In this document: positions 1-45,021 of the stretch, one piece after another
Layout of the letters: every line of letters begins with the position of its first letter
Numbering within the stretch: the stretch's first letter is position 1
Translations under genes and position numbers: made by a program
Notes under the pieces: generated by a model
What the model was told of the DNA's origin: nothing
What the model saw: the letters and a program-made list of their open reading frames with translations, nothing else
Database searches by the model: none
Virus record (IMG/VR): IMGVR_UViG_3300036792_000541
Coordinates: 1 to 45,021 of that record
Length of the DNA stretch: 45,021 nucleotides
From: a virus
Strand: one strand, 5' to 3'

Positions 1-29
1 GGTGCTCTAACCCTCTTGGTTACTGGTTT

Positions 30-1322
30 TTATGATGTCCCGCTCTTGCTATGGGGCATGTATGGGGCATTTTTACTGAGCTTTGAATTCAACAGGGTCA
101 ACTGGTCGCTATTGTGGTCTGGGATCCAGTCGCCGTACACGTTGAACAGCATCTGCGCCGAGGTGTGCCCCATCTGCGTCGCAATAAACGCAGGGTTGGC
201 CCCGGCGGACAGTGACCAGCACGCATAGGTATGGCGCGACTGGTACGCATTTCGATGCCGAAGTTTAGCCCGTTTTAACGTTTTATCCCAGCTATCACTG
301 ATTGAGGTGACTGTATAGCGGTCGCCTACGGCACCATGGCCATTCACCCCGGGCTTGAAAACGAACGTGCACGGATCCTTCCTCGACTTCCCCACCTCCC
401 TTAGCACCACGTTGACCAAAATTTGCGGCATTAACCGGGTGATGGCCTGCTGCCTTTTCAGGGCGTCGACCGCCGGTTGCATCAAAAAAATAACGCGGTC
501 GGTACCGGCCTGCGTTTTTGGCAGCGTGTACTGCTTCACTGAGGTCCAGTTGCGGCGCACCGTGAGTGTGCCTGCATCCAGATCGATATCTTCCCATGCC
601 AACGCGGCGATCTCCCCATGACGTAGCCCGGTATAAACGGCCACAGTCCACAGGTTGATAGTTTGCTCATTCAGGCACGCATTGATAAAGCGCAAGAATT
701 CATCCTGCATCAGTGGATCTGGCCGGACCTTCGCCCGCTTCAGCTTGCTGACAGAAATTCCCGGGTCGACATCGATGTAACCATTATCATAGCCAAACTT
801 GATGGCTCCCTTGGTACAGGTCATATAATCGTTAACCGTGGCCACGCTTCGGCCTTTGGTGACGGTTTTCCGGTTACGCCGCGGTCGCTGCAGGCCGGTG
901 AGCAACTCGTTACGCAGTCGCAGTAAGTCCTCCTGTGTCAGCGTTCTGGCCAGCCGACCTTTGCCGAGGATCTGGCTGCAGGTTTCCAGCTTCACTTCGT
1001 ATCGCCGGAGCGTGTTCAGTGATAGCTCTGGGGTCTTCAACGACAGGTAACGCGACAACAGGTCAGCCACCGTCAGATCCTTTGATACCCCTTTGTTTTC
1101 TGCAACTGCAGCAGACTGAGGAAACTGTTTCGCATAATCAAAAGTGCCTGAACGGATTGCAAAACATATCGCCTGGCGCATTTCGCCGGCCGTTTTCCTG
1201 TTTCTGGGGGTATCCGGGAGCCCTAGGGACTCCCGATGACGTTTGCCGTTAAAAATAAACCAGACGCGAAGGTAGCCACCGTGGCTCTCGACCCCGGTGG
1301 GATATGCTCTCTTCTTCTCCAT
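30..1322 (-). CDS. int: Phage integrase (tyrosine recombinase)
   Basis: Site-specific recombinase that inserts and excises the prophage at att sites. The 430-residue protein has an N-terminal arm-binding part (about 1-75), a SAM-like core-binding part (about 85-190) and a C-terminal catalytic domain. Visible catalytic residues are R234 in TGLRHGE, R363 in YQSRHTY, H386 in MGHTS and nucleophile Y396. Box II has Tyr instead of the usual first His (YQxRH), as I recall for several enterobacterial phage integrases. It is the last gene of the leftward early operon, 13 bp behind the excisionase, and its stop lies 30 bp from the window edge. The family is certain; the insertion target is not visible. 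Confidence 0.96.
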   Translation of the reverse strand: MEKKRAYPTGVESHGGYLRVWFIFNGKRHRESLGLPDTPRNRKTAGEMRQAICFAIRSGTFDYAKQFPQSAAVAENKGVSKDLTVADLLSRYLSLKTPELSLNTLRRYEVKLETCSQILGKGRLARTLTQEDLLRLRNELLTGLQRPRRNRKTVTKGRSVATVNDYMTCTKGAIKFGYDNGYIDVDPGISVSKLKRAKVRPDPLMQDEFLRFINACLNEQTINLWTVAVYTGLRHGEIAALAWEDIDLDAGTLTVRRNWTSVKQYTLPKTQAGTDRVIFLMQPAVDALKRQQAITRLMPQILVNVVLREVGKSRKDPCTFVFKPGVNGHGAVGDRYTVTSISDSWDKTLKRAKLRHRNAYQSRHTYACWSLSAGANPAFIATQMGHTSAQMLFNVYGDWIPDHNSDQLTLLNSKLSKNAPYMPHSKSGTS

Positions 1323-1335
1323 GACATAGCCTTAT

Positions 1336-1632
1336 TCAGTCCGTCGGCTGGCGGCCGCGCTGGGTAGCGAACCAGGCGTTGATTGTGGGGAGGTGATACA
1401 TGGTGTCGCTGTTAGGCTTGTTGTCACCATCAGTAGCAACCAATACCCACTCTTTCCCCTGGCGCCAGGCGCCCTTACGACGGTAAGCACGGATCTTCCC
1501 CTCCGAAATGCCGGTGACCAGAATTAACCACTCTTTGGTCAACCATTCATTCGGTTGGATGATGAATACGCCCATGCCTTCTAAGGCTGGTATCTTGATA
1601 CCTTGCAAAGCAGACAGATCAACAGTAGACAT
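1336..1632 (-). CDS. xis: Excisionase-like protein, DUF1233 family
   Basis: Small (98 residues) basic protein directly upstream of the integrase on the same strand. The central part, W-L-T-K-EW-ILVTGISEGKIRAYRRKGAW followed by EWV, and the ending YHLPTINAWF, match the pattern of the DUF1233 putative excisionases: a winged-helix protein that binds the arm sites and directs integrase towards excision. An about 30-residue N-terminal extension precedes this core. The start at 1632 follows a GGAG ribosome site about 9 bases away. The assignment rests on family pattern plus position next to int. Confidence 0.85.
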   Translation of the reverse strand: MSTVDLSALQGIKIPALEGMGVFIIQPNEWLTKEWLILVTGISEGKIRAYRRKGAWRQGKEWVLVATDGDNKPNSDTMYHLPTINAWFATQRGRQPTD

Positions 1633-1651
1633 ATTATTTCTCCACGTTTAG

Positions 1652-1669
1652 GGCCCGCTGCAACGGGCC
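1652..1669. repeat. Small hairpin between exonuclease and xis
   Basis: GGCCCG / CGGGCC form a perfect 6-bp stem around CTGCAA, just after the exonuclease stop and before the ribosome site of the excisionase gene. There is no run of T on either side, so it is more likely an RNA processing or stability element than a terminator. Confidence 0.45.
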
Positions 1670-1677
1670 GGTAAAAA

Positions 1678-2259
1678 TTACAGTTCGGTCGGTTGCTGGT
1701 GGGGGGCCAATAATCGCTGGTGGATTGCTGAAACATACCGCGCCTGGTGAATGGCATCTGCCAAAGCGTTATGACGTTCGCCGTCGAATGGCAGATCACG
1801 TTTCGGGTCAAAACCTATCTGCCGGCCGAGGCTCACCATGGTGCGCACGTCCAGATCGTTGTACCAGTTCCAGCATGGCGCCACGCCGCAACGCTCATAT
1901 GCTCCACGCAGGATGACATTATCGAAGGCGGCACCGTTGCCCCAGACCTTCAGGTACTTCGGCTGCTCGCAACTGAGAGCAACAAAACTGGATAGTGCAT
2001 TGAGGGCATCAGCTATTGGCTTCGCCTGGTCATTGGTGATCGCCGCCCGGGCTTCGCTGCTTTGCATCAACCACCAGTTAATGGTGTCGCCATCGGGAAC
2101 GGCGCCGGCGGCCAGCTCACTGGCAAGATTCACCGCGGTATAGAATTGCAGTTGGCCCAGTTCACCGGTGTCAGGGTCGAAGAACACAGCACCGATCGCC
2201 ACGATTGGCGCGTTGGGCTTTTTACCCATGGTTTCCAGGTCAATCATCAGATCATTCAT
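1678..2259 (-). CDS. DEDD-family 3'-5' exonuclease (Rv2179c-like)
   Basis: Predicted 3'-5' exoribonuclease/exonuclease of the RNase T/DEDD fold, the type widely annotated in phages as exodeoxyribonuclease VIII-like or Rv2179c-like. The 193-residue protein has D7 and E9 (MIDLET), D113 in AFDNV, and H163 with D168 in HNALADA, which complete the DEDDh metal-binding set. The start overlaps the stop of the upstream gene as ATGA (2256-2259), implying translational coupling. Its role in the phage is unknown. Related proteins sit in early leftward operons, where recombination or RNA turnover are both possible. Confidence 0.88.
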   Translation of the reverse strand: MNDLMIDLETMGKKPNAPIVAIGAVFFDPDTGELGQLQFYTAVNLASELAAGAVPDGDTINWWLMQSSEARAAITNDQAKPIADALNALSSFVALSCEQPKYLKVWGNGAAFDNVILRGAYERCGVAPCWNWYNDLDVRTMVSLGRQIGFDPKRDLPFDGERHNALADAIHQARYVSAIHQRLLAPHQQPTEL

Positions 2260-2921
2260 TGTTTTTCACCTTGTTTTGGCGCTGCTGGTAATGGCATCCA
2301 GTGGGTTATCTCCTTGCCTTGCGTCGGAACTCTGGGAAATTCATCGGGATAAAGCACACCACCTTCTACTTCTGCGCAGTAGATAATGCCTCCCTCTTGG
2401 CTCACTAGAACAACGTCTCCGTCTTCAGGCATCCGGTCTTCGCAGGATATCCAACCTTCCGGAGTTTCCGGAGAGCTCAACTTGTAACCCTGGCTTACAG
2501 GTTGAGCCAGCATTGCGGCGCGGCAGGCTGCAATGGCTTCTTTGGCGCGGTTCCATGCGTCATGGTCGCGATCGGAAATGCGGATGACCTCGTCCATTGC
2601 TTCTAACAGCTCGCCGGTCACTACTGATGCTGGTGGGACGAGCGCCTTAATGTGCACGCGGCCACCTATGTAGTGCCAATCAACTTTGCATCCAGTTACT
2701 GATGTGATGCTCTGGCAAATCACCTCAGCGGTTTCTTTGGGTATGGCCACTAGGCACACACTCTTGCCGTTCGCGTAAACCTCTTGGTCGCACTTACTAG
2801 CCACAGGCTGTGCCTCTCGGTTAGCTAGGAGTTCGGCGGCGATTTGTTCAGCCTCACCCCAGCGTAGGCTAGGTGAACTGCGCTCTGCGATTTCGCGTAG
2901 TCTCTCAGTCGTTAGTGCCAT
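2256..2921 (-). CDS. Early-operon protein with C-terminal DUF551 domain
   Basis: A 221-residue soluble protein. Its last about 70 residues, from GWISCEDRMPEDGDVVLV to THWMPLP, are a clear DUF551 domain: a short phage-associated fold that starts with W-I-S/P and ends with HWMPLP. The N-terminal half (MALTTERLREIAE...) resembles the variable N-termini of Ead/Ea22-like phage proteins with an alanine-rich helix. It starts one base inside the upstream stop (TGATG) and overlaps the exonuclease start. No function is established for DUF551 proteins. Confidence 0.8.
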   Translation of the reverse strand: MALTTERLREIAERSSPSLRWGEAEQIAAELLANREAQPVASKCDQEVYANGKSVCLVAIPKETAEVICQSITSVTGCKVDWHYIGGRVHIKALVPPASVVTGELLEAMDEVIRISDRDHDAWNRAKEAIAACRAAMLAQPVSQGYKLSSPETPEGWISCEDRMPEDGDVVLVSQEGGIIYCAEVEGGVLYPDEFPRVPTQGKEITHWMPLPAAPKQGEKQ

Positions 2922-3439
2922 CAGTAGCCCCAGCGGCGAGTAGCCAATCGGATACGTTGATAAATTTCACCAGCATTGCTGCGTTCTTCACCCAGTTCGC
3001 AAGCACAGAAATAGGCATAGGCTGCTTTTTCACATGCTTGATGAGCGTCGATAAATTCCCGCTCCAAAGCTTCAGTGTGGTGCTTTTCAATCAAATTCCG
3101 TAGGGCATCAGGATCATTTTCAACAGGCTGCAGCCAGTAACAGACCGGGCCGTCCTCTGTATCGTGGATCGAAGCGATAAACCATCCATCGCCCGACGGT
3201 GGGGTGGGATTCCACTGGCTAATATCGCCGTCACCGGATTCATAAGCATCGATTTGTTCGGCAGTGGCATGATTTTCCATCCACTGCAGTGCGCCAGTGA
3301 CTCGGTTAGCTTCCTTCCACGCCTCAAACTCACCAGGTGCACCAAATTCCATGCCGTTGGCCGGCACGAAGTAATCAGGATGGGTCCAGTAGCCGTTTTC
3401 ATCGCGCTGCGGTTCAACTGCTGTGATTAACTTGGTCAT
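2921..3439 (-). CDS. Hypothetical phage protein (172 aa)
   Basis: Acidic soluble protein without a recognised catalytic motif. The ATG at 3439 is chosen because AAAGGA lies 7 bases upstream; an upstream in-frame extension (to 3550) has no ribosome site and would overlap the neighbouring small gene entirely. The N-terminus (WTHPDYFVPANGMEFG) and a helical C-terminus rich in Glu, Ala and Cys are the only notable parts. It is coupled on both sides: TCATGA with the upstream 58-codon gene, TGATG with the downstream one. I do not recognise a function. Confidence 0.7.
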   Translation of the reverse strand: MTKLITAVEPQRDENGYWTHPDYFVPANGMEFGAPGEFEAWKEANRVTGALQWMENHATAEQIDAYESGDGDISQWNPTPPSGDGWFIASIHDTEDGPVCYWLQPVENDPDALRNLIEKHHTEALEREFIDAHQACEKAAYAYFCACELGEERSNAGEIYQRIRLATRRWGY

Positions 3440-3612
3440 GATGTTGTGTCCTTTAGCCGGCGGATCCGGCCGTAATATTCGCCTATGTTCCAACAGTGAA
3501 TTTTCATACCAGGTGTTACCTGGTCGGCAAACCGCCGCGGAACGAACCACATGGAGACAGTTTTCTTAACTAAGACGTTGCTCACTATTTGGGTGCTTAT
3601 CCCTTTAGCCAT
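3436..3612 (-). CDS. Small basic phage protein (58 aa)
   Basis: An open frame that begins MAKGISTQIVSN and ends GRIRRLKDTTS. It fills the gap between two coupled genes: its start lies 8 bases after the stop of the zinc-ribbon gene and its stop overlaps the next start. A GAGGGATAGG stretch lies 10-16 bases upstream of the ATG, so the ribosome site is mediocre. The sequence alternates hydrophobic and basic residues in a way that suggests a small beta-rich fold. Function unknown; that it is a gene rests on tight operon packing and plausible composition. Confidence 0.6.
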   Translation of the reverse strand: MAKGISTQIVSNVLVKKTVSMWFVPRRFADQVTPGMKIHCWNIGEYYGRIRRLKDTTS

Positions 3613-3619
3613 AGCCTGG

Positions 3620-3943
3620 TTACCTATCCCTCTTAACTGACTCGCCAATTGCATAACGCGCATCGATCGGGTCTTCGTCCTCGTATTCACAATTAACGCT
3701 GCAGACCATAGCCCTGACGCATGAATCGCAGCAGTAATACGAGAACAGCTCACCATCGAATTTCCATTTTGAAGAGCGAGCTGTTTCGCCTGGCTCGATG
3801 GCACCAGCACAGATATGGCAGGTATGGACTTTCCTGCATTTGACGATTTTGTCACTGAGGCATGAATCGCCTGGCGTTCCGAAGTCTCCCTGGAAAAGGT
3901 CGAAATCAAGAGCATCTTCAAAGGTAAGTTCATCAGTTTGCAT
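3620..3943 (-). CDS. Small cysteine-rich (zinc-ribbon-like) protein
   Basis: A 107-residue acidic protein with Cys/His pairs that look like a metal site: CRKVHTCHICAG in the middle and YYCCDSC after it. It probably folds as a treble-clef or zinc-ribbon domain. The ATG at 3943 is chosen over a TTG three bases upstream because GAGG sits 8 bases before it. The start lies within the end of the upstream gene. Proteins of this shape occur in leftward early regions of enterobacterial phages; no function is known to me. Confidence 0.72.
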   Translation of the reverse strand: MQTDELTFEDALDFDLFQGDFGTPGDSCLSDKIVKCRKVHTCHICAGAIEPGETARSSKWKFDGELFSYYCCDSCVRAMVCSVNCEYEDEDPIDARYAIGESVKRDR

Positions 3944-4241
3944 CAATCACCTCACGATGCTTTGCCAACCACTCGCGATTGGTGCGGCATATCTGCGACA
4001 GCATGTTCAGTTCATTGAGAAAGCCGCACATACCTTTGGCTGTTCTACGGATGCCAACCTTATTGGATTTTCCGACCGAACGACGAGATTTACGCTGTGC
4101 CTTGCGGTTGTGCGCATTGCACACTTCTATCCAGCGATCCTTACTCATATTTTTGTAAGGTGCCCATGCCTTGAGTTGGCGGGATGCTTGTTCGATGCGA
4201 TGTGCTTTTTCCAAAGCGTCAAGATAGGTCACTTTACTCAT
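3933..4241 (-). CDS. Hypothetical basic protein (102 aa)
   Basis: Strongly basic, mostly helical protein with a Lys/Arg-rich central stretch (RKAQRKSRRSVGKSNK), so nucleic-acid binding is a reasonable guess but nothing more. The start overlaps the stop of the upstream gene (ATGA at 4238-4241) and the stop overlaps the next gene, as in the whole operon. I do not recognise a family. Confidence 0.62.
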   Translation of the reverse strand: MSKVTYLDALEKAHRIEQASRQLKAWAPYKNMSKDRWIEVCNAHNRKAQRKSRRSVGKSNKVGIRRTAKGMCGFLNELNMLSQICRTNREWLAKHREVIDAN

Positions 4242-4423
4242 TTGTCCCCCTGGCGCCGCGCCGGGATTAATCCGTCAACCGGCAGGCATTCATACTGCGG
4301 TGGTAACTGCTGCTGGTGGACATCCGCCAGGCAGTTGCTTTGATCTGGGTACACCCAGCCTTGCGGCACGAATTCGCACGGCTGGTACGTGTAGCAGACG
4401 AGCAGGAACAGGCCGAACATCAC
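4238..4423 (-). CDS. Small DUF1482-like protein
   Basis: A 61-residue protein with a hydrophobic N-terminus (MMFGLFLLVCYTYQPCEFV) and three further Cys/Pro-containing motifs ending in ECLPVDGLIP. This shape matches the DUF1482 family of short prophage proteins: a hydrophobic start, then a YxxxxxCL region. It might be exported or membrane-inserted. Coupled to its neighbours by ATGA overlaps on both sides. Function unknown. Confidence 0.65.
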   Translation of the reverse strand: MMFGLFLLVCYTYQPCEFVPQGWVYPDQSNCLADVHQQQLPPQYECLPVDGLIPARRQGDK

Positions 4424-4953
4424 ACGGTCCTCTCGGCGGTAAGCTGGTGGAAGCGCTGCAGGAACATGGTCCGCGCCTGCACCGGATTTACAGGAGAGAC
4501 GAGAAAGTCTTCAGAAGGGGTGATCCCTTCGAGCATTGGCCACGGTGTGCCGTCGTCAATATCGAGGTCGCGGCGTTCGGTGGCCAGCATCACCAGATCC
4601 GCATTCTTGACTGCTGGGCTATTTGTCGCTGGGAGATTAAATTTATAACGAATAACAAAATCAATATTATTCTCGATGCCACGATAATCAGGAATTAATT
4701 GCTTTAGCGGCGAAGGAATATCTTTGCAATAAGCTTCATGAGCATCATGCAATAACGCTTCAAGTGCGTACTCAGGTGGCACTATCTGGCTAGCAATAAC
4801 ACAGTGCTGAGCCACGCTATAAAATTCAGGGATATGCCCATTAAAACGGCATTCATGCGATAAAGCTTGAGCGATATCTTCAATACAAATATCGTCCACG
4901 GATGGCGCGGCGTAATCAAAACGCTTGCCAGTAAATGTTAGAATCCAAGACAT
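4420..4953 (-). CDS. yfdR: HD-domain phosphohydrolase, YfdR-like
   Basis: A 177-residue HD hydrolase related to 5'-deoxynucleotidases (YfbR-like) and to E. coli YfdR of the CPS-53 prophage. The metal-binding motifs are visible: H33 (SHECRFNGH), H50 (SVAQH), H69-D70 (ALLHDAHEAY) and a later D in KNADLVM. The ATG at 4953 follows GGAGAG; a longer frame to 5001 runs back into the hairpin at 4991-5014 and is not used. Known family members dephosphorylate deoxynucleoside monophosphates, so a role in nucleotide pools during phage growth is plausible. It follows the yfdQ- and yfdP-like genes, as in CPS-53. Confidence 0.88.
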   Translation of the reverse strand: MSWILTFTGKRFDYAAPSVDDICIEDIAQALSHECRFNGHIPEFYSVAQHCVIASQIVPPEYALEALLHDAHEAYCKDIPSPLKQLIPDYRGIENNIDFVIRYKFNLPATNSPAVKNADLVMLATERRDLDIDDGTPWPMLEGITPSEDFLVSPVNPVQARTMFLQRFHQLTAERTV

Positions 4954-4990
4954 AATTTCTCTCCACACGGTTTTTTGGCAACACTTCACC

Positions 4991-5014
4991 AAATACCCCA
5001 TTGCTGGGGTATTT
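4991..5014. repeat. Perfect 9-bp inverted repeat in yfdQ-yfdR gap
   Basis: AAATACCCC and GGGGTATTT form a perfect stem around ATTGCT, downstream of the yfdQ-like stop and 38 bases upstream of the yfdR-like start. No T run follows on the minus strand, so it is better read as an mRNA processing or attenuation hairpin than a terminator. Confidence 0.6.
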
Positions 5015-5037
5015 GAGGCAATGCTATTAAAAATTAA

Positions 5038-5859
5038 TTAGGCTTTAAATTTACCGATGAAAGACTCAACTTCAACGCCATCGAATTTACTGATCAACAG
5101 GTCACGGAATTCGGCGGCAATTTCTTCCTCCGCTGTTTCCAGCTGAACAATTCGCAGCACCAAGATTGGCTTGTCGCTGGTGATAATGCTGTAGCGCAAT
5201 TTGAAGGGGCGTTCGCCCAGGCCTTCATAAGGTACGCATTTGAATTCGAAGGCCGCCGGCATAACGTCTTTGCTCTTGGCTTCAACGCTTTCCATCAGCG
5301 AGCGTTTGCCACTGAAATCGTTCTCTTCATGATCGGAGGTTGAGATTGACTCAATGGTGATGCGGCGAACGGCGCCAACAGCCTGCTTGATATCCAGCAC
5401 TGTGCCGTCAGCATCAAAGGCCAACAGGAAATCACGGTTATCTTCCAGCCATTCAGCCAGTTCTTTCTGGCCCTGTTTGCGGCCGTTGATGTCAAGCAGG
5501 CCAGTGAATGGCGCTGTTTTTTTCAGGGTAATAGCGGCTTTATTATCGGCGTGGCCCGGCTTCTCCAGGGTGCCCAGATTGAAGATAGTTTCAGCCTGCA
5601 TGCGATCTGCATCGATGAAGCAGCGGACGCCTGCACCAGCGTATTCCGAAGAGTATTTAGCGAAGTCTTCAATGCTGGTAGTGGCCATGTTTCCACGGAA
5701 GCGGAAGCGGTTTGCGTTGAAATGCTCGAGGCTGTGCAGATCAACATCATTCGGCAATACAGCAACAGGGCAATCGGTAACTTCAACTTTGTGAAGGAAG
5801 GAAGCCGCAAGGGTGAGGCTTTTAATTTGCTCGATGGCTGATCCGTCTAATTGAGACAT
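5038..5859 (-). CDS. yfdQ: DUF2303 family protein, YfdQ-like
   Basis: A 273-residue protein matching the DUF2303/YfdQ family: MSQLDGSAIEQIKSLTLAAS at the start, then FRGNMATTSIEDFAKY, a DADGTVLDIKQAVGAVRRITI segment and a final helical EEEIAAEFRDLL. YfdQ is encoded in the CPS-53 prophage next to yfdP and yfdR. Its biochemical function is not established. No membrane segment or signal peptide. The start at 5859 is followed by a full-length family-like protein. Confidence 0.88.
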   Translation of the reverse strand: MSQLDGSAIEQIKSLTLAASFLHKVEVTDCPVAVLPNDVDLHSLEHFNANRFRFRGNMATTSIEDFAKYSSEYAGAGVRCFIDADRMQAETIFNLGTLEKPGHADNKAAITLKKTAPFTGLLDINGRKQGQKELAEWLEDNRDFLLAFDADGTVLDIKQAVGAVRRITIESISTSDHEENDFSGKRSLMESVEAKSKDVMPAAFEFKCVPYEGLGERPFKLRYSIITSDKPILVLRIVQLETAEEEIAAEFRDLLISKFDGVEVESFIGKFKA

Positions 5860-5911
5860 AAATATAATCCTATATATTGAAAATAACTGTGTTGATTAAT
5901 AGGTCGCGGTA

Positions 5912-6283
5912 TTACTTAGCGACGCGTAATTTACCGTCGGTCTCTCCGTTAACAGTAAATAGCTGGCCTTGGTCTTCTTGCAGAATTGTTAATTTGCCAC
6001 CTTTGCCAACGTACATTGGAGTTTCGGTGGTGTCTTCTTCTGAAACTTTACCGCGTGGGGTAGGGGTGACAAATTTAAGCTGGTGCTTAATACCAACGCG
6101 TTTTTCTTCAACCGAATTGCTTAAGCGGTCAAGATCAAGGGTGATCACAATCTTCCCTTTACCGCCGTTATTGAGTACACCCAGGGCAGTAGCATTTAAC
6201 GCTGCTGAGATTTTGTTTTGAAACACACCGGCATCCAGTTCGCCCAGAAAGTCCGGCACGTTGGTCTTGCGGTCTTCACTCAT
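5912..6283 (-). CDS. yfdP: YfdP-like early phage protein
   Basis: A 123-residue protein, MSEDRKTNVPDFLGELDAGVFQNKI..., upstream of the yfdQ- and yfdR-like genes in the same order as in E. coli CPS-53. It has a central ITLDLDRL strand and a C-terminal GKLTILQEDQGQLF segment. The ATG at 6283 follows AGGAG by 7 bases. The same frame stays open upstream to an ATG at 6436 that has an even better ribosome site (GGAGGTGAAGATA), so an N-terminally extended form of about 174 residues cannot be excluded. Function unknown. Confidence 0.82.
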   Translation of the reverse strand: MSEDRKTNVPDFLGELDAGVFQNKISAALNATALGVLNNGGKGKIVITLDLDRLSNSVEEKRVGIKHQLKFVTPTPRGKVSEEDTTETPMYVGKGGKLTILQEDQGQLFTVNGETDGKLRVAK

Positions 6284-6332
6284 TGAATACTCCTCACACG
6301 AAGCGGCGGTCGCCGCGATTTTCTCCACACAC

Positions 6333-6403
6333 CAGGTAGCGCACCGGTACAGGTTTTTTATACTGTGCAAATAGAAAAAGTGATCTGCCCAGTGCGCTAC
6401 CTG
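6333..6403. repeat. Inverted repeat, 12 bp perfect
   Basis: CAGGTAGCGCAC (6333-6344) and GTGCGCTACCTG (6392-6403) are exact reverse complements separated by 47 bases. It lies just upstream of the yfdP-like start. Confidence 0.75.
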
Positions 6404-6416
6404 ATGTGTAAAAAAG

Positions 6417-6476
6417 GGCGGCCAGCCTACGAACATTATCTTCACCTCCGAGGGGTAGAAGCTCGGCGTGGCCGCC
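6417..6476. repeat. Inverted repeat, 8 bp
   Basis: GGCGGCCA (6417-6424) and TGGCCGCC (6469-6476) pair perfectly and flank the strong GGAGG ribosome-site-like sequence near 6446-6450. Confidence 0.5.
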
Positions 6477-6603
6477 AAAGACTACACACAGCACTTACTT
6501 GGTTATGGTGGCCGGTGCTGCTACCTTTCCGGCTTTCGGGCTGGTTGTGCCAGTTTGCCGCGCGGGTTAATAGTCCGCTGCACATCAGCCTGCGCATTCA
6601 CCA

Positions 6604-6680
6604 CAACTGAAACGGCTTTATCTCCGGTTCTCTCGCCACGCTGTAAAACAGACCGCGTCCCCTAAAAACCGTTTCAGTTG
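6604..6680. repeat. Inverted repeat, 12 bp perfect, with adjacent small hairpin
   Basis: CAACTGAAACGG (6604-6615) pairs with CCGTTTCAGTTG (6669-6680) across 53 bases. A further hairpin, GCTCC/GGAGC at 6684-6700, follows directly. Confidence 0.75.
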
Positions 6681-6783
6681 AGTGCTCCGTAACGTGGAGC
6701 GGACGGGCGATGTTTAAGCCTCACGGGGCATTCTTTAACCGGGATTACGCCATCAACCGGTTTCACTGCCGTGACAGGGAGGG

Positions 6784-7005
6784 CTACTTGCCGTTCACCT
6801 TCTCCAAAACACACCGGCTGACGCCGGGCGGCCCGTTTCGAATCAAATTAGGTGCTGGTCTTTCCCAGCAGTCACCGCGCCTACGTCGCGAACACGCCAC
6901 TTGGTAGACATTTATAGGCCGTCTTGAAAGTGGTAAGCCATCCAGCCTTGATAAAAACCCGCACCGGATGCTTATCAAGAATGTGCCGTCTCTTCCGGCT
7001 GTCAT
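6784..7005 (-). CDS. Possible small Arg-rich protein (73 aa)
   Basis: MTAGRDGTFLISIRCGFLSR... followed by VACSRRRRGDCW and a Pro/Gly-rich tail. It is coupled by ATGA to the 30-codon frame upstream. A basic cluster could bind RNA. No N-type antiterminator has been identified in this prophage, but nothing here beyond basic charge supports that role. Alternative reading: a fragment of an Ash/Icd-like gene, or non-coding. Confidence 0.35.
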   Translation of the reverse strand: MTAGRDGTFLISIRCGFLSRLDGLPLSRRPINVYQVACSRRRRGDCWERPAPNLIRNGPPGVSRCVLEKVNGK

Positions 7006-7094
7006 GCCGGTTGAACTCCCCGGCAAGGAGTCGGGCTACTGGTGAACAACGCCCGAAGTCCACCAGCCAGATCCACAACGGTATGCTCACTCAT
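7002..7094 (-). CDS. Possible 30-codon leader peptide
   Basis: MSEHTVVDLAGG... read from an ATG at 7094 with GGAGGA 9 bases upstream, the best ribosome site in the stretch. Its stop overlaps the start of a 73-codon frame (ATGA at 7002-7005), the coupling style used throughout this operon. No homology is recognised; it could be a leader peptide or chance. Confidence 0.35.
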   Translation of the reverse strand: MSEHTVVDLAGGLRALFTSSPTPCRGVQPA

Positions 7095-7146
7095 GAGTTA
7101 GGATCCTCCACCGCTCCCAGAACTGAGGGAAAGGGCGAGTGAGCAT
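7083..7146. repeat. Inverted repeat, 10 bp perfect
   Basis: ATGCTCACTC (7083-7092) pairs with GAGTGAGCAT (7137-7146). The intervening 44 bases contain the GGAGGA ribosome site of the 30-codon frame that starts at 7094. Confidence 0.65.
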
Positions 7147-7172
7147 TCCGATGTGCGCCTGTCACCCTGCTG

Positions 7173-7331
7173 TTAGTCGGCCATTTGGCGCGAGAACCAA
7201 CGCTGTGCGCCAGTTTCAGTTTTGAATTGCTTGGTTTTGGTAAACGTCATGGCAGTGAACGAGCCATCGTTGTTAGGGAAAACGCCGGTTTTAGCGGTTT
7301 CGTTGTTGCCCATGTCATAAGTAGAGTTCAT
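7173..7331 (-). CDS. ydfA: YdfA-like protein, DUF1391 family
   Basis: A 52-residue protein with the DUF1391 pattern: MGNNETAKTGVFPNNDGSFTAMT..., then K-T-K-FKTETGAQRWF. It resembles YdfA of the E. coli Qin prophage, which also lies directly downstream of the repressor gene in the leftward operon. The ATG at 7331 is used, preceded by AAGGGCAACGAG; a longer frame to 7406 would begin within the pL core. Function unknown. It is the first gene behind pL. Confidence 0.85.
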   Translation of the reverse strand: MNSTYDMGNNETAKTGVFPNNDGSFTAMTFTKTKQFKTETGAQRWFSRQMAD

Positions 7332-7377
7332 CTCGTTGCCCTTACTGAGTATCTGGCTGTGTGCCTTCGATGGATTA

Positions 7378-7406
7378 AATGTAACTATAGTTACCTTAAT
7401 GGTCAA
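7378..7406 (-). promoter_or_regulatory. Early leftward promoter pL
   Basis: On the minus strand TTGACC (7406-7401), 17-bp spacer, TACATT (7383-7378). The -35 matches 5 of 6 consensus bases and the -10 matches 4 of 6. The spacer contains the perfect operator GTAACTATAGTTAC, so repressor binding would block polymerase. It drives the YdfA-like gene and the operon down to int. Confidence 0.8.
7381..7394. promoter_or_regulatory. Left operator, perfect palindrome
   Basis: GTAACTATAGTTAC is a fully symmetric 14-mer within pL. The same GTAAC-N4-GTTAC pattern occurs perfectly at 8137-8150 next to the repressor start, identifying it as the repressor/Cro operator. Confidence 0.85.
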
Positions 7407-7415
7407 TAGGGAAAT

Positions 7416-7429
7416 GTACTTAAAGTTAC
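7416..7429. promoter_or_regulatory. Second left operator, imperfect
   Basis: GTACTTAAAGTTAC keeps the right half-site GTTAC and has a degenerate left half. It lies 35 bp (centre to centre) from the perfect left operator, upstream of the pL -35. Confidence 0.6.
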
Positions 7430-7437
7430 ATTGATGG

Positions 7438-7462
7438 ATAAAAAAAAGCCCCAGAAGGGGCT
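7438..7462 (-). terminator. Terminator of the repressor gene
   Basis: On the minus strand AGCCCC, loop TTCT, GGGGCT, then eight T residues. It sits 12 bases after the cI stop and insulates the pL transcript from repressor transcription. Confidence 0.9.
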
Positions 7463-7473
7463 AGAGAGGGCTG

Positions 7474-8136
7474 TTAGAGGTCTTGTGTAACCTGGATGAC
7501 TCTACCGATTATTCGGCAATTACCATCTATTTCTATAGGTTTAAAATTAGGATTAAGTGGCATTAAGTACTTGTTTGGACCGTCAATTACTAATTTTTTG
7601 ATTGTTGCTTCAGAGCTACCATTGATCATAGCAACGACGATTTTTCCTGAAAGCTCTTCAACTGAACCATAATGTGGCTCGACGATAACTGTTGAACCTT
7701 CAGGGATTGTTGGGCTGCCATTGGGATTAGTCATCGACTCGCCGCGAACATCAAGGCCAAAAGCATCGTCAGAAACATTCACTGTTGTGCTGCACCATCT
7801 TATAACGTCTGAAATACGTGCTGAGCTGTAAGAATCAGTCCATGATCCTGCTTGCACGGAAGAGATTACCGGGACATTAAATGGTGTCGCAGTAATAGGT
7901 TTAAGCTTCGTATCATCCTGGTTCTCAGGTTCCCCTTTACCATAGAGGAGCCACTCAGGCTTTGATGATAAAACCCGAGCCAGAACATGTAAATTTTCCC
8001 CGTCCGGCTGAGTAACACCTGTTTCCCATTTGGTAACAGATACCCTACTAACACCAACGGCTTTAGCTAACTGTAGCTGGGTCATATCCAACTGCAGTCT
8101 TCGCATGCGAATTCGATCATTCATTGCTGTTTTCAT
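7474..8136 (-). CDS. cI: CI-like prophage repressor (HTH + S24 peptidase)
   Basis: Maintains lysogeny by binding the operators at pL and pR. The 220-residue protein has an N-terminal XRE-type helix-turn-helix (about 8-65, with QLAKAVGVSRVSVTKWETG) and a C-terminal LexA-like S24 peptidase. The cleavage site is A96-G97 (SVQAGSW), nucleophile S134 (GESM) and a general-base lysine at 180/181 (ATIKKL). It should therefore self-cleave with RecA on DNA damage. Two starts are possible (8136, 8124). The first begins immediately beside the perfect right operator and would give an almost leaderless message. It has its own terminator. Confidence 0.95.
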   Translation of the reverse strand: MKTAMNDRIRMRRLQLDMTQLQLAKAVGVSRVSVTKWETGVTQPDGENLHVLARVLSSKPEWLLYGKGEPENQDDTKLKPITATPFNVPVISSVQAGSWTDSYSSARISDVIRWCSTTVNVSDDAFGLDVRGESMTNPNGSPTIPEGSTVIVEPHYGSVEELSGKIVVAMINGSSEATIKKLVIDGPNKYLMPLNPNFKPIEIDGNCRIIGRVIQVTQDL

Positions 8137-8150
8137 GTAACCAATGTTAC
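8137..8150. promoter_or_regulatory. Right operator adjacent to cI start
   Basis: GTAACCAATGTTAC matches GTAAC-N4-GTTAC exactly and abuts the cI start codon, so it probably governs repressor autoregulation. Confidence 0.8.
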
Positions 8151-8161
8151 GCGATAAGGAT

Positions 8162-8175
8162 GTGAAAGGTGTTTG
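8162..8175. promoter_or_regulatory. Degenerate middle right operator
   Basis: GTGAAAGGTGTTTG keeps only parts of both half-sites, but it is centred 25 bp from one right operator and 23 bp from the other. That spacing is the same as between lambda OR sites, which makes a weak middle site plausible. Confidence 0.4.
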
Positions 8176-8177
8176 CT

Positions 8178-8207
8178 TTGTTATGTACCTTTTGTTACCT
8201 TTATCGT
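8178..8207 (+). promoter_or_regulatory. Early rightward promoter pR (candidate)
   Basis: TTGTTA (8178-8183), 18-bp spacer, TATCGT (8202-8207). Each hexamer matches 4 of 6 consensus bases. The operator at 8185-8198 fills the spacer, and the cro ribosome site follows about 12 bases after the -10. Confidence 0.6.
8185..8198. promoter_or_regulatory. Right operator inside pR
   Basis: GTACCTTTTGTTAC has a perfect right half-site and a near left half-site. It lies in the spacer of the rightward promoter candidate. Confidence 0.65.
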
Positions 8208-8228
8208 GTAAATCAACAAGGAGTTTCT

Positions 8229-8426
8229 ATGCACAAAGAAACAGTAATTTCCCATTTTGGTGGCGTAGTTAATACCGCTGCCGCTTTGGGAATAAAACAC
8301 CCAGCAGTATGTCGCTGGGGCGCCATCATCCCGGAAAAACAAGCCATGAGAATTGAGCATCTGACTGGAGGAGAGTTGAAGTACCAACCCGAACTTTACA
8401 AAAAGTATACCGCCTCAGCAGTTTAA
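8229..8426 (+). CDS. cro: Cro-like repressor (YdaS/DicC type)
   Basis: A 65-residue helix-turn-helix protein, divergent from cI. The pattern HFGGVVNTAAALGIKHPAVCRWGAIIPEKQAMRIEHLTGGEL is that of the DicC/YdaS group of Cro-like proteins. It should bind the same operators as CI and shut off repressor synthesis during lytic growth. The ATG at 8229 has AAGGAG 7 bases upstream; the longer frame from 8169 begins in the operator region and is rejected. Confidence 0.9.
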   Translation: MHKETVISHFGGVVNTAAALGIKHPAVCRWGAIIPEKQAMRIEHLTGGELKYQPELYKKYTASAV

Positions 8427-8451
8427 TCGTAACTACCAAAGGAAAAACAAC

Positions 8452-8925
8452 ATGGTAGAGCCAAATTTGAAAGATGTAGTGAAAGGCATGTGTAAGGCGG
8501 TAGCTGGTGGTCGATCGGCGATGGCCGGCGCCCTGGGCATGACTGAGACGGCTTTTAACAACAACCTGTACGAGAAGAACGGTTGCCGCTTTTTTGAAAT
8601 CGGTGAATTGGAAGCCATGGAGGATATTTCCGGTACCAACCTGTTGACCGAGTATTTCGCCCGGCGCCGTGGGTTGCTGGTGGTAGAGCTTCCTGCACTG
8701 GAAGAACTGGATCAGGTGGAGTTGTTCAGCAAAAGCATCCGCACTGCCGCACACCGTGGCCATGTAGATCAGATTATTCAGGAGTCGTTGGCTGATGGAG
8801 TTATTGATGAAAAAGAAGCTGCCGAGATCATGCGTCATCACCGTAAGCACCTGCAGGCGCGTGATGCAGAGGTTAGGGCGGTGCTGGCGCTGTTTGGCAA
8901 AAAGGCCAAGTGCCAGAAAGGGTAA
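8452..8925 (+). CDS. CII-like regulatory protein, YmfL family
   Basis: A 157-residue protein matching the YmfL / phage regulatory CII (CP76-like) family. The N-terminus GMCKAVAGGRSAMAGALGMTETAFNNNLYEKNG is a helix-turn-helix, followed by a helical C-terminus. It occupies the position of lambda cII, just behind cro, and probably regulates lysogeny or early transcription. Start at 8452 with AAAGGA 8 bases upstream. No direct sequence similarity to lambda CII is visible; the name refers to position and family annotation. Confidence 0.82.
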   Translation: MVEPNLKDVVKGMCKAVAGGRSAMAGALGMTETAFNNNLYEKNGCRFFEIGELEAMEDISGTNLLTEYFARRRGLLVVELPALEELDQVELFSKSIRTAAHRGHVDQIIQESLADGVIDEKEAAEIMRHHRKHLQARDAEVRAVLALFGKKAKCQKG

Positions 8926-8952
8926 CGCCCAGAGGTTGCAGCCCCTGGGCGT
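8925..8952. repeat. Hairpin after the CII-like gene
   Basis: ACGCCCAG (8925-8932) pairs with CTGGGCGT (8945-8952) directly over the stop of the CII-like gene. There is no T run. It could be a weak terminator (tR-like) or a nut-type structure; neither is proven. Confidence 0.45.
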
Positions 8953-8988
8953 CGGTGCGAGTAAATCAGTGTGTGGAGAAATAATCGC

Positions 8989-9177
8989 ATGAGCAATTTA
9001 ACCAGAAATTCAGTGGTGCCGCAAATTCGTTGCCGTGCAATGACTGGTGGTAAATCCGCGTCGCCGTTCCGGTATGAAGTAAATGTAATGGGTCGTTGGA
9101 TTGCCAGCAACTACCAGTTTGCGCGTTGGGTGGTAGATAGCGGTCACTGGCTGGCCCGGAAGCAGGAGGGTGTATGA
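8989..9177 (+). CDS. Small hypothetical phage protein (62 aa)
   Basis: MSNLTRNSVVPQIRCRAMTGGKSASPFRYEVNVMGRWIASNYQF... The ATG at 8989 has GGAGA 10 bases upstream and the stop overlaps the antirepressor start (ATGA, 9174-9177). Basic and probably beta-rich. No family recognised. Confidence 0.65.
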   Translation: MSNLTRNSVVPQIRCRAMTGGKSASPFRYEVNVMGRWIASNYQFARWVVDSGHWLARKQEGV

Positions 9178-9848
9178 ACCAGTTAACCAACTCCGTATCG
9201 CCAACGATGAGCAGCCGAGAGATAGCCGCTTTGGTTCAGAGTAATCATTCGGATGTGAAACGCTCGGCAGAACGCCTCCATGCCGCTCACCTTTTAACCC
9301 AGCCGTTGGCTGAGTTCGAATTTCAGCATAATGGTAATACCTACACCGAGTACCGTTTCAACAAACGCGACTCTTTGGTTTTGGTTGCCCGTCTTTCCCC
9401 CCAATTCACTGCTGCGGTGGTCGATCGCTGGCAGGAGTTGGAAGAAGGGCGTACCCCGCTGGTACCTCAATCACTGCCTGAAGCATTACGCCTGGCTGCC
9501 GACATGGCCGAGCAGAAAGCCGCCCTGGAACAGAAGGTGCAGGCCGACGCCCCAAAAGTGGCCTTTGTCGATCACTACGTTGACGCCAGCGGCGCCAAGA
9601 GCCTGCGTGAGACAGCCAAAATCCTGAATATGCCAGAGAAGGCGATGATTGATGCTCTTTTGCGGGACAAAGTTTTGTTTCGCCTGTCTGGCAACCTTCT
9701 ACCGCATGCCCTCCGCCAGCGCGATGGTTTTTTCACAGTAAAAACCGGCACGTCAGATTTTGGCCATGCATATACGCAAACACGTGTAACTCCGCGCGGT
9801 ATCCAGTGGATCGCTGAGCGCTACGCCTCTGAGCTGATGGTGAGCTGA
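9174..9848 (+). CDS. Antirepressor: Rha-type N-terminus, KilAC C-terminus
   Basis: A 224-residue two-domain phage regulator. Residues about 9-90 (MSSREIAALVQSNHSDVKRSAERL ... YRFNKRDSLVLVARLSPQFTAAVVDRW) are the pRha domain. A coiled linker follows, and about 125-220 (FVDHYVDASGAKSLRETAKIL ... LLPHALRQRDGFFTVKTG) is the KilAC domain found in antirepressors such as P1 Ant. Known members inactivate repressors by protein contact or act as regulators. Starts by ATGA overlap with the small gene upstream. One of three antirepressor-like genes in this prophage. Confidence 0.9.
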   Translation: MNQLTNSVSPTMSSREIAALVQSNHSDVKRSAERLHAAHLLTQPLAEFEFQHNGNTYTEYRFNKRDSLVLVARLSPQFTAAVVDRWQELEEGRTPLVPQSLPEALRLAADMAEQKAALEQKVQADAPKVAFVDHYVDASGAKSLRETAKILNMPEKAMIDALLRDKVLFRLSGNLLPHALRQRDGFFTVKTGTSDFGHAYTQTRVTPRGIQWIAERYASELMVS

Positions 9849-9849
9849 T

Positions 9850-10029
9850 ATGGCGAATTTACTTATACAGGCCGGCTGCCACTACCGCGACCGCAATCAC
9901 GCAGTGGTGCTGGTGCATAGCACTGATCCGGAACGCGAAACGGTTACCTATAGCCCGGTAGGGCAAGAATGGGCGATCACCACAGCGATGATTATTTTCC
10001 GGTCACGATTTATCAGGTTTGACGTATGA
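9850..10029 (+). CDS. DUF4222 family small protein
   Basis: A 59-residue protein, MANLLIQAGCHYRDRNHAVVLV ... TVTYSPVGQEWAITTAMIIFRSRFIRFDV. The opening H-Y-R-D, a V-V-x-V strand, the T-Y-x-P-x-G turn and the closing F-R-x-R-F are the DUF4222 pattern, a common tiny gene ahead of phage replication genes. It starts one base after the antirepressor stop and overlaps the replication gene start as ATGA. Confidence 0.78.
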   Translation: MANLLIQAGCHYRDRNHAVVLVHSTDPERETVTYSPVGQEWAITTAMIIFRSRFIRFDV

Positions 10030-11129
10030 GCAGAATATTTGAAGTTGTTCAGGCTATGTCTGGGCAAGGGAATTGCATCACGATCCCAACGCCTTATCTC
10101 GATTTTGTTTTCGCTGACCCGCAAGCACACCTACTAGGCGCTATTTTGAACCAACTAGTCTTCTGGTCTGGTAAACCGTCGTCTCAGGAAAATGGGTGGT
10201 TCTACAAGACGCACGAAGAGTTAGCTGCGGAGATTCACGGTGTTAAGCCTGATCAGGTTCGCAAGGCCGTAGACAAGCTGATCACCAAGTATTTACCTGG
10301 TGTAATTCAGGAAGCAAAACGCAAAGTCAACGGAACCCCAAAGAAGCACTATCGGGTAGATGGAGATGCATTAATTGCCAAAATATTCCCGCCAGCACTG
10401 GAATCGGCAATATTGCCGAATGGAAACGGCGATATTGCCGAATCAAATCGGCAAAAGAGCCAAATGGAAACGGCAGAATCGCCAGATCTTGGAGATGGCA
10501 ATATTGCCGATTCTTATCTCTATACAGATCAGTACACAGATCAAAACAAACAGATCATAAAACCTGTTGGTCAACTGGCTGAGCCAGCCGACCCGCAAGC
10601 GGATGACTCTCTGAAAATCGACTACCAAGCCGTACTAGACGTATTCCACGCCACGCTACCCACTATGCCAAAGGTTCTCAAAATCACTGATGGCCGCCGG
10701 AAGGTGCTGCGGAAACTCTGGAAGGATTACGACCTGAACCAGGACAAGTGGGGCGCTTACCTGCGTTACATCGCCAAAAAATGCCAGTGGATGCTGGAAG
10801 ACCGGCCAGACACGAATAGCGGCAAGACTTGGCGCAAGAAGGATTTCGACTACCTGATCACCGAGAACTGCTACCTCAAGGTCAAGGAATTTCGTGCTGA
10901 CGATCTGCCCAAGGTCCAGAAATTGGACACCACCGCCCGTGATGATGCCTACCTGCGAATCGTGACCCAGCGCCGTAAGCCACTCAATGAGGTTGAACGG
11001 ATAGCCCAGCAAATGGCCGGCTCCTTGGGGCGTATGACCGACTACGACGCCAGAAAGGCATGGGCAGGGATTTGGGGTAAGGCCGTGGACCAAGCCTGTG
11101 AAAACGATTTGGGGAGATTGGCAGGATGA
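10026..11129 (+). CDS. Replication protein (O-like) carrying the origin
   Basis: A 367-residue protein at the position of lambda O. The N-terminal about 120 residues (HLLGAILNQLVFWSG ... WFYKTHEELAAEIHG-V-PDQVRKAVDKLI) form a winged helix-turn-helix of the phage replication initiator type. A low-complexity linker (about 120-185) is encoded by the iteron array at 10405-10509, as in lambda O. The C-terminal half is helical and could recruit host replication proteins. No helicase or primase motif is present, so host DnaB is presumably used. Starts by ATGA overlap. Confidence 0.85.
   Translation: MSRIFEVVQAMSGQGNCITIPTPYLDFVFADPQAHLLGAILNQLVFWSGKPSSQENGWFYKTHEELAAEIHGVKPDQVRKAVDKLITKYLPGVIQEAKRKVNGTPKKHYRVDGDALIAKIFPPALESAILPNGNGDIAESNRQKSQMETAESPDLGDGNIADSYLYTDQYTDQNKQIIKPVGQLAEPADPQADDSLKIDYQAVLDVFHATLPTMPKVLKITDGRRKVLRKLWKDYDLNQDKWGAYLRYIAKKCQWMLEDRPDTNSGKTWRKKDFDYLITENCYLKVKEFRADDLPKVQKLDTTARDDAYLRIVTQRRKPLNEVERIAQQMAGSLGRMTDYDARKAWAGIWGKAVDQACENDLGRLAG
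10405..10509. repeat. 22-bp iterons: probable replication origin
   Basis: Copies of CGGCAATATTGCCG-like palindromes begin at 10405 (perfect), 10427 (one mismatch: CGGCGATATTGCCG), 10449 (CGGCAAAAGAGCC) and 10471 (CGGCAGAATCGCC), exactly 22 bp apart. A perfect GGCAATATTGCC copy follows at 10497. The stretch from 10509 to about 10565 is AT-rich. Four iterons plus an AT-rich flank inside the initiator gene is the lambda ori arrangement; 22 bp is not a multiple of 3, so the period is a DNA-level signal, not peptide repetition. Confidence 0.85.
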
Positions 11130-11368
11130 AACCAGCAACGCATCAAATTTTAGGTGTCACCGTATTCCCGCTGGTGGCCATGCTGCAACAGGTTCGCCGC
11201 TGGTGGTCGCTTCGCTACTTGCGCGGGTATTGGGCTGATGATCAGGATCTACGCCGTATCGCCCGGGAACGCAACTGGGTGCGCGTCCTGACCCAATTCA
11301 ACATCGAGGCGCGTTATCGCTTCATCAAGCTGCTGGCCACCGCTGAACAGCAAAGGGGGATCCTGTGA
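11126..11368 (+). CDS. Small basic protein downstream of replication gene
   Basis: An 80-residue, Trp/Arg-rich protein (QQVRRWWSLRYLRGYWADDQDLRRIARERNWVRVL). It sits where lambda has gene P but is far too short to be a P-like helicase loader. Start overlaps the replication gene stop (ATGA); stop overlaps the next start (TGATG). I do not recognise the family. Confidence 0.65.
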   Translation: MKPATHQILGVTVFPLVAMLQQVRRWWSLRYLRGYWADDQDLRRIARERNWVRVLTQFNIEARYRFIKLLATAEQQRGIL

Positions 11369-12930
11369 TGGTTCAAGTTGTCAGTTTCTCTGGAGGCCGT
11401 ACATCAGCCTACCTGGTGCATTTGATGGAACAGCGCCGTGCTGCTGGTGAGGATGTGCGTTACATATTCACGGACACCGGCGCTGAGCACCCCAAAACGT
11501 ATGAGTTTATCCGCAATGTGGTAGCTCACTGGAACATAGACCTGATTTGCCTACGGCTGGTCGTAAATCCGAAATTAGGGGAGGGGAATAGCTATCGAGT
11601 CGTTGGCGTTAACGAGATTGGACCCGATTTGGAGCCATTCAGAGCTGCATTGTCGAAATATGGCACGCCGTATGTTGGTGGCCGTTTCTGCACTCGTACG
11701 ATGAAGATCGAACCATTTCATCGCTATTGCAAAGACCACTTTCCTCATTCGGAAAAATGGTTAGGAATTCGCACCGATGAGCCAAAACGGTTATCCCCGA
11801 AACCGAAGACGCATTATCTCGCTGACATAAGTGACATGGAAAAGAAAGACATCATCAACTGGTGGAGTCAGCAACCATTCGATCTGGACTTACCTGAACA
11901 CCTGGGAAACTGCGTTTTCTGCATTGAAAAGGGCATCAACAAAATAGCTCTCGCCGCTCGTGATGAGCCACAAATGGCCGCTGAATTCTGGGAGTTGGTA
12001 AACGAACCCGGCGTCAGAGTCGTGGAACGTAGCCAACAGGAAAACAAGATCATGTATCGGGGTAATAACTCTCTGGAGAGCGTCATTGCTCTGTTTTCTG
12101 ACCATTCTCGGGAAGAGATCGCGGCAACTATTCGTGGCGGTGGTGGCTATAATTCGGGTGCATGTACTGAGTCCTGTGAGCCATTTAGCTGCAACATCGA
12201 AGATGATCCGATCGAAGATGAAATCGATGCCCCGGCAGTTAGCGTTTATTGTTCAAAACTCACTGAGTTACGCGAAAGGCCAAGTCATCTGCTAAAAGAG
12301 GTGGGCGATCAGTGGCGGACGCCTGATGCGCTTTTCTGGGGTATCAATGCGATGTTTGGCCCGCTGGTGTTGGATCTGTTCACTGACGGCGATAACAGCA
12401 AATGCCCAGCATTCTACACGGCAGAAGACAACGCCCTTACCCAGGACTGGTCTGCTCGGCTGGTGGAACTGCACGGTGCTGCTTTCGGAAATCCTCCATA
12501 CTCCCGCGCTCAGCAGCATGAGGGGCAATACGTCACCGGTATGCTGCACATCATGACCCACACTATGGCGATGCGGGAGCGCGGCGGCCGGTATGTTTTC
12601 CTGATTAAAGCTGCGACCTCTGAGACGTGGTGGCCTGAGCAGGCCGATCATGTTGCTTTCATCCGCGGACGTGTTGGGTTCGATGTGCCGAAATGGTTTG
12701 TGCCAGCTGATGAAAAACAGGTACCCACTGGTGCATTCTTTGCCGGTGCTGTGGTGATCTTCGATAAGACGTGGCGTGGGCCTGCAATGAGTTATGTCAG
12801 CCGTACGCAGTTGGAATCCATGGGGGAGGCGTTCATAGCGCAAATCCGCCGGGAGGCCGAGCGTCTGCTACCACAAATCCAACCGCAAATTATTCCGGAA
12901 AATAATCCAGGGCGTGAGGTGGCTGTATGA
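11368..12930 (+). CDS. PAPS-reductase-like / DNA adenine methyltransferase fusion
   Basis: A 520-residue two-domain protein. Residues 1-about 280 are a PP-loop ATP-pyrophosphatase-type domain of the phosphoadenosine phosphosulfate reductase family: the loop is FSGGRTSA (7-14), followed by FTDTGAEHPKTYEF. Candidate metal or Fe-S cysteines are C108, C182/C185 (NCVFC) and C266, C270, C275. Residues about 313-480 are a phage Dam-type N6-adenine methyltransferase (GDQWRTPDALFWGINAMFG, D336 in LDLF, NPPY at 375-378). The frame is continuous, so this is a real fusion. ATG at 11368 follows GGGGGA; a GTG lies one codon earlier. Coupled to the DpdA-like gene by ATGA. The adenine specificity is a family inference; the substrate of the first domain is unknown. 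Confidence 0.88.
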   Translation: MVQVVSFSGGRTSAYLVHLMEQRRAAGEDVRYIFTDTGAEHPKTYEFIRNVVAHWNIDLICLRLVVNPKLGEGNSYRVVGVNEIGPDLEPFRAALSKYGTPYVGGRFCTRTMKIEPFHRYCKDHFPHSEKWLGIRTDEPKRLSPKPKTHYLADISDMEKKDIINWWSQQPFDLDLPEHLGNCVFCIEKGINKIALAARDEPQMAAEFWELVNEPGVRVVERSQQENKIMYRGNNSLESVIALFSDHSREEIAATIRGGGGYNSGACTESCEPFSCNIEDDPIEDEIDAPAVSVYCSKLTELRERPSHLLKEVGDQWRTPDALFWGINAMFGPLVLDLFTDGDNSKCPAFYTAEDNALTQDWSARLVELHGAAFGNPPYSRAQQHEGQYVTGMLHIMTHTMAMRERGGRYVFLIKAATSETWWPEQADHVAFIRGRVGFDVPKWFVPADEKQVPTGAFFAGAVVIFDKTWRGPAMSYVSRTQLESMGEAFIAQIRREAERLLPQIQPQIIPENNPGREVAV

Positions 12931-13682
12931 TCCACTATCATGGCGGCCCTATAACCCCCGACACCTGCGCAATGAAAGCCTGGTCAGCTGGGCATGCGTT
13001 TATCTCTTTTGCTAATTCCAGTCAGATCGGCTTGGCTTCAGAGATCTGTCAGTCATTCGCATTAGACAATGGTGCATTCTCAATCTGGAAAAAAGCCGGG
13101 AAAAACAAAATCGACTGGACTGATTATTACTCGTGGGTGGAATGCTGGAAAAACCACCCTGGCCTAGATTTTGCCATCATCCCTGACGTGATCGACGGCG
13201 GTGCAGCGGAAAATGACGCATTGCTTGCTGAATGGCCACATGGCAAGTTTGCTGGTTGCCCTGTGTGGCACATGAACGAAAGCGAAGACAGATTCATTCG
13301 GCTTTGCCATGAATACCCACGCGTTGCGATCGGTAGTTGTGGTGAGTATGACGTGAAATCTCCTCTGAAAGCCGTGGCACGCATGAAGGACATCATCCGG
13401 CACGTTGTTGATGCTCAGAACCGACCAATCACAAAACTCCATGGTCTACGAATGCTGAATAAAGACATCTTTACCCGTCTGCCGCTGGCCAGCGCCGATA
13501 GCACCAACGTTGCCCGCAATATCGGAATCGATAGTGCATGGAAAGGTACATATTCACCTCAATCAAAGGAAACCCGCGCATACGTTCTTGCAGAGCGCAT
13601 TGAGGCTTTCAATAGTACCGGCATGCTCGAATATTGCGAAATAAGTGACCGGTTCAACATGCAACTGCAGATGGAGGTCTAA
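12927..13682 (+). CDS. DpdA-like protein (TGT-fold, putative DNA guanine modification)
   Basis: A 251-residue protein with the sequence landmarks of the DpdA/tRNA-guanine-transglycosylase fold: ALDNGAFS (45-52, D47), IIPDVIDGG (84-92), PVWHMNESEDRF (112-123), VAIGSCGEY (133-141), KLHGLRML (170-177) and ASADS (188-192, D191). In TGT enzymes two aspartates in equivalent places do the base exchange; DpdA homologues insert a 7-deazaguanine into DNA. The protein is short, as phage DpdA-type proteins often are. No queuosine precursor genes (folE, queD, queE, queC) are in the window, so precursor would come from the host. Family membership is from pattern memory, not a search. Confidence 0.75.
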   Translation: MIHYHGGPITPDTCAMKAWSAGHAFISFANSSQIGLASEICQSFALDNGAFSIWKKAGKNKIDWTDYYSWVECWKNHPGLDFAIIPDVIDGGAAENDALLAEWPHGKFAGCPVWHMNESEDRFIRLCHEYPRVAIGSCGEYDVKSPLKAVARMKDIIRHVVDAQNRPITKLHGLRMLNKDIFTRLPLASADSTNVARNIGIDSAWKGTYSPQSKETRAYVLAERIEAFNSTGMLEYCEISDRFNMQLQMEV

Positions 13683-13683
13683 T

Positions 13684-14724
13684 GTGAGAATGCTACTTAC
13701 TTCTTACCTGCAGCGTGAACTGGGTGTGGTGCTGCTGCGACCGGGTAGCGACTTGCTGCATTATTTCAGTGGCCGTACGCGGTTACTGATCGCCAACGAA
13801 CCTGACGAGTTAAAACCATTGCCGTCCGGCCTACTGCCAGCAGTAGATCAGAGTCTGGCAGTTGACCCTCGATTGTCATCATTCTTCCAGCATGAACGGG
13901 TCATTGATGCTGCTGGTGGTATTGCAGGCCTGAAGGAGTGGGTGTTGCGTGGCACCGGCTGTCAGTGGACTGACGACAGCGATGACTATCACCACCACAA
14001 TATTGACGCGCTGGATTATGGCGGTCGCCCGATCCGCATGTGCTGGCACCATGAGCACAGCCTGCGGGAACAAACCCTCCCCGAGTTGGATGCCCTGGCT
14101 GCGCAGAACGTGGCGGAGTGGGTGGTATATCGCGCCCGCTTGCATTTCATGTTTGGTGAAGCCCACCAGTTGAGCCTGCCGGAGTTGTGCTGGTGGGCCG
14201 TACTGAAAGAGGTATCCGATTTATTGCCTGATGCGGTTGCTCGTTTCTCCCTGCGCCTTCCACCAGCCACCATCCCAACGGGAACGCGGAAAGAGGCGGA
14301 TATTATTTGGGAGAGGGCCCCACAGACGATCATTAACGAGTACGTGGAGAAGGTTAAACCGGCATTGACCGTTGATGTCGACCCCGAGCCACCAGCTGGT
14401 TTTATGCTGCGGCCGAAGCTGACCCGCTGGGAGTGCGAGAAATACACCCAGTGGGTGAAGTCGCAGAAATGCTGCTGCGGTTGCAACCGACCGGCAGACG
14501 ACCCACACCACATCATTGATCACGGGCTCGGCGGTACAGGCACCAAACCGCATGACATCTTCACTATCCCTCTGACCAGAGAATGCCATGACAAGCTACA
14601 TGAGGATGTAGCTGCATGGGAAGCCACTCACGGCAGCCAGTTATTCCACCTGGTACGCACGCTGAACAAGGCATTTGGGATTGGGGCGATCAGCACGGCA
14701 AACAAACGCGGGGAAAAGCGATGA
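13684..14724 (+). CDS. DUF968 protein, HNH-like C-terminus
   Basis: A 346-residue protein of the DUF968 phage family. The GTG at 13684 is chosen because GGAGG lies 6 bases upstream and the resulting start RMLLTSYLQRELGVVLLRPGSDLL matches the family N-terminus. The C-terminal part has a Cys/His cluster, KCCCGCNRPADDPHHIIDHG followed by ECHDKLHED, that looks like a zinc-stabilised HNH nuclease site. It probably acts on DNA during recombination or replication, but no activity is established. It lies where lambda has the nin genes and is coupled to Q by ATGA. Confidence 0.85.
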   Translation: MRMLLTSYLQRELGVVLLRPGSDLLHYFSGRTRLLIANEPDELKPLPSGLLPAVDQSLAVDPRLSSFFQHERVIDAAGGIAGLKEWVLRGTGCQWTDDSDDYHHHNIDALDYGGRPIRMCWHHEHSLREQTLPELDALAAQNVAEWVVYRARLHFMFGEAHQLSLPELCWWAVLKEVSDLLPDAVARFSLRLPPATIPTGTRKEADIIWERAPQTIINEYVEKVKPALTVDVDPEPPAGFMLRPKLTRWECEKYTQWVKSQKCCCGCNRPADDPHHIIDHGLGGTGTKPHDIFTIPLTRECHDKLHEDVAAWEATHGSQLFHLVRTLNKAFGIGAISTANKRGEKR

Positions 14725-15542
14725 ATCTTGAAACGGCACTGAAACATTTCAGCCCTAAAAGTCTGAATATTTCCGACTCGTCCAGAGCAACTGCGAGCGA
14801 AGCATTAACGGGGACTGACATCATGGCAGCACTCGGCATGGTAGAAGCAAAGGCAGTATTTGGCATGGCGCTTTGCCTCGGCAAGTATGGCGTCAGTGAA
14901 GAGGATCGCCAACGGTCGGTTGATATGCTGACTCAGTTTGCCAGCAAAAAAGCACCAAGGGCGATAAAGCGAGCTTCAGGGGCTAAATTCGGGCGCTGCC
15001 TGCGTATCATGGCTGCAATGGCCTACGGCGAGTTTTGCCGTTCTGCATTATCAGCAGAATCATGTTCTTGTTGCCAAGGCCGGGGGCTGGTTCGCAAAAC
15101 CCAGATAAACCGCAATGAGCTAGCTATTGAGTGGGAAGAGAATAAATTTAGCATTAAGAATGGGTTGTGGATGCTAAAGGAATGCAGCCAGCCACCAGCC
15201 AAGACAGTGTGGGAAGACGTTATTATGGTGGCCTGCCCAGTATGCCAGGGTAAAGGCAATATAAGCGCCCGTTGCCGCTGTCAGGGTACCGGCACTGTGC
15301 TGGATAAGAAAAATAGCGAGCTTCAAGGCGTCCCTGTCATGAAAGAATGCCCGAAATGCAAGGGGAGAGGCTTCAAGCGGGTTCAGCCGTCAGTTATTCA
15401 CCATGCTGTTAAAAAGCTGATCCCTGAGCTGCCAGAGCGTACATGGCGATATAGCTGGAAGCCGTTTTATGAATCGCTGCTGACAAAATGCTACCAGGAA
15501 GAAAGTGAACTGGAGCGTATTTTCAGCAAGGTTACCCGGTGA
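14721..15542 (+). CDS. Q: Late antitermination protein Q (DnaJ-type zinc finger)
   Basis: Switches on late genes by letting RNA polymerase started at the late promoter ignore downstream terminators. The 273-residue protein carries four CxxCxGxG-like repeats of the DnaJ cysteine-rich type (CCQGRG near 117-122, CPVCQGKG 172-179, CRCQGTG 185-191, CPKCKGRG 210-217). It ends in a helical tail, as in the zinc-finger Q class of lambdoid phages. ATG at 14721 overlaps the DUF968 stop. The late promoter and a tR'-like terminator follow within 110 bp. Confidence 0.92.
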   Translation: MNLETALKHFSPKSLNISDSSRATASEALTGTDIMAALGMVEAKAVFGMALCLGKYGVSEEDRQRSVDMLTQFASKKAPRAIKRASGAKFGRCLRIMAAMAYGEFCRSALSAESCSCCQGRGLVRKTQINRNELAIEWEENKFSIKNGLWMLKECSQPPAKTVWEDVIMVACPVCQGKGNISARCRCQGTGTVLDKKNSELQGVPVMKECPKCKGRGFKRVQPSVIHHAVKKLIPELPERTWRYSWKPFYESLLTKCYQEESELERIFSKVTR

Positions 15543-15556
15543 CGGAAAACGTGTGC

Positions 15557-15585
15557 TTGCAATAGTTGCCGTTTTTTCCTAATAT
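15557..15585 (+). promoter_or_regulatory. Late promoter pR' (candidate)
   Basis: TTGCAA (15557-15562), exactly 17 bp, TAATAT (15580-15585). It lies immediately after Q and 36 bp before a strong terminator, the layout required for Q-dependent antitermination. Confidence 0.7.
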
Positions 15586-15620
15586 CAGCTCTAACGATGG
15601 GGTATATACGCCCGTTACAG

Positions 15621-15647
15621 AAAACCTGCCGATGTGCAGGTTTTTTT
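15621..15647 (+). terminator. tR'-like terminator
   Basis: AAAACCTGC / GCAGGTTTT forms a 9-bp stem with loop CGATGT followed by TTTTTTTA. It sits about 30 bases after the expected late start, so late transcription would stop here without Q. Confidence 0.92.
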
Positions 15648-15764
15648 ATTGATGCAGCAGAAGGGCGCATTTGGTTTTGATACGCACTATCGATCCCTAC
15701 CCTGGGTAATCTGAGTGCGCCCCTCGGTGTGAAGTGACAGTCGGGAAAGACCGGCAACCATTCA

Positions 15765-15793
15765 AGCCCTGGCTATAAACGCCGGGGCTTTTC
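15765..15793 (+). terminator. Second terminator before the holin
   Basis: AGCCCTGGC / GCCGGGGCT pair over 9 positions (one T-G pair) around TATAAAC, followed by TTTTCC. A second block that Q-modified polymerase would have to cross. No gene is visible in 15543-15874. Confidence 0.75.
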
Positions 15794-15874
15794 CGTTCTT
15801 GGGCTGCGCTAACCGCGTGGCCTTTTCTGTTTTTATCACCCGAAGATCGGGCCGAGCCCCGGCAAGGGGGAGGG

Positions 15875-16222
15875 ATGAAAATGCCAAACAGTCCCCATAG
15901 CTGGGCGGACATCAGTGAAATTCTCGCAGCCTGGTGGCGTGGCGATGTGCCGATCGGTGGCGTCATCATGGCTATCGTGATGGCGGTGCTGCGCATGGCT
16001 TACTCCGGCAGCAGTTGGAAAGAAACTATTTTCGAAGGGCTGATGTGTGGTGCTTTGGCACTGACGACGTATTCCGCACTGGATTTCTTCGATGTACCGA
16101 AGGCGCTCACTGTCGGCATCGGTGGTTTTATAGGTTTCGTCGGCGTAAAAAAACTCAGTTCATTCCTGTCTGGGTACGTTGGCAACCGCTTTGGTGGAGG
16201 CAATCAGGATGCAAACAAGTAA
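15875..16222 (+). CDS. S: Holin, lambda S family
   Basis: A 115-residue membrane protein that should form the lytic hole in the inner membrane and release the endolysin. It has three hydrophobic segments (about 25-47, 55-75, 83-100). It opens MKMPNSPH, reproducing the lambda S dual start (Met1-Lys2-Met3) by which lambda makes an antiholin (from Met1) and a holin (from Met3). Good ribosome site (GGGGGAGGG). First gene of the lysis cassette. Confidence 0.92.
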   Translation: MKMPNSPHSWADISEILAAWWRGDVPIGGVIMAIVMAVLRMAYSGSSWKETIFEGLMCGALALTTYSALDFFDVPKALTVGIGGFIGFVGVKKLSSFLSGYVGNRFGGGNQDANK

Positions 16223-16643
16223 GAAAGGCCGTGATTTTATCAAGTGTTTTGAAGCTCTCCGTCTGATCGCCTATCCAGACCCCGGCACCGGCGGCAAGCC
16301 TTGGACGATTGGCTGGGGCCATACCAAGGGAGTGAAGCAGGGTGACCGCATCACACAGGATCAGGCAGAGCAATTCTTCTCTGATGATTTGGCTGTGTAT
16401 GAGTTGACGGTAAACAGCGCCATCAAGTGCCCAATGACGCAGAGCCAGTTTGACGCGATGGTGTCGCTGGCATTCAACATCGGCGGCGCTGCCTTTGCCG
16501 GATCAACGCTGGTGAAGGAATTCAACGCCGGTGATGCTCAGGGGGCAGCCGACCAATTCCCTCGCTGGAAATTCAGCGACGGCATAGTTATGCCCGGGTT
16601 GGTAAGGCGCCGCGCTGCTGAGCGTGAAGTGTTCTTGTCATGA
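16209..16643 (+). CDS. Endolysin, GH24 lysozyme
   Basis: A 144-residue muramidase of the T4/P22 lysozyme family that cleaves peptidoglycan glycan strands. The start region CFEALRLIAYPDPGTGGKPWTIGWGH contains the catalytic set (E15, D24, T33). No signal-anchor segment is present, so export depends on the holin. The ATG at 16209 lies inside the end of the holin gene and has GGAGG upstream; the frame open to 16179 is not used. Stop overlaps Rz (ATGA). Confidence 0.93.
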   Translation: MQTSKKGRDFIKCFEALRLIAYPDPGTGGKPWTIGWGHTKGVKQGDRITQDQAEQFFSDDLAVYELTVNSAIKCPMTQSQFDAMVSLAFNIGGAAFAGSTLVKEFNAGDAQGAADQFPRWKFSDGIVMPGLVRRRAAEREVFLS

Positions 16644-17026
16644 ATGGCTGGATCTCAAAGCTGGCCAGCGGGGGGTTACTGCTCCTGCTGGTGGTATCGA
16701 TCTGCCTGGGCGGTTATAGCTCGTTGTTGTCGCACCGACTGGAACTGGCACGCCAGCAATTGGCCGAGCAGCAAAAGACCTTGGCGCAGCAGGCCGGGTT
16801 GATCGCAACGCTACAGACGCAAGATGCTCAAAACCGTGCACTGATGGCGGCCCAGCAGCAGCAGGAACAGCAGTTGCGTCAGCAAAGCGACACATATCAG
16901 AGGAAATACCGTGAAGCGATTAAAAATGACGCCTGTGCTGCTAAGCGGATGCCTGATGCTGTTATTGAGCTCCTGCGCGGAACGGCCACCCACACCGCCA
17001 GCACCGATCGTCCTGCTTCCCCCTGA
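16640..17026 (+). CDS. Rz: Inner-membrane spanin subunit (Rz-like)
   Basis: A 128-residue i-spanin: one N-terminal membrane anchor (about 10-30, GGLLLLLVVSICLGGY), then a long Gln-rich coiled coil (LARQQLAEQQKTLAQQ...) in the periplasm. It pairs with the Rz1 lipoprotein to fuse the two membranes at lysis. Starts within the endolysin stop. Confidence 0.9.
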   Translation: MNGWISKLASGGLLLLLVVSICLGGYSSLLSHRLELARQQLAEQQKTLAQQAGLIATLQTQDAQNRALMAAQQQQEQQLRQQSDTYQRKYREAIKNDACAAKRMPDAVIELLRGTATHTASTDRPASP

Positions 17027-17183
17027 ATCGGTATTCAAACCTTGCGAACAGCCCACATTGCAGGGCGATACATGGGGCGATATCGGCAGCCATGCGCTGG
17101 CACTGCAAACTGCTTTATCAATCTGCGCCGGCCAAGTGGCCACGCTGAACCAATGGCGGGCAGCCGCCGGGAGGGCGAACTGA
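16911..17183 (+). CDS. Rz1: Outer-membrane spanin lipoprotein (Rz1-like), nested in Rz
   Basis: A 90-residue o-spanin encoded in the +1 frame inside Rz and running 157 bp past its stop. Signal peptide MTPVLLSGCLMLLLSS with lipobox LSSC, then the Pro-rich stretch ERPPTPPAPIVLLPP. The C-terminal part resembles LysC-type o-spanins. A GTG at 16911 has AGGA upstream; an ATG at 16926 is the alternative. Confidence 0.9.
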   Translation: MKRLKMTPVLLSGCLMLLLSSCAERPPTPPAPIVLLPPESVFKPCEQPTLQGDTWGDIGSHALALQTALSICAGQVATLNQWRAAAGRAN

Positions 17184-17446
17184 TGCAATTCAGCACTAAA
17201 TCGAAGAAACACCGGATGTTCATAAATGATGCAGGAATGGCGATTACCGACAAGCAAGGTATGCCGCGCGTCATCATTGGGTCAATTAACAAATCTAACC
17301 CTGTTATCCGAACCGGAAAAAAATCCACCTTTCAACAATGGGCTAAAAACGCCCTTGCTATCACTAGTGATCAGCAAAGAATGAGCGACATAGGCCCAGT
17401 AGATGAGAACTCGCTGGGCTTTGAATCCGTAAAATTAACCGAGTAG
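17183..17446 (+). CDS. Hypothetical protein after the lysis cassette (87 aa)
   Basis: MQFSTKSKKHRMFINDAGMAITDKQGMPRVIIG... with GGAGG 8 bases before the ATG, which overlaps the Rz1 stop. Basic, no membrane segment. The strong ribosome site and exact overlap support a real gene; no family is recognised. It ends 35 bp from the convergent moron gene. Confidence 0.65.
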   Translation: MQFSTKSKKHRMFINDAGMAITDKQGMPRVIIGSINKSNPVIRTGKKSTFQQWAKNALAITSDQQRMSDIGPVDENSLGFESVKLTE

Positions 17447-17480
17447 ACACGTATAGCTGTGGAACCAGGTCCGCCATCAA

Positions 17481-18017
17481 TTACTCTAGGGTTGGGATGG
17501 GATCAGTGTTTGCATGCCTTGCTTTGAAAATGATTCCACGCATTTTGGATCTAACCTGATGTAGATCTCTCTTCTCTACGGCTTCTCCCAGATACTGATT
17601 TAATGTTGCATTTGCACTACAAAAACCAGGCTTTGTTGGGATGGAAATACTAACGCTAATATCCGACGCAATCATGCCACCGATTAGTTCGAGGGCTTCA
17701 TCCGTTAACAATTTCGAAATATGGCTAATGCCTGTGGGCTGAATTGTATAATCAGAACCATCGAACCTTATTAAAAGTTTCGATTGGTCAGGCCTCCAGT
17801 GGTCAGCAAGAGAGGGAATTAATCTCCAGCCGCAATACCACGTCCTGCAAACGGATGGCCTAATATCATAAATGGAGCATCCACCTTGTTCACGCAGGTT
17901 AACGCAAGGTTCATCTGCGTTTTTTTTCAATGTGGGTTCATTAATGCAAAGGTCTATACAGCATATTGAACATTCGCCACAGGACCTTCCTTTAACCAAG
18001 TAACGCTCTAACGACAT
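17481..18017 (-). CDS. YkgJ-type cysteine-cluster protein (moron)
   Basis: A 178-residue protein with the cysteine cluster of the YkgJ / CxxxCxxC family (zinc or iron chelating): SCGECSICCIDLC, then PCVNLREQGGCSIYDIRPSVCRTWYCGW. The remainder is helical without membrane segments. It reads against the late genes, in the same place lambda carries the leftward bor gene, and is preceded by another small leftward gene. That position and orientation mark it as a moron, expressed independently from the prophage. What it does for phage or host is unknown. AAGGTG ribosome site 8 bases before the ATG. Confidence 0.85.
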   Translation of the reverse strand: MSLERYLVKGRSCGECSICCIDLCINEPTLKKNADEPCVNLREQGGCSIYDIRPSVCRTWYCGWRLIPSLADHWRPDQSKLLIRFDGSDYTIQPTGISHISKLLTDEALELIGGMIASDISVSISIPTKPGFCSANATLNQYLGEAVEKRDLHQVRSKMRGIIFKARHANTDPIPTLE

Positions 18018-18026
18018 TTTTTCACC

Positions 18027-18263
18027 TTAAATTGTAGTTATATCCATAGATACTGAATGGCTATGTGTATCTGCAAGGTGAGGATAGTCCGTAATTGATG
18101 AAAGTGAATCCTGATGTTTAACCAGTGCATTACAGATGGCCTTTGCGAGGGCCATCGATAATGCACAATAACCAAAGCCATCACCCTGCATCTTCCGCGC
18201 ACCCAGCGCATCGGCTGGCTGGTGGCTTTTAATATTATTGTGGTAAATGGTAATCATTTGCAT
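18027..18263 (-). CDS. Small leftward moron protein next to cos (78 aa)
   Basis: MQMITIYHNNIKSHQPADALGARKMQGDGFGYCALSMALAKAIC... Its ribosome site AAAGGA, 8 bases before the ATG, is part of the reverse complement of cosQ (18268-18280). The gene precedes the cysteine-cluster gene by 9 bp, implying one leftward transcript. Function unknown. Confidence 0.65.
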   Translation of the reverse strand: MQMITIYHNNIKSHQPADALGARKMQGDGFGYCALSMALAKAICNALVKHQDSLSSITDYPHLADTHSHSVSMDITTI

Positions 18264-18267
18264 TCAC

Positions 18268-18280
18268 GGGTCCTTTCCGG
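18268..18280 (+). promoter_or_regulatory. cosQ packaging-termination site
   Basis: GGGTCCTTTCCGG reproduces the lambda cosQ sequence, needed to end packaging, and lies 16 bp before the cosN nicking site. Confidence 0.85.
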
Positions 18281-18296
18281 AGGTGGGGCCGTTACG

Positions 18297-18308
18297 GGGC
18301 GGCGACCT
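18297..18308 (+). promoter_or_regulatory. cos: cosN: lambda-identical cohesive end
   Basis: GGGCGGCGACCT, preceded by TTACG and followed by CGCGGG and GCTATTTATGA, as at the joined ends of lambda DNA. Terminase would make a staggered cut to leave this 12-base 5' overhang. The order cosQ-cosN-Nu1 is that of lambda; the cosB-like region should lie in 18320-18470, where I see no certain R sites. Confidence 0.95.
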
Positions 18309-18363
18309 CGCGGGAAACCGCTATTTATGAGTTTTTTGGACGCGGATCCTACTTCCTTCTCAC

Positions 18364-18393
18364 TTAATACCTAACTTATTGTTTTTACTTCAA
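18364..18393 (-). promoter_or_regulatory. Possible leftward promoter for the moron
   Basis: On the minus strand TTGAAG (18393-18388), 18-bp spacer, TATTAA (18369-18364); each matches 4 of 6. A transcript from here would cross cosN and cosQ before reaching the 78-codon gene. Tentative. Confidence 0.35.
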
Positions 18394-18500
18394 TCACGTA
18401 TTGCCAAAGCGGGAAGCGATCCAGCCGGGATCCTCATGATTTTTAATAAATCACTTCCCGGTTAAATAAATGTTAATAAAAAAGGGTTTCGGGGGGATTC

Positions 18501-19055
18501 ATGAATGTAACAAAGGCACAACTGGCGGATCTCTTCGAAGTTTCAACGCGCACTATCACAACATGGCAATCGCAAGGGATGCCAGTTGTTGCCGGCGATG
18601 GTAACGGCGGTAAAGGCGGGGAAAACACCTATTCGACAAAGGACGTTATTAACTGGTTCGCCGATCGCGAGGCCTCGTTAGAAAACGAGGTATTACGTAA
18701 AGAGCTGGATGCCCTGCAGCAAAGCGGGGAAGAGGCCTTGCAACCTGGCACGATCGACTATGAGCGCCACCGTTTAACCCGTGCCCAGGCTGATGGTCAG
18801 GAACTTAAGAACGCCAAAGACTCCGCCGAAGTAGTGGAAACCGGCTTCTGCATGTTTGTCCTGTCAAAAGTGGCGGGGGAGATAGCCGGCATTTTTGACG
18901 GTATTCCTCTCTCAATGCAGCGGCGCTTTCCTGAACTGGAAAATCGGCATATCGAATTTTTAAAGCGGGATGTGGTTAAGGCCATGAATAAAGCGGCTGC
19001 GCTGGATGAAATTCTTCCGGGGTTGCTGAATGAGTATATCGAACAAACAGATTAA
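18501..19055 (+). CDS. Nu1: Terminase small subunit (Nu1-like)
   Basis: DNA-recognition subunit that binds cosB and delivers the large subunit to cos. 184 residues with a winged helix-turn-helix at the start (MNVTKAQLADLFEVSTRTITTWQSQGMPV), as in lambda gpNu1, then a helical dimerisation region and a short C-terminal tail that contacts gpA. GGGGGGA precedes the ATG. Overlaps the next gene by 26 bp, as in lambda. Confidence 0.95.
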   Translation: MNVTKAQLADLFEVSTRTITTWQSQGMPVVAGDGNGGKGGENTYSTKDVINWFADREASLENEVLRKELDALQQSGEEALQPGTIDYERHRLTRAQADGQELKNAKDSAEVVETGFCMFVLSKVAGEIAGIFDGIPLSMQRRFPELENRHIEFLKRDVVKAMNKAAALDEILPGLLNEYIEQTD

Positions 19056-20955
19056 TCGGCTGCGCTATTGGATAGCAGCCGGTCTGCGTTCGTTATTCCG
19101 CCCCGTGCCCATGACGGCGGTTGAATGGGCGAACGATTTTTACTACCTGCCGAAAGAATCCTCATATCAAGAGGGGCGATGGGAAACGATGCCCTTCCAG
19201 GTTGCGATCATGAACGCAATGGGGAGCGATGACATTCGGGAAGTGAACTTTATTAAGTCGGCGCGCGTCGGCTATTCAAAAATGTTGCTGGCCGTCGTGT
19301 CGTATTTTATCCAGCACAAACAGCGAAACGGGGTGCTGTGGCAACCGACGGATGGCGATGCTGAGAACTTTATGAAGTCGCATGTTGAACCGACGATCCG
19401 CGACGTCCCTAGCCTTTTAGCGATGGCGCCCTGGTACGGTAAAAAACACCGTGATAACACGCTTTCGATGAAGCGTTTTTCGAACGGTCGGGGCTTCTGG
19501 TGTCTGGGGGGGAAAGCCGCAAAAAACTACCGCGAAAAATCAGCGGATTATGTTGGTTATGACGAGTTGGCCGCCTTTGATGAAGATGTGGAAAAAGAAG
19601 GTTCGCCGACGTTCCTGGGCGATAAACGTATAGAAGGCTCAGTGTGTCCAAAGTCGATACGCGGCTCAACGCCAAAAATCCGGGGTGTATGCCAGATAGA
19701 ACGCGCCGCCAGTGAGTCCGGGCATTTGATGCGTTTTCATGTGAAATGTCCGCATTGTGGCGAGGAGCAATTTTTAAAGTTTGGCGATCGGGAAACGCCG
19801 TATGGGTTCAAGTGGGAATCAGGGAAACCGAAGACTGTTTTTTATCTCTGCGAACATAACGCGTGCGTGATAAAGCAGCAGGAACTTGATTTTAGTGAGG
19901 CCCGTTATATCTGTGAATACACGGGGCTTTATACGCAAGACGGATTGCGTTGGTTCGAATCATCGGGGCAAGAAACTGATCCGCCGGAGTCCGTCTCTTT
20001 TCACATCTGGACGGCATACAGCCCGTTTACTACCTGGGTACAAATCGTTAAGGACTTTAGAAAGACGAAAGGCGACCCGGGCAAGCTGAAAACCTTCACA
20101 AACACGACCCTGGGCGAAACCTGGGCCGAGGAAGTGGGGGAGCGGCCACTGCCTGAAACTTTGGTAGAACAGGCCGAGCATTACCGGGCAGAAGTACCTG
20201 ATCGCGTGGTTTATCTTACTGCCGGCATTGACTCCCAGTTAGACCGCTACGAGATGCGAGTGTGGGGCTGGGCGCCAGGAGAGGAGTCATTCCTAATCGA
20301 CCGCGTGATTATCATGGGGCGGCACGATGAAGAAGAAACGTTGCTGCGTGTTGATGAGGCCATAAACAAGCAGTATCAGCTGGCCGACGGCACGATCATG
20401 ACGATTGGCCGGGTGTGCTGGGATATCGGTGGTATTGACCCGATGATCGTTTATCGCCGGTCGAAAAAGCTGGGCCTTTTCCGCGTTATCCCGATCAAGG
20501 GGGCCAGCGTGTACGGCAAGCCCGTTGCCAACATGCCACGCAAGAAAAACAGCCACGGCGTTTTCCTGACCGAAGTCGGGACGGACGTTGCCAAAGAAGT
20601 GATTTACGCCCGCTACAAACTGGAGCGGCCCGCTGATGGTTCCCCTTTCCCTGGGTTGATCCACTACCCGAACAATCCGGAGGTATTCGACCTAACCGAA
20701 GCCGAGCAGCTGACGGCCGAGGAACTCATAGAAAAATATGAGAAAGGGAAAGTGAAACTGCTATGGGATAGCAAAAAACGGCGTAACGAGGCGCTCGACT
20801 GTTTCGTTTATGCCCTGGCGGCTTTGCGCATTAGCGTTTCGCGTTGGCAGCTGGATCTGGATGTATTGCTGGCCAGTCGCCAACAATCACCGGACGGGCA
20901 AGAGGTCAGTTCGAATAATGAATTAGCAGCCCTGGCGGCTAAATTGGGAGGATAA
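19030..20955 (+). CDS. A: Terminase large subunit (gpA-like)
   Basis: ATP-driven packaging motor and cos endonuclease, 641 residues like lambda gpA. The N-terminal ATPase has the unusual Walker A-like KSARVGYSKM at about 76-85, and the nuclease core includes AGIDSQLDRYEMRVWGW near 401. A zinc-binding-like CPHCGEEQ segment is in the middle. It is followed 2 bp later by W. Confidence 0.97.
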   Translation: MSISNKQINRLRYWIAAGLRSLFRPVPMTAVEWANDFYYLPKESSYQEGRWETMPFQVAIMNAMGSDDIREVNFIKSARVGYSKMLLAVVSYFIQHKQRNGVLWQPTDGDAENFMKSHVEPTIRDVPSLLAMAPWYGKKHRDNTLSMKRFSNGRGFWCLGGKAAKNYREKSADYVGYDELAAFDEDVEKEGSPTFLGDKRIEGSVCPKSIRGSTPKIRGVCQIERAASESGHLMRFHVKCPHCGEEQFLKFGDRETPYGFKWESGKPKTVFYLCEHNACVIKQQELDFSEARYICEYTGLYTQDGLRWFESSGQETDPPESVSFHIWTAYSPFTTWVQIVKDFRKTKGDPGKLKTFTNTTLGETWAEEVGERPLPETLVEQAEHYRAEVPDRVVYLTAGIDSQLDRYEMRVWGWAPGEESFLIDRVIIMGRHDEEETLLRVDEAINKQYQLADGTIMTIGRVCWDIGGIDPMIVYRRSKKLGLFRVIPIKGASVYGKPVANMPRKKNSHGVFLTEVGTDVAKEVIYARYKLERPADGSPFPGLIHYPNNPEVFDLTEAEQLTAEELIEKYEKGKVKLLWDSKKRRNEALDCFVYALAALRISVSRWQLDLDVLLASRQQSPDGQEVSSNNELAALAAKLGG

Positions 20956-20956
20956 C

Positions 20957-21163
20957 GTGGCGACACAAGAACAACTCGACGAAGCCCGGAAAGCGTTGCA
21001 CGCATTGCTGACGGGGAAGCGGGTCGCATCGGTTCAAAAAGATGGGCGCAGTATTACTTTCACCTCGGCCACGCTACACGAATTGCGGGCCTACATTGCC
21101 GATCTTGAGAGCCAATTAGGGCTAGTTAGTCGGCGCCGTGGCCCGGCAGGATTTGGCGTATGA
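20957..21163 (+). CDS. W: Head-tail joining protein gpW
   Basis: A 68-residue connector component that closes the portal after packaging. MATQEQLDEARKALHALLTGKRVASVQKDGRSITFT follows the lambda gpW fold (two helices and a hairpin). GTG start with GGAGG upstream; the stop overlaps B (ATGA). Confidence 0.95.
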   Translation: MATQEQLDEARKALHALLTGKRVASVQKDGRSITFTSATLHELRAYIADLESQLGLVSRRRGPAGFGV

Positions 21164-22755
21164 ATCCAACATTATTAGGCCCGGATGGCTCAACCCCTCT
21201 GCGAGAATATGCCGGCTATACCGGAGGCGGTGCAGGTTTCGGCGGTCAGATTGCAAACTGGCTTCCTGCATCTCAAAGCGTTGATGCTGCCTTATTGCCG
21301 CAATTTGAACGGGGGAACGCCCGGGCTGATGACCTGGTGCGAAATAATGGCTATGCAGCCAATGGCGTGCAGCTTCACCAGGATCACATTGTAGGGTCCT
21401 TTTTCCGGCTGAGTTATCGCCCTAACTGGCGTTATCTGGGCATTGAGGAGAAAGAATCCCGGGCGTTTTCTGATGAGGTAGAGGCGGCGTGGCGAGAATA
21501 TGCCGAAGACCCGGATTGTTGCCTGGATGTGGAGCGCAAACGCACCTTCACGATGATGATCCGGGAAGGGGTGGCCATGCACGCTTTTAATGGCGAGGTG
21601 TTTACTCAACCTTGCTGGGAGCGCAATCAGCGCCGATTGTTCCGCACGCAATTTAAAATGGTCAGCCCCAAACGTATCCGAAACGCCCCGGGTGTACTCG
21701 ATAGCAATACTCAGCGTGCCGGCGTGAAGTTGGATAAATATGGCGCCGCCGTTGGTTATAACGTGGCGGATGACAGTTATCCGAGTTGGGGCGCCCGCCG
21801 TTGGTCATATGTTCCCCGTGAGTTAGCGAACGGCCGGCCAGCGATGATCCACATTTTCGAACCTCTGGAAGATGGGCAAACACGCGGTGCGAACCGGTTC
21901 TATAGCGTTATGGAGCAAATGAAAATGCTTGATACGCTGCAGAATACGCAGCTGCAGAGTGCGATTGTGAAGGCGACGTATGCCGCGACAATTGAGTCCG
22001 AGCTGGATACTGACAAGGCCTTTGAGTACATCCTGGGGACGGGGGACGCCAAAGGCCAATCCAGCCAGATGAATAAACTGTTGGAGCAATACCTGGTGTA
22101 TTACCAGGCGGCTCAAGTGAAGTTTGGCGGCGCCAAGGTTCCGCACCTGTTCCCGGGCGATGAGCTTAAATTGCAAACGGCTCAGGATACCGATAACGGT
22201 TATTCAGTGTTTGAACAGTCGCTGTTGAGATATATCGCCGCTGGGCTGGGTGTGTCCTATGAACAGCTTTCCCGGGACTATTCGCAAGTCAGTTATTCCA
22301 GCGCCCGGGCATCGGCTAACGAATCCTGGCGTTACTTCCTCGGCCGCCGCAAGTTTATTGCGTCACGCCAGGCGAGCATGATGTTTTCTTGCTGGTTGGA
22401 AGAAGCATTGATCCGTGGGGTGGTAAAAATGCCATCCCGGGCGCGGTTCTCGTTTACCGAGGCGCGATGTGCCTGGAGTAATTCAGAATGGATCGGTGCT
22501 GGCCGTATGGCCATCGATGGGCTGAAAGAGGTGCAAGAGTCCGTCATGCTGATCGAGGCAGGCTTAAGTACCTATGAAAAAGAATGCGGCAAGCTGGGCG
22601 AAGATTATCAGGAAATTTTCCGCCAGCAGGTCCAGGAGGCCGAAGAACGAAAAGCCGCTGGACTAACATCGCCGGCATGGGTGGCTGCAGCTTTCCAGGC
22701 TCAGCTGCAGAACTCAACACAAAACGAGGGAGGCCAGCGTGGATCAAGCACGTAA
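21160..22755 (+). CDS. B: Portal protein (gpB-like)
   Basis: Dodecameric portal through which DNA enters and leaves the head; 531 residues, as in lambda gpB. Recognisable core NGYAANGVQLHQDHIVG, then the RDYSQVSYSSARASANESWR segment. The C-terminus overlaps the protease start by 17 bp. Confidence 0.97.
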   Translation: MNPTLLGPDGSTPLREYAGYTGGGAGFGGQIANWLPASQSVDAALLPQFERGNARADDLVRNNGYAANGVQLHQDHIVGSFFRLSYRPNWRYLGIEEKESRAFSDEVEAAWREYAEDPDCCLDVERKRTFTMMIREGVAMHAFNGEVFTQPCWERNQRRLFRTQFKMVSPKRIRNAPGVLDSNTQRAGVKLDKYGAAVGYNVADDSYPSWGARRWSYVPRELANGRPAMIHIFEPLEDGQTRGANRFYSVMEQMKMLDTLQNTQLQSAIVKATYAATIESELDTDKAFEYILGTGDAKGQSSQMNKLLEQYLVYYQAAQVKFGGAKVPHLFPGDELKLQTAQDTDNGYSVFEQSLLRYIAAGLGVSYEQLSRDYSQVSYSSARASANESWRYFLGRRKFIASRQASMMFSCWLEEALIRGVVKMPSRARFSFTEARCAWSNSEWIGAGRMAIDGLKEVQESVMLIEAGLSTYEKECGKLGEDYQEIFRQQVQEAEERKAAGLTSPAWVAAAFQAQLQNSTQNEGGQRGSST

Positions 22756-24076
22756 CTTGCCCCATATCGCCAGCATGGCACTCAATGAGCCGCTTTTATT
22801 AGAACCCGCCTACGCGCGGGTTTTCTTTTGCGCGTTGGGTAAGGAGCTGGGCGTGGGGCGCCTGATTGATGGCACAACAAACACCGTTCTATCGCAGTCG
22901 CAAATGTCAGAGGTGGCCGCGTCTTATGGTCCTGGGCGCATGACGATCACGGATAGCGGGTATGACATTCAGGATCGGATTGCCATCGTACCAATCTCAG
23001 GGACGCTGGTGAGCAAGTCTGCCTCATTGCGGCCATATTCCGGCATGACCGGCTATAACGGCATTGTCTCCCGGGTGCAGATGGCGATTAACGATCCCGA
23101 TGTAGACGGGATTTTACTCGAAATGGACACACCTGGCGGCATGGTCGCCGGCGGATTTGATGCTGCAGATATGATCGCCCGTCTCCGCACTCAAAAGCCG
23201 ATCTGGTCGCTGGCTAACGATATGAACTGCAGCGCCGGCCAACTCCTGGCCAGCGCTTGTTCTCGGCGCCTGGTTACTCAAACGGCCAAAGCCGGTTCGA
23301 TCGGCGTGCTAATGGCACACAGTAATTATGCGGGCAATCTGGAGCAAGCCGGCGTCGATATTACCCTGATTTTTTCCGGCTCTCACAAAGTGGATGGCAA
23401 CCCCTGGGAGGCGTTGCCGAAAGAGGTGCGGGCGACTTTCCAGGCAAAAATGGACGCTATACGCCAATCGTTCGCGGGGAAAGTGTCGAGCTATACCGGT
23501 ATTTCTGTTCAAGCGGTGCTCGATACCGAAGCGGCCGTGTATACCGGCCAGGAGTCGATAGATGCAGGTCTATCTGATGAACTGGTGATCAACACCGACG
23601 CGCTTGCGGTGATGCGTGAGGCTCTCAGTAATTCGAAAATAACCCGGTCTATAGGAGGCCAAATGTCAGTAAATCAAACCCAAACCGTAGCGGATACGCC
23701 AACCGGGTCGGAAGTGGCCACAGTACAAACAGCCGTTGATCCGGCAGCGGCTCTGCCAGCAGGGGGTGTAACAGCGGCCGTTAATGATGCTATTAAGGCC
23801 GAAAATACCCGCATCATGGGGATTTTGGATTGTGATGAGGCCAAAGGCCGCGGCGTCTCCGCACGTGCCCTGGCAGCCACGCCAGGAATGACGGTAGAAA
23901 ACGCCCAGCGCATTCTTGCCAGTATGCCGGAAAGCGCTCAGGTCCGGACTGAAACGGGACTTGATCGCCTGATGGCCGATTCTCCCGAAGCGTTGGGCCA
24001 GGGGAGCGATGAAAACAAGGCGCAAGACGGGGTATCGCGTTTAGCGTCATTCTTAACGCAAGGGGAAAATGCATGA
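22739..24076 (+). CDS. C: Capsid maturation protease (gpC-like, S49)
   Basis: A 445-residue head protease of the SppA/S49 family with a built-in scaffold tail. Nucleophile S165 lies in NDMNCSAGQLLASAC, with a candidate lysine partner near 217; VPISGTL and DTPGGMVAGG are family landmarks. GTG start overlapping B. The last 137 codons are also translated from an internal start as the scaffold. Confidence 0.95.
   Translation: MDQARNLPHIASMALNEPLLLEPAYARVFFCALGKELGVGRLIDGTTNTVLSQSQMSEVAASYGPGRMTITDSGYDIQDRIAIVPISGTLVSKSASLRPYSGMTGYNGIVSRVQMAINDPDVDGILLEMDTPGGMVAGGFDAADMIARLRTQKPIWSLANDMNCSAGQLLASACSRRLVTQTAKAGSIGVLMAHSNYAGNLEQAGVDITLIFSGSHKVDGNPWEALPKEVRATFQAKMDAIRQSFAGKVSSYTGISVQAVLDTEAAVYTGQESIDAGLSDELVINTDALAVMREALSNSKITRSIGGQMSVNQTQTVADTPTGSEVATVQTAVDPAAALPAGGVTAAVNDAIKAENTRIMGILDCDEAKGRGVSARALAATPGMTVENAQRILASMPESAQVRTETGLDRLMADSPEALGQGSDENKAQDGVSRLASFLTQGENA
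23663..24076 (+). CDS. Nu3: Scaffold protein (Nu3-like) from internal start in C
   Basis: In-frame internal ATG at 23663 with a strong AGGAGG six bases upstream, giving a 137-residue Gln/Ala-rich protein (MSVNQTQTVADTPTGSE...). Lambda makes its scaffold Nu3 the same way from the 3' part of C. Needed for head shell assembly and then removed. Confidence 0.88.
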   Translation: MSVNQTQTVADTPTGSEVATVQTAVDPAAALPAGGVTAAVNDAIKAENTRIMGILDCDEAKGRGVSARALAATPGMTVENAQRILASMPESAQVRTETGLDRLMADSPEALGQGSDENKAQDGVSRLASFLTQGENA

Positions 24077-24399
24077 CCGTAGAACATCGTAATGATCATC
24101 GAGTGTTTGCCGGCAGCGATACGGCACATACCGCGAAAGCAAGCAGTGGGCTGGCCAAAGCAACTCCAGCCCTGACGCCTCTGATGCTTGCGGCAGAAGG
24201 CGGTTTATTGGTGGCCTGGGATGGAACAGCGGCGGGAACGGCTATTGCCGTGTTGGCTCTACCACATGATGGTAGCGCTCCTATGCTGACTTATTACAAG
24301 TCGGGGACGTTTGCTATTGAGGCGATAGCCTGGCCTGACGGCGTGAGCGAACAGTTAAAACAAAATGCGTTTATCGGTACCGCCATCAGCGTTGCTTAA
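24073..24399 (+). CDS. D: Head decoration protein gpD
   Basis: A 108-residue trimeric capsid-stabilising protein that binds expanded heads. The stretch AEGGLLVAWDGTAAGTAIAVLA with YYKSGTFAIEAIAWP matches lambda gpD. Starts within the C stop (ATGA). Confidence 0.94.
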   Translation: MTVEHRNDHRVFAGSDTAHTAKASSGLAKATPALTPLMLAAEGGLLVAWDGTAAGTAIAVLALPHDGSAPMLTYYKSGTFAIEAIAWPDGVSEQLKQNAFIGTAISVA

Positions 24400-24421
24400 A
24401 ACGGTTTTCCCCCATCACTAC

Positions 24422-24446
24422 AGGCTGCCAATTGGCGGCCTTTTTA
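24422..24446 (+). terminator. Hairpin/terminator between D and E
   Basis: AGGCTGCC / GGCGGCCT pair over 8 positions around AATT, followed by TTTTTA. Probably a weak terminator or stability hairpin that sets D and E message levels. Confidence 0.7.
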
Positions 24447-24464
24447 TTACCAGAAGGAGGGCCT

Positions 24465-25493
24465 ATGGGCCTGTTTACCACGCGTCAACTGATTGGCGTA
24501 ACCCAGGACAAACTCAAGTTTAATGCGTTGTTCCTGAATCTGTTTTTTAAGCGTGAAATCACTTTCGATACCGAAGAGGTGATGCTGGACAAAATTACCG
24601 GTCGGGCACCGATAGCCGTGTACGTTTCTCCTCAGGTAGAGGGCAAAGTTTTACGTAATTTGGGCGGGATGACACGCACGCTAAAGCCTGGGTATGTCAA
24701 ACCGAAACACCAGGTAACGCCGGCCATGGTAGTTGACCGCCTGCCCGGCGAAGATCCGGCGATGCTTGCGGATCCGGCATACAAGCGTGAGCGTATTATT
24801 GCGCAGAACCTGAAACAGGAAGAAGAATCCATTGTTCAGGTTGAAGAAATGCAGGCTGTTCAGGCGGTATTAAAGGGCAAGTATCTGATGGAGGGGGAGC
24901 AATTCGAAAAAGTTGAAGTCGACTTTGGTCGGAACCCTGCAAACAACATTATTCAGAGTGGCTCGGCAGCATGGTCAAAACAGGACCAGGATACCTTTGA
25001 CCCGACGTTTGATCTGGATATGTACGCTGACCAAAGTAACGGAGCAATCAACATTGCCGTGATGGACGGGCTGTCCTGGCGCGTCTTGAATGGGTTCAAG
25101 TTGTTCCGTGAAAAGATGGATACCCGCCGAGGGTCCAATTCTCAGTTGGAGACGGCGTTGAAAGACCTGGGGGCAATTGTATCCTTCAAGGGCTACTACG
25201 GCGACCTGGCTATTGTTGTGACGAAAGGCCAATACGCGAAAGAGGATGGAAAAACAGAGCGCTATATGCCGGATAGCACCATTGTACTGGGGAATACGTT
25301 GGCTGATGGCATCCGTTGTTACGGCATGATCCATGATGCTGAGTTTGTCGCTGAAGGGATCACCGTCGCTAAACGTTATCCGAAAAACTGGATCACAAAA
25401 GGTGACGTGAGCAGTGAATACACTATGACCCAATCCGCCCCGCTTATGGTTCTGCCAGAACCTGACAATTTCGTTGTCATCACAATCGCATAA
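24465..25493 (+). CDS. E: Major capsid protein gpE
   Basis: A 342-residue HK97-fold shell protein. MGLFTTRQL, FNALFLNLFF, VSPQVEGKVLRNLGG and TPGYVKPKHQVTP follow lambda gpE. The ATG at 24465 has AAGGAGG just upstream; the longer frame starts within the preceding hairpin. Confidence 0.96.
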   Translation: MGLFTTRQLIGVTQDKLKFNALFLNLFFKREITFDTEEVMLDKITGRAPIAVYVSPQVEGKVLRNLGGMTRTLKPGYVKPKHQVTPAMVVDRLPGEDPAMLADPAYKRERIIAQNLKQEEESIVQVEEMQAVQAVLKGKYLMEGEQFEKVEVDFGRNPANNIIQSGSAAWSKQDQDTFDPTFDLDMYADQSNGAINIAVMDGLSWRVLNGFKLFREKMDTRRGSNSQLETALKDLGAIVSFKGYYGDLAIVVTKGQYAKEDGKTERYMPDSTIVLGNTLADGIRCYGMIHDAEFVAEGITVAKRYPKNWITKGDVSSEYTMTQSAPLMVLPEPDNFVVITIA

Positions 25494-25510
25494 CGCCGAT
25501 TAATCGGACA

Positions 25511-25528
25511 GGGGCTACGGCCCCTTTT
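25511..25528 (+). terminator. Hairpin/terminator after E
   Basis: GGGGC, loop TACG, GCCCC, then TTTT: a compact UACG-tetraloop hairpin right after the capsid gene, probably giving partial termination. Confidence 0.72.
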
Positions 25529-25552
25529 CCCCTGTTTTAGAGAGATAACACA

Positions 25553-25963
25553 ATGGCTACTAAAGACGAGTTGATCGCCAAACTGGGCGAGTTGGGCAAG
25601 GTGTTGGGCCGTGAGCTGAGCGCAGAAGGGACTATCGCAGATCTGCAGTTACGTATCCGTGAAGCCGAAGAGGAAATCGAGGCATTAGAGGAGGACGACG
25701 ACGGCTCGACCGGTGGCACGGGGGGGGCTTTAGGTTCCGGCTTGTTGCCGGCTGCTCCTGGGGATGAACTCCAGCCATCGGCGCCAAAAGCAGAAGGTGC
25801 AATTGAGTGGGTAACTGTCCGCGTACTGACGACCTTGCATATCAACGCCTTGCATGAAACGCGCAATATACCAGTGAAAATGGCGTATGCCGGCGATACG
25901 GTCCGCGTGCTGGCCACGGACGTGGACGAGCTGGAAGACGCTGGCCACGCTACAGAGCTTTAA
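25553..25963 (+). CDS. FI: DNA packaging protein FI
   Basis: A 136-residue accessory that helps terminase-DNA complexes dock on proheads. It opens MATKDELIAKLGELGKVL and has the acidic low-complexity middle and a VRVLTTLHINALHETR C-terminal domain of lambda gpFI. Confidence 0.92.
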   Translation: MATKDELIAKLGELGKVLGRELSAEGTIADLQLRIREAEEEIEALEEDDDGSTGGTGGALGSGLLPAAPGDELQPSAPKAEGAIEWVTVRVLTTLHINALHETRNIPVKMAYAGDTVRVLATDVDELEDAGHATEL

Positions 25964-25972
25964 GGGAGGAGC

Positions 25973-26326
25973 ATGGACGGGTTCGATAATCTTTTTGATG
26001 AAGCCCTTTTTGATGCTGATAGCCGCATTCTTGAGGTTATGGGCCGTGAGGTGGCGGTATTTATAAATGGTGCCTCGACGCCTGTCCGTGCCGTTTTTGA
26101 TGACCCGGAAAGCATCGATTATGCATCCGGCGGTAACGTTCGGATTGAGGGGACCAGTCCGCGATTGTTCGTCAAATCTGCAGCAGTAACGCAATTGCAG
26201 CGATTGGACGTTGTACGGGTTGGTACTGAGCGCTATTGGGTCGATCGCATCGCCCCGGATGACACGGGTAGCCGTTACATTTATCTCGGCGTTGGGGACC
26301 CGCCGGCCAGCACTCGCAGGCGTTAA
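25973..26326 (+). CDS. FII: Head-tail joining protein FII
   Basis: A 117-residue connector protein: MDGFDNLFDEALF at the start and VFDDPESIDYASGG, WVDRIAPDD and GVGDPPAS as in lambda gpFII. It completes the head so that tails can attach. AAGGGAGGAGC precedes the ATG. Confidence 0.95.
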   Translation: MDGFDNLFDEALFDADSRILEVMGREVAVFINGASTPVRAVFDDPESIDYASGGNVRIEGTSPRLFVKSAAVTQLQRLDVVRVGTERYWVDRIAPDDTGSRYIYLGVGDPPASTRRR

Positions 26327-26335
26327 GGGGGATAT

Positions 26336-26905
26336 ATGGCAATGAAAGGGCTGGAGCAGGCGATCGCTAACCTGAGCAGCATAAGTAAAACTGCAGTACC
26401 TATCGCGTCTGCCCAGGCTATTAACCGGGTGGCCGTGCGGGCAATCAGTCGAAGCACTAAACGGGTTTCGGCCGAGGTCAATATACAGCAAAAGCTGATC
26501 AAGCAGCGCGCCAGGCTGAGGCGTGCAAGTCCTTCACAGAATCCCCCGCGCGCCGTTCTTTCGATTAACCGTGGCAACATGCCGGCTATCAAGCTGGGTA
26601 CGGCCCGTATGCAGTTATCGCGAAAATCGGGCAATACCGGGCGCCAGGGCAGTGTATTGAAGATCGGGCGGTTCACGTTCCGTAATGCTTTTGTGCAGCG
26701 TTTAACGAATGGCCGCTGGCATGTCATGCGCCGGCTAGGCAAAGCCCGGTATTCGATAGAGGTCGTTAAAATTCCGTTGGTTGAACCACTCACAAAAGCT
26801 TATGAGGAGGAGTCCAGGAGCCTATTGGCATCTGATATGGGTAAGGAAATGCGTTACGCCTTACAGAACCAGATGCGGCTTTACCTGGTGAAGAGGTCAC
26901 GATGA
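26336..26905 (+). CDS. Z: Tail completion protein gpZ
   Basis: A 189-residue protein at the tail terminus, required for infectious particles in lambda. MKGLEQAIANLSSISKTAVPIASAQAINRVA and FVQRLTNGRWHVMRRL match gpZ. Overlaps U by ATGA. Confidence 0.94.
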   Translation: MAMKGLEQAIANLSSISKTAVPIASAQAINRVAVRAISRSTKRVSAEVNIQQKLIKQRARLRRASPSQNPPRAVLSINRGNMPAIKLGTARMQLSRKSGNTGRQGSVLKIGRFTFRNAFVQRLTNGRWHVMRRLGKARYSIEVVKIPLVEPLTKAYEEESRSLLASDMGKEMRYALQNQMRLYLVKRSR

Positions 26906-27303
26906 TTAAACATACCGAAATTCGATCCGCGGTGCTGGACGCATTGACGAGCAGCCTGGGGTCAGATGTGATTTTTTTTGATGGTCGCCCCGCTGTTTTA
27001 AACGAAACCGATTTTCCCGCTGTCGCTGTCTATCTCACTGATGCGAAGTATACCGGTCAGAGGCTCGATGAGGACAGCTGGCGAGCAGATCTACACGTTG
27101 AATTATTCCTGGCTGCGCAGGTTCCTGATTCGGAGCTTGATGCGTGGATGGAGACGAAAATTTATCCCGCGCTCAGTCATATACCGGCCTTGTCTGAGCT
27201 TATCGAAACAATGGTTGCTCATGGTTATGGCTATCAGCGTGACGATGAGATGGCCGCGTGGAGTTCTGCAGACCTTTCCTATCAACTGACCTATTCCATG
27301 TAG
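26902..27303 (+). CDS. U: Tail terminator gpU
   Basis: A 133-residue hexamer that stops tail tube growth and meets the head. FFDGRPAVLNETDFPAVAVYLTDA and the QVPDSELDAWMETKIYP run are as in lambda gpU. Confidence 0.95.
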   Translation: MIKHTEIRSAVLDALTSSLGSDVIFFDGRPAVLNETDFPAVAVYLTDAKYTGQRLDEDSWRADLHVELFLAAQVPDSELDAWMETKIYPALSHIPALSELIETMVAHGYGYQRDDEMAAWSSADLSYQLTYSM

Positions 27304-27313
27304 GGGATCCACT

Positions 27314-28051
27314 ATGTTAGCTCCAAACCCATTGGCGCCAGTTAAGGGCGCTGGGACCACTTTTTGGCTTTATACGGGTAACAACGACCCTTTTTATAAC
27401 CCGCTCAGTGATGAGGGCTGGACGCGCTTGGCCAAAGTAAAAGAACTGCAGCCTGGCGAAATTACCGCTGAATCCTACGACGATAACTATGTTGATGACG
27501 AAGACGCGGATTGGAATGCCTCCGCGCAGGGGGCTAAATCAGCCGGAGAGGCGAATATTACACTGGCCTGGAAGCCGGGCGAGCCAGGGCAAAGAGGGCT
27601 GGTGGAATGGTTCCATTCCGGCGATGTTCGCGGATACCGGATCAAGTACCCCAACGGTGCCGTCGATGTGTTTAAAGGCTGGGTAAGCGGGCTGGGTAAA
27701 ACCGTCACCGCAAAGGAAGTGATCACCCGTACCGTCAAACTCACAAACTCCGGCCGGCCGCATATTGCAGAGGATGGTGATTCGCCGGTGGTATCAGTTA
27801 CCGGTCTGACTGCCGCCCCGGCAACCGCTAATGTAGCCGTGGGCGCTACGGTTGACATTACTTTCACCGTTCAGCCGGCTAATGCTACTGATACCTCCCT
27901 GCGTATTTCCACATCGGCGCCGGCGCTGGCCACTGTGACGCAAAATGGCAACGTGGCCAAGGTGAAAGGCGTAAAAGCGGGAGTAGTGGAGATCATCGGC
28001 ATGACCAATGATGGTCTATTTGTCGCTATTTCCAAAGTCACCGTCGCTTAA
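27314..28051 (+). CDS. V: Major tail tube protein gpV with Ig-like domain
   Basis: A 245-residue tube subunit. The N-terminal part (PVKGAGTTFWLYTG ... ITAESYDDNYVDDEDADW) forms the tube. The last about 85 residues (VTGLTAAPATANVAVGATVDITF) are the Ig-like (BIG2) domain displayed on the lambda tail surface. Confidence 0.96.
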   Translation: MLAPNPLAPVKGAGTTFWLYTGNNDPFYNPLSDEGWTRLAKVKELQPGEITAESYDDNYVDDEDADWNASAQGAKSAGEANITLAWKPGEPGQRGLVEWFHSGDVRGYRIKYPNGAVDVFKGWVSGLGKTVTAKEVITRTVKLTNSGRPHIAEDGDSPVVSVTGLTAAPATANVAVGATVDITFTVQPANATDTSLRISTSAPALATVTQNGNVAKVKGVKAGVVEIIGMTNDGLFVAISKVTVA

Positions 28052-28063
28052 TGTTTAACTCAG

Positions 28064-28085
28064 CGCCCCGAAAGGGGCGTTTTTA
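28064..28085 (+). terminator. Terminator after V
   Basis: CGCCCC, loop GAAA, GGGGCG, then TTTTTATT. A stable hairpin 13 bp after the tail tube gene, likely lowering expression of downstream tail genes. Confidence 0.88.
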
Positions 28086-28096
28086 TTGGTGGATTT

Positions 28097-28501
28097 ATGC
28101 TTAAAAAAGACACGTTTAAATACGCTGGTCAGAGTATCAGCGTTAGTGAATTATCGGGTTTACAACGAATTGAATACATGACTGTTATTCAAAAGGAAAC
28201 CGCGATTTTCGATAATCTGCCGGCAGATATTCCAGAATCTGATAGCAATATGGCCTTTGCATCGTTGCGCCTGCGCATTAATGCCTGGCTGGTGGCCGCG
28301 TCGCTTTGGCATGACGACAAACAAACCCCTGTTGAAACGCTGCAGCAGACTGTCCTGGTCGATTGGTCTGGCCCTGCGATCGCAGAGTGTAGCCAAATGG
28401 TTCTTACGTTGAGTGACATGCTAGCGCCGGAAACGGATCCCGATGACCCGGGCGTTGATGCATCGCCGGCAGAAGAGAAGGACTCACCCGCAAAGCCCTA
28501 G
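28097..28501 (+). CDS. G: Tail assembly chaperone gpG
   Basis: A 134-residue chaperone that, with the frameshifted GT form, holds the tape measure during tail assembly. The opening (FKYAGQSISVSELSGLQRIEYMT) follows lambda gpG, and the end is acidic and Pro-rich. The T frame overlaps its last codons, one base back. Confidence 0.92.
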   Translation: MLKKDTFKYAGQSISVSELSGLQRIEYMTVIQKETAIFDNLPADIPESDSNMAFASLRLRINAWLVAASLWHDDKQTPVETLQQTVLVDWSGPAIAECSQMVLTLSDMLAPETDPDDPGVDASPAEEKDSPAKP

Positions 28502-28833
28502 CCTCCGAAATCCTGTTTGCTCAGCGCCTGGCGCGGGAGTTTAACCGACCAGACTGGCGGAAAATGCTGTCTGAGATCAGTGCGACTGAGCTGGGGGAGT
28601 GGGCGGGTTATTACAGGGAAAACCATTTCTCTGATGCCTTGCTTGATGCGGAGTTTTCAACGCTAAAAGCAACGTTAGTTGCTCTGTTCGCCTCGGGTGA
28701 TGAGCCGATTAACGCCGGTGATTTTAGCCTGTTCGCCTCGGCCGAGCCGGAGACGGAAGCAACAGACGACGATCTCATGCTGATCGGCGAAGGGATTTAC
28801 GGAGGGGTGCGTTATGTCGGAACAGATTGCTGA
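28495..28833 (+). CDS. T: T frame of the gpGT frameshift product
   Basis: This frame has no proper start of its own but continues from G by a -1 shift, as in lambda and most long-tailed phages. It is open from 28459 and encodes RLAREFNRPDWRKMLSEISATELGEW... , like lambda gpT. The shift must occur between 28459 and the G stop (28499-28501). No standard X-XXY-YYZ heptamer is present; the best candidate is C-GCA-AAG at 28489-28495, which offers an A-AAG tetramer. Confidence 0.85.
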   Translation, partial: ALASEILFAQRLAREFNRPDWRKMLSEISATELGEWAGYYRENHFSDALLDAEFSTLKATLVALFASGDEPINAGDFSLFASAEPETEATDDDLMLIGEGIYGGVRYVGTDC

Positions 28834-31800
28834 TCTTGTCGTTAATCTGGACGCGGATACAGTCAATTTTCAAAAGCAGATGGGGCGAGTTGAGCGCCAG
28901 CTCCTGGAGTCGGCCCGCAAAGCGGATGTTTCTACCGAACGTATGCGGCGCCTGGCTGAAAGCCAAGCGGCGGCAATCAGCACTGTAGCGGGTAAAACAG
29001 AACAAGCCACGACTCAGCTGCAGACAAAGCAAGCCGCTGCTGCGGATGGCATGAAGGGGAAGTGGGCAGAAACCGCGCAGGCAGTTGATGAGGCACACCA
29101 ACGAGTTGCCGAACTCAGCCGCCGGCTGGCCGATAATCAGCAGCAGGCCCAGATTACGGGAGAGTCGCAGGATAGGTTAACAGCCTCGTTTTTCCGTCAA
29201 ATCGATGGCATTAAAGGCATGGGTACCGGCCTGCAGGAACTGAGGGCGATACAAAGCCAGGTCAGGGCTGCACGCGCTGCAGGGAATATTACACAGGGTG
29301 ACTACCTTTCCCTGGTCACTGAAACATCGACCAAAGAGCGGTCATTGGCGCAAGCTGAGCAGGTAGCAACCCAGGCTAAAGAGAACTACCTGCAGAAGCT
29401 CCGCGAGCAGGTGACACTGCAGGGGAAAACCGCTTCACAGGTTCAAGAATACAAAGCGGCGCAATTGGGCGTGTCTCAACAGGCCGCGCCGCTGATCGCC
29501 AAACTCAAAGAACAAGAGGGCGCCTGGAAGCGTGGCGAAATCTCGGCAGGTCAGTACCGCATGGCCATGCGTCAATTGCCGATGCAGATCACCGATATCA
29601 CGACTTCTTTAGCCTCCGGGATGCCGGTCTGGTTAATCGCCGTTCAGCAAGGCGGGCAGATAAAAGACAGTTTTGGCGGTGTCGGGAATGCGTTAAAGGC
29701 CATGCTGGGATTGTTAACGCCGGCACGGCTTTTGATGGGGGGCGCGGCGGCCACTATGGGCGTTCTGGCCTATGGCGCCTATGACAGCAGCAAACGGATC
29801 GCGGACCTCAATCGTGAGCTTGCACGCACTAACGGGGTATCGGGTTACACAAAGCAGGGCCTACAAGGGTTAGTCGATCAGGGGATATCAGCCGGCCAAT
29901 CTTTTAACTCTGCAACGGATTCCCTTAAAGCCTTAATCGCCGCCGGCGCCACGTCGGGAACTAATTTTTCTCAGGTTAGCCAGGCGATAGCTGCTTATTC
30001 GAAAGAGAGCGGGGAGGAGCTGGATACGCTGGCCGGAAAGTTTACGGCCATAGCGAAAGACCCAAGCCAGGGGATCCTGGCGTTGAATGAGAGCCTGCAT
30101 TTTCTGACTGCAGAGCAATACGCCAATATTCGCTCACTGGAGGAGCAAGGCCGGCATATGGATGCCGTTAAGCTGGCGTCTGACCTGGCCGCTACTGCGA
30201 TGCATGGCGCTGCAGACAAGATGAAAACTGAGCTTTCCTCAGTCGAGTCTTATATGCGCACGCTTAAAGATATGGCTGGTGGTATGTGGGACGCCATCAC
30301 CGGTGTTTTCCGGGATAAGACAGCCGGCGAAGCCGCAACTGAGCTTCAAACCCGCGTAGCCAGCATCCAGGCGCAAATTGCCAACTCGGAACGGACCGGA
30401 TACAACCAGAAAAATGGCAAGCTGCAGGCCTGGCGTGACGAGCTGGACGTATTAAATGCTCAACTCGATGCGATGAGCCTGCGCCGTGGTGTAGAGAAGG
30501 GCATACAGGCCGCAGCGCAAAAGCTTAAGGAAACTGAGCAGGAGCGTCTACGCCTGGCACAGCAACAGGATGCGTTAGCGACCACGCTACAGAGCAAAGA
30601 GGAAAAGCGCGCCAGGTTAATCGCCCAGACAAATGAAGCTTTCAAGCAAGGCCTGATCAAGAGTGCCGCCGCGCGTGATCAGCAAATAAAACGGATTAAC
30701 GAGCAGTACAAGGATCCGAAAAAGGCCAAACAAAGCCAATACCGCACCCCGGCGGGGGACCGTGCGACGGACAGCGCCCAATCTGGCCTCCTGTCCCTGC
30801 AGGCACAACTGCAGGTGTTACGCCAGCACTCAGGGCTTAACGACACCATTAGCCAGCAGCGCAAAGAGCTGTGGGCCGCACAGGCGCAATTTACGGTGTT
30901 AGAAGAGGCGGCGGGTAAGCGGCAACTTTCTGCCCAGGAGAAATCTCTGCTGGCCAGCAAGGATAAGGTCCTGGCTCTGGCGGAGCAGAAAGCCGCACTT
31001 GGCGATCAGGTAGCCCAGCAGGAGCGATTAAACAAACTGCAGGACGCCTCGACTAAATATGTCACGCAGATGGCCGAGAAGCAGCAGGCGCTGGTTAACG
31101 GTGCCGGGCTAGGGGATCGCGCCGCTCAGCGTGAAAATACCTTTGCACAATTGCGGCAGGGATGGCTTAACCAGGGCGGTGGCCTTAATGATGATGGCTA
31201 CCGTAAGCAGCTGCAGGCGGCGGAGGACTATTATGCGGCGGAGGACCAATTAAGGGGCAATTGGATGGCCGGCGCGTCGAGTGCCTGGAGCAACTATCAG
31301 GATCAAGCGGCCGATGCTGCCGGCATGACAAAATCCCTGTTTACGGGGGCTTTCTCGGGCATGGAAAACGCGCTGGTATCGTTTTCGACGACGGGCAAGG
31401 CTGCTTTCAAAGGGTTCACCGTATCCATCCTGGCCGACCTGGCCAAAATCGCATTACGCATGGCTATGTCTCAAGGGCTTCAAAGTCTGTTTGGCGCCTT
31501 TGGCGCTGGGGCTGGAAACAATCCCGGGGCCGTTCCTATGTTTGCCAATGCGAAAGGCGGCGTTTATTCGTCCCCGTCGTTGAGTGCTTACAGTGGTCAG
31601 GTGGTAAACAAGCCAACGTACTTTGCGTTTGCAAAAGGGGCCGGTGTGATGGGCGAGGCCGGCGCCGAGGGGATTTTTCCGTTAAAGCGCGGTCGGGATG
31701 GGAAATTGGGTGTTGCTGCTATCGGAGGGCCGCAGCAGGGCAATGCAGCGCCGAATGTATATATCACGATTGAAGGGGGTGGTAATGCGAATACTCAGGC

Positions 31801-31924
31801 TGATCCAGGCTGGGAGGAGTTCGGGAAGACGATGGGTAATATTGCTGCGCAAGAGAGTCAGAAAGTTATTAACCGTAACCTCAAACCAGGGCAACCCATT
31901 TGGAAAGCAATTAAGGGGGGGTAA
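28814..31924 (+). CDS. H: Tape measure protein gpH
   Basis: A 1036-residue protein that sets tail length. Long coiled-coil N-terminal region (QKQMGRVERQLLESARKADV...), a hydrophobic patch around 280-310 (ALKAMLGLLTPARLLMGGAAATMGVLAYGAY) and a second near 870-890, and a C-terminal part cut off during assembly in lambda. It is longer than lambda gpH (853), which predicts a longer tail. Overlaps T by 20 bp and M by one base. Confidence 0.95.
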   Translation: MSEQIADLVVNLDADTVNFQKQMGRVERQLLESARKADVSTERMRRLAESQAAAISTVAGKTEQATTQLQTKQAAAADGMKGKWAETAQAVDEAHQRVAELSRRLADNQQQAQITGESQDRLTASFFRQIDGIKGMGTGLQELRAIQSQVRAARAAGNITQGDYLSLVTETSTKERSLAQAEQVATQAKENYLQKLREQVTLQGKTASQVQEYKAAQLGVSQQAAPLIAKLKEQEGAWKRGEISAGQYRMAMRQLPMQITDITTSLASGMPVWLIAVQQGGQIKDSFGGVGNALKAMLGLLTPARLLMGGAAATMGVLAYGAYDSSKRIADLNRELARTNGVSGYTKQGLQGLVDQGISAGQSFNSATDSLKALIAAGATSGTNFSQVSQAIAAYSKESGEELDTLAGKFTAIAKDPSQGILALNESLHFLTAEQYANIRSLEEQGRHMDAVKLASDLAATAMHGAADKMKTELSSVESYMRTLKDMAGGMWDAITGVFRDKTAGEAATELQTRVASIQAQIANSERTGYNQKNGKLQAWRDELDVLNAQLDAMSLRRGVEKGIQAAAQKLKETEQERLRLAQQQDALATTLQSKEEKRARLIAQTNEAFKQGLIKSAAARDQQIKRINEQYKDPKKAKQSQYRTPAGDRATDSAQSGLLSLQAQLQVLRQHSGLNDTISQQRKELWAAQAQFTVLEEAAGKRQLSAQEKSLLASKDKVLALAEQKAALGDQVAQQERLNKLQDASTKYVTQMAEKQQALVNGAGLGDRAAQRENTFAQLRQGWLNQGGGLNDDGYRKQLQAAEDYYAAEDQLRGNWMAGASSAWSNYQDQAADAAGMTKSLFTGAFSGMENALVSFSTTGKAAFKGFTVSILADLAKIALRMAMSQGLQSLFGAFGAGAGNNPGAVPMFANAKGGVYSSPSLSAYSGQVVNKPTYFAFAKGAGVMGEAGAEGIFPLKRGRDGKLGVAAIGGPQQGNAAPNVYITIEGGGNANTQADPGWEEFGKTMGNIAAQESQKVINRNLKPGQPIWKAIKGG

Positions 31925-32262
31925 TGACCATTCAAACATTTAGTTTTCGGGCGCGTATAAATGCCGCAGGTGACACCCGATTTCGTGTTAGAAAGGCTCA
32001 GTTTGGCGATGGTTATATGCAGGTTGCTGGCGATGGAATTAACCCTGTAATCCGCTCATGGGAGCTTTCATTTACCGGCCCGCGTGAATTTATCGCCGAT
32101 ATTATTAACTTTCTTGAATTTCACCAAGGGGTTAAATCATTCCAGTGGCGCCCACCGTCTGGAGACATAGGTTTATATCGCTGTGAAGCATATAAAAATA
32201 ATCCTATGAAAAGAGGATGGTTTTCATTAACGGCCACTTTCACCGAGGCATTCCACGTTTAA
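31924..32262 (+). CDS. M: Tail tip protein gpM
   Basis: A 112-residue tail-tip component; VRKAQFGDGYMQVAGDGINPVIRSWELSF and the FLEFHQGVKSFQWRPP motif match lambda gpM. Start overlaps the H stop (TAATG). Confidence 0.92.
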   Translation: MTIQTFSFRARINAAGDTRFRVRKAQFGDGYMQVAGDGINPVIRSWELSFTGPREFIADIINFLEFHQGVKSFQWRPPSGDIGLYRCEAYKNNPMKRGWFSLTATFTEAFHV

Positions 32263-32274
32263 TCGGAAATAATC

Positions 32275-33024
32275 ATGCTTAATTCAGACCTGCAGAAGTT
32301 GGAGCCGGGCAATCGCATTCGCCTCATTGAAGTGGATGGCACGAAGTTTGGTGCCGATATTCTGCGTTTTCACTGTGACACGTTACCCTATACTCCGGAG
32401 GAACTCGTTGCTGCCGGCGGCGATGAATCCAAGTTGCCAGCGAAGCCTATATGGTGGCAAGGAAAGGAATATGGTCCGTGGCCGTTTACCGTCGAGGGAC
32501 TGGAAGTATCCTCAGACAGCCAGAGCACCGAGCCAAAGTTAACGGTGGCTAATCTTGATGGACTGATCACCGCGCTTTGCCTCCAGTTCGAGGACATGGC
32601 GCAGGCCAAAGTGCTGATCCACGATACATTGGTGCACTACCTCGACGCCCGTAATTTTCCAGAGGGCAACTCTACAGCTGATCCGGTGCAGGAAAAGCTG
32701 CAGGTCTACTACATCGATCGCAAAGCAACGGAAAGCGATGAGTCGGTTGAGTTCGAATTGTCCAGTCCTGCTGACCTACGAGGCCTACGTATCCCAACTC
32801 GGCAAATTCATAGCCTGTGTACCTGGTGTTCTCGTGGTTGGTACCGCACAGGTAAAGGCTGTGATTATGCCGGTACCCGGTACTTTGACGAAAAGGGAAA
32901 CCCGGTTGATGACCCCAGCAAGGACCGTTGCGGTGGGCTACTGAGCGATTGCCAAAAACGTTTTGGCGAGAATGAGCCGTTACCGTTCGGTGGGTTCCCC
33001 GGTGCCTCATTAATCCGGCAGTAG
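32275..33024 (+). CDS. L: Tail tip protein gpL (Fe-S type)
   Basis: A 249-residue tip protein. The C-terminal region carries cysteines at 182, 185, 196, 219 and 226, the area where lambda gpL binds a [4Fe-4S] cluster. One cysteine more than the four needed is present. Confidence 0.92.
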   Translation: MLNSDLQKLEPGNRIRLIEVDGTKFGADILRFHCDTLPYTPEELVAAGGDESKLPAKPIWWQGKEYGPWPFTVEGLEVSSDSQSTEPKLTVANLDGLITALCLQFEDMAQAKVLIHDTLVHYLDARNFPEGNSTADPVQEKLQVYYIDRKATESDESVEFELSSPADLRGLRIPTRQIHSLCTWCSRGWYRTGKGCDYAGTRYFDEKGNPVDDPSKDRCGGLLSDCQKRFGENEPLPFGGFPGASLIRQ

Positions 33025-33032
33025 GGGGAGAG

Positions 33033-33737
33033 ATGAAAGAGAAAACCATAGCGGCCATTATGGCGCACGCTGAGGCTGAGTATCCGCGCGAGTGTTGCGG
33101 CATAGTGGCGCAAAAATCTCGCGTTGAGCGTTACTTCCCATGTCGTAACCTGGCTGAAAACCCCACTGAACAATTTCACCTGGCGCCAGAGGACTATGTA
33201 ACCGCATCGGAGTGGGGCACAGTCACAATGATTGTGCATAGCCACCCTGATGCCACCACGCAGCCGAGTGAACTGGATAAGGCACAGTGTGACGCGTTAG
33301 AGCTTCCCTGGGTGATTGTCAGTTGGCCTGAAGGGGATTTGCGCACGGTTATGCCGCGTGGCGATTTGCCGTTAGTTGGGCGCCAGTTTGTACTGGGGCA
33401 TACGGACTGTTGGGGGCTGGTCATGAGTTATTTCCGGCAGCAGCATTGCGTTGAATTGCGAGATTACCGCGTTGATTACCCGTGGTGGGAAAAGGGCGAA
33501 AACCTTTACATGGACAACTGGTACGAGTGTGGCTTTCGCGAGTTTAATGGCCCGCCGTTGCCGGGAGATATGGTGATAATGCAGGTGTCAGCGCCGGTGG
33601 CGAACCACGCCGGCATTTTGCTGAAAGATGGCGTGTTGCTGCACCATATGTATGGCATGCTCAGCCAGCGGGTGCCCTACGGTGGCTACTGGAAGGAGCG
33701 AACTGTGAAGGTCCTGCGCCACAAAGAACTGATGTGA
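33033..33737 (+). CDS. K: Tail tip peptidase gpK (JAB/JAMM + NlpC/P60)
   Basis: A 234-residue two-domain protein. N-terminal JAMM metalloprotease-like part with HSHPDATTQPSELD; C-terminal NlpC/P60 part with the nucleophile Cys in TDCWGLVMSYF and a later HAGI. Needed for tail assembly in lambda and possibly for local cell-wall opening. Confidence 0.94.
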   Translation: MKEKTIAAIMAHAEAEYPRECCGIVAQKSRVERYFPCRNLAENPTEQFHLAPEDYVTASEWGTVTMIVHSHPDATTQPSELDKAQCDALELPWVIVSWPEGDLRTVMPRGDLPLVGRQFVLGHTDCWGLVMSYFRQQHCVELRDYRVDYPWWEKGENLYMDNWYECGFREFNGPPLPGDMVIMQVSAPVANHAGILLKDGVLLHHMYGMLSQRVPYGGYWKERTVKVLRHKELM

Positions 33738-33746
33738 TGCTATCAT
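33738..33746 (+). promoter_or_regulatory. Extended -10 promoter for the lipoprotein moron
   Basis: TGC followed by TATCAT gives a TGn-extended -10 element overlapping the K stop, 29 bp before the lipoprotein start. No convincing -35. It would let the lipoprotein be made in the lysogen. Confidence 0.45.
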
Positions 33747-33774
33747 TCCACTTTTCAGCTTAAGGAAAAGGGCT

Positions 33775-34113
33775 ATGAAAAAGATTACCGCCTTGTTTGC
33801 TACGTTAGTTTTGTCGGGCTGTTCAACTACAGCTAATGAAATTCGACTGACCATGCCTGTCATCGAAGGGCATACAAGTAAAAATGCAAATTCATATATT
33901 GGTTGCGTGCTTAATCATTGGAACGAAAAAAACACCATTTCACCAATTAGTCCGCAACCTACCGAGCATGGCTATACTGCCCAAGTAAATGATATGGCAC
34001 GAGGGGTAGTAATGCTAATTGATGTGAAAGATACTGACTCAGGTAGCGATTTTGTTTTTTATAAAAAACGAGATATGAGCTTCTATGAGTCGGCAATTAC
34101 ATCATGTAAATAA
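33775..34113 (+). CDS. Lipoprotein moron between K and I
   Basis: A 112-residue exported lipoprotein: MKKITALFATLVLSGC is a signal peptide with lipobox LSGC, and the mature part is small and soluble with two further Cys. It lies between tail genes K and I, where lambda has nothing of the kind, with its own possible promoter and a strong terminator after it. This is the layout of a moron. By analogy with Cor- and Bor-like phage lipoproteins it might alter the cell surface or block superinfection, but no sequence similarity to either is visible. Confidence 0.85.
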   Translation: MKKITALFATLVLSGCSTTANEIRLTMPVIEGHTSKNANSYIGCVLNHWNEKNTISPISPQPTEHGYTAQVNDMARGVVMLIDVKDTDSGSDFVFYKKRDMSFYESAITSCK

Positions 34114-34134
34114 TTTCGCTATTTTCGATGATAT

Positions 34135-34156
34135 ACCCGCTGTGGCGGGTTTTTTT
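34135..34156 (+). terminator. Terminator after the lipoprotein gene
   Basis: ACCCGC, loop TGTG, GCGGGT followed by seven T. Isolates the moron; the I gene ribosome site follows 5 bp later. Confidence 0.9.
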
Positions 34157-34168
34157 ATTGGGGGAAAT

Positions 34169-34783
34169 ATGAGTTTTATCGAAGTGCCGCTTAGAACTAT
34201 TCACTTTCATGGTCCAATGGTGAGATTGTTTGGCCGAAATTTCAAGTACCGTGCGCATAGTGTGCCAAAGGCCGTTGATGCAATGAAGAACCTGTTGCCC
34301 GGGTTTGAGCGTTATATGCTTGAAGCACATAAGCGCGGTTTGACTTTTGCTGTCTTTGTGGGGAAACGGAATATAGGAAAGAATGAAATTGAATTGACAA
34401 AGGGAGTTGAGGATATTCACCTTGTTCCAATGCTTATTGGCAGCAAGAGCGCGGGACTTTTCCAAACGATCATAGGAGTGGCGTTAATCGCTCTATCTGT
34501 TTGGAACCCAGCAATAGGTGGTGCGGCAATGATGTCGGCAACTACAGCCACTTCCGTTGGGCTTATGGGGGCGTCCCTGGCACTTGGTGGTGTTGTTCAA
34601 ATGCTTTCCCCGCAAGCTGGTGGGTTGCGAATGCGACAGGACCAGGACAACAAGCCGAGCTATGCCTTTGGTGGCCCGGTGAACACCACGGCGCAGGGTA
34701 ATCCTGTGGGTGTGCTGTACGGCACACGTGAGATCGGTGGAGCTATTATCTCTGCTGGTATTTATACTGAAGATCAACAGTAA
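34169..34783 (+). CDS. I: Tail assembly protein gpI
   Basis: A 204-residue protein needed for tail tip assembly; not found in the mature particle in lambda. Ubiquitin-like N-terminal part, then a hydrophobic hairpin (about 100-150, LFQTIIGVALIALSVWNPAIGGAAMM). The C-terminus, SYAFGGPVNTTAQGNPVGVLYG, is typical of gpI. ATG at 34169 with GGGGG; the longer frame would run through the terminator. Confidence 0.93.
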   Translation: MSFIEVPLRTIHFHGPMVRLFGRNFKYRAHSVPKAVDAMKNLLPGFERYMLEAHKRGLTFAVFVGKRNIGKNEIELTKGVEDIHLVPMLIGSKSAGLFQTIIGVALIALSVWNPAIGGAAMMSATTATSVGLMGASLALGGVVQMLSPQAGGLRMRQDQDNKPSYAFGGPVNTTAQGNPVGVLYGTREIGGAIISAGIYTEDQQ

Positions 34784-34804
34784 GCCGAAAGGCGGGAGTG
34801 AGTT

Positions 34805-34945
34805 ATGACAAATCAGAAAGGAAAAAAGGCTGATTCAAATGTTGCAGAATCAGCCTCTAGCACAATAAAAATCTCAAATGAAAAAGGGATTATTGAAGTG
34901 CGCAATAATCAAGGTGTGCTTATTTCCCGGATGTTGCGGTTTTAA
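34805..34945 (+). CDS. 46-residue protein between I and J
   Basis: MTNQKGKKADSNVAESASS then IKISNEKGIIEVRNNQGVLISRMLRF. Good ribosome site (GGGAG) and proper spacing behind I. Its last 18 residues resemble the extreme C-terminus of this phage's J protein (INVYDAGGNLRVRMGRL): shared I, V, G, L, R-M and R. That suggests a shared interaction strand. Overlaps the tail of the opposite-strand gene by 26 bp. Confidence 0.6.
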   Translation: MTNQKGKKADSNVAESASSTIKISNEKGIIEVRNNQGVLISRMLRF

Positions 34946-35171
34946 CTCTGGCGGCCAATTGCGCGATTGCTAATTGAGCGGTTGCGCCATCATTTTGCTC
35001 ATACACTTTATCAAGAGTGGTCAATAAATCATGAGCAAAGCCAGGCAGTTGCTTTTCGAGCGTGTGTACCAGAGCAGCATACCCAATGTTTAATGCTTCC
35101 ATAGAGCAGGTTTGATCTGGCAGCGGCATATCATTAGTAATGGAATTTTCAAATTTAAATGTACTTTTCAT
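34920..35171 (-). CDS. Leftward small gene between I and J (83 aa)
   Basis: MKSTFKFENSITNDMPLPDQTCSMEALNIGYAALVHTLEKQLPGF... An opposite-strand gene with AGGAACATC before its ATG, so probably a moron or regulator inserted in the tail operon. It is a helical soluble protein. I do not recognise the family. Its 3' end overlaps the 46-codon gene tail to tail. Confidence 0.68.
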   Translation of the reverse strand: MKSTFKFENSITNDMPLPDQTCSMEALNIGYAALVHTLEKQLPGFAHDLLTTLDKVYEQNDGATAQLAIAQLAARVKTATSGK

Positions 35172-35309
35172 GATGTTCCTAATCCAGAGTTAATCAGCCA
35201 TCCCTCTGATTTCAAACGCCCATGCCTCTACATGGGCGGGCTGAGTCCTTACAAGATAGAGCCTGAAATCAATCAGTAAACCCTGATTTTTGATCAGTGT
35301 ATTCATTAC

Positions 35310-35330
35310 GCCGCTTATCGCGGCTTTTTT
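35310..35330 (+). terminator. Terminator before J
   Basis: GCCGC, loop TTATC, GCGGC followed by six T. It would end the I transcript just upstream of J and mark the right edge of the inserted leftward gene. Confidence 0.85.
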
Positions 35331-35346
35331 CATTGGTGCGAGCAAT

Positions 35347-38300
35347 ATGAAAAGTATAACGATTAAAGGCCGCAAAGGCGGTGGCGGCGGTGGCCATACC
35401 CCCGTTGAGTCTCCAGACAGTGTTCAATCGATTTCCCGGGCTAAGATGCTGTTCTCGCTCGGGGAGGGGGAGTTTTCCGGTCGGCTGGATGGCACAAACG
35501 TTTATGCTGACGGCACTCCAGTGTTAAACAGTGACGGGACTGAAAACTTTCCCGGCTTTCGCTGGGAATTCCGGCCAGGCACCCAGGCACAAGATTATAT
35601 CCAGGGCATCCCATCGGTTGAGAACGAGATCGCTATCAGTACCGAATTGAAAAGCGGTACTCCCTGGGTACGAGCAGTGTCAAATCTGCAACTGTCTGCT
35701 GTTCGTTTACGCTTCGGTTGGCCGATGTTGCAATCACAGGCTGAGAATGGGGATGTTAACGGCTATCGTATTGAGTATGCGATTGATATTGCGACGGATG
35801 GCGGCAGCTATCAGGAAGTATTAACGGCAGCGATCGACGATAAAACAACATCGCTGTATGAACGTTCGCACCGTATCAATCTGCCGAAAGCTACAACCGG
35901 TTGGCAGGTGCGTGTGCGCCGCCTGACGCCAAATGCGAACAGCGCCAGAATTGCTGACCGGATGAATATTGAGGCGCTGACCGAAATTATTGATGCCAAG
36001 CTGCGCTATCCAAACACCGCGCTGCTGTATGTGGAATTTGACTCCAAGCAATTCCCGAATATACCGAAGATCAGTTGTAAGCCGCGTGGACGAGTGATCC
36101 GCGTACCGGATAACTATGACCCGGAAACACGAAGCTATAACGGTGTTTGGACCGGTGGCTTCAAGTGGGCCTACAGCGATAATCCAGCTTGGGTGTTCTA
36201 CGACATTATTTTGGCTGAGCGTTTTGGCCTTGGCGATCGTATCGATTCTCTTCAGGTATCCGAATCTGAGCTGTACCGCATTGCACAGTATTGCGATCAG
36301 CTTGTTCCAGATGGTCGGGGTGGCGATGGTACCGAGCCGCGTTTCACCTGTAACGTTTATATTCAATCGCGCGAGGATGCCTGGACAGTTCTGAGCGATT
36401 TAGCCGGTATTTTTCGTGGCATGACCTATTGGGGGCGAAACCAAATGGTTGCCCTGGCGGATATGCCACGTGATATGGATATCACCTATACCCGCGCCAA
36501 CGTCATTGATGGCAAATTCACCTATTCGTCAGCAAGTGAGCGTACCCGCTATAGCACTGCGATGGTCAGTTGGTCCGATCCTGCCAACCACTATGCTGAC
36601 GCGATCGAAGCTGTTTTCGATAATGACCTGGTGCGCCGGTATGACGTGAATCAAACGGAGTTAACGGCCATCGGTTGTACCCGCCAAAGTGAGGCCAACC
36701 GCCGTGGACGCTGGGCGTTGCTGACAAATAGCAAAGACAGGGCGGTAACGTTTTCTGTCGGTCTGGATGGCATGATCCCTATGCCTGGGCACATAGTTGG
36801 TGTTGCGGATCAGATGGTGGCTGGCCGGGTTATCGGCGGGCGGATCAGTAGCGTGGATGGCCGCAAGCTGAAGCTGGACAGAAAGCCGGGCGCTAAAGTC
36901 GGTGATCGCTTGATCGTCAACCTGCCTTCGGGTAAAGCGCAAGCGCGTACAGTGCAGGCAGTCAATGAACGTATCGTGACTGTCACCACCAATTACAGTG
37001 AAATACCGGCTTCAGAGTCGGCTTGGTCTATCGACGCGGACGATCTGGCCGTTCAGCTCTACCGCGTGGTGGGCATCGCCGACAATGGCGATAACACCTT
37101 CACCATCAACGCTACCGAGCATGACCCTAATAAATACGCTCGCATCGATACTGGCGCGCGTATTGACGATCGTCCTATCTCAATCATTCCGCCTGGCGTT
37201 CAGGCTCCGCCGAAGAACATCACTATCGACAGTTACTCCTCTGTGAGCCAGGGCATTGCCATCACGACGATGCGTGCCGCCTGGGGAGCGGTGGAGAATG
37301 CGATAGCGTATGAGGCTGAGTGGCGAAAAGATAACGGTAACTGGGTATCAGTGCCGCGCACGTCCGCTTTGGGATTCGAGGTGCCTGGCATTTATGCCGG
37401 TCGCTACCTGGTACGCGTGCGGGCCATCAACGCCAGCGATATTTCGTCAATCTGGGCGACATCGATGGAGACCTATCTCAAAGGGAAGGAGGGGAAGCCA
37501 CCGGTACCGGTAGGATTCAAGGCTTCTCCGCTGTTGTGGGGAATTCAACTTGATTGGGGGTTCCCTGCTGGCGCTGAGGACTCGCTGAAAACCGAAATTC
37601 ACTATGCGGATAATGCGTCAGGTACGAACCCTATGTTGCTGGCTGATATTCCGTATCCGCTGCACACCCACACAATGACCGGATTGAAGGCTGGCCAAGA
37701 GTTTTGGTTCCGTGCACGCCTGCAGGACAGAACCGGGAATATCGGGGACTGGACAGGCTGGATCAAAGGGCAATCCAACGCGAACGCGGACGATTACCTT
37801 GAGAGCATTGGCGATGGATTCCTGACGGATAAAGATGGCGAAAAGCTAACAGGTGATATCGATACCAATATAGAGGGCATCTTGCAGGATGCGCTGGCTA
37901 ACAACGCGACGGTAGAGCACCAGTGGGCGCAATACGGGACAGTGCGGGCGGATATTCTTATCGTGAAAACCACTATCGCAGAAGTGGATCGCGGACTGGC
38001 GGAGCTGAGAACGCAGGTCCAGGTGCAGATAGACGATGTGACGGCGGTGCTTGAGGACAAGCTGACGGCCACGATTGATGCTGATGGTGCTACAGCAATT
38101 CACACTCTGAAAGCTGGCATTCGCATTAATGACGTTTTCTACAGCGCCGGTATGTCGATCGCAGTGCTTGCAGAGACCGGAAAGCCAGTAATCACACGAA
38201 TTGGTTTTAACGCCAATCAGTTCGTGTTGATGAGTGGTATCGGCGACACACAATATTCTCCTTTTGCTGTAATTAATGGGCAGGCATTTCTAAGTGATGC

Positions 38301-38553
38301 ATTTATTCAAAAAGCGTCTATTGATACTGCTCATATTAAAGACGGTGCTATTGTGAATGCCAAAATTAGCGGATTTATCCAGTCTGATAATTTCAGCGCT
38401 ACCAGCGGCTGGAGACTGGATAAAAGTGGTGCTGGCGCAGGGCAGATTCAGATTAACGGCGGTGATGGTAATGGCAGGATGGAAATACGCGGCGATCAGA
38501 TTAACGTTTATGACGCTGGCGGCAATCTGCGCGTAAGGATGGGGAGGCTTTAA
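35347..38553 (+). CDS. J: Tail tip / host-specificity protein (gpJ-like)
   Basis: A 1068-residue central tail tip protein that should bind the receptor. The N-terminal two thirds (KGRKGGGGGGHTPVESPDSVQSISRAKMLFSLGEGE...) follow lambda gpJ. Fibronectin III-like segments lie at about 625-800 and a coiled segment (VDRGLAELRTQVQVQ) near 880. The C-terminus (about 900-1068) is a DUF1983-type domain, the part expected to fix host range. ATG at 35347 chosen from the family start; the ribosome site is weak. Confidence 0.94.
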   Translation: MKSITIKGRKGGGGGGHTPVESPDSVQSISRAKMLFSLGEGEFSGRLDGTNVYADGTPVLNSDGTENFPGFRWEFRPGTQAQDYIQGIPSVENEIAISTELKSGTPWVRAVSNLQLSAVRLRFGWPMLQSQAENGDVNGYRIEYAIDIATDGGSYQEVLTAAIDDKTTSLYERSHRINLPKATTGWQVRVRRLTPNANSARIADRMNIEALTEIIDAKLRYPNTALLYVEFDSKQFPNIPKISCKPRGRVIRVPDNYDPETRSYNGVWTGGFKWAYSDNPAWVFYDIILAERFGLGDRIDSLQVSESELYRIAQYCDQLVPDGRGGDGTEPRFTCNVYIQSREDAWTVLSDLAGIFRGMTYWGRNQMVALADMPRDMDITYTRANVIDGKFTYSSASERTRYSTAMVSWSDPANHYADAIEAVFDNDLVRRYDVNQTELTAIGCTRQSEANRRGRWALLTNSKDRAVTFSVGLDGMIPMPGHIVGVADQMVAGRVIGGRISSVDGRKLKLDRKPGAKVGDRLIVNLPSGKAQARTVQAVNERIVTVTTNYSEIPASESAWSIDADDLAVQLYRVVGIADNGDNTFTINATEHDPNKYARIDTGARIDDRPISIIPPGVQAPPKNITIDSYSSVSQGIAITTMRAAWGAVENAIAYEAEWRKDNGNWVSVPRTSALGFEVPGIYAGRYLVRVRAINASDISSIWATSMETYLKGKEGKPPVPVGFKASPLLWGIQLDWGFPAGAEDSLKTEIHYADNASGTNPMLLADIPYPLHTHTMTGLKAGQEFWFRARLQDRTGNIGDWTGWIKGQSNANADDYLESIGDGFLTDKDGEKLTGDIDTNIEGILQDALANNATVEHQWAQYGTVRADILIVKTTIAEVDRGLAELRTQVQVQIDDVTAVLEDKLTATIDADGATAIHTLKAGIRINDVFYSAGMSIAVLAETGKPVITRIGFNANQFVLMSGIGDTQYSPFAVINGQAFLSDAFIQKASIDTAHIKDGAIVNAKISGFIQSDNFSATSGWRLDKSGAGAGQIQINGGDGNGRMEIRGDQINVYDAGGNLRVRMGRL

Positions 38554-38554
38554 T

Positions 38555-39544
38555 ATGGCCTATGGGCTGGTGGTGAATGGTAAACAGTTGGCAGCAGTTA
38601 ACAGCCCATCGCTGTTAGCCAACGATAAAGAACCCTGGGCCGATGGTAATAGACAGAAGATATATACTCCCCCGGATTATATTCCGGGGAATCCTGTGTT
38701 TATCGTTGGGCAAACTGGCTATATCTTTGGCAGCGCGACTAATCCGCCGTTTTATGGTGGGGTAACAGGTTGGCGAACTGATGGGAACAGAATTATTGTT
38801 AATTTCACCCAGCAAAATAACCAAGCATTCTTTACCGAGTTTAGTATATATCAGGTTCAGACTCCGCAATCAGTATCTGGGGCTTACGGGATAATGATTC
38901 AAAACTCGGTTGATTGGATGAGCATTAACAGCTCGCAGCGACTTGGTTTTGTTGCCTGGAAGGGAAACGTTACTATAAACGGGCAATGGACTCTGCCAAC
39001 GGTTCAGAATGATAATACAAAAATTGTTTATGTTCGCTGTGATGACCCAAGTGTGACTGTATATCACTCTGTTGAATATAATGAATTAACCGTATCGCGC
39101 GATAATGGCAGCGGAGAACCTTTCCGAACAACTGCCAGCGTGCAAATAGTGATTATGAATAGTGGATATTACCCGCCAACACCCAGGGGTTACGGCATGG
39201 TGATTAAAAACGCCGATGGGAATAACACATTTACGAGTGATTGCGAACCTTTGTTATGGGATGGCCGATCAGTGAATGTAGGCGCTAACCCTGACGATTT
39301 AGTCAATACGGGAATTACTAGACCCATGATACCCCTTGCCGTTAATGCATTTATGCGTGGCAACTCAGAAATGAGTGGTGGTTATTATAACTATTACAGT
39401 TGCGGTTATAGATTTAATGGCCCATCAGTTCAATTTTGGCGAGCTGACTCCGGAGCGAAAATACAGACAAAATGGAATGTATCAACGCGATGGTATTCTT
39501 CACAGATACCTCTTATGGTTATTAACGCTGACCACTACTTCTAA
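38555..39544 (+). CDS. Tail-associated protein, DUF6453-like
   Basis: A 329-residue beta-rich protein, MAYGLVVNGKQLAAVNSPSLL..., directly behind J with GGGGAGG upstream. A second GYGMVIKNADGNNTFTSD segment near 212 mirrors the first GLVVNG start, suggesting two related beta domains. It resembles phage proteins annotated DUF6453 found next to tail-tip genes; a role in adsorption is inferred from position. Confidence 0.7.
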   Translation: MAYGLVVNGKQLAAVNSPSLLANDKEPWADGNRQKIYTPPDYIPGNPVFIVGQTGYIFGSATNPPFYGGVTGWRTDGNRIIVNFTQQNNQAFFTEFSIYQVQTPQSVSGAYGIMIQNSVDWMSINSSQRLGFVAWKGNVTINGQWTLPTVQNDNTKIVYVRCDDPSVTVYHSVEYNELTVSRDNGSGEPFRTTASVQIVIMNSGYYPPTPRGYGMVIKNADGNNTFTSDCEPLLWDGRSVNVGANPDDLVNTGITRPMIPLAVNAFMRGNSEMSGGYYNYYSCGYRFNGPSVQFWRADSGAKIQTKWNVSTRWYSSQIPLMVINADHYF

Positions 39545-39546
39545 CT

Positions 39547-39569
39547 AACCGGCCCTGAGCCGGTTTTTT
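39547..39569 (+). terminator. Terminator before the fibre genes
   Basis: AACCGGC, loop CCTGA, GCCGGTT with TTTTTT. Strong hairpin immediately after the DUF6453-like gene. Confidence 0.9.
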
Positions 39570-39593
39570 AATGCCAAAATTCAGGAGAGCATT

Positions 39594-40790
39594 ATGCCAG
39601 CAGGCACTTTAACCCTAACGAACAACTCCGCTGTAGTGAAGGGGGCGGGAACGGTATTTAACACAGAGCTGAAAGCCGGTGATTTTATTGTAAGTGTCGT
39701 TGGCGGCGTAACCTATACGCTGCCAGTGAAGGCGGTGGACAGCGCCACACAGGTGACGCTGATTAAAGCCTATGACGGCCCGACGCAAGCGGGCGCTGCA
39801 TGGTATGCCGTGCCGCGTGAGATGCAGAACTCAATTACTGCGCAGTTGGTGTCCGAGGCAACTAAAGCCATGCGCGGCATGAATTACGATAAGCAAAACT
39901 GGCAGCAGTTCTTCACTGCTGATGGTGATGTAACGATTACACTACCGGATAACAGCCAGTCAACAGGGCCATCGGCAAAGAAGCTTATTAATAGTGTGGT
40001 GAATAAAGCCGATAAAACCGAAGTCGATAAAAAAGCTAATAAATCCGATCTAGGCGATTCGGCATCACGCAATGTCGGCACGGATGATGGTACAGTGGCT
40101 GCGGGTAATGATGGTCGCCTGAATACAGTAGGTGAGAAATCAGGTGGACGTCTTTTAGGTGGGCTTGGTGTATTAAATGGTTCTGCTGGTGTTGATCTAA
40201 GAAAGGCAGGAACATATCTACTATGGAATGAGCAAGTAGGGTCTGGAGCAAGTTCTATTGTAAATAATCCAGAGGGCGGGGCCGGTGGTTTTTGGATTCG
40301 TTTGATTAATAAAGAGAATACTGTCGAAAGAGCCAGGTTTACATTTAGCCCTGATAGTACCATGACCGTACCTCAAGGAGTTTACACTGTAAATGGTAGA
40401 GTTAAATCATTTACGGCTGTAAGCCCTACATATCTTGAAGTTGTCGTCGATGGTGCATCGAAAGGAATTAATTTTTTTGACTCTGATGAAAGATTAAAAG
40501 AAAACATCGAGGATGTGAAGTTAGGAGAAGCTTCTGAGGTAATTAAAAATGTCAGGCCAGTATCCTACAAGTTCAAAGACACAGAGCTGATTAAGGGGGC
40601 ATCACATCAGTTTGGCGTTATTGCTCAGGAACTGGAGGCGATATTACCGACAGCGGTTATAACATTGTCAAATGGAAATAAAGCATTAGACCCACTTGAA
40701 CTATTTGGTCTTTTGCTTACATCAAATAAAGAAATGTTGGAAAGAATCGAACGCCAAGACGAGTTAATTAAATCATTAATGGAGAAATAA
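39594..40790 (+). CDS. Tail fibre/spike with S74 intramolecular chaperone
   Basis: A 398-residue fibre. The N-terminus MPAGTLTLTNNSAVVKGAGTVFNTELKAGDFI is a short virion-attachment fold also seen in other phage fibres. The middle is a repetitive adaptor (NKADKTEVDKKANKSDLGDSASRNVGTDDGTV). The last about 110 residues, from SDERLKENIEDVKLG to the coiled end, are a peptidase S74 chaperone with the Ser-Lys dyad in SDERLK. The chaperone trimerises the fibre and cuts itself off before SDERLK. The tip in front of it is short (about 150 residues). Confidence 0.88.
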   Translation: MPAGTLTLTNNSAVVKGAGTVFNTELKAGDFIVSVVGGVTYTLPVKAVDSATQVTLIKAYDGPTQAGAAWYAVPREMQNSITAQLVSEATKAMRGMNYDKQNWQQFFTADGDVTITLPDNSQSTGPSAKKLINSVVNKADKTEVDKKANKSDLGDSASRNVGTDDGTVAAGNDGRLNTVGEKSGGRLLGGLGVLNGSAGVDLRKAGTYLLWNEQVGSGASSIVNNPEGGAGGFWIRLINKENTVERARFTFSPDSTMTVPQGVYTVNGRVKSFTAVSPTYLEVVVDGASKGINFFDSDERLKENIEDVKLGEASEVIKNVRPVSYKFKDTELIKGASHQFGVIAQELEAILPTAVITLSNGNKALDPLELFGLLLTSNKEMLERIERQDELIKSLMEK

Positions 40791-40793
40791 ATA

Positions 40794-42200
40794 ATGGTAT
40801 TAATCAGTGGTGTATTAAAAGGACCTTATGGCGATACCCGGACAGGCGTAACAATTACGATGCGTTCTCTAAAAACCTCATCAACGGTGCTTAACCTGGC
40901 AAAGTCTCAATCTGTGACGGATGATAGCGGTCAATATTCATTAAACGTGGAGCCTGGCGCGTATGAAGTTATTATTTCTGTTTATGGTGCTCAGCCTGAA
41001 CGGGTAGGCACCATAGAGGTTTATACTGACTCACTGGCCGGCACGCTCAATGACTTCCTGCGCCGCCCTGGCGAAAGCGACATTACACCAGAAATCGTAC
41101 AAACCGTTGACCGTATGCGGGTCGAAGCAGCGGTGTCAGCAGATAAATCGGCAGCCTCAGCAGCTTCCGCCAAAGTTAGTGAACAAAGCAGTGCGAACAT
41201 ATTAAAAGGTGCCGCTCAAAAAGATGTCGCAAACATTTTTACCGCTAAGCAGTCAATTAAAACAACTGCCTCGGGTCAGGCAGCAGATTTTGAAAGCAGT
41301 GGTACAGTTCCGTTACGGATAGCGCGATCGAATGCCAGTGCCAGCGCGGCTAATCTTTCATTGCAGTTCGAGTTGGTGGACAAAGATAACACCTCGATTA
41401 TCAAACGGTATTTGGGTATTAGGCAGGATGGGGTCCCTTACTTCAGCGACCTTGATGACCTTTCATATGGAAACCCTATTTTTCTCGATAATAAAGCGGG
41501 GCAACGTAACACCATTGCTCGGGCACTGACGGGAAAATCGGGCCTTGCGTTTACCAACTCCGGCGACGCTGATACGCCGAAATTCATGCGGGATTCGACG
41601 TTTAGTTTTTTCACACATAACTGGTGGCCGACGATTGATGCAGATTCGCCGTATGCATTTCAGATGTGCTACCGCAACTCGATTGTAGGTTTCCGTACGG
41701 TCGAACGTGGTGGTGCGGTAGGGAAAGGATGGTGTGAGCTTTGGCATACCGGCAATACCACCGTGGATGCAAACGGCTTCATCAAGAAAGCTTCACCGAT
41801 CGCCAGGCTATCCGGCGCACCTGAAAAGATGGCAGATGATTACCTGGCCGGGTTCACACTAGCCGGTAGCGTGGCGGTGAACAGTGAGGCTGAGGGGGTA
41901 ACTGCTGAGCGGGTTTCTGTCGGGGTTTACAAGGTCATTGGTTCGTTGGGCTTCGCTGAGGAAGGCTGGAACATCGAAGTGCCGCAAGATGTTAACGGCA
42001 ACCGCCTGTGCTTTGTGGAAACCAGCACAAATCGGGATGGCACAATCTATGTGAAGGTCAGCAAACGCCGCTTTGATATCGATACAGCGGCGATTGTAGC
42101 TGGTGATCCGATGGATATTCCCGACGGACGCTGGATTGATCTGCGGCTTGAAATGCCAGTTCTAGAGAAAGTTGAAGATCCACCAGTGGGTGAAGCGTAG
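40794..42200 (+). CDS. stf: Side tail fibre, lambda Stf-type N-terminus
   Basis: A 468-residue fibre. The first about 130 residues (MVLISGVLKGPYGDTRTGVTITMRSLKTSSTVLNLAKSQ...) are the Stf/prophage tail fibre N-terminal domain, with a carboxypeptidase-like beta fold that attaches to the baseplate. A short Ala/Ser coiled stretch follows. The C-terminal domain ends AEEGWNIEVPQDVNGNRL ... RRFDIDTAAIVAGDPMDIPDGRWIDLRLEMP, as in enterobacterial tail fibres. Much shorter than lambda Stf (774); no separate Tfa chaperone gene follows. Confidence 0.9.
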   Translation: MVLISGVLKGPYGDTRTGVTITMRSLKTSSTVLNLAKSQSVTDDSGQYSLNVEPGAYEVIISVYGAQPERVGTIEVYTDSLAGTLNDFLRRPGESDITPEIVQTVDRMRVEAAVSADKSAASAASAKVSEQSSANILKGAAQKDVANIFTAKQSIKTTASGQAADFESSGTVPLRIARSNASASAANLSLQFELVDKDNTSIIKRYLGIRQDGVPYFSDLDDLSYGNPIFLDNKAGQRNTIARALTGKSGLAFTNSGDADTPKFMRDSTFSFFTHNWWPTIDADSPYAFQMCYRNSIVGFRTVERGGAVGKGWCELWHTGNTTVDANGFIKKASPIARLSGAPEKMADDYLAGFTLAGSVAVNSEAEGVTAERVSVGVYKVIGSLGFAEEGWNIEVPQDVNGNRLCFVETSTNRDGTIYVKVSKRRFDIDTAAIVAGDPMDIPDGRWIDLRLEMPVLEKVEDPPVGEA

Positions 42201-42203
42201 CCT

Positions 42204-42232
42204 TTAAGATGCCGGGAAAACCCGGCTCTTAA
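42204..42232. terminator. Bidirectional terminator between stf and the dinI genes
   Basis: TTAAGA-T-GCCGGG, loop AAAA, CCCGGC-TCTTAA: a 12-bp stem with one bulged base between two convergent genes. Ends transcription from both sides. Confidence 0.8.
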
Positions 42233-42233
42233 G

Positions 42234-42473
42234 TCATGGCTGAAACCAGTCGTCCGCGCTTTCCCACGTTTCCTGTAGTACCTCCTCAATAGCCTCTCTG
42301 TCCGCTGGAGTACCATTGCGTACTGAAAGCCCATCCATACCGGCCATCCGAACGGTAGCTTCAACATCCGGAAATTTACGCTGTAGCCGCTTGTTCAACT
42401 CAATGGCCAGTGCCGAGGCGGCGCCAGCGGGCAGCTGTTTTTTCTTGTCGATAGTCACTTCAACGTAAAGCAT
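42234..42473 (-). CDS. dinI: DinI-like protein (1)
   Basis: A 79-residue DinI-family protein: MLYVEVTIDKKKQLPAGAASALAIELNKRLQRKFPDVEATVRMAG then the acidic C-terminal helix (VLQETWESADDWF). DinI stabilises or modulates RecA filaments and so tunes self-cleavage of LexA and CI-like repressors. The second gene behind the LexA box, 11 bp after its paralogue. Confidence 0.9.
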   Translation of the reverse strand: MLYVEVTIDKKKQLPAGAASALAIELNKRLQRKFPDVEATVRMAGMDGLSVRNGTPADREAIEEVLQETWESADDWFQP

Positions 42474-42484
42474 GATTGCCCCCC

Positions 42485-42727
42485 TCAGTTGTCGCTTACC
42501 AGCCACTGATCCGATTCTTCAAACATTTCTTCCAGCATCCGGTTCAGCTTTTCTTTGTCACTTTTACTGGCGTCGGTGTTCAGGCTGTTTGCCTGCATTG
42601 GTTTTACCCGAACGTCAGCGGCAGGAAAAATGCCGTGAACCCGTTTGGTCAGTTCTGCCTTGATCATTTCAGCAGCACCTGGTAGTTCGGCCACATTACG
42701 TTTATCGAATACGAGTTCTACGAACAT
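42485..42727 (-). CDS. dinI: DinI-like protein (2)
   Basis: An 80-residue DinI paralogue: MFVELVFDKRNVAELPGAAEMIKAELTKRVHGIFPAADVRVKP with an acidic C-terminal helix (MLEEMFEESDQWL). First gene after the perfect LexA box at 42748-42763, so SOS-induced. The two copies differ widely, implying an old duplication or separate acquisition. Confidence 0.9.
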   Translation of the reverse strand: MFVELVFDKRNVAELPGAAEMIKAELTKRVHGIFPAADVRVKPMQANSLNTDASKSDKEKLNRMLEEMFEESDQWLVSDN

Positions 42728-42747
42728 TTATACGCCCTTAAATTTAA

Positions 42748-42763
42748 CTGTGTTTTTATACAG
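42748..42763 (-). promoter_or_regulatory. LexA (SOS) box
   Basis: CTGTGTTTTTATACAG matches CTGT-N8-ACAG exactly and lies 21 bp upstream of the first DinI-like start. Confidence 0.92.
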
Positions 42764-42821
42764 TATATTCGGGTGGATAATTTTTTCAATGCTGAGCGAG
42801 ATAATGGGGCAGGAAATCTAC

Positions 42822-43277
42822 TCAGGTGGGCTTTTTGTTGGACATATCTTTGGGAATTTCTGCCAAGAACCCACAAGAGTCCCATGAGTTATCCGAAACA
42901 ACGTACCCCAATTCCTTCAGTCGGCTAAAGGTTAGTTGGAAAACTGATTCAAAGTCATCGTCGCTGAGGCCACCAAGGTCCAAATCATTAAGGTCAATGG
43001 AGAAGCTTGTGTGCCCGATACGTATCTTTTTGTTTATTTCAGCAAATGTTCTTTTGTAGATGACACTAGAGAGTTCTTCTTTCGCTTTATCAACAAGTTG
43101 AATTGCATCTTTGGCGGAAATCAATTCATCGGCTGGTATCTCGTTCAGGAAACTAACATCCAGTCTCTGGACGATCTCGGCATTCATAGAACGACCATTT
43201 GCTTTTGCTGAGTCTTCGACTTTTCCCTTTAATTCAATAGGAAGTCTAATTCGTAATTGCGGGTCTTCTCTGCTCAT
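42822..43277 (-). CDS. Arc/Mnt-type ribbon-helix-helix repressor
   Basis: A 151-residue protein whose first about 45 residues (DPQLRIRLPIELKGKVEDSAKANGRSMNAEIVQRL) are an Arc-family ribbon-helix-helix DNA-binding domain; the longer C-terminal helical part may oligomerise. It is divergent from a second small Arc-type gene, with three matching operators between them. This corresponds to mnt in the P22 immI region. It probably represses the antirepressor operon. Confidence 0.88.
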   Translation of the reverse strand: MSREDPQLRIRLPIELKGKVEDSAKANGRSMNAEIVQRLDVSFLNEIPADELISAKDAIQLVDKAKEELSSVIYKRTFAEINKKIRIGHTSFSIDLNDLDLGGLSDDDFESVFQLTFSRLKELGYVVSDNSWDSCGFLAEIPKDMSNKKPT

Positions 43278-43287
43278 GGGGATCCCA

Positions 43288-43296
43288 AACTATGTT
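43288..43296 (-). promoter_or_regulatory. Extended -10 promoter for the leftward RHH gene (candidate)
   Basis: On the minus strand TGC-TATAAC precedes the leftward repressor gene by about 10-20 bases; the first operator lies about 25 bp upstream of it. The -35 is poor. Confidence 0.4.
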
Positions 43297-43320
43297 ATAG
43301 CAATGATATGCAAAATTATG

Positions 43321-43382
43321 CCCCACCGTGGGGTTGACTTCAATGACGCACGGTGTGACAATTATTTTGCCCCACGGTGGGG
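43321..43382. promoter_or_regulatory. Three palindromic operators of the immI-like switch
   Basis: CCCCACCGTGGGG (43321-43333), CGCACGGTGTG (43347-43357) and CCCCACGGTGGGG (43370-43382) are centred 25 and 24 bp apart between the two divergent ribbon-helix-helix genes. The outer two are perfect except for the central base; the middle is weaker. Confidence 0.85.
43334..43362 (+). promoter_or_regulatory. Pant-like promoter straddling the middle operator
   Basis: TTGACT (43334-43339), 17-bp spacer, GACAAT (43357-43362). The middle operator lies in the spacer, as Arc's operator does in P22 Pant. The first operator abuts the -35 and the third lies just downstream of the start point. Confidence 0.8.
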
Positions 43383-43402
43383 CGGATGAAGGGAGGTTAA
43401 AA

Positions 43403-43570
43403 GTGCAAAGAGCAAAAGATATGTACCAACGTAAGATTCGATTTCCTGAGGAGATCTGTTTGGCAATACAAAACAACGGTGATAAGCAGTGTCGGCAGTT
43501 TAATACCGAGGTGATTTATCAATTGAGAAAGGCATATGGACTAATAGAGAAGAGAAATGACGAATCCTAA
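43403..43570 (+). CDS. arc: Small Arc-like ribbon-helix-helix protein
   Basis: A 55-residue protein, QRAKDMYQRKIRFPEEICLAIQNNGDKQCRQFNTEVIYQLRKAYGL, of about the size of P22 Arc (53). The GTG at 43403 has GGGAGG 6 bases upstream; the next ATG (43421) is too far away. It is the first gene of the rightward operon and probably limits its own promoter and the antirepressor. Confidence 0.85.
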   Translation: MQRAKDMYQRKIRFPEEICLAIQNNGDKQCRQFNTEVIYQLRKAYGLIEKRNDES

Positions 43571-43577
43571 TAATGGC

Positions 43578-43612
43578 GAAACCCCGAAGTGCGCGAACAC
43601 TTGCGGGGTTTC
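43578..43612 (+). promoter_or_regulatory. Strong hairpin in the antirepressor leader
   Basis: GAAACCCCG-AAGTG pairs with CACTT-g-CGGGGTTTC around CGCGAA: about 14 pairs with one bulged G. It lies between the Arc-like stop and the antirepressor start. Probably an attenuator or a translational control element. Confidence 0.75.
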
Positions 43613-43640
43613 TATGTCAGTAACTTTGGAGAAAACCGAC

Positions 43641-44237
43641 ATGAACATTATAGCAAAATCAGAATTCAACTTCCAAGGCAATGCTCTTGTACCAGTTACT
43701 GGCATCACCGGTGTTTGGTTGACGTCTGCTGACATTGCCAAGGCTTTGCAATACAAGAGCGCAAAGTCAATCACAAACCTGTTTAACCAGAACAATGATG
43801 AGTTTTCCGATGCCATGACAATGGTCATCGAATCAGTGACCAATGGTATCAATGGCTCATCTCGCCGGATGAAGGTACGTATTTTTTCCCTTCGCGGTGC
43901 CCACCTGATAGCTATGTTTGCTCGTACGGCGGTGGCCAAAGAGTTTCGTCGTTGGGTATTGGATATTTTGGATAAACAAAGTGCTGATATGGCGCCAATA
44001 AAAAACGAACCAAGCGAAAGAGAAGTCACTGCATACAACGTGGAGGTACTCATGAGCCACTACCAGGCAATGTACGAGGCTTGGAAGTTCCAGATTTACC
44101 CTGCACTAAAAGCGGTTGAGTCCCCCCTTGCAGGCCGACTTTATGACCGTTTTTCTGATGGGAATATGTTCTTGAACGCCGTAAACAGAGCTGTGCAGAA
44201 GAAGTTGTTGCCTGGGGAGTTGGCGAGAATTTTTTAG
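43641..44237 (+). CDS. ant: BRO-N-type antirepressor
   Basis: A 198-residue protein with an N-terminal BRO-N domain (GVWLTSADIAKALQYKSAKSITNLFNQN ... VRIFSLRGAHLIAMFARTAVAKEFRRWVLDILDK), as in P22 Ant and other antirepressors. A helical C-terminal part follows. P22 Ant binds and disables CI-type repressors of other phages and of its own. The ATG at 43641 has GGAG 9 bases upstream; an in-frame ATG at 43614 sits right behind the hairpin and is an alternative. Confidence 0.88.
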   Translation: MNIIAKSEFNFQGNALVPVTGITGVWLTSADIAKALQYKSAKSITNLFNQNNDEFSDAMTMVIESVTNGINGSSRRMKVRIFSLRGAHLIAMFARTAVAKEFRRWVLDILDKQSADMAPIKNEPSEREVTAYNVEVLMSHYQAMYEAWKFQIYPALKAVESPLAGRLYDRFSDGNMFLNAVNRAVQKKLLPGELARIF

Positions 44238-44240
44238 ATT

Positions 44241-44288
44241 TTGCCCCGGACATTGGGCAAATAAAAACCGCCAGTGTGGAGCTGGCGG
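44241..44288 (-). terminator. Hairpins between ant and rha; leftward terminator
   Basis: TTGCCC/GGGCAA (44241-44260) is followed by CCGCCAG/CTGGCGG (44268-44288). On the minus strand the second hairpin is followed by TTTTTAT, so it is a terminator for leftward transcription. No leftward gene lies to its right in the window, so it may shield the switch from antisense transcription. Confidence 0.6.
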
Positions 44289-44319
44289 CCGATGTCAAAA
44301 ACTGTAATAGGAAATCAAT

Positions 44320-45021
44320 ATGACTTCATTAACTGTAGCAAAAGCACGATCTGTTGTCACTATGTCAAGCCGGGAGATTGCGGTACTGACTGGGAAGCGT
44401 CACGCTAATGTTGTTCGTGATATCGAAAGAATGCTTTTAGAACTGGATGTTAGCCAACTCAAATTTGAGTCGGCCTACATTGATGAGCAAGGCAAGCGGA
44501 GAAAGGAATATCAATTGCCTTATCGTGAATGTGAAATCCTCATTACCGGGTATGACGTTAAGCGTCGCGCAGCTGTTATCGATCGCTGGACTGCTCTTGA
44601 GTTTGGGGATGCATTGCCAGCAAAAAGTAACAGCGGCCTGCCTGAGTATCGTCGTGCTCGCACATTGAAGATGTCAGTTGAGGCAGTAACCGGCCTGTTC
44701 GACCTGATGCCACACCTCAGCCCGGAAGCAAGGCAATGCGCAGCGGCTAACATAATCAACCCAGTGGCAGGGTTTGATGCTATCCCTTTACCTGTGATTG
44801 AGGAAAAGCACTATAGCGCTGGTGAGGTTGGCGAAATGCTGGATGTGTCGGCTAATAAGATTGGCCGTGTGGCAAATGCCAACAACCTCAAGACAGAGGA
44901 ATTCGGCAAGTTCTTCCTGGACAAATCGGCACATTCGGCGAAACAGGTAGAGGCGTTCCGCTATAACTCTAACGGCGTGGAGGCTTTACGACACCTGATC
45001 CACGGTGCGGATGTAGCATAA
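44320..45021 (+). CDS. Rha-family antirepressor/regulator
   Basis: A 233-residue protein. The N-terminal pRha domain (VTMSSREIAVLTGKRHANVVRDIERM ... KEYQLPYRECEILITGYDVKRRAAVIDRW) resembles that of the earlier Rha/KilAC gene. The C-terminal part (HYSAGEVGEMLDVSANKIGRVANANNLKTEEFG) contains a helix-turn-helix-like repeat. AGGAAATCA precedes the ATG. It is the third antirepressor-like gene of this prophage and ends with the last base of the window. Confidence 0.87.
   Translation: MTSLTVAKARSVVTMSSREIAVLTGKRHANVVRDIERMLLELDVSQLKFESAYIDEQGKRRKEYQLPYRECEILITGYDVKRRAAVIDRWTALEFGDALPAKSNSGLPEYRRARTLKMSVEAVTGLFDLMPHLSPEARQCAAANIINPVAGFDAIPLPVIEEKHYSAGEVGEMLDVSANKIGRVANANNLKTEEFGKFFLDKSAHSAKQVEAFRYNSNGVEALRHLIHGADVA

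Follow-up and report, generated by a model that had tools for sequence, protein, structure and literature searches.

The NinC-Dam fusion gene and the DpdA-like gene that overlap in this virus are probably two independent phage genes lying side by side, not the parts of one pathway. Their neighbourhood most likely arose by chance, through mosaic exchange between known kinds of gene. A preliminary description of the locus had proposed a hypermodification cassette of three cooperating activities. We rejected this proposal because a near-sister phage has the same genes around an empty site, and because the linkage expected of a cassette is absent among the relatives. The window, i.e., the whole stretch of DNA that was analysed, comprises the 45,021 bases of an IMG/VR virus record. 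It encodes recognisable integrase, exonuclease, CII-like and O-like genes, and the Q antiterminator.

Organisation of the locus

Both reading frames are present, with the ATGA overlap originally described. On their left is the replication O-like gene (10026-11129), and on their right are the DUF968/HNH and Q genes. The fusion is directly preceded by orf80 (11126-11368, plus strand, PHROG 19767), its usual upstream neighbour, which is found at the same place in the loci L093, L094, L095, and L107-L109. The fusion starts at GTG 11365 or, more likely, at ATG 11368 and ends at 12930. Its NinC domain spans positions 11368-12234 and its Dam domain positions 12246-12930 (both plus strand). The DpdA-like frame (12927-13682, plus strand, 251 aa) opens within the ATGA shared with the end of the fusion and, judging by position, the two genes would be co-transcribed. 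They are followed by the DUF968/HNH gene (13684-14724, plus strand, PF06147). The start of the latter is probably GTG 13684 rather than 13645, since the homologue in phage L093 begins at the corresponding GTGAGGATG. The left arm of the window encodes a deoxyribonucleoside 5'-monophosphate phosphatase (4423-5001, PHROG 318). Escherichia phage Eeyore has a gene with this annotation ~0.9 kb upstream of its DpdA-like gene.

The first gene joins NinC to a Dam methyltransferase

The preliminary description recognised in the first gene a PAPS-reductase-like PP-loop domain and a DNA adenine methyltransferase, and the protein profiles agree. Residues 5-166 match PF01507 (PAPS_reduct, E=6e-10, above the cut-off) and residues 307-488 match PF05869 (Dam, E=5e-43, 147 bits for a cut-off of 28.1). 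The Dam part also scores 203 bits with TIGR01712 (cut-off 97) and includes the NPPY motif (FGNPPYSR). It probably places m6A in the phage DNA. Over its full length the protein matches PHROG 33262 (E=1e-242), a NinC-Dam fusion of identical architecture, of which the window gene is a plain member. Among the fetched loci we found 41 ORFs encoding such fusions, 15 of them distinct at 90% identity.

The PP-loop domain (SFSGGRTS) is the NinC of phage lambda, to which it is 49% identical over 285 aa. The two are orthologous domains encoded in the nin region, between the replication genes and Q, but NinC stands alone in lambda whereas it is joined to Dam in the window. We read the first gene as ninC, from the nin region of lambda, joined in one frame with a phage Dam methyltransferase. 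To our knowledge, lambda NinC has no assigned function. NinC domains share 35 invariant residues down to 26% identity, including SFSGGR.S, Cys109, Cys183, and Cys186. Lambda NinC has been reported to be non-essential (PMC10695390).

The AlphaFold (AF2) model of the domain is nearest to CysH (6vpu), followed by other PP-loop enzymes that include the sulphurtransferases LarE and TtuA. Despite this CysH-like fold, we discarded a true CysH PAPS reductase, as the domain scores 22.8 bits against an NCBIfam equivalog cut-off of 154. QueC was also rejected, the domain being assigned to NinC. The phosphorothioation proteins DndC, SspD, and BrxP resemble it in having a PAPS-reductase-like PP-loop with conserved cysteines, but the similarity covers only part of the length (E=7e-16 with the PADLOC profile of SspD). 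No partner gene of the SspD or DndC systems was recognised among the window genes that were profiled, and a complete Dnd or Ssp system was set aside on this basis.

The second gene is a relative of DpdA

The second gene encodes a putative DpdA-like DNA transglycosylase of the TGT superfamily, matched by PHROG 887 ("queuine tRNA-ribosyltransferase", E=2e-92). The ORF is not a chance one, since many phages carry full-length relatives with 66-95% identity. The fetched loci include 149 close relatives (at least 60% identity), of which 32 are distinct at 90%, and a further 122 that are more distant; a scan of genome contigs returned just three close relatives. The protein shares 40% identity over 200 aa with the DpdA of Pantoea phage MED16 and 32% identity with a protein of phage 7-11. 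In an alignment of 66 sequences reaching down to ~31% identity, residues D47, G49, P86, D87, H115, G136, H172, R175, and D191 are invariant. Among these, the TGT-type aspartates D47 and D191 and the DpdA histidine H172 are collinear with D69, D212, and H193 of the DpdA of Iggy, itself 72% identical to that of CAjan. The active-site residues are intact, and the original assignment of the gene to the DpdA/TGT type stands.

The preliminary description had also suggested profile and fold searches. In profile comparisons, Iggy DpdA was matched with 97-98% probability (98% for a family profile of 14 sequences). The DpdA-like protein has no match in Pfam or NCBIfam, including PF01702, and Pfam scans of its relatives were equally empty. 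Comparison of its profile with 22 bacterial TGTs by hhalign gave a probability of 0.2%, but this comparison has little power because the accepted DpdA of Iggy fails likewise. On the absence of a Pfam match and this low-power test, we did not class the protein among the bacterial tRNA-guanine transglycosylases (PF01702). The AlphaFold model (pLDDT 87) shows alternating strands and helices that fit a TIM barrel. In BFVD, every functionally named match with E≤1e-3 was a phage queuine/queuosine tRNA-ribosyltransferase. In the PDB, however, generic TIM barrels such as TrpA ranked above TGT, a search that does not separate TIM barrels from one another. The single-sequence PDB search gave no match, and a search with the 14-sequence profile gave only chance matches.

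The protein belongs to the published "DpdA-only" group of phages (Salmonella phages 7-11, SEN1, and SW9; Pantoea phage MED16), which have a lone TGT-like gene and lack preQ0 synthesis genes. The DpdA of MED16 has the same invariant residues, and the group, like the window phage, is gamma-proteobacterial. The window gene differs from this group by its position in a lambdoid replication region beside NinC-Dam. The DpdA of the CAjan/9g/Iggy type has collinear motifs (DSGAF/DNGAF, HGxx, CDSS/ADST). Yet, these phages encode FolE-QueD-QueE-QueC, whereas the window has no synthesis genes; its protein is also ~60 aa shorter and similar to theirs at the profile level only. One record with a DpdA-like gene 76% identical to the enterobacterial one of the window is named Staphylococcus phage SA 1298 Kay (OR850331.1), a name that may be wrong. 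The same may be true of the name of Campylobacter phage CJLB-4 (MW057783.1), where NinC is encoded beside a recombination gene.

Source of the precursor and expected modification

Using phage profiles, we found no homologues of QueC, QueD, QueE, FolE, or YhhQ in the window. This agrees with the first reading of the locus, in which 7-deazaguanine synthesis genes were absent. The enzyme would depend on host precursors, as that reading proposed. Relatives fall in Enterobacterales. A total of 76 phages with DpdA and without synthesis genes were previously grouped, and their use of host preQ0 was suggested (PMC6884629). YhhQ is a preQ0 transporter (PMC6884629). In 63 loci, 39 of them distinct (e.g., L005:4720-5193, L181:3178-3705, and among L275-L354), a homologue of YhhQ/Vut_1 is encoded no more than 1 kb from the DpdA-like gene. 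Pfam confirmed Vut_1 (PF02592) beside the DpdA-like gene of Acinetobacter phage AB3P2. This sample is biased: a single rhizobial phage query fetched 80 loci, and 60 of the 63 are among them (36 of 50 when distinct loci are counted). No YhhQ occurs near the DpdA-like gene in the 149 close loci, and the association mainly concerns one distant branch and AB3P2. The adjacency in distant relatives supports a host-derived 7-deazaguanine substrate. A few distant relatives adjoin QueC, QueD, QueE, or FolE.

LC-MS measurements have been published for the DNA of phages CAjan, 7-11, and MED16. The DNA of CAjan contains dPreQ0, which disappears when dpdA is deleted, and that of phage 7-11 contains traces of dADG (PMC6884629). 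MED16 DNA has dADG at ~0.13% of G and trace dPreQ0, and is still cleaved by most of the restriction enzymes tested (PMC8306585). We infer that the enzyme of the window most likely swaps some guanines of the DNA for a host-made 7-deazaguanine of the preQ0 class. The exchange would follow TGT-type chemistry, with two invariant aspartates, and would leave sparse dPreQ0 or dADG. The preliminary description had suggested, as one option, a complex modification that defeats restriction. This is doubtful: strong restriction escape by the window phage is unlikely, given how little dADG its best-studied relative, MED16, has and how readily the DNA of that phage is cut.

An empty site and independent distributions

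The strongest evidence against a single cassette is the empty site of L093. In this near-sister phage the genes follow one another as in the window (repressor, Cro, CII, antirepressor, orf80, NinC-Dam, DUF968, Q), with 79-99% protein identity, but the DpdA-like gene is missing. Its fusion terminates in GCGTGA, of which GTGA opens DUF968. At this site the window has 758 extra bases (12926-13683) and L093 a single C. The flanks of the segment are 90% identical over 220 nt on the left and 87% identical over 100 nt on the right. Since the fusion of L093 abuts the next gene, the DpdA-like gene is a cargo insertion of 758 bp. It would be mobile cargo that entered exactly at the junction of NinC-Dam and the DUF968/HNH gene. 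DpdA-like genes occupy other slots elsewhere: beside ea22 (BTP1), near int (HK106, Eeyore), and beside a replication gene (SEN1). Phage L017, which is close to the window phage in its regulatory genes, encodes Dam without NinC and has its DpdA-like gene at another location. In Pantoea phage AH07 (L001:2682-4756), a ParB-like gene takes the operon position of NinC-Dam and overlaps the DpdA-like gene by ATGA.

A survey of co-occurrence, also suggested at the outset, spoke against the cassette. No NinC occurs up to 4 kb from the DpdA-like gene in any of the 149 close loci. It was also missing from the 50 whole records bearing a DpdA-like gene, although the same query recovers lambda NinC (positive control). 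Reciprocally, apart from the window, no DpdA-like gene was found within ~5 kb of the 41 fusion ORFs. Whole records with the fusion or NinC numbered 38; a DpdA-like gene turned up in one of them, unlinked, ~9 kb away and on the other strand. This record, L096 (DpdA-like frame at 2716-3468, minus strand), is the only one besides the window with both NinC-Dam and a DpdA-like gene, and the search reported one in-frame TGA in its DpdA-like frame. In the preliminary description, the three-part combination was not known from a lambda-type prophage. Parts of it are known: the NinC-Dam fusion is recurrent (PHROG 33262) and the pairing of DpdA with a Dam gene was already published for MED16 (PMC8306585). 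We found no other linked pair of NinC-Dam and DpdA-like genes in the loci surveyed.

Alternative explanations

Could the three activities still make one complex modification that protects the DNA from restriction? The ATGA coupling and the common operon position suit this reading. In five distant distinct loci (L275, L292, L304, L320, L340), a PAPS-reductase-like gene of the PP-loop family occurs up to 4 kb from the DpdA-like gene. Of the 32 close distinct loci, 5 have a Dam gene no more than 300 bp away; both figures are raw counts. There may be a weak functional link of these genes with DpdA. Yet, the empty site and the missing or unlinked partners in the survey argue against cooperation, as does the frequent occurrence of NinC without a methyltransferase or DpdA, e.g., in lambda. 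We consider a single cassette very unlikely and retain the chance neighbourhood of two independent genes.

The DpdA-like protein might modify host tRNA by a queuosine-type exchange, and not DNA. It belongs to the TGT superfamily, and public annotations call it a queuine tRNA-ribosyltransferase, but it does not match PF01702, lacks the cysteine cluster of the zinc site, and at 251 aa is too short to hold the C-terminal part of TGT. Moreover, its homologue in MED16 goes with dADG in DNA (PMC8306585), and the family sits in DNA-metabolism regions of phages. A tRNA target is thus unlikely, if less so than the cassette. The least probable of these readings, to which we give hardly any weight, is a degenerate or regulatory TIM-barrel protein devoid of exchange activity. 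The small size of the protein and the lack of a curated Pfam family would fit it. So would the DNA of Orion, another DpdA-only phage, which is unmodified, although the host of Orion has no preQ0 synthesis (PMC6884629). Against it stands the invariance of D47, D87, H115, H172, and D191 across the 66 aligned relatives, which argues that catalytic selection continues. We therefore keep an active exchange enzyme acting on DNA as the preferred reading of the second gene.

NinC is fused to unrelated methyltransferases

NinC has in-frame partners from three unrelated methyltransferase families. PF05869 (Dam) is the partner in the window and in 14 other distinct ORFs, and PF02086 (D12 adenine methyltransferase) in L129, L130, and L136-L139. 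PF00145 (C5 methyltransferase) lies at the N-terminus of NinC in L105 and L129; an internal start before NinC is possible in L105. The triple fusions reach 1099 aa for C5-NinC-D12 (L129) and 968 aa for C5-NinC-Dam (L105). Such a diversity of partners suggests that NinC, an old nin gene, acts with DNA methylation. Our paper searches, in a literature covered incompletely, found no description of NinC-methyltransferase fusions. As a tentative and rather improbable reading, NinC may be a PP-loop enzyme, possibly of the iron-sulphur kind in view of its three invariant cysteines, that cooperates with the methyltransferases in acting on phage DNA. It would perhaps add a further, so far undescribed chemical step, or tie methylation to ATP or sulphur chemistry, and the DpdA-like gene would form a separate layer with no relation to it.

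Stand-alone DpdA-like genes are widespread in phages, and one of their branches adjoins a transporter of preQ0/queuosine precursors, in support of a DNA modification with 7-deazaguanine salvaged from the host. The fusions of NinC with methyltransferases, more interesting than the cassette itself, make the function of NinC directly testable.
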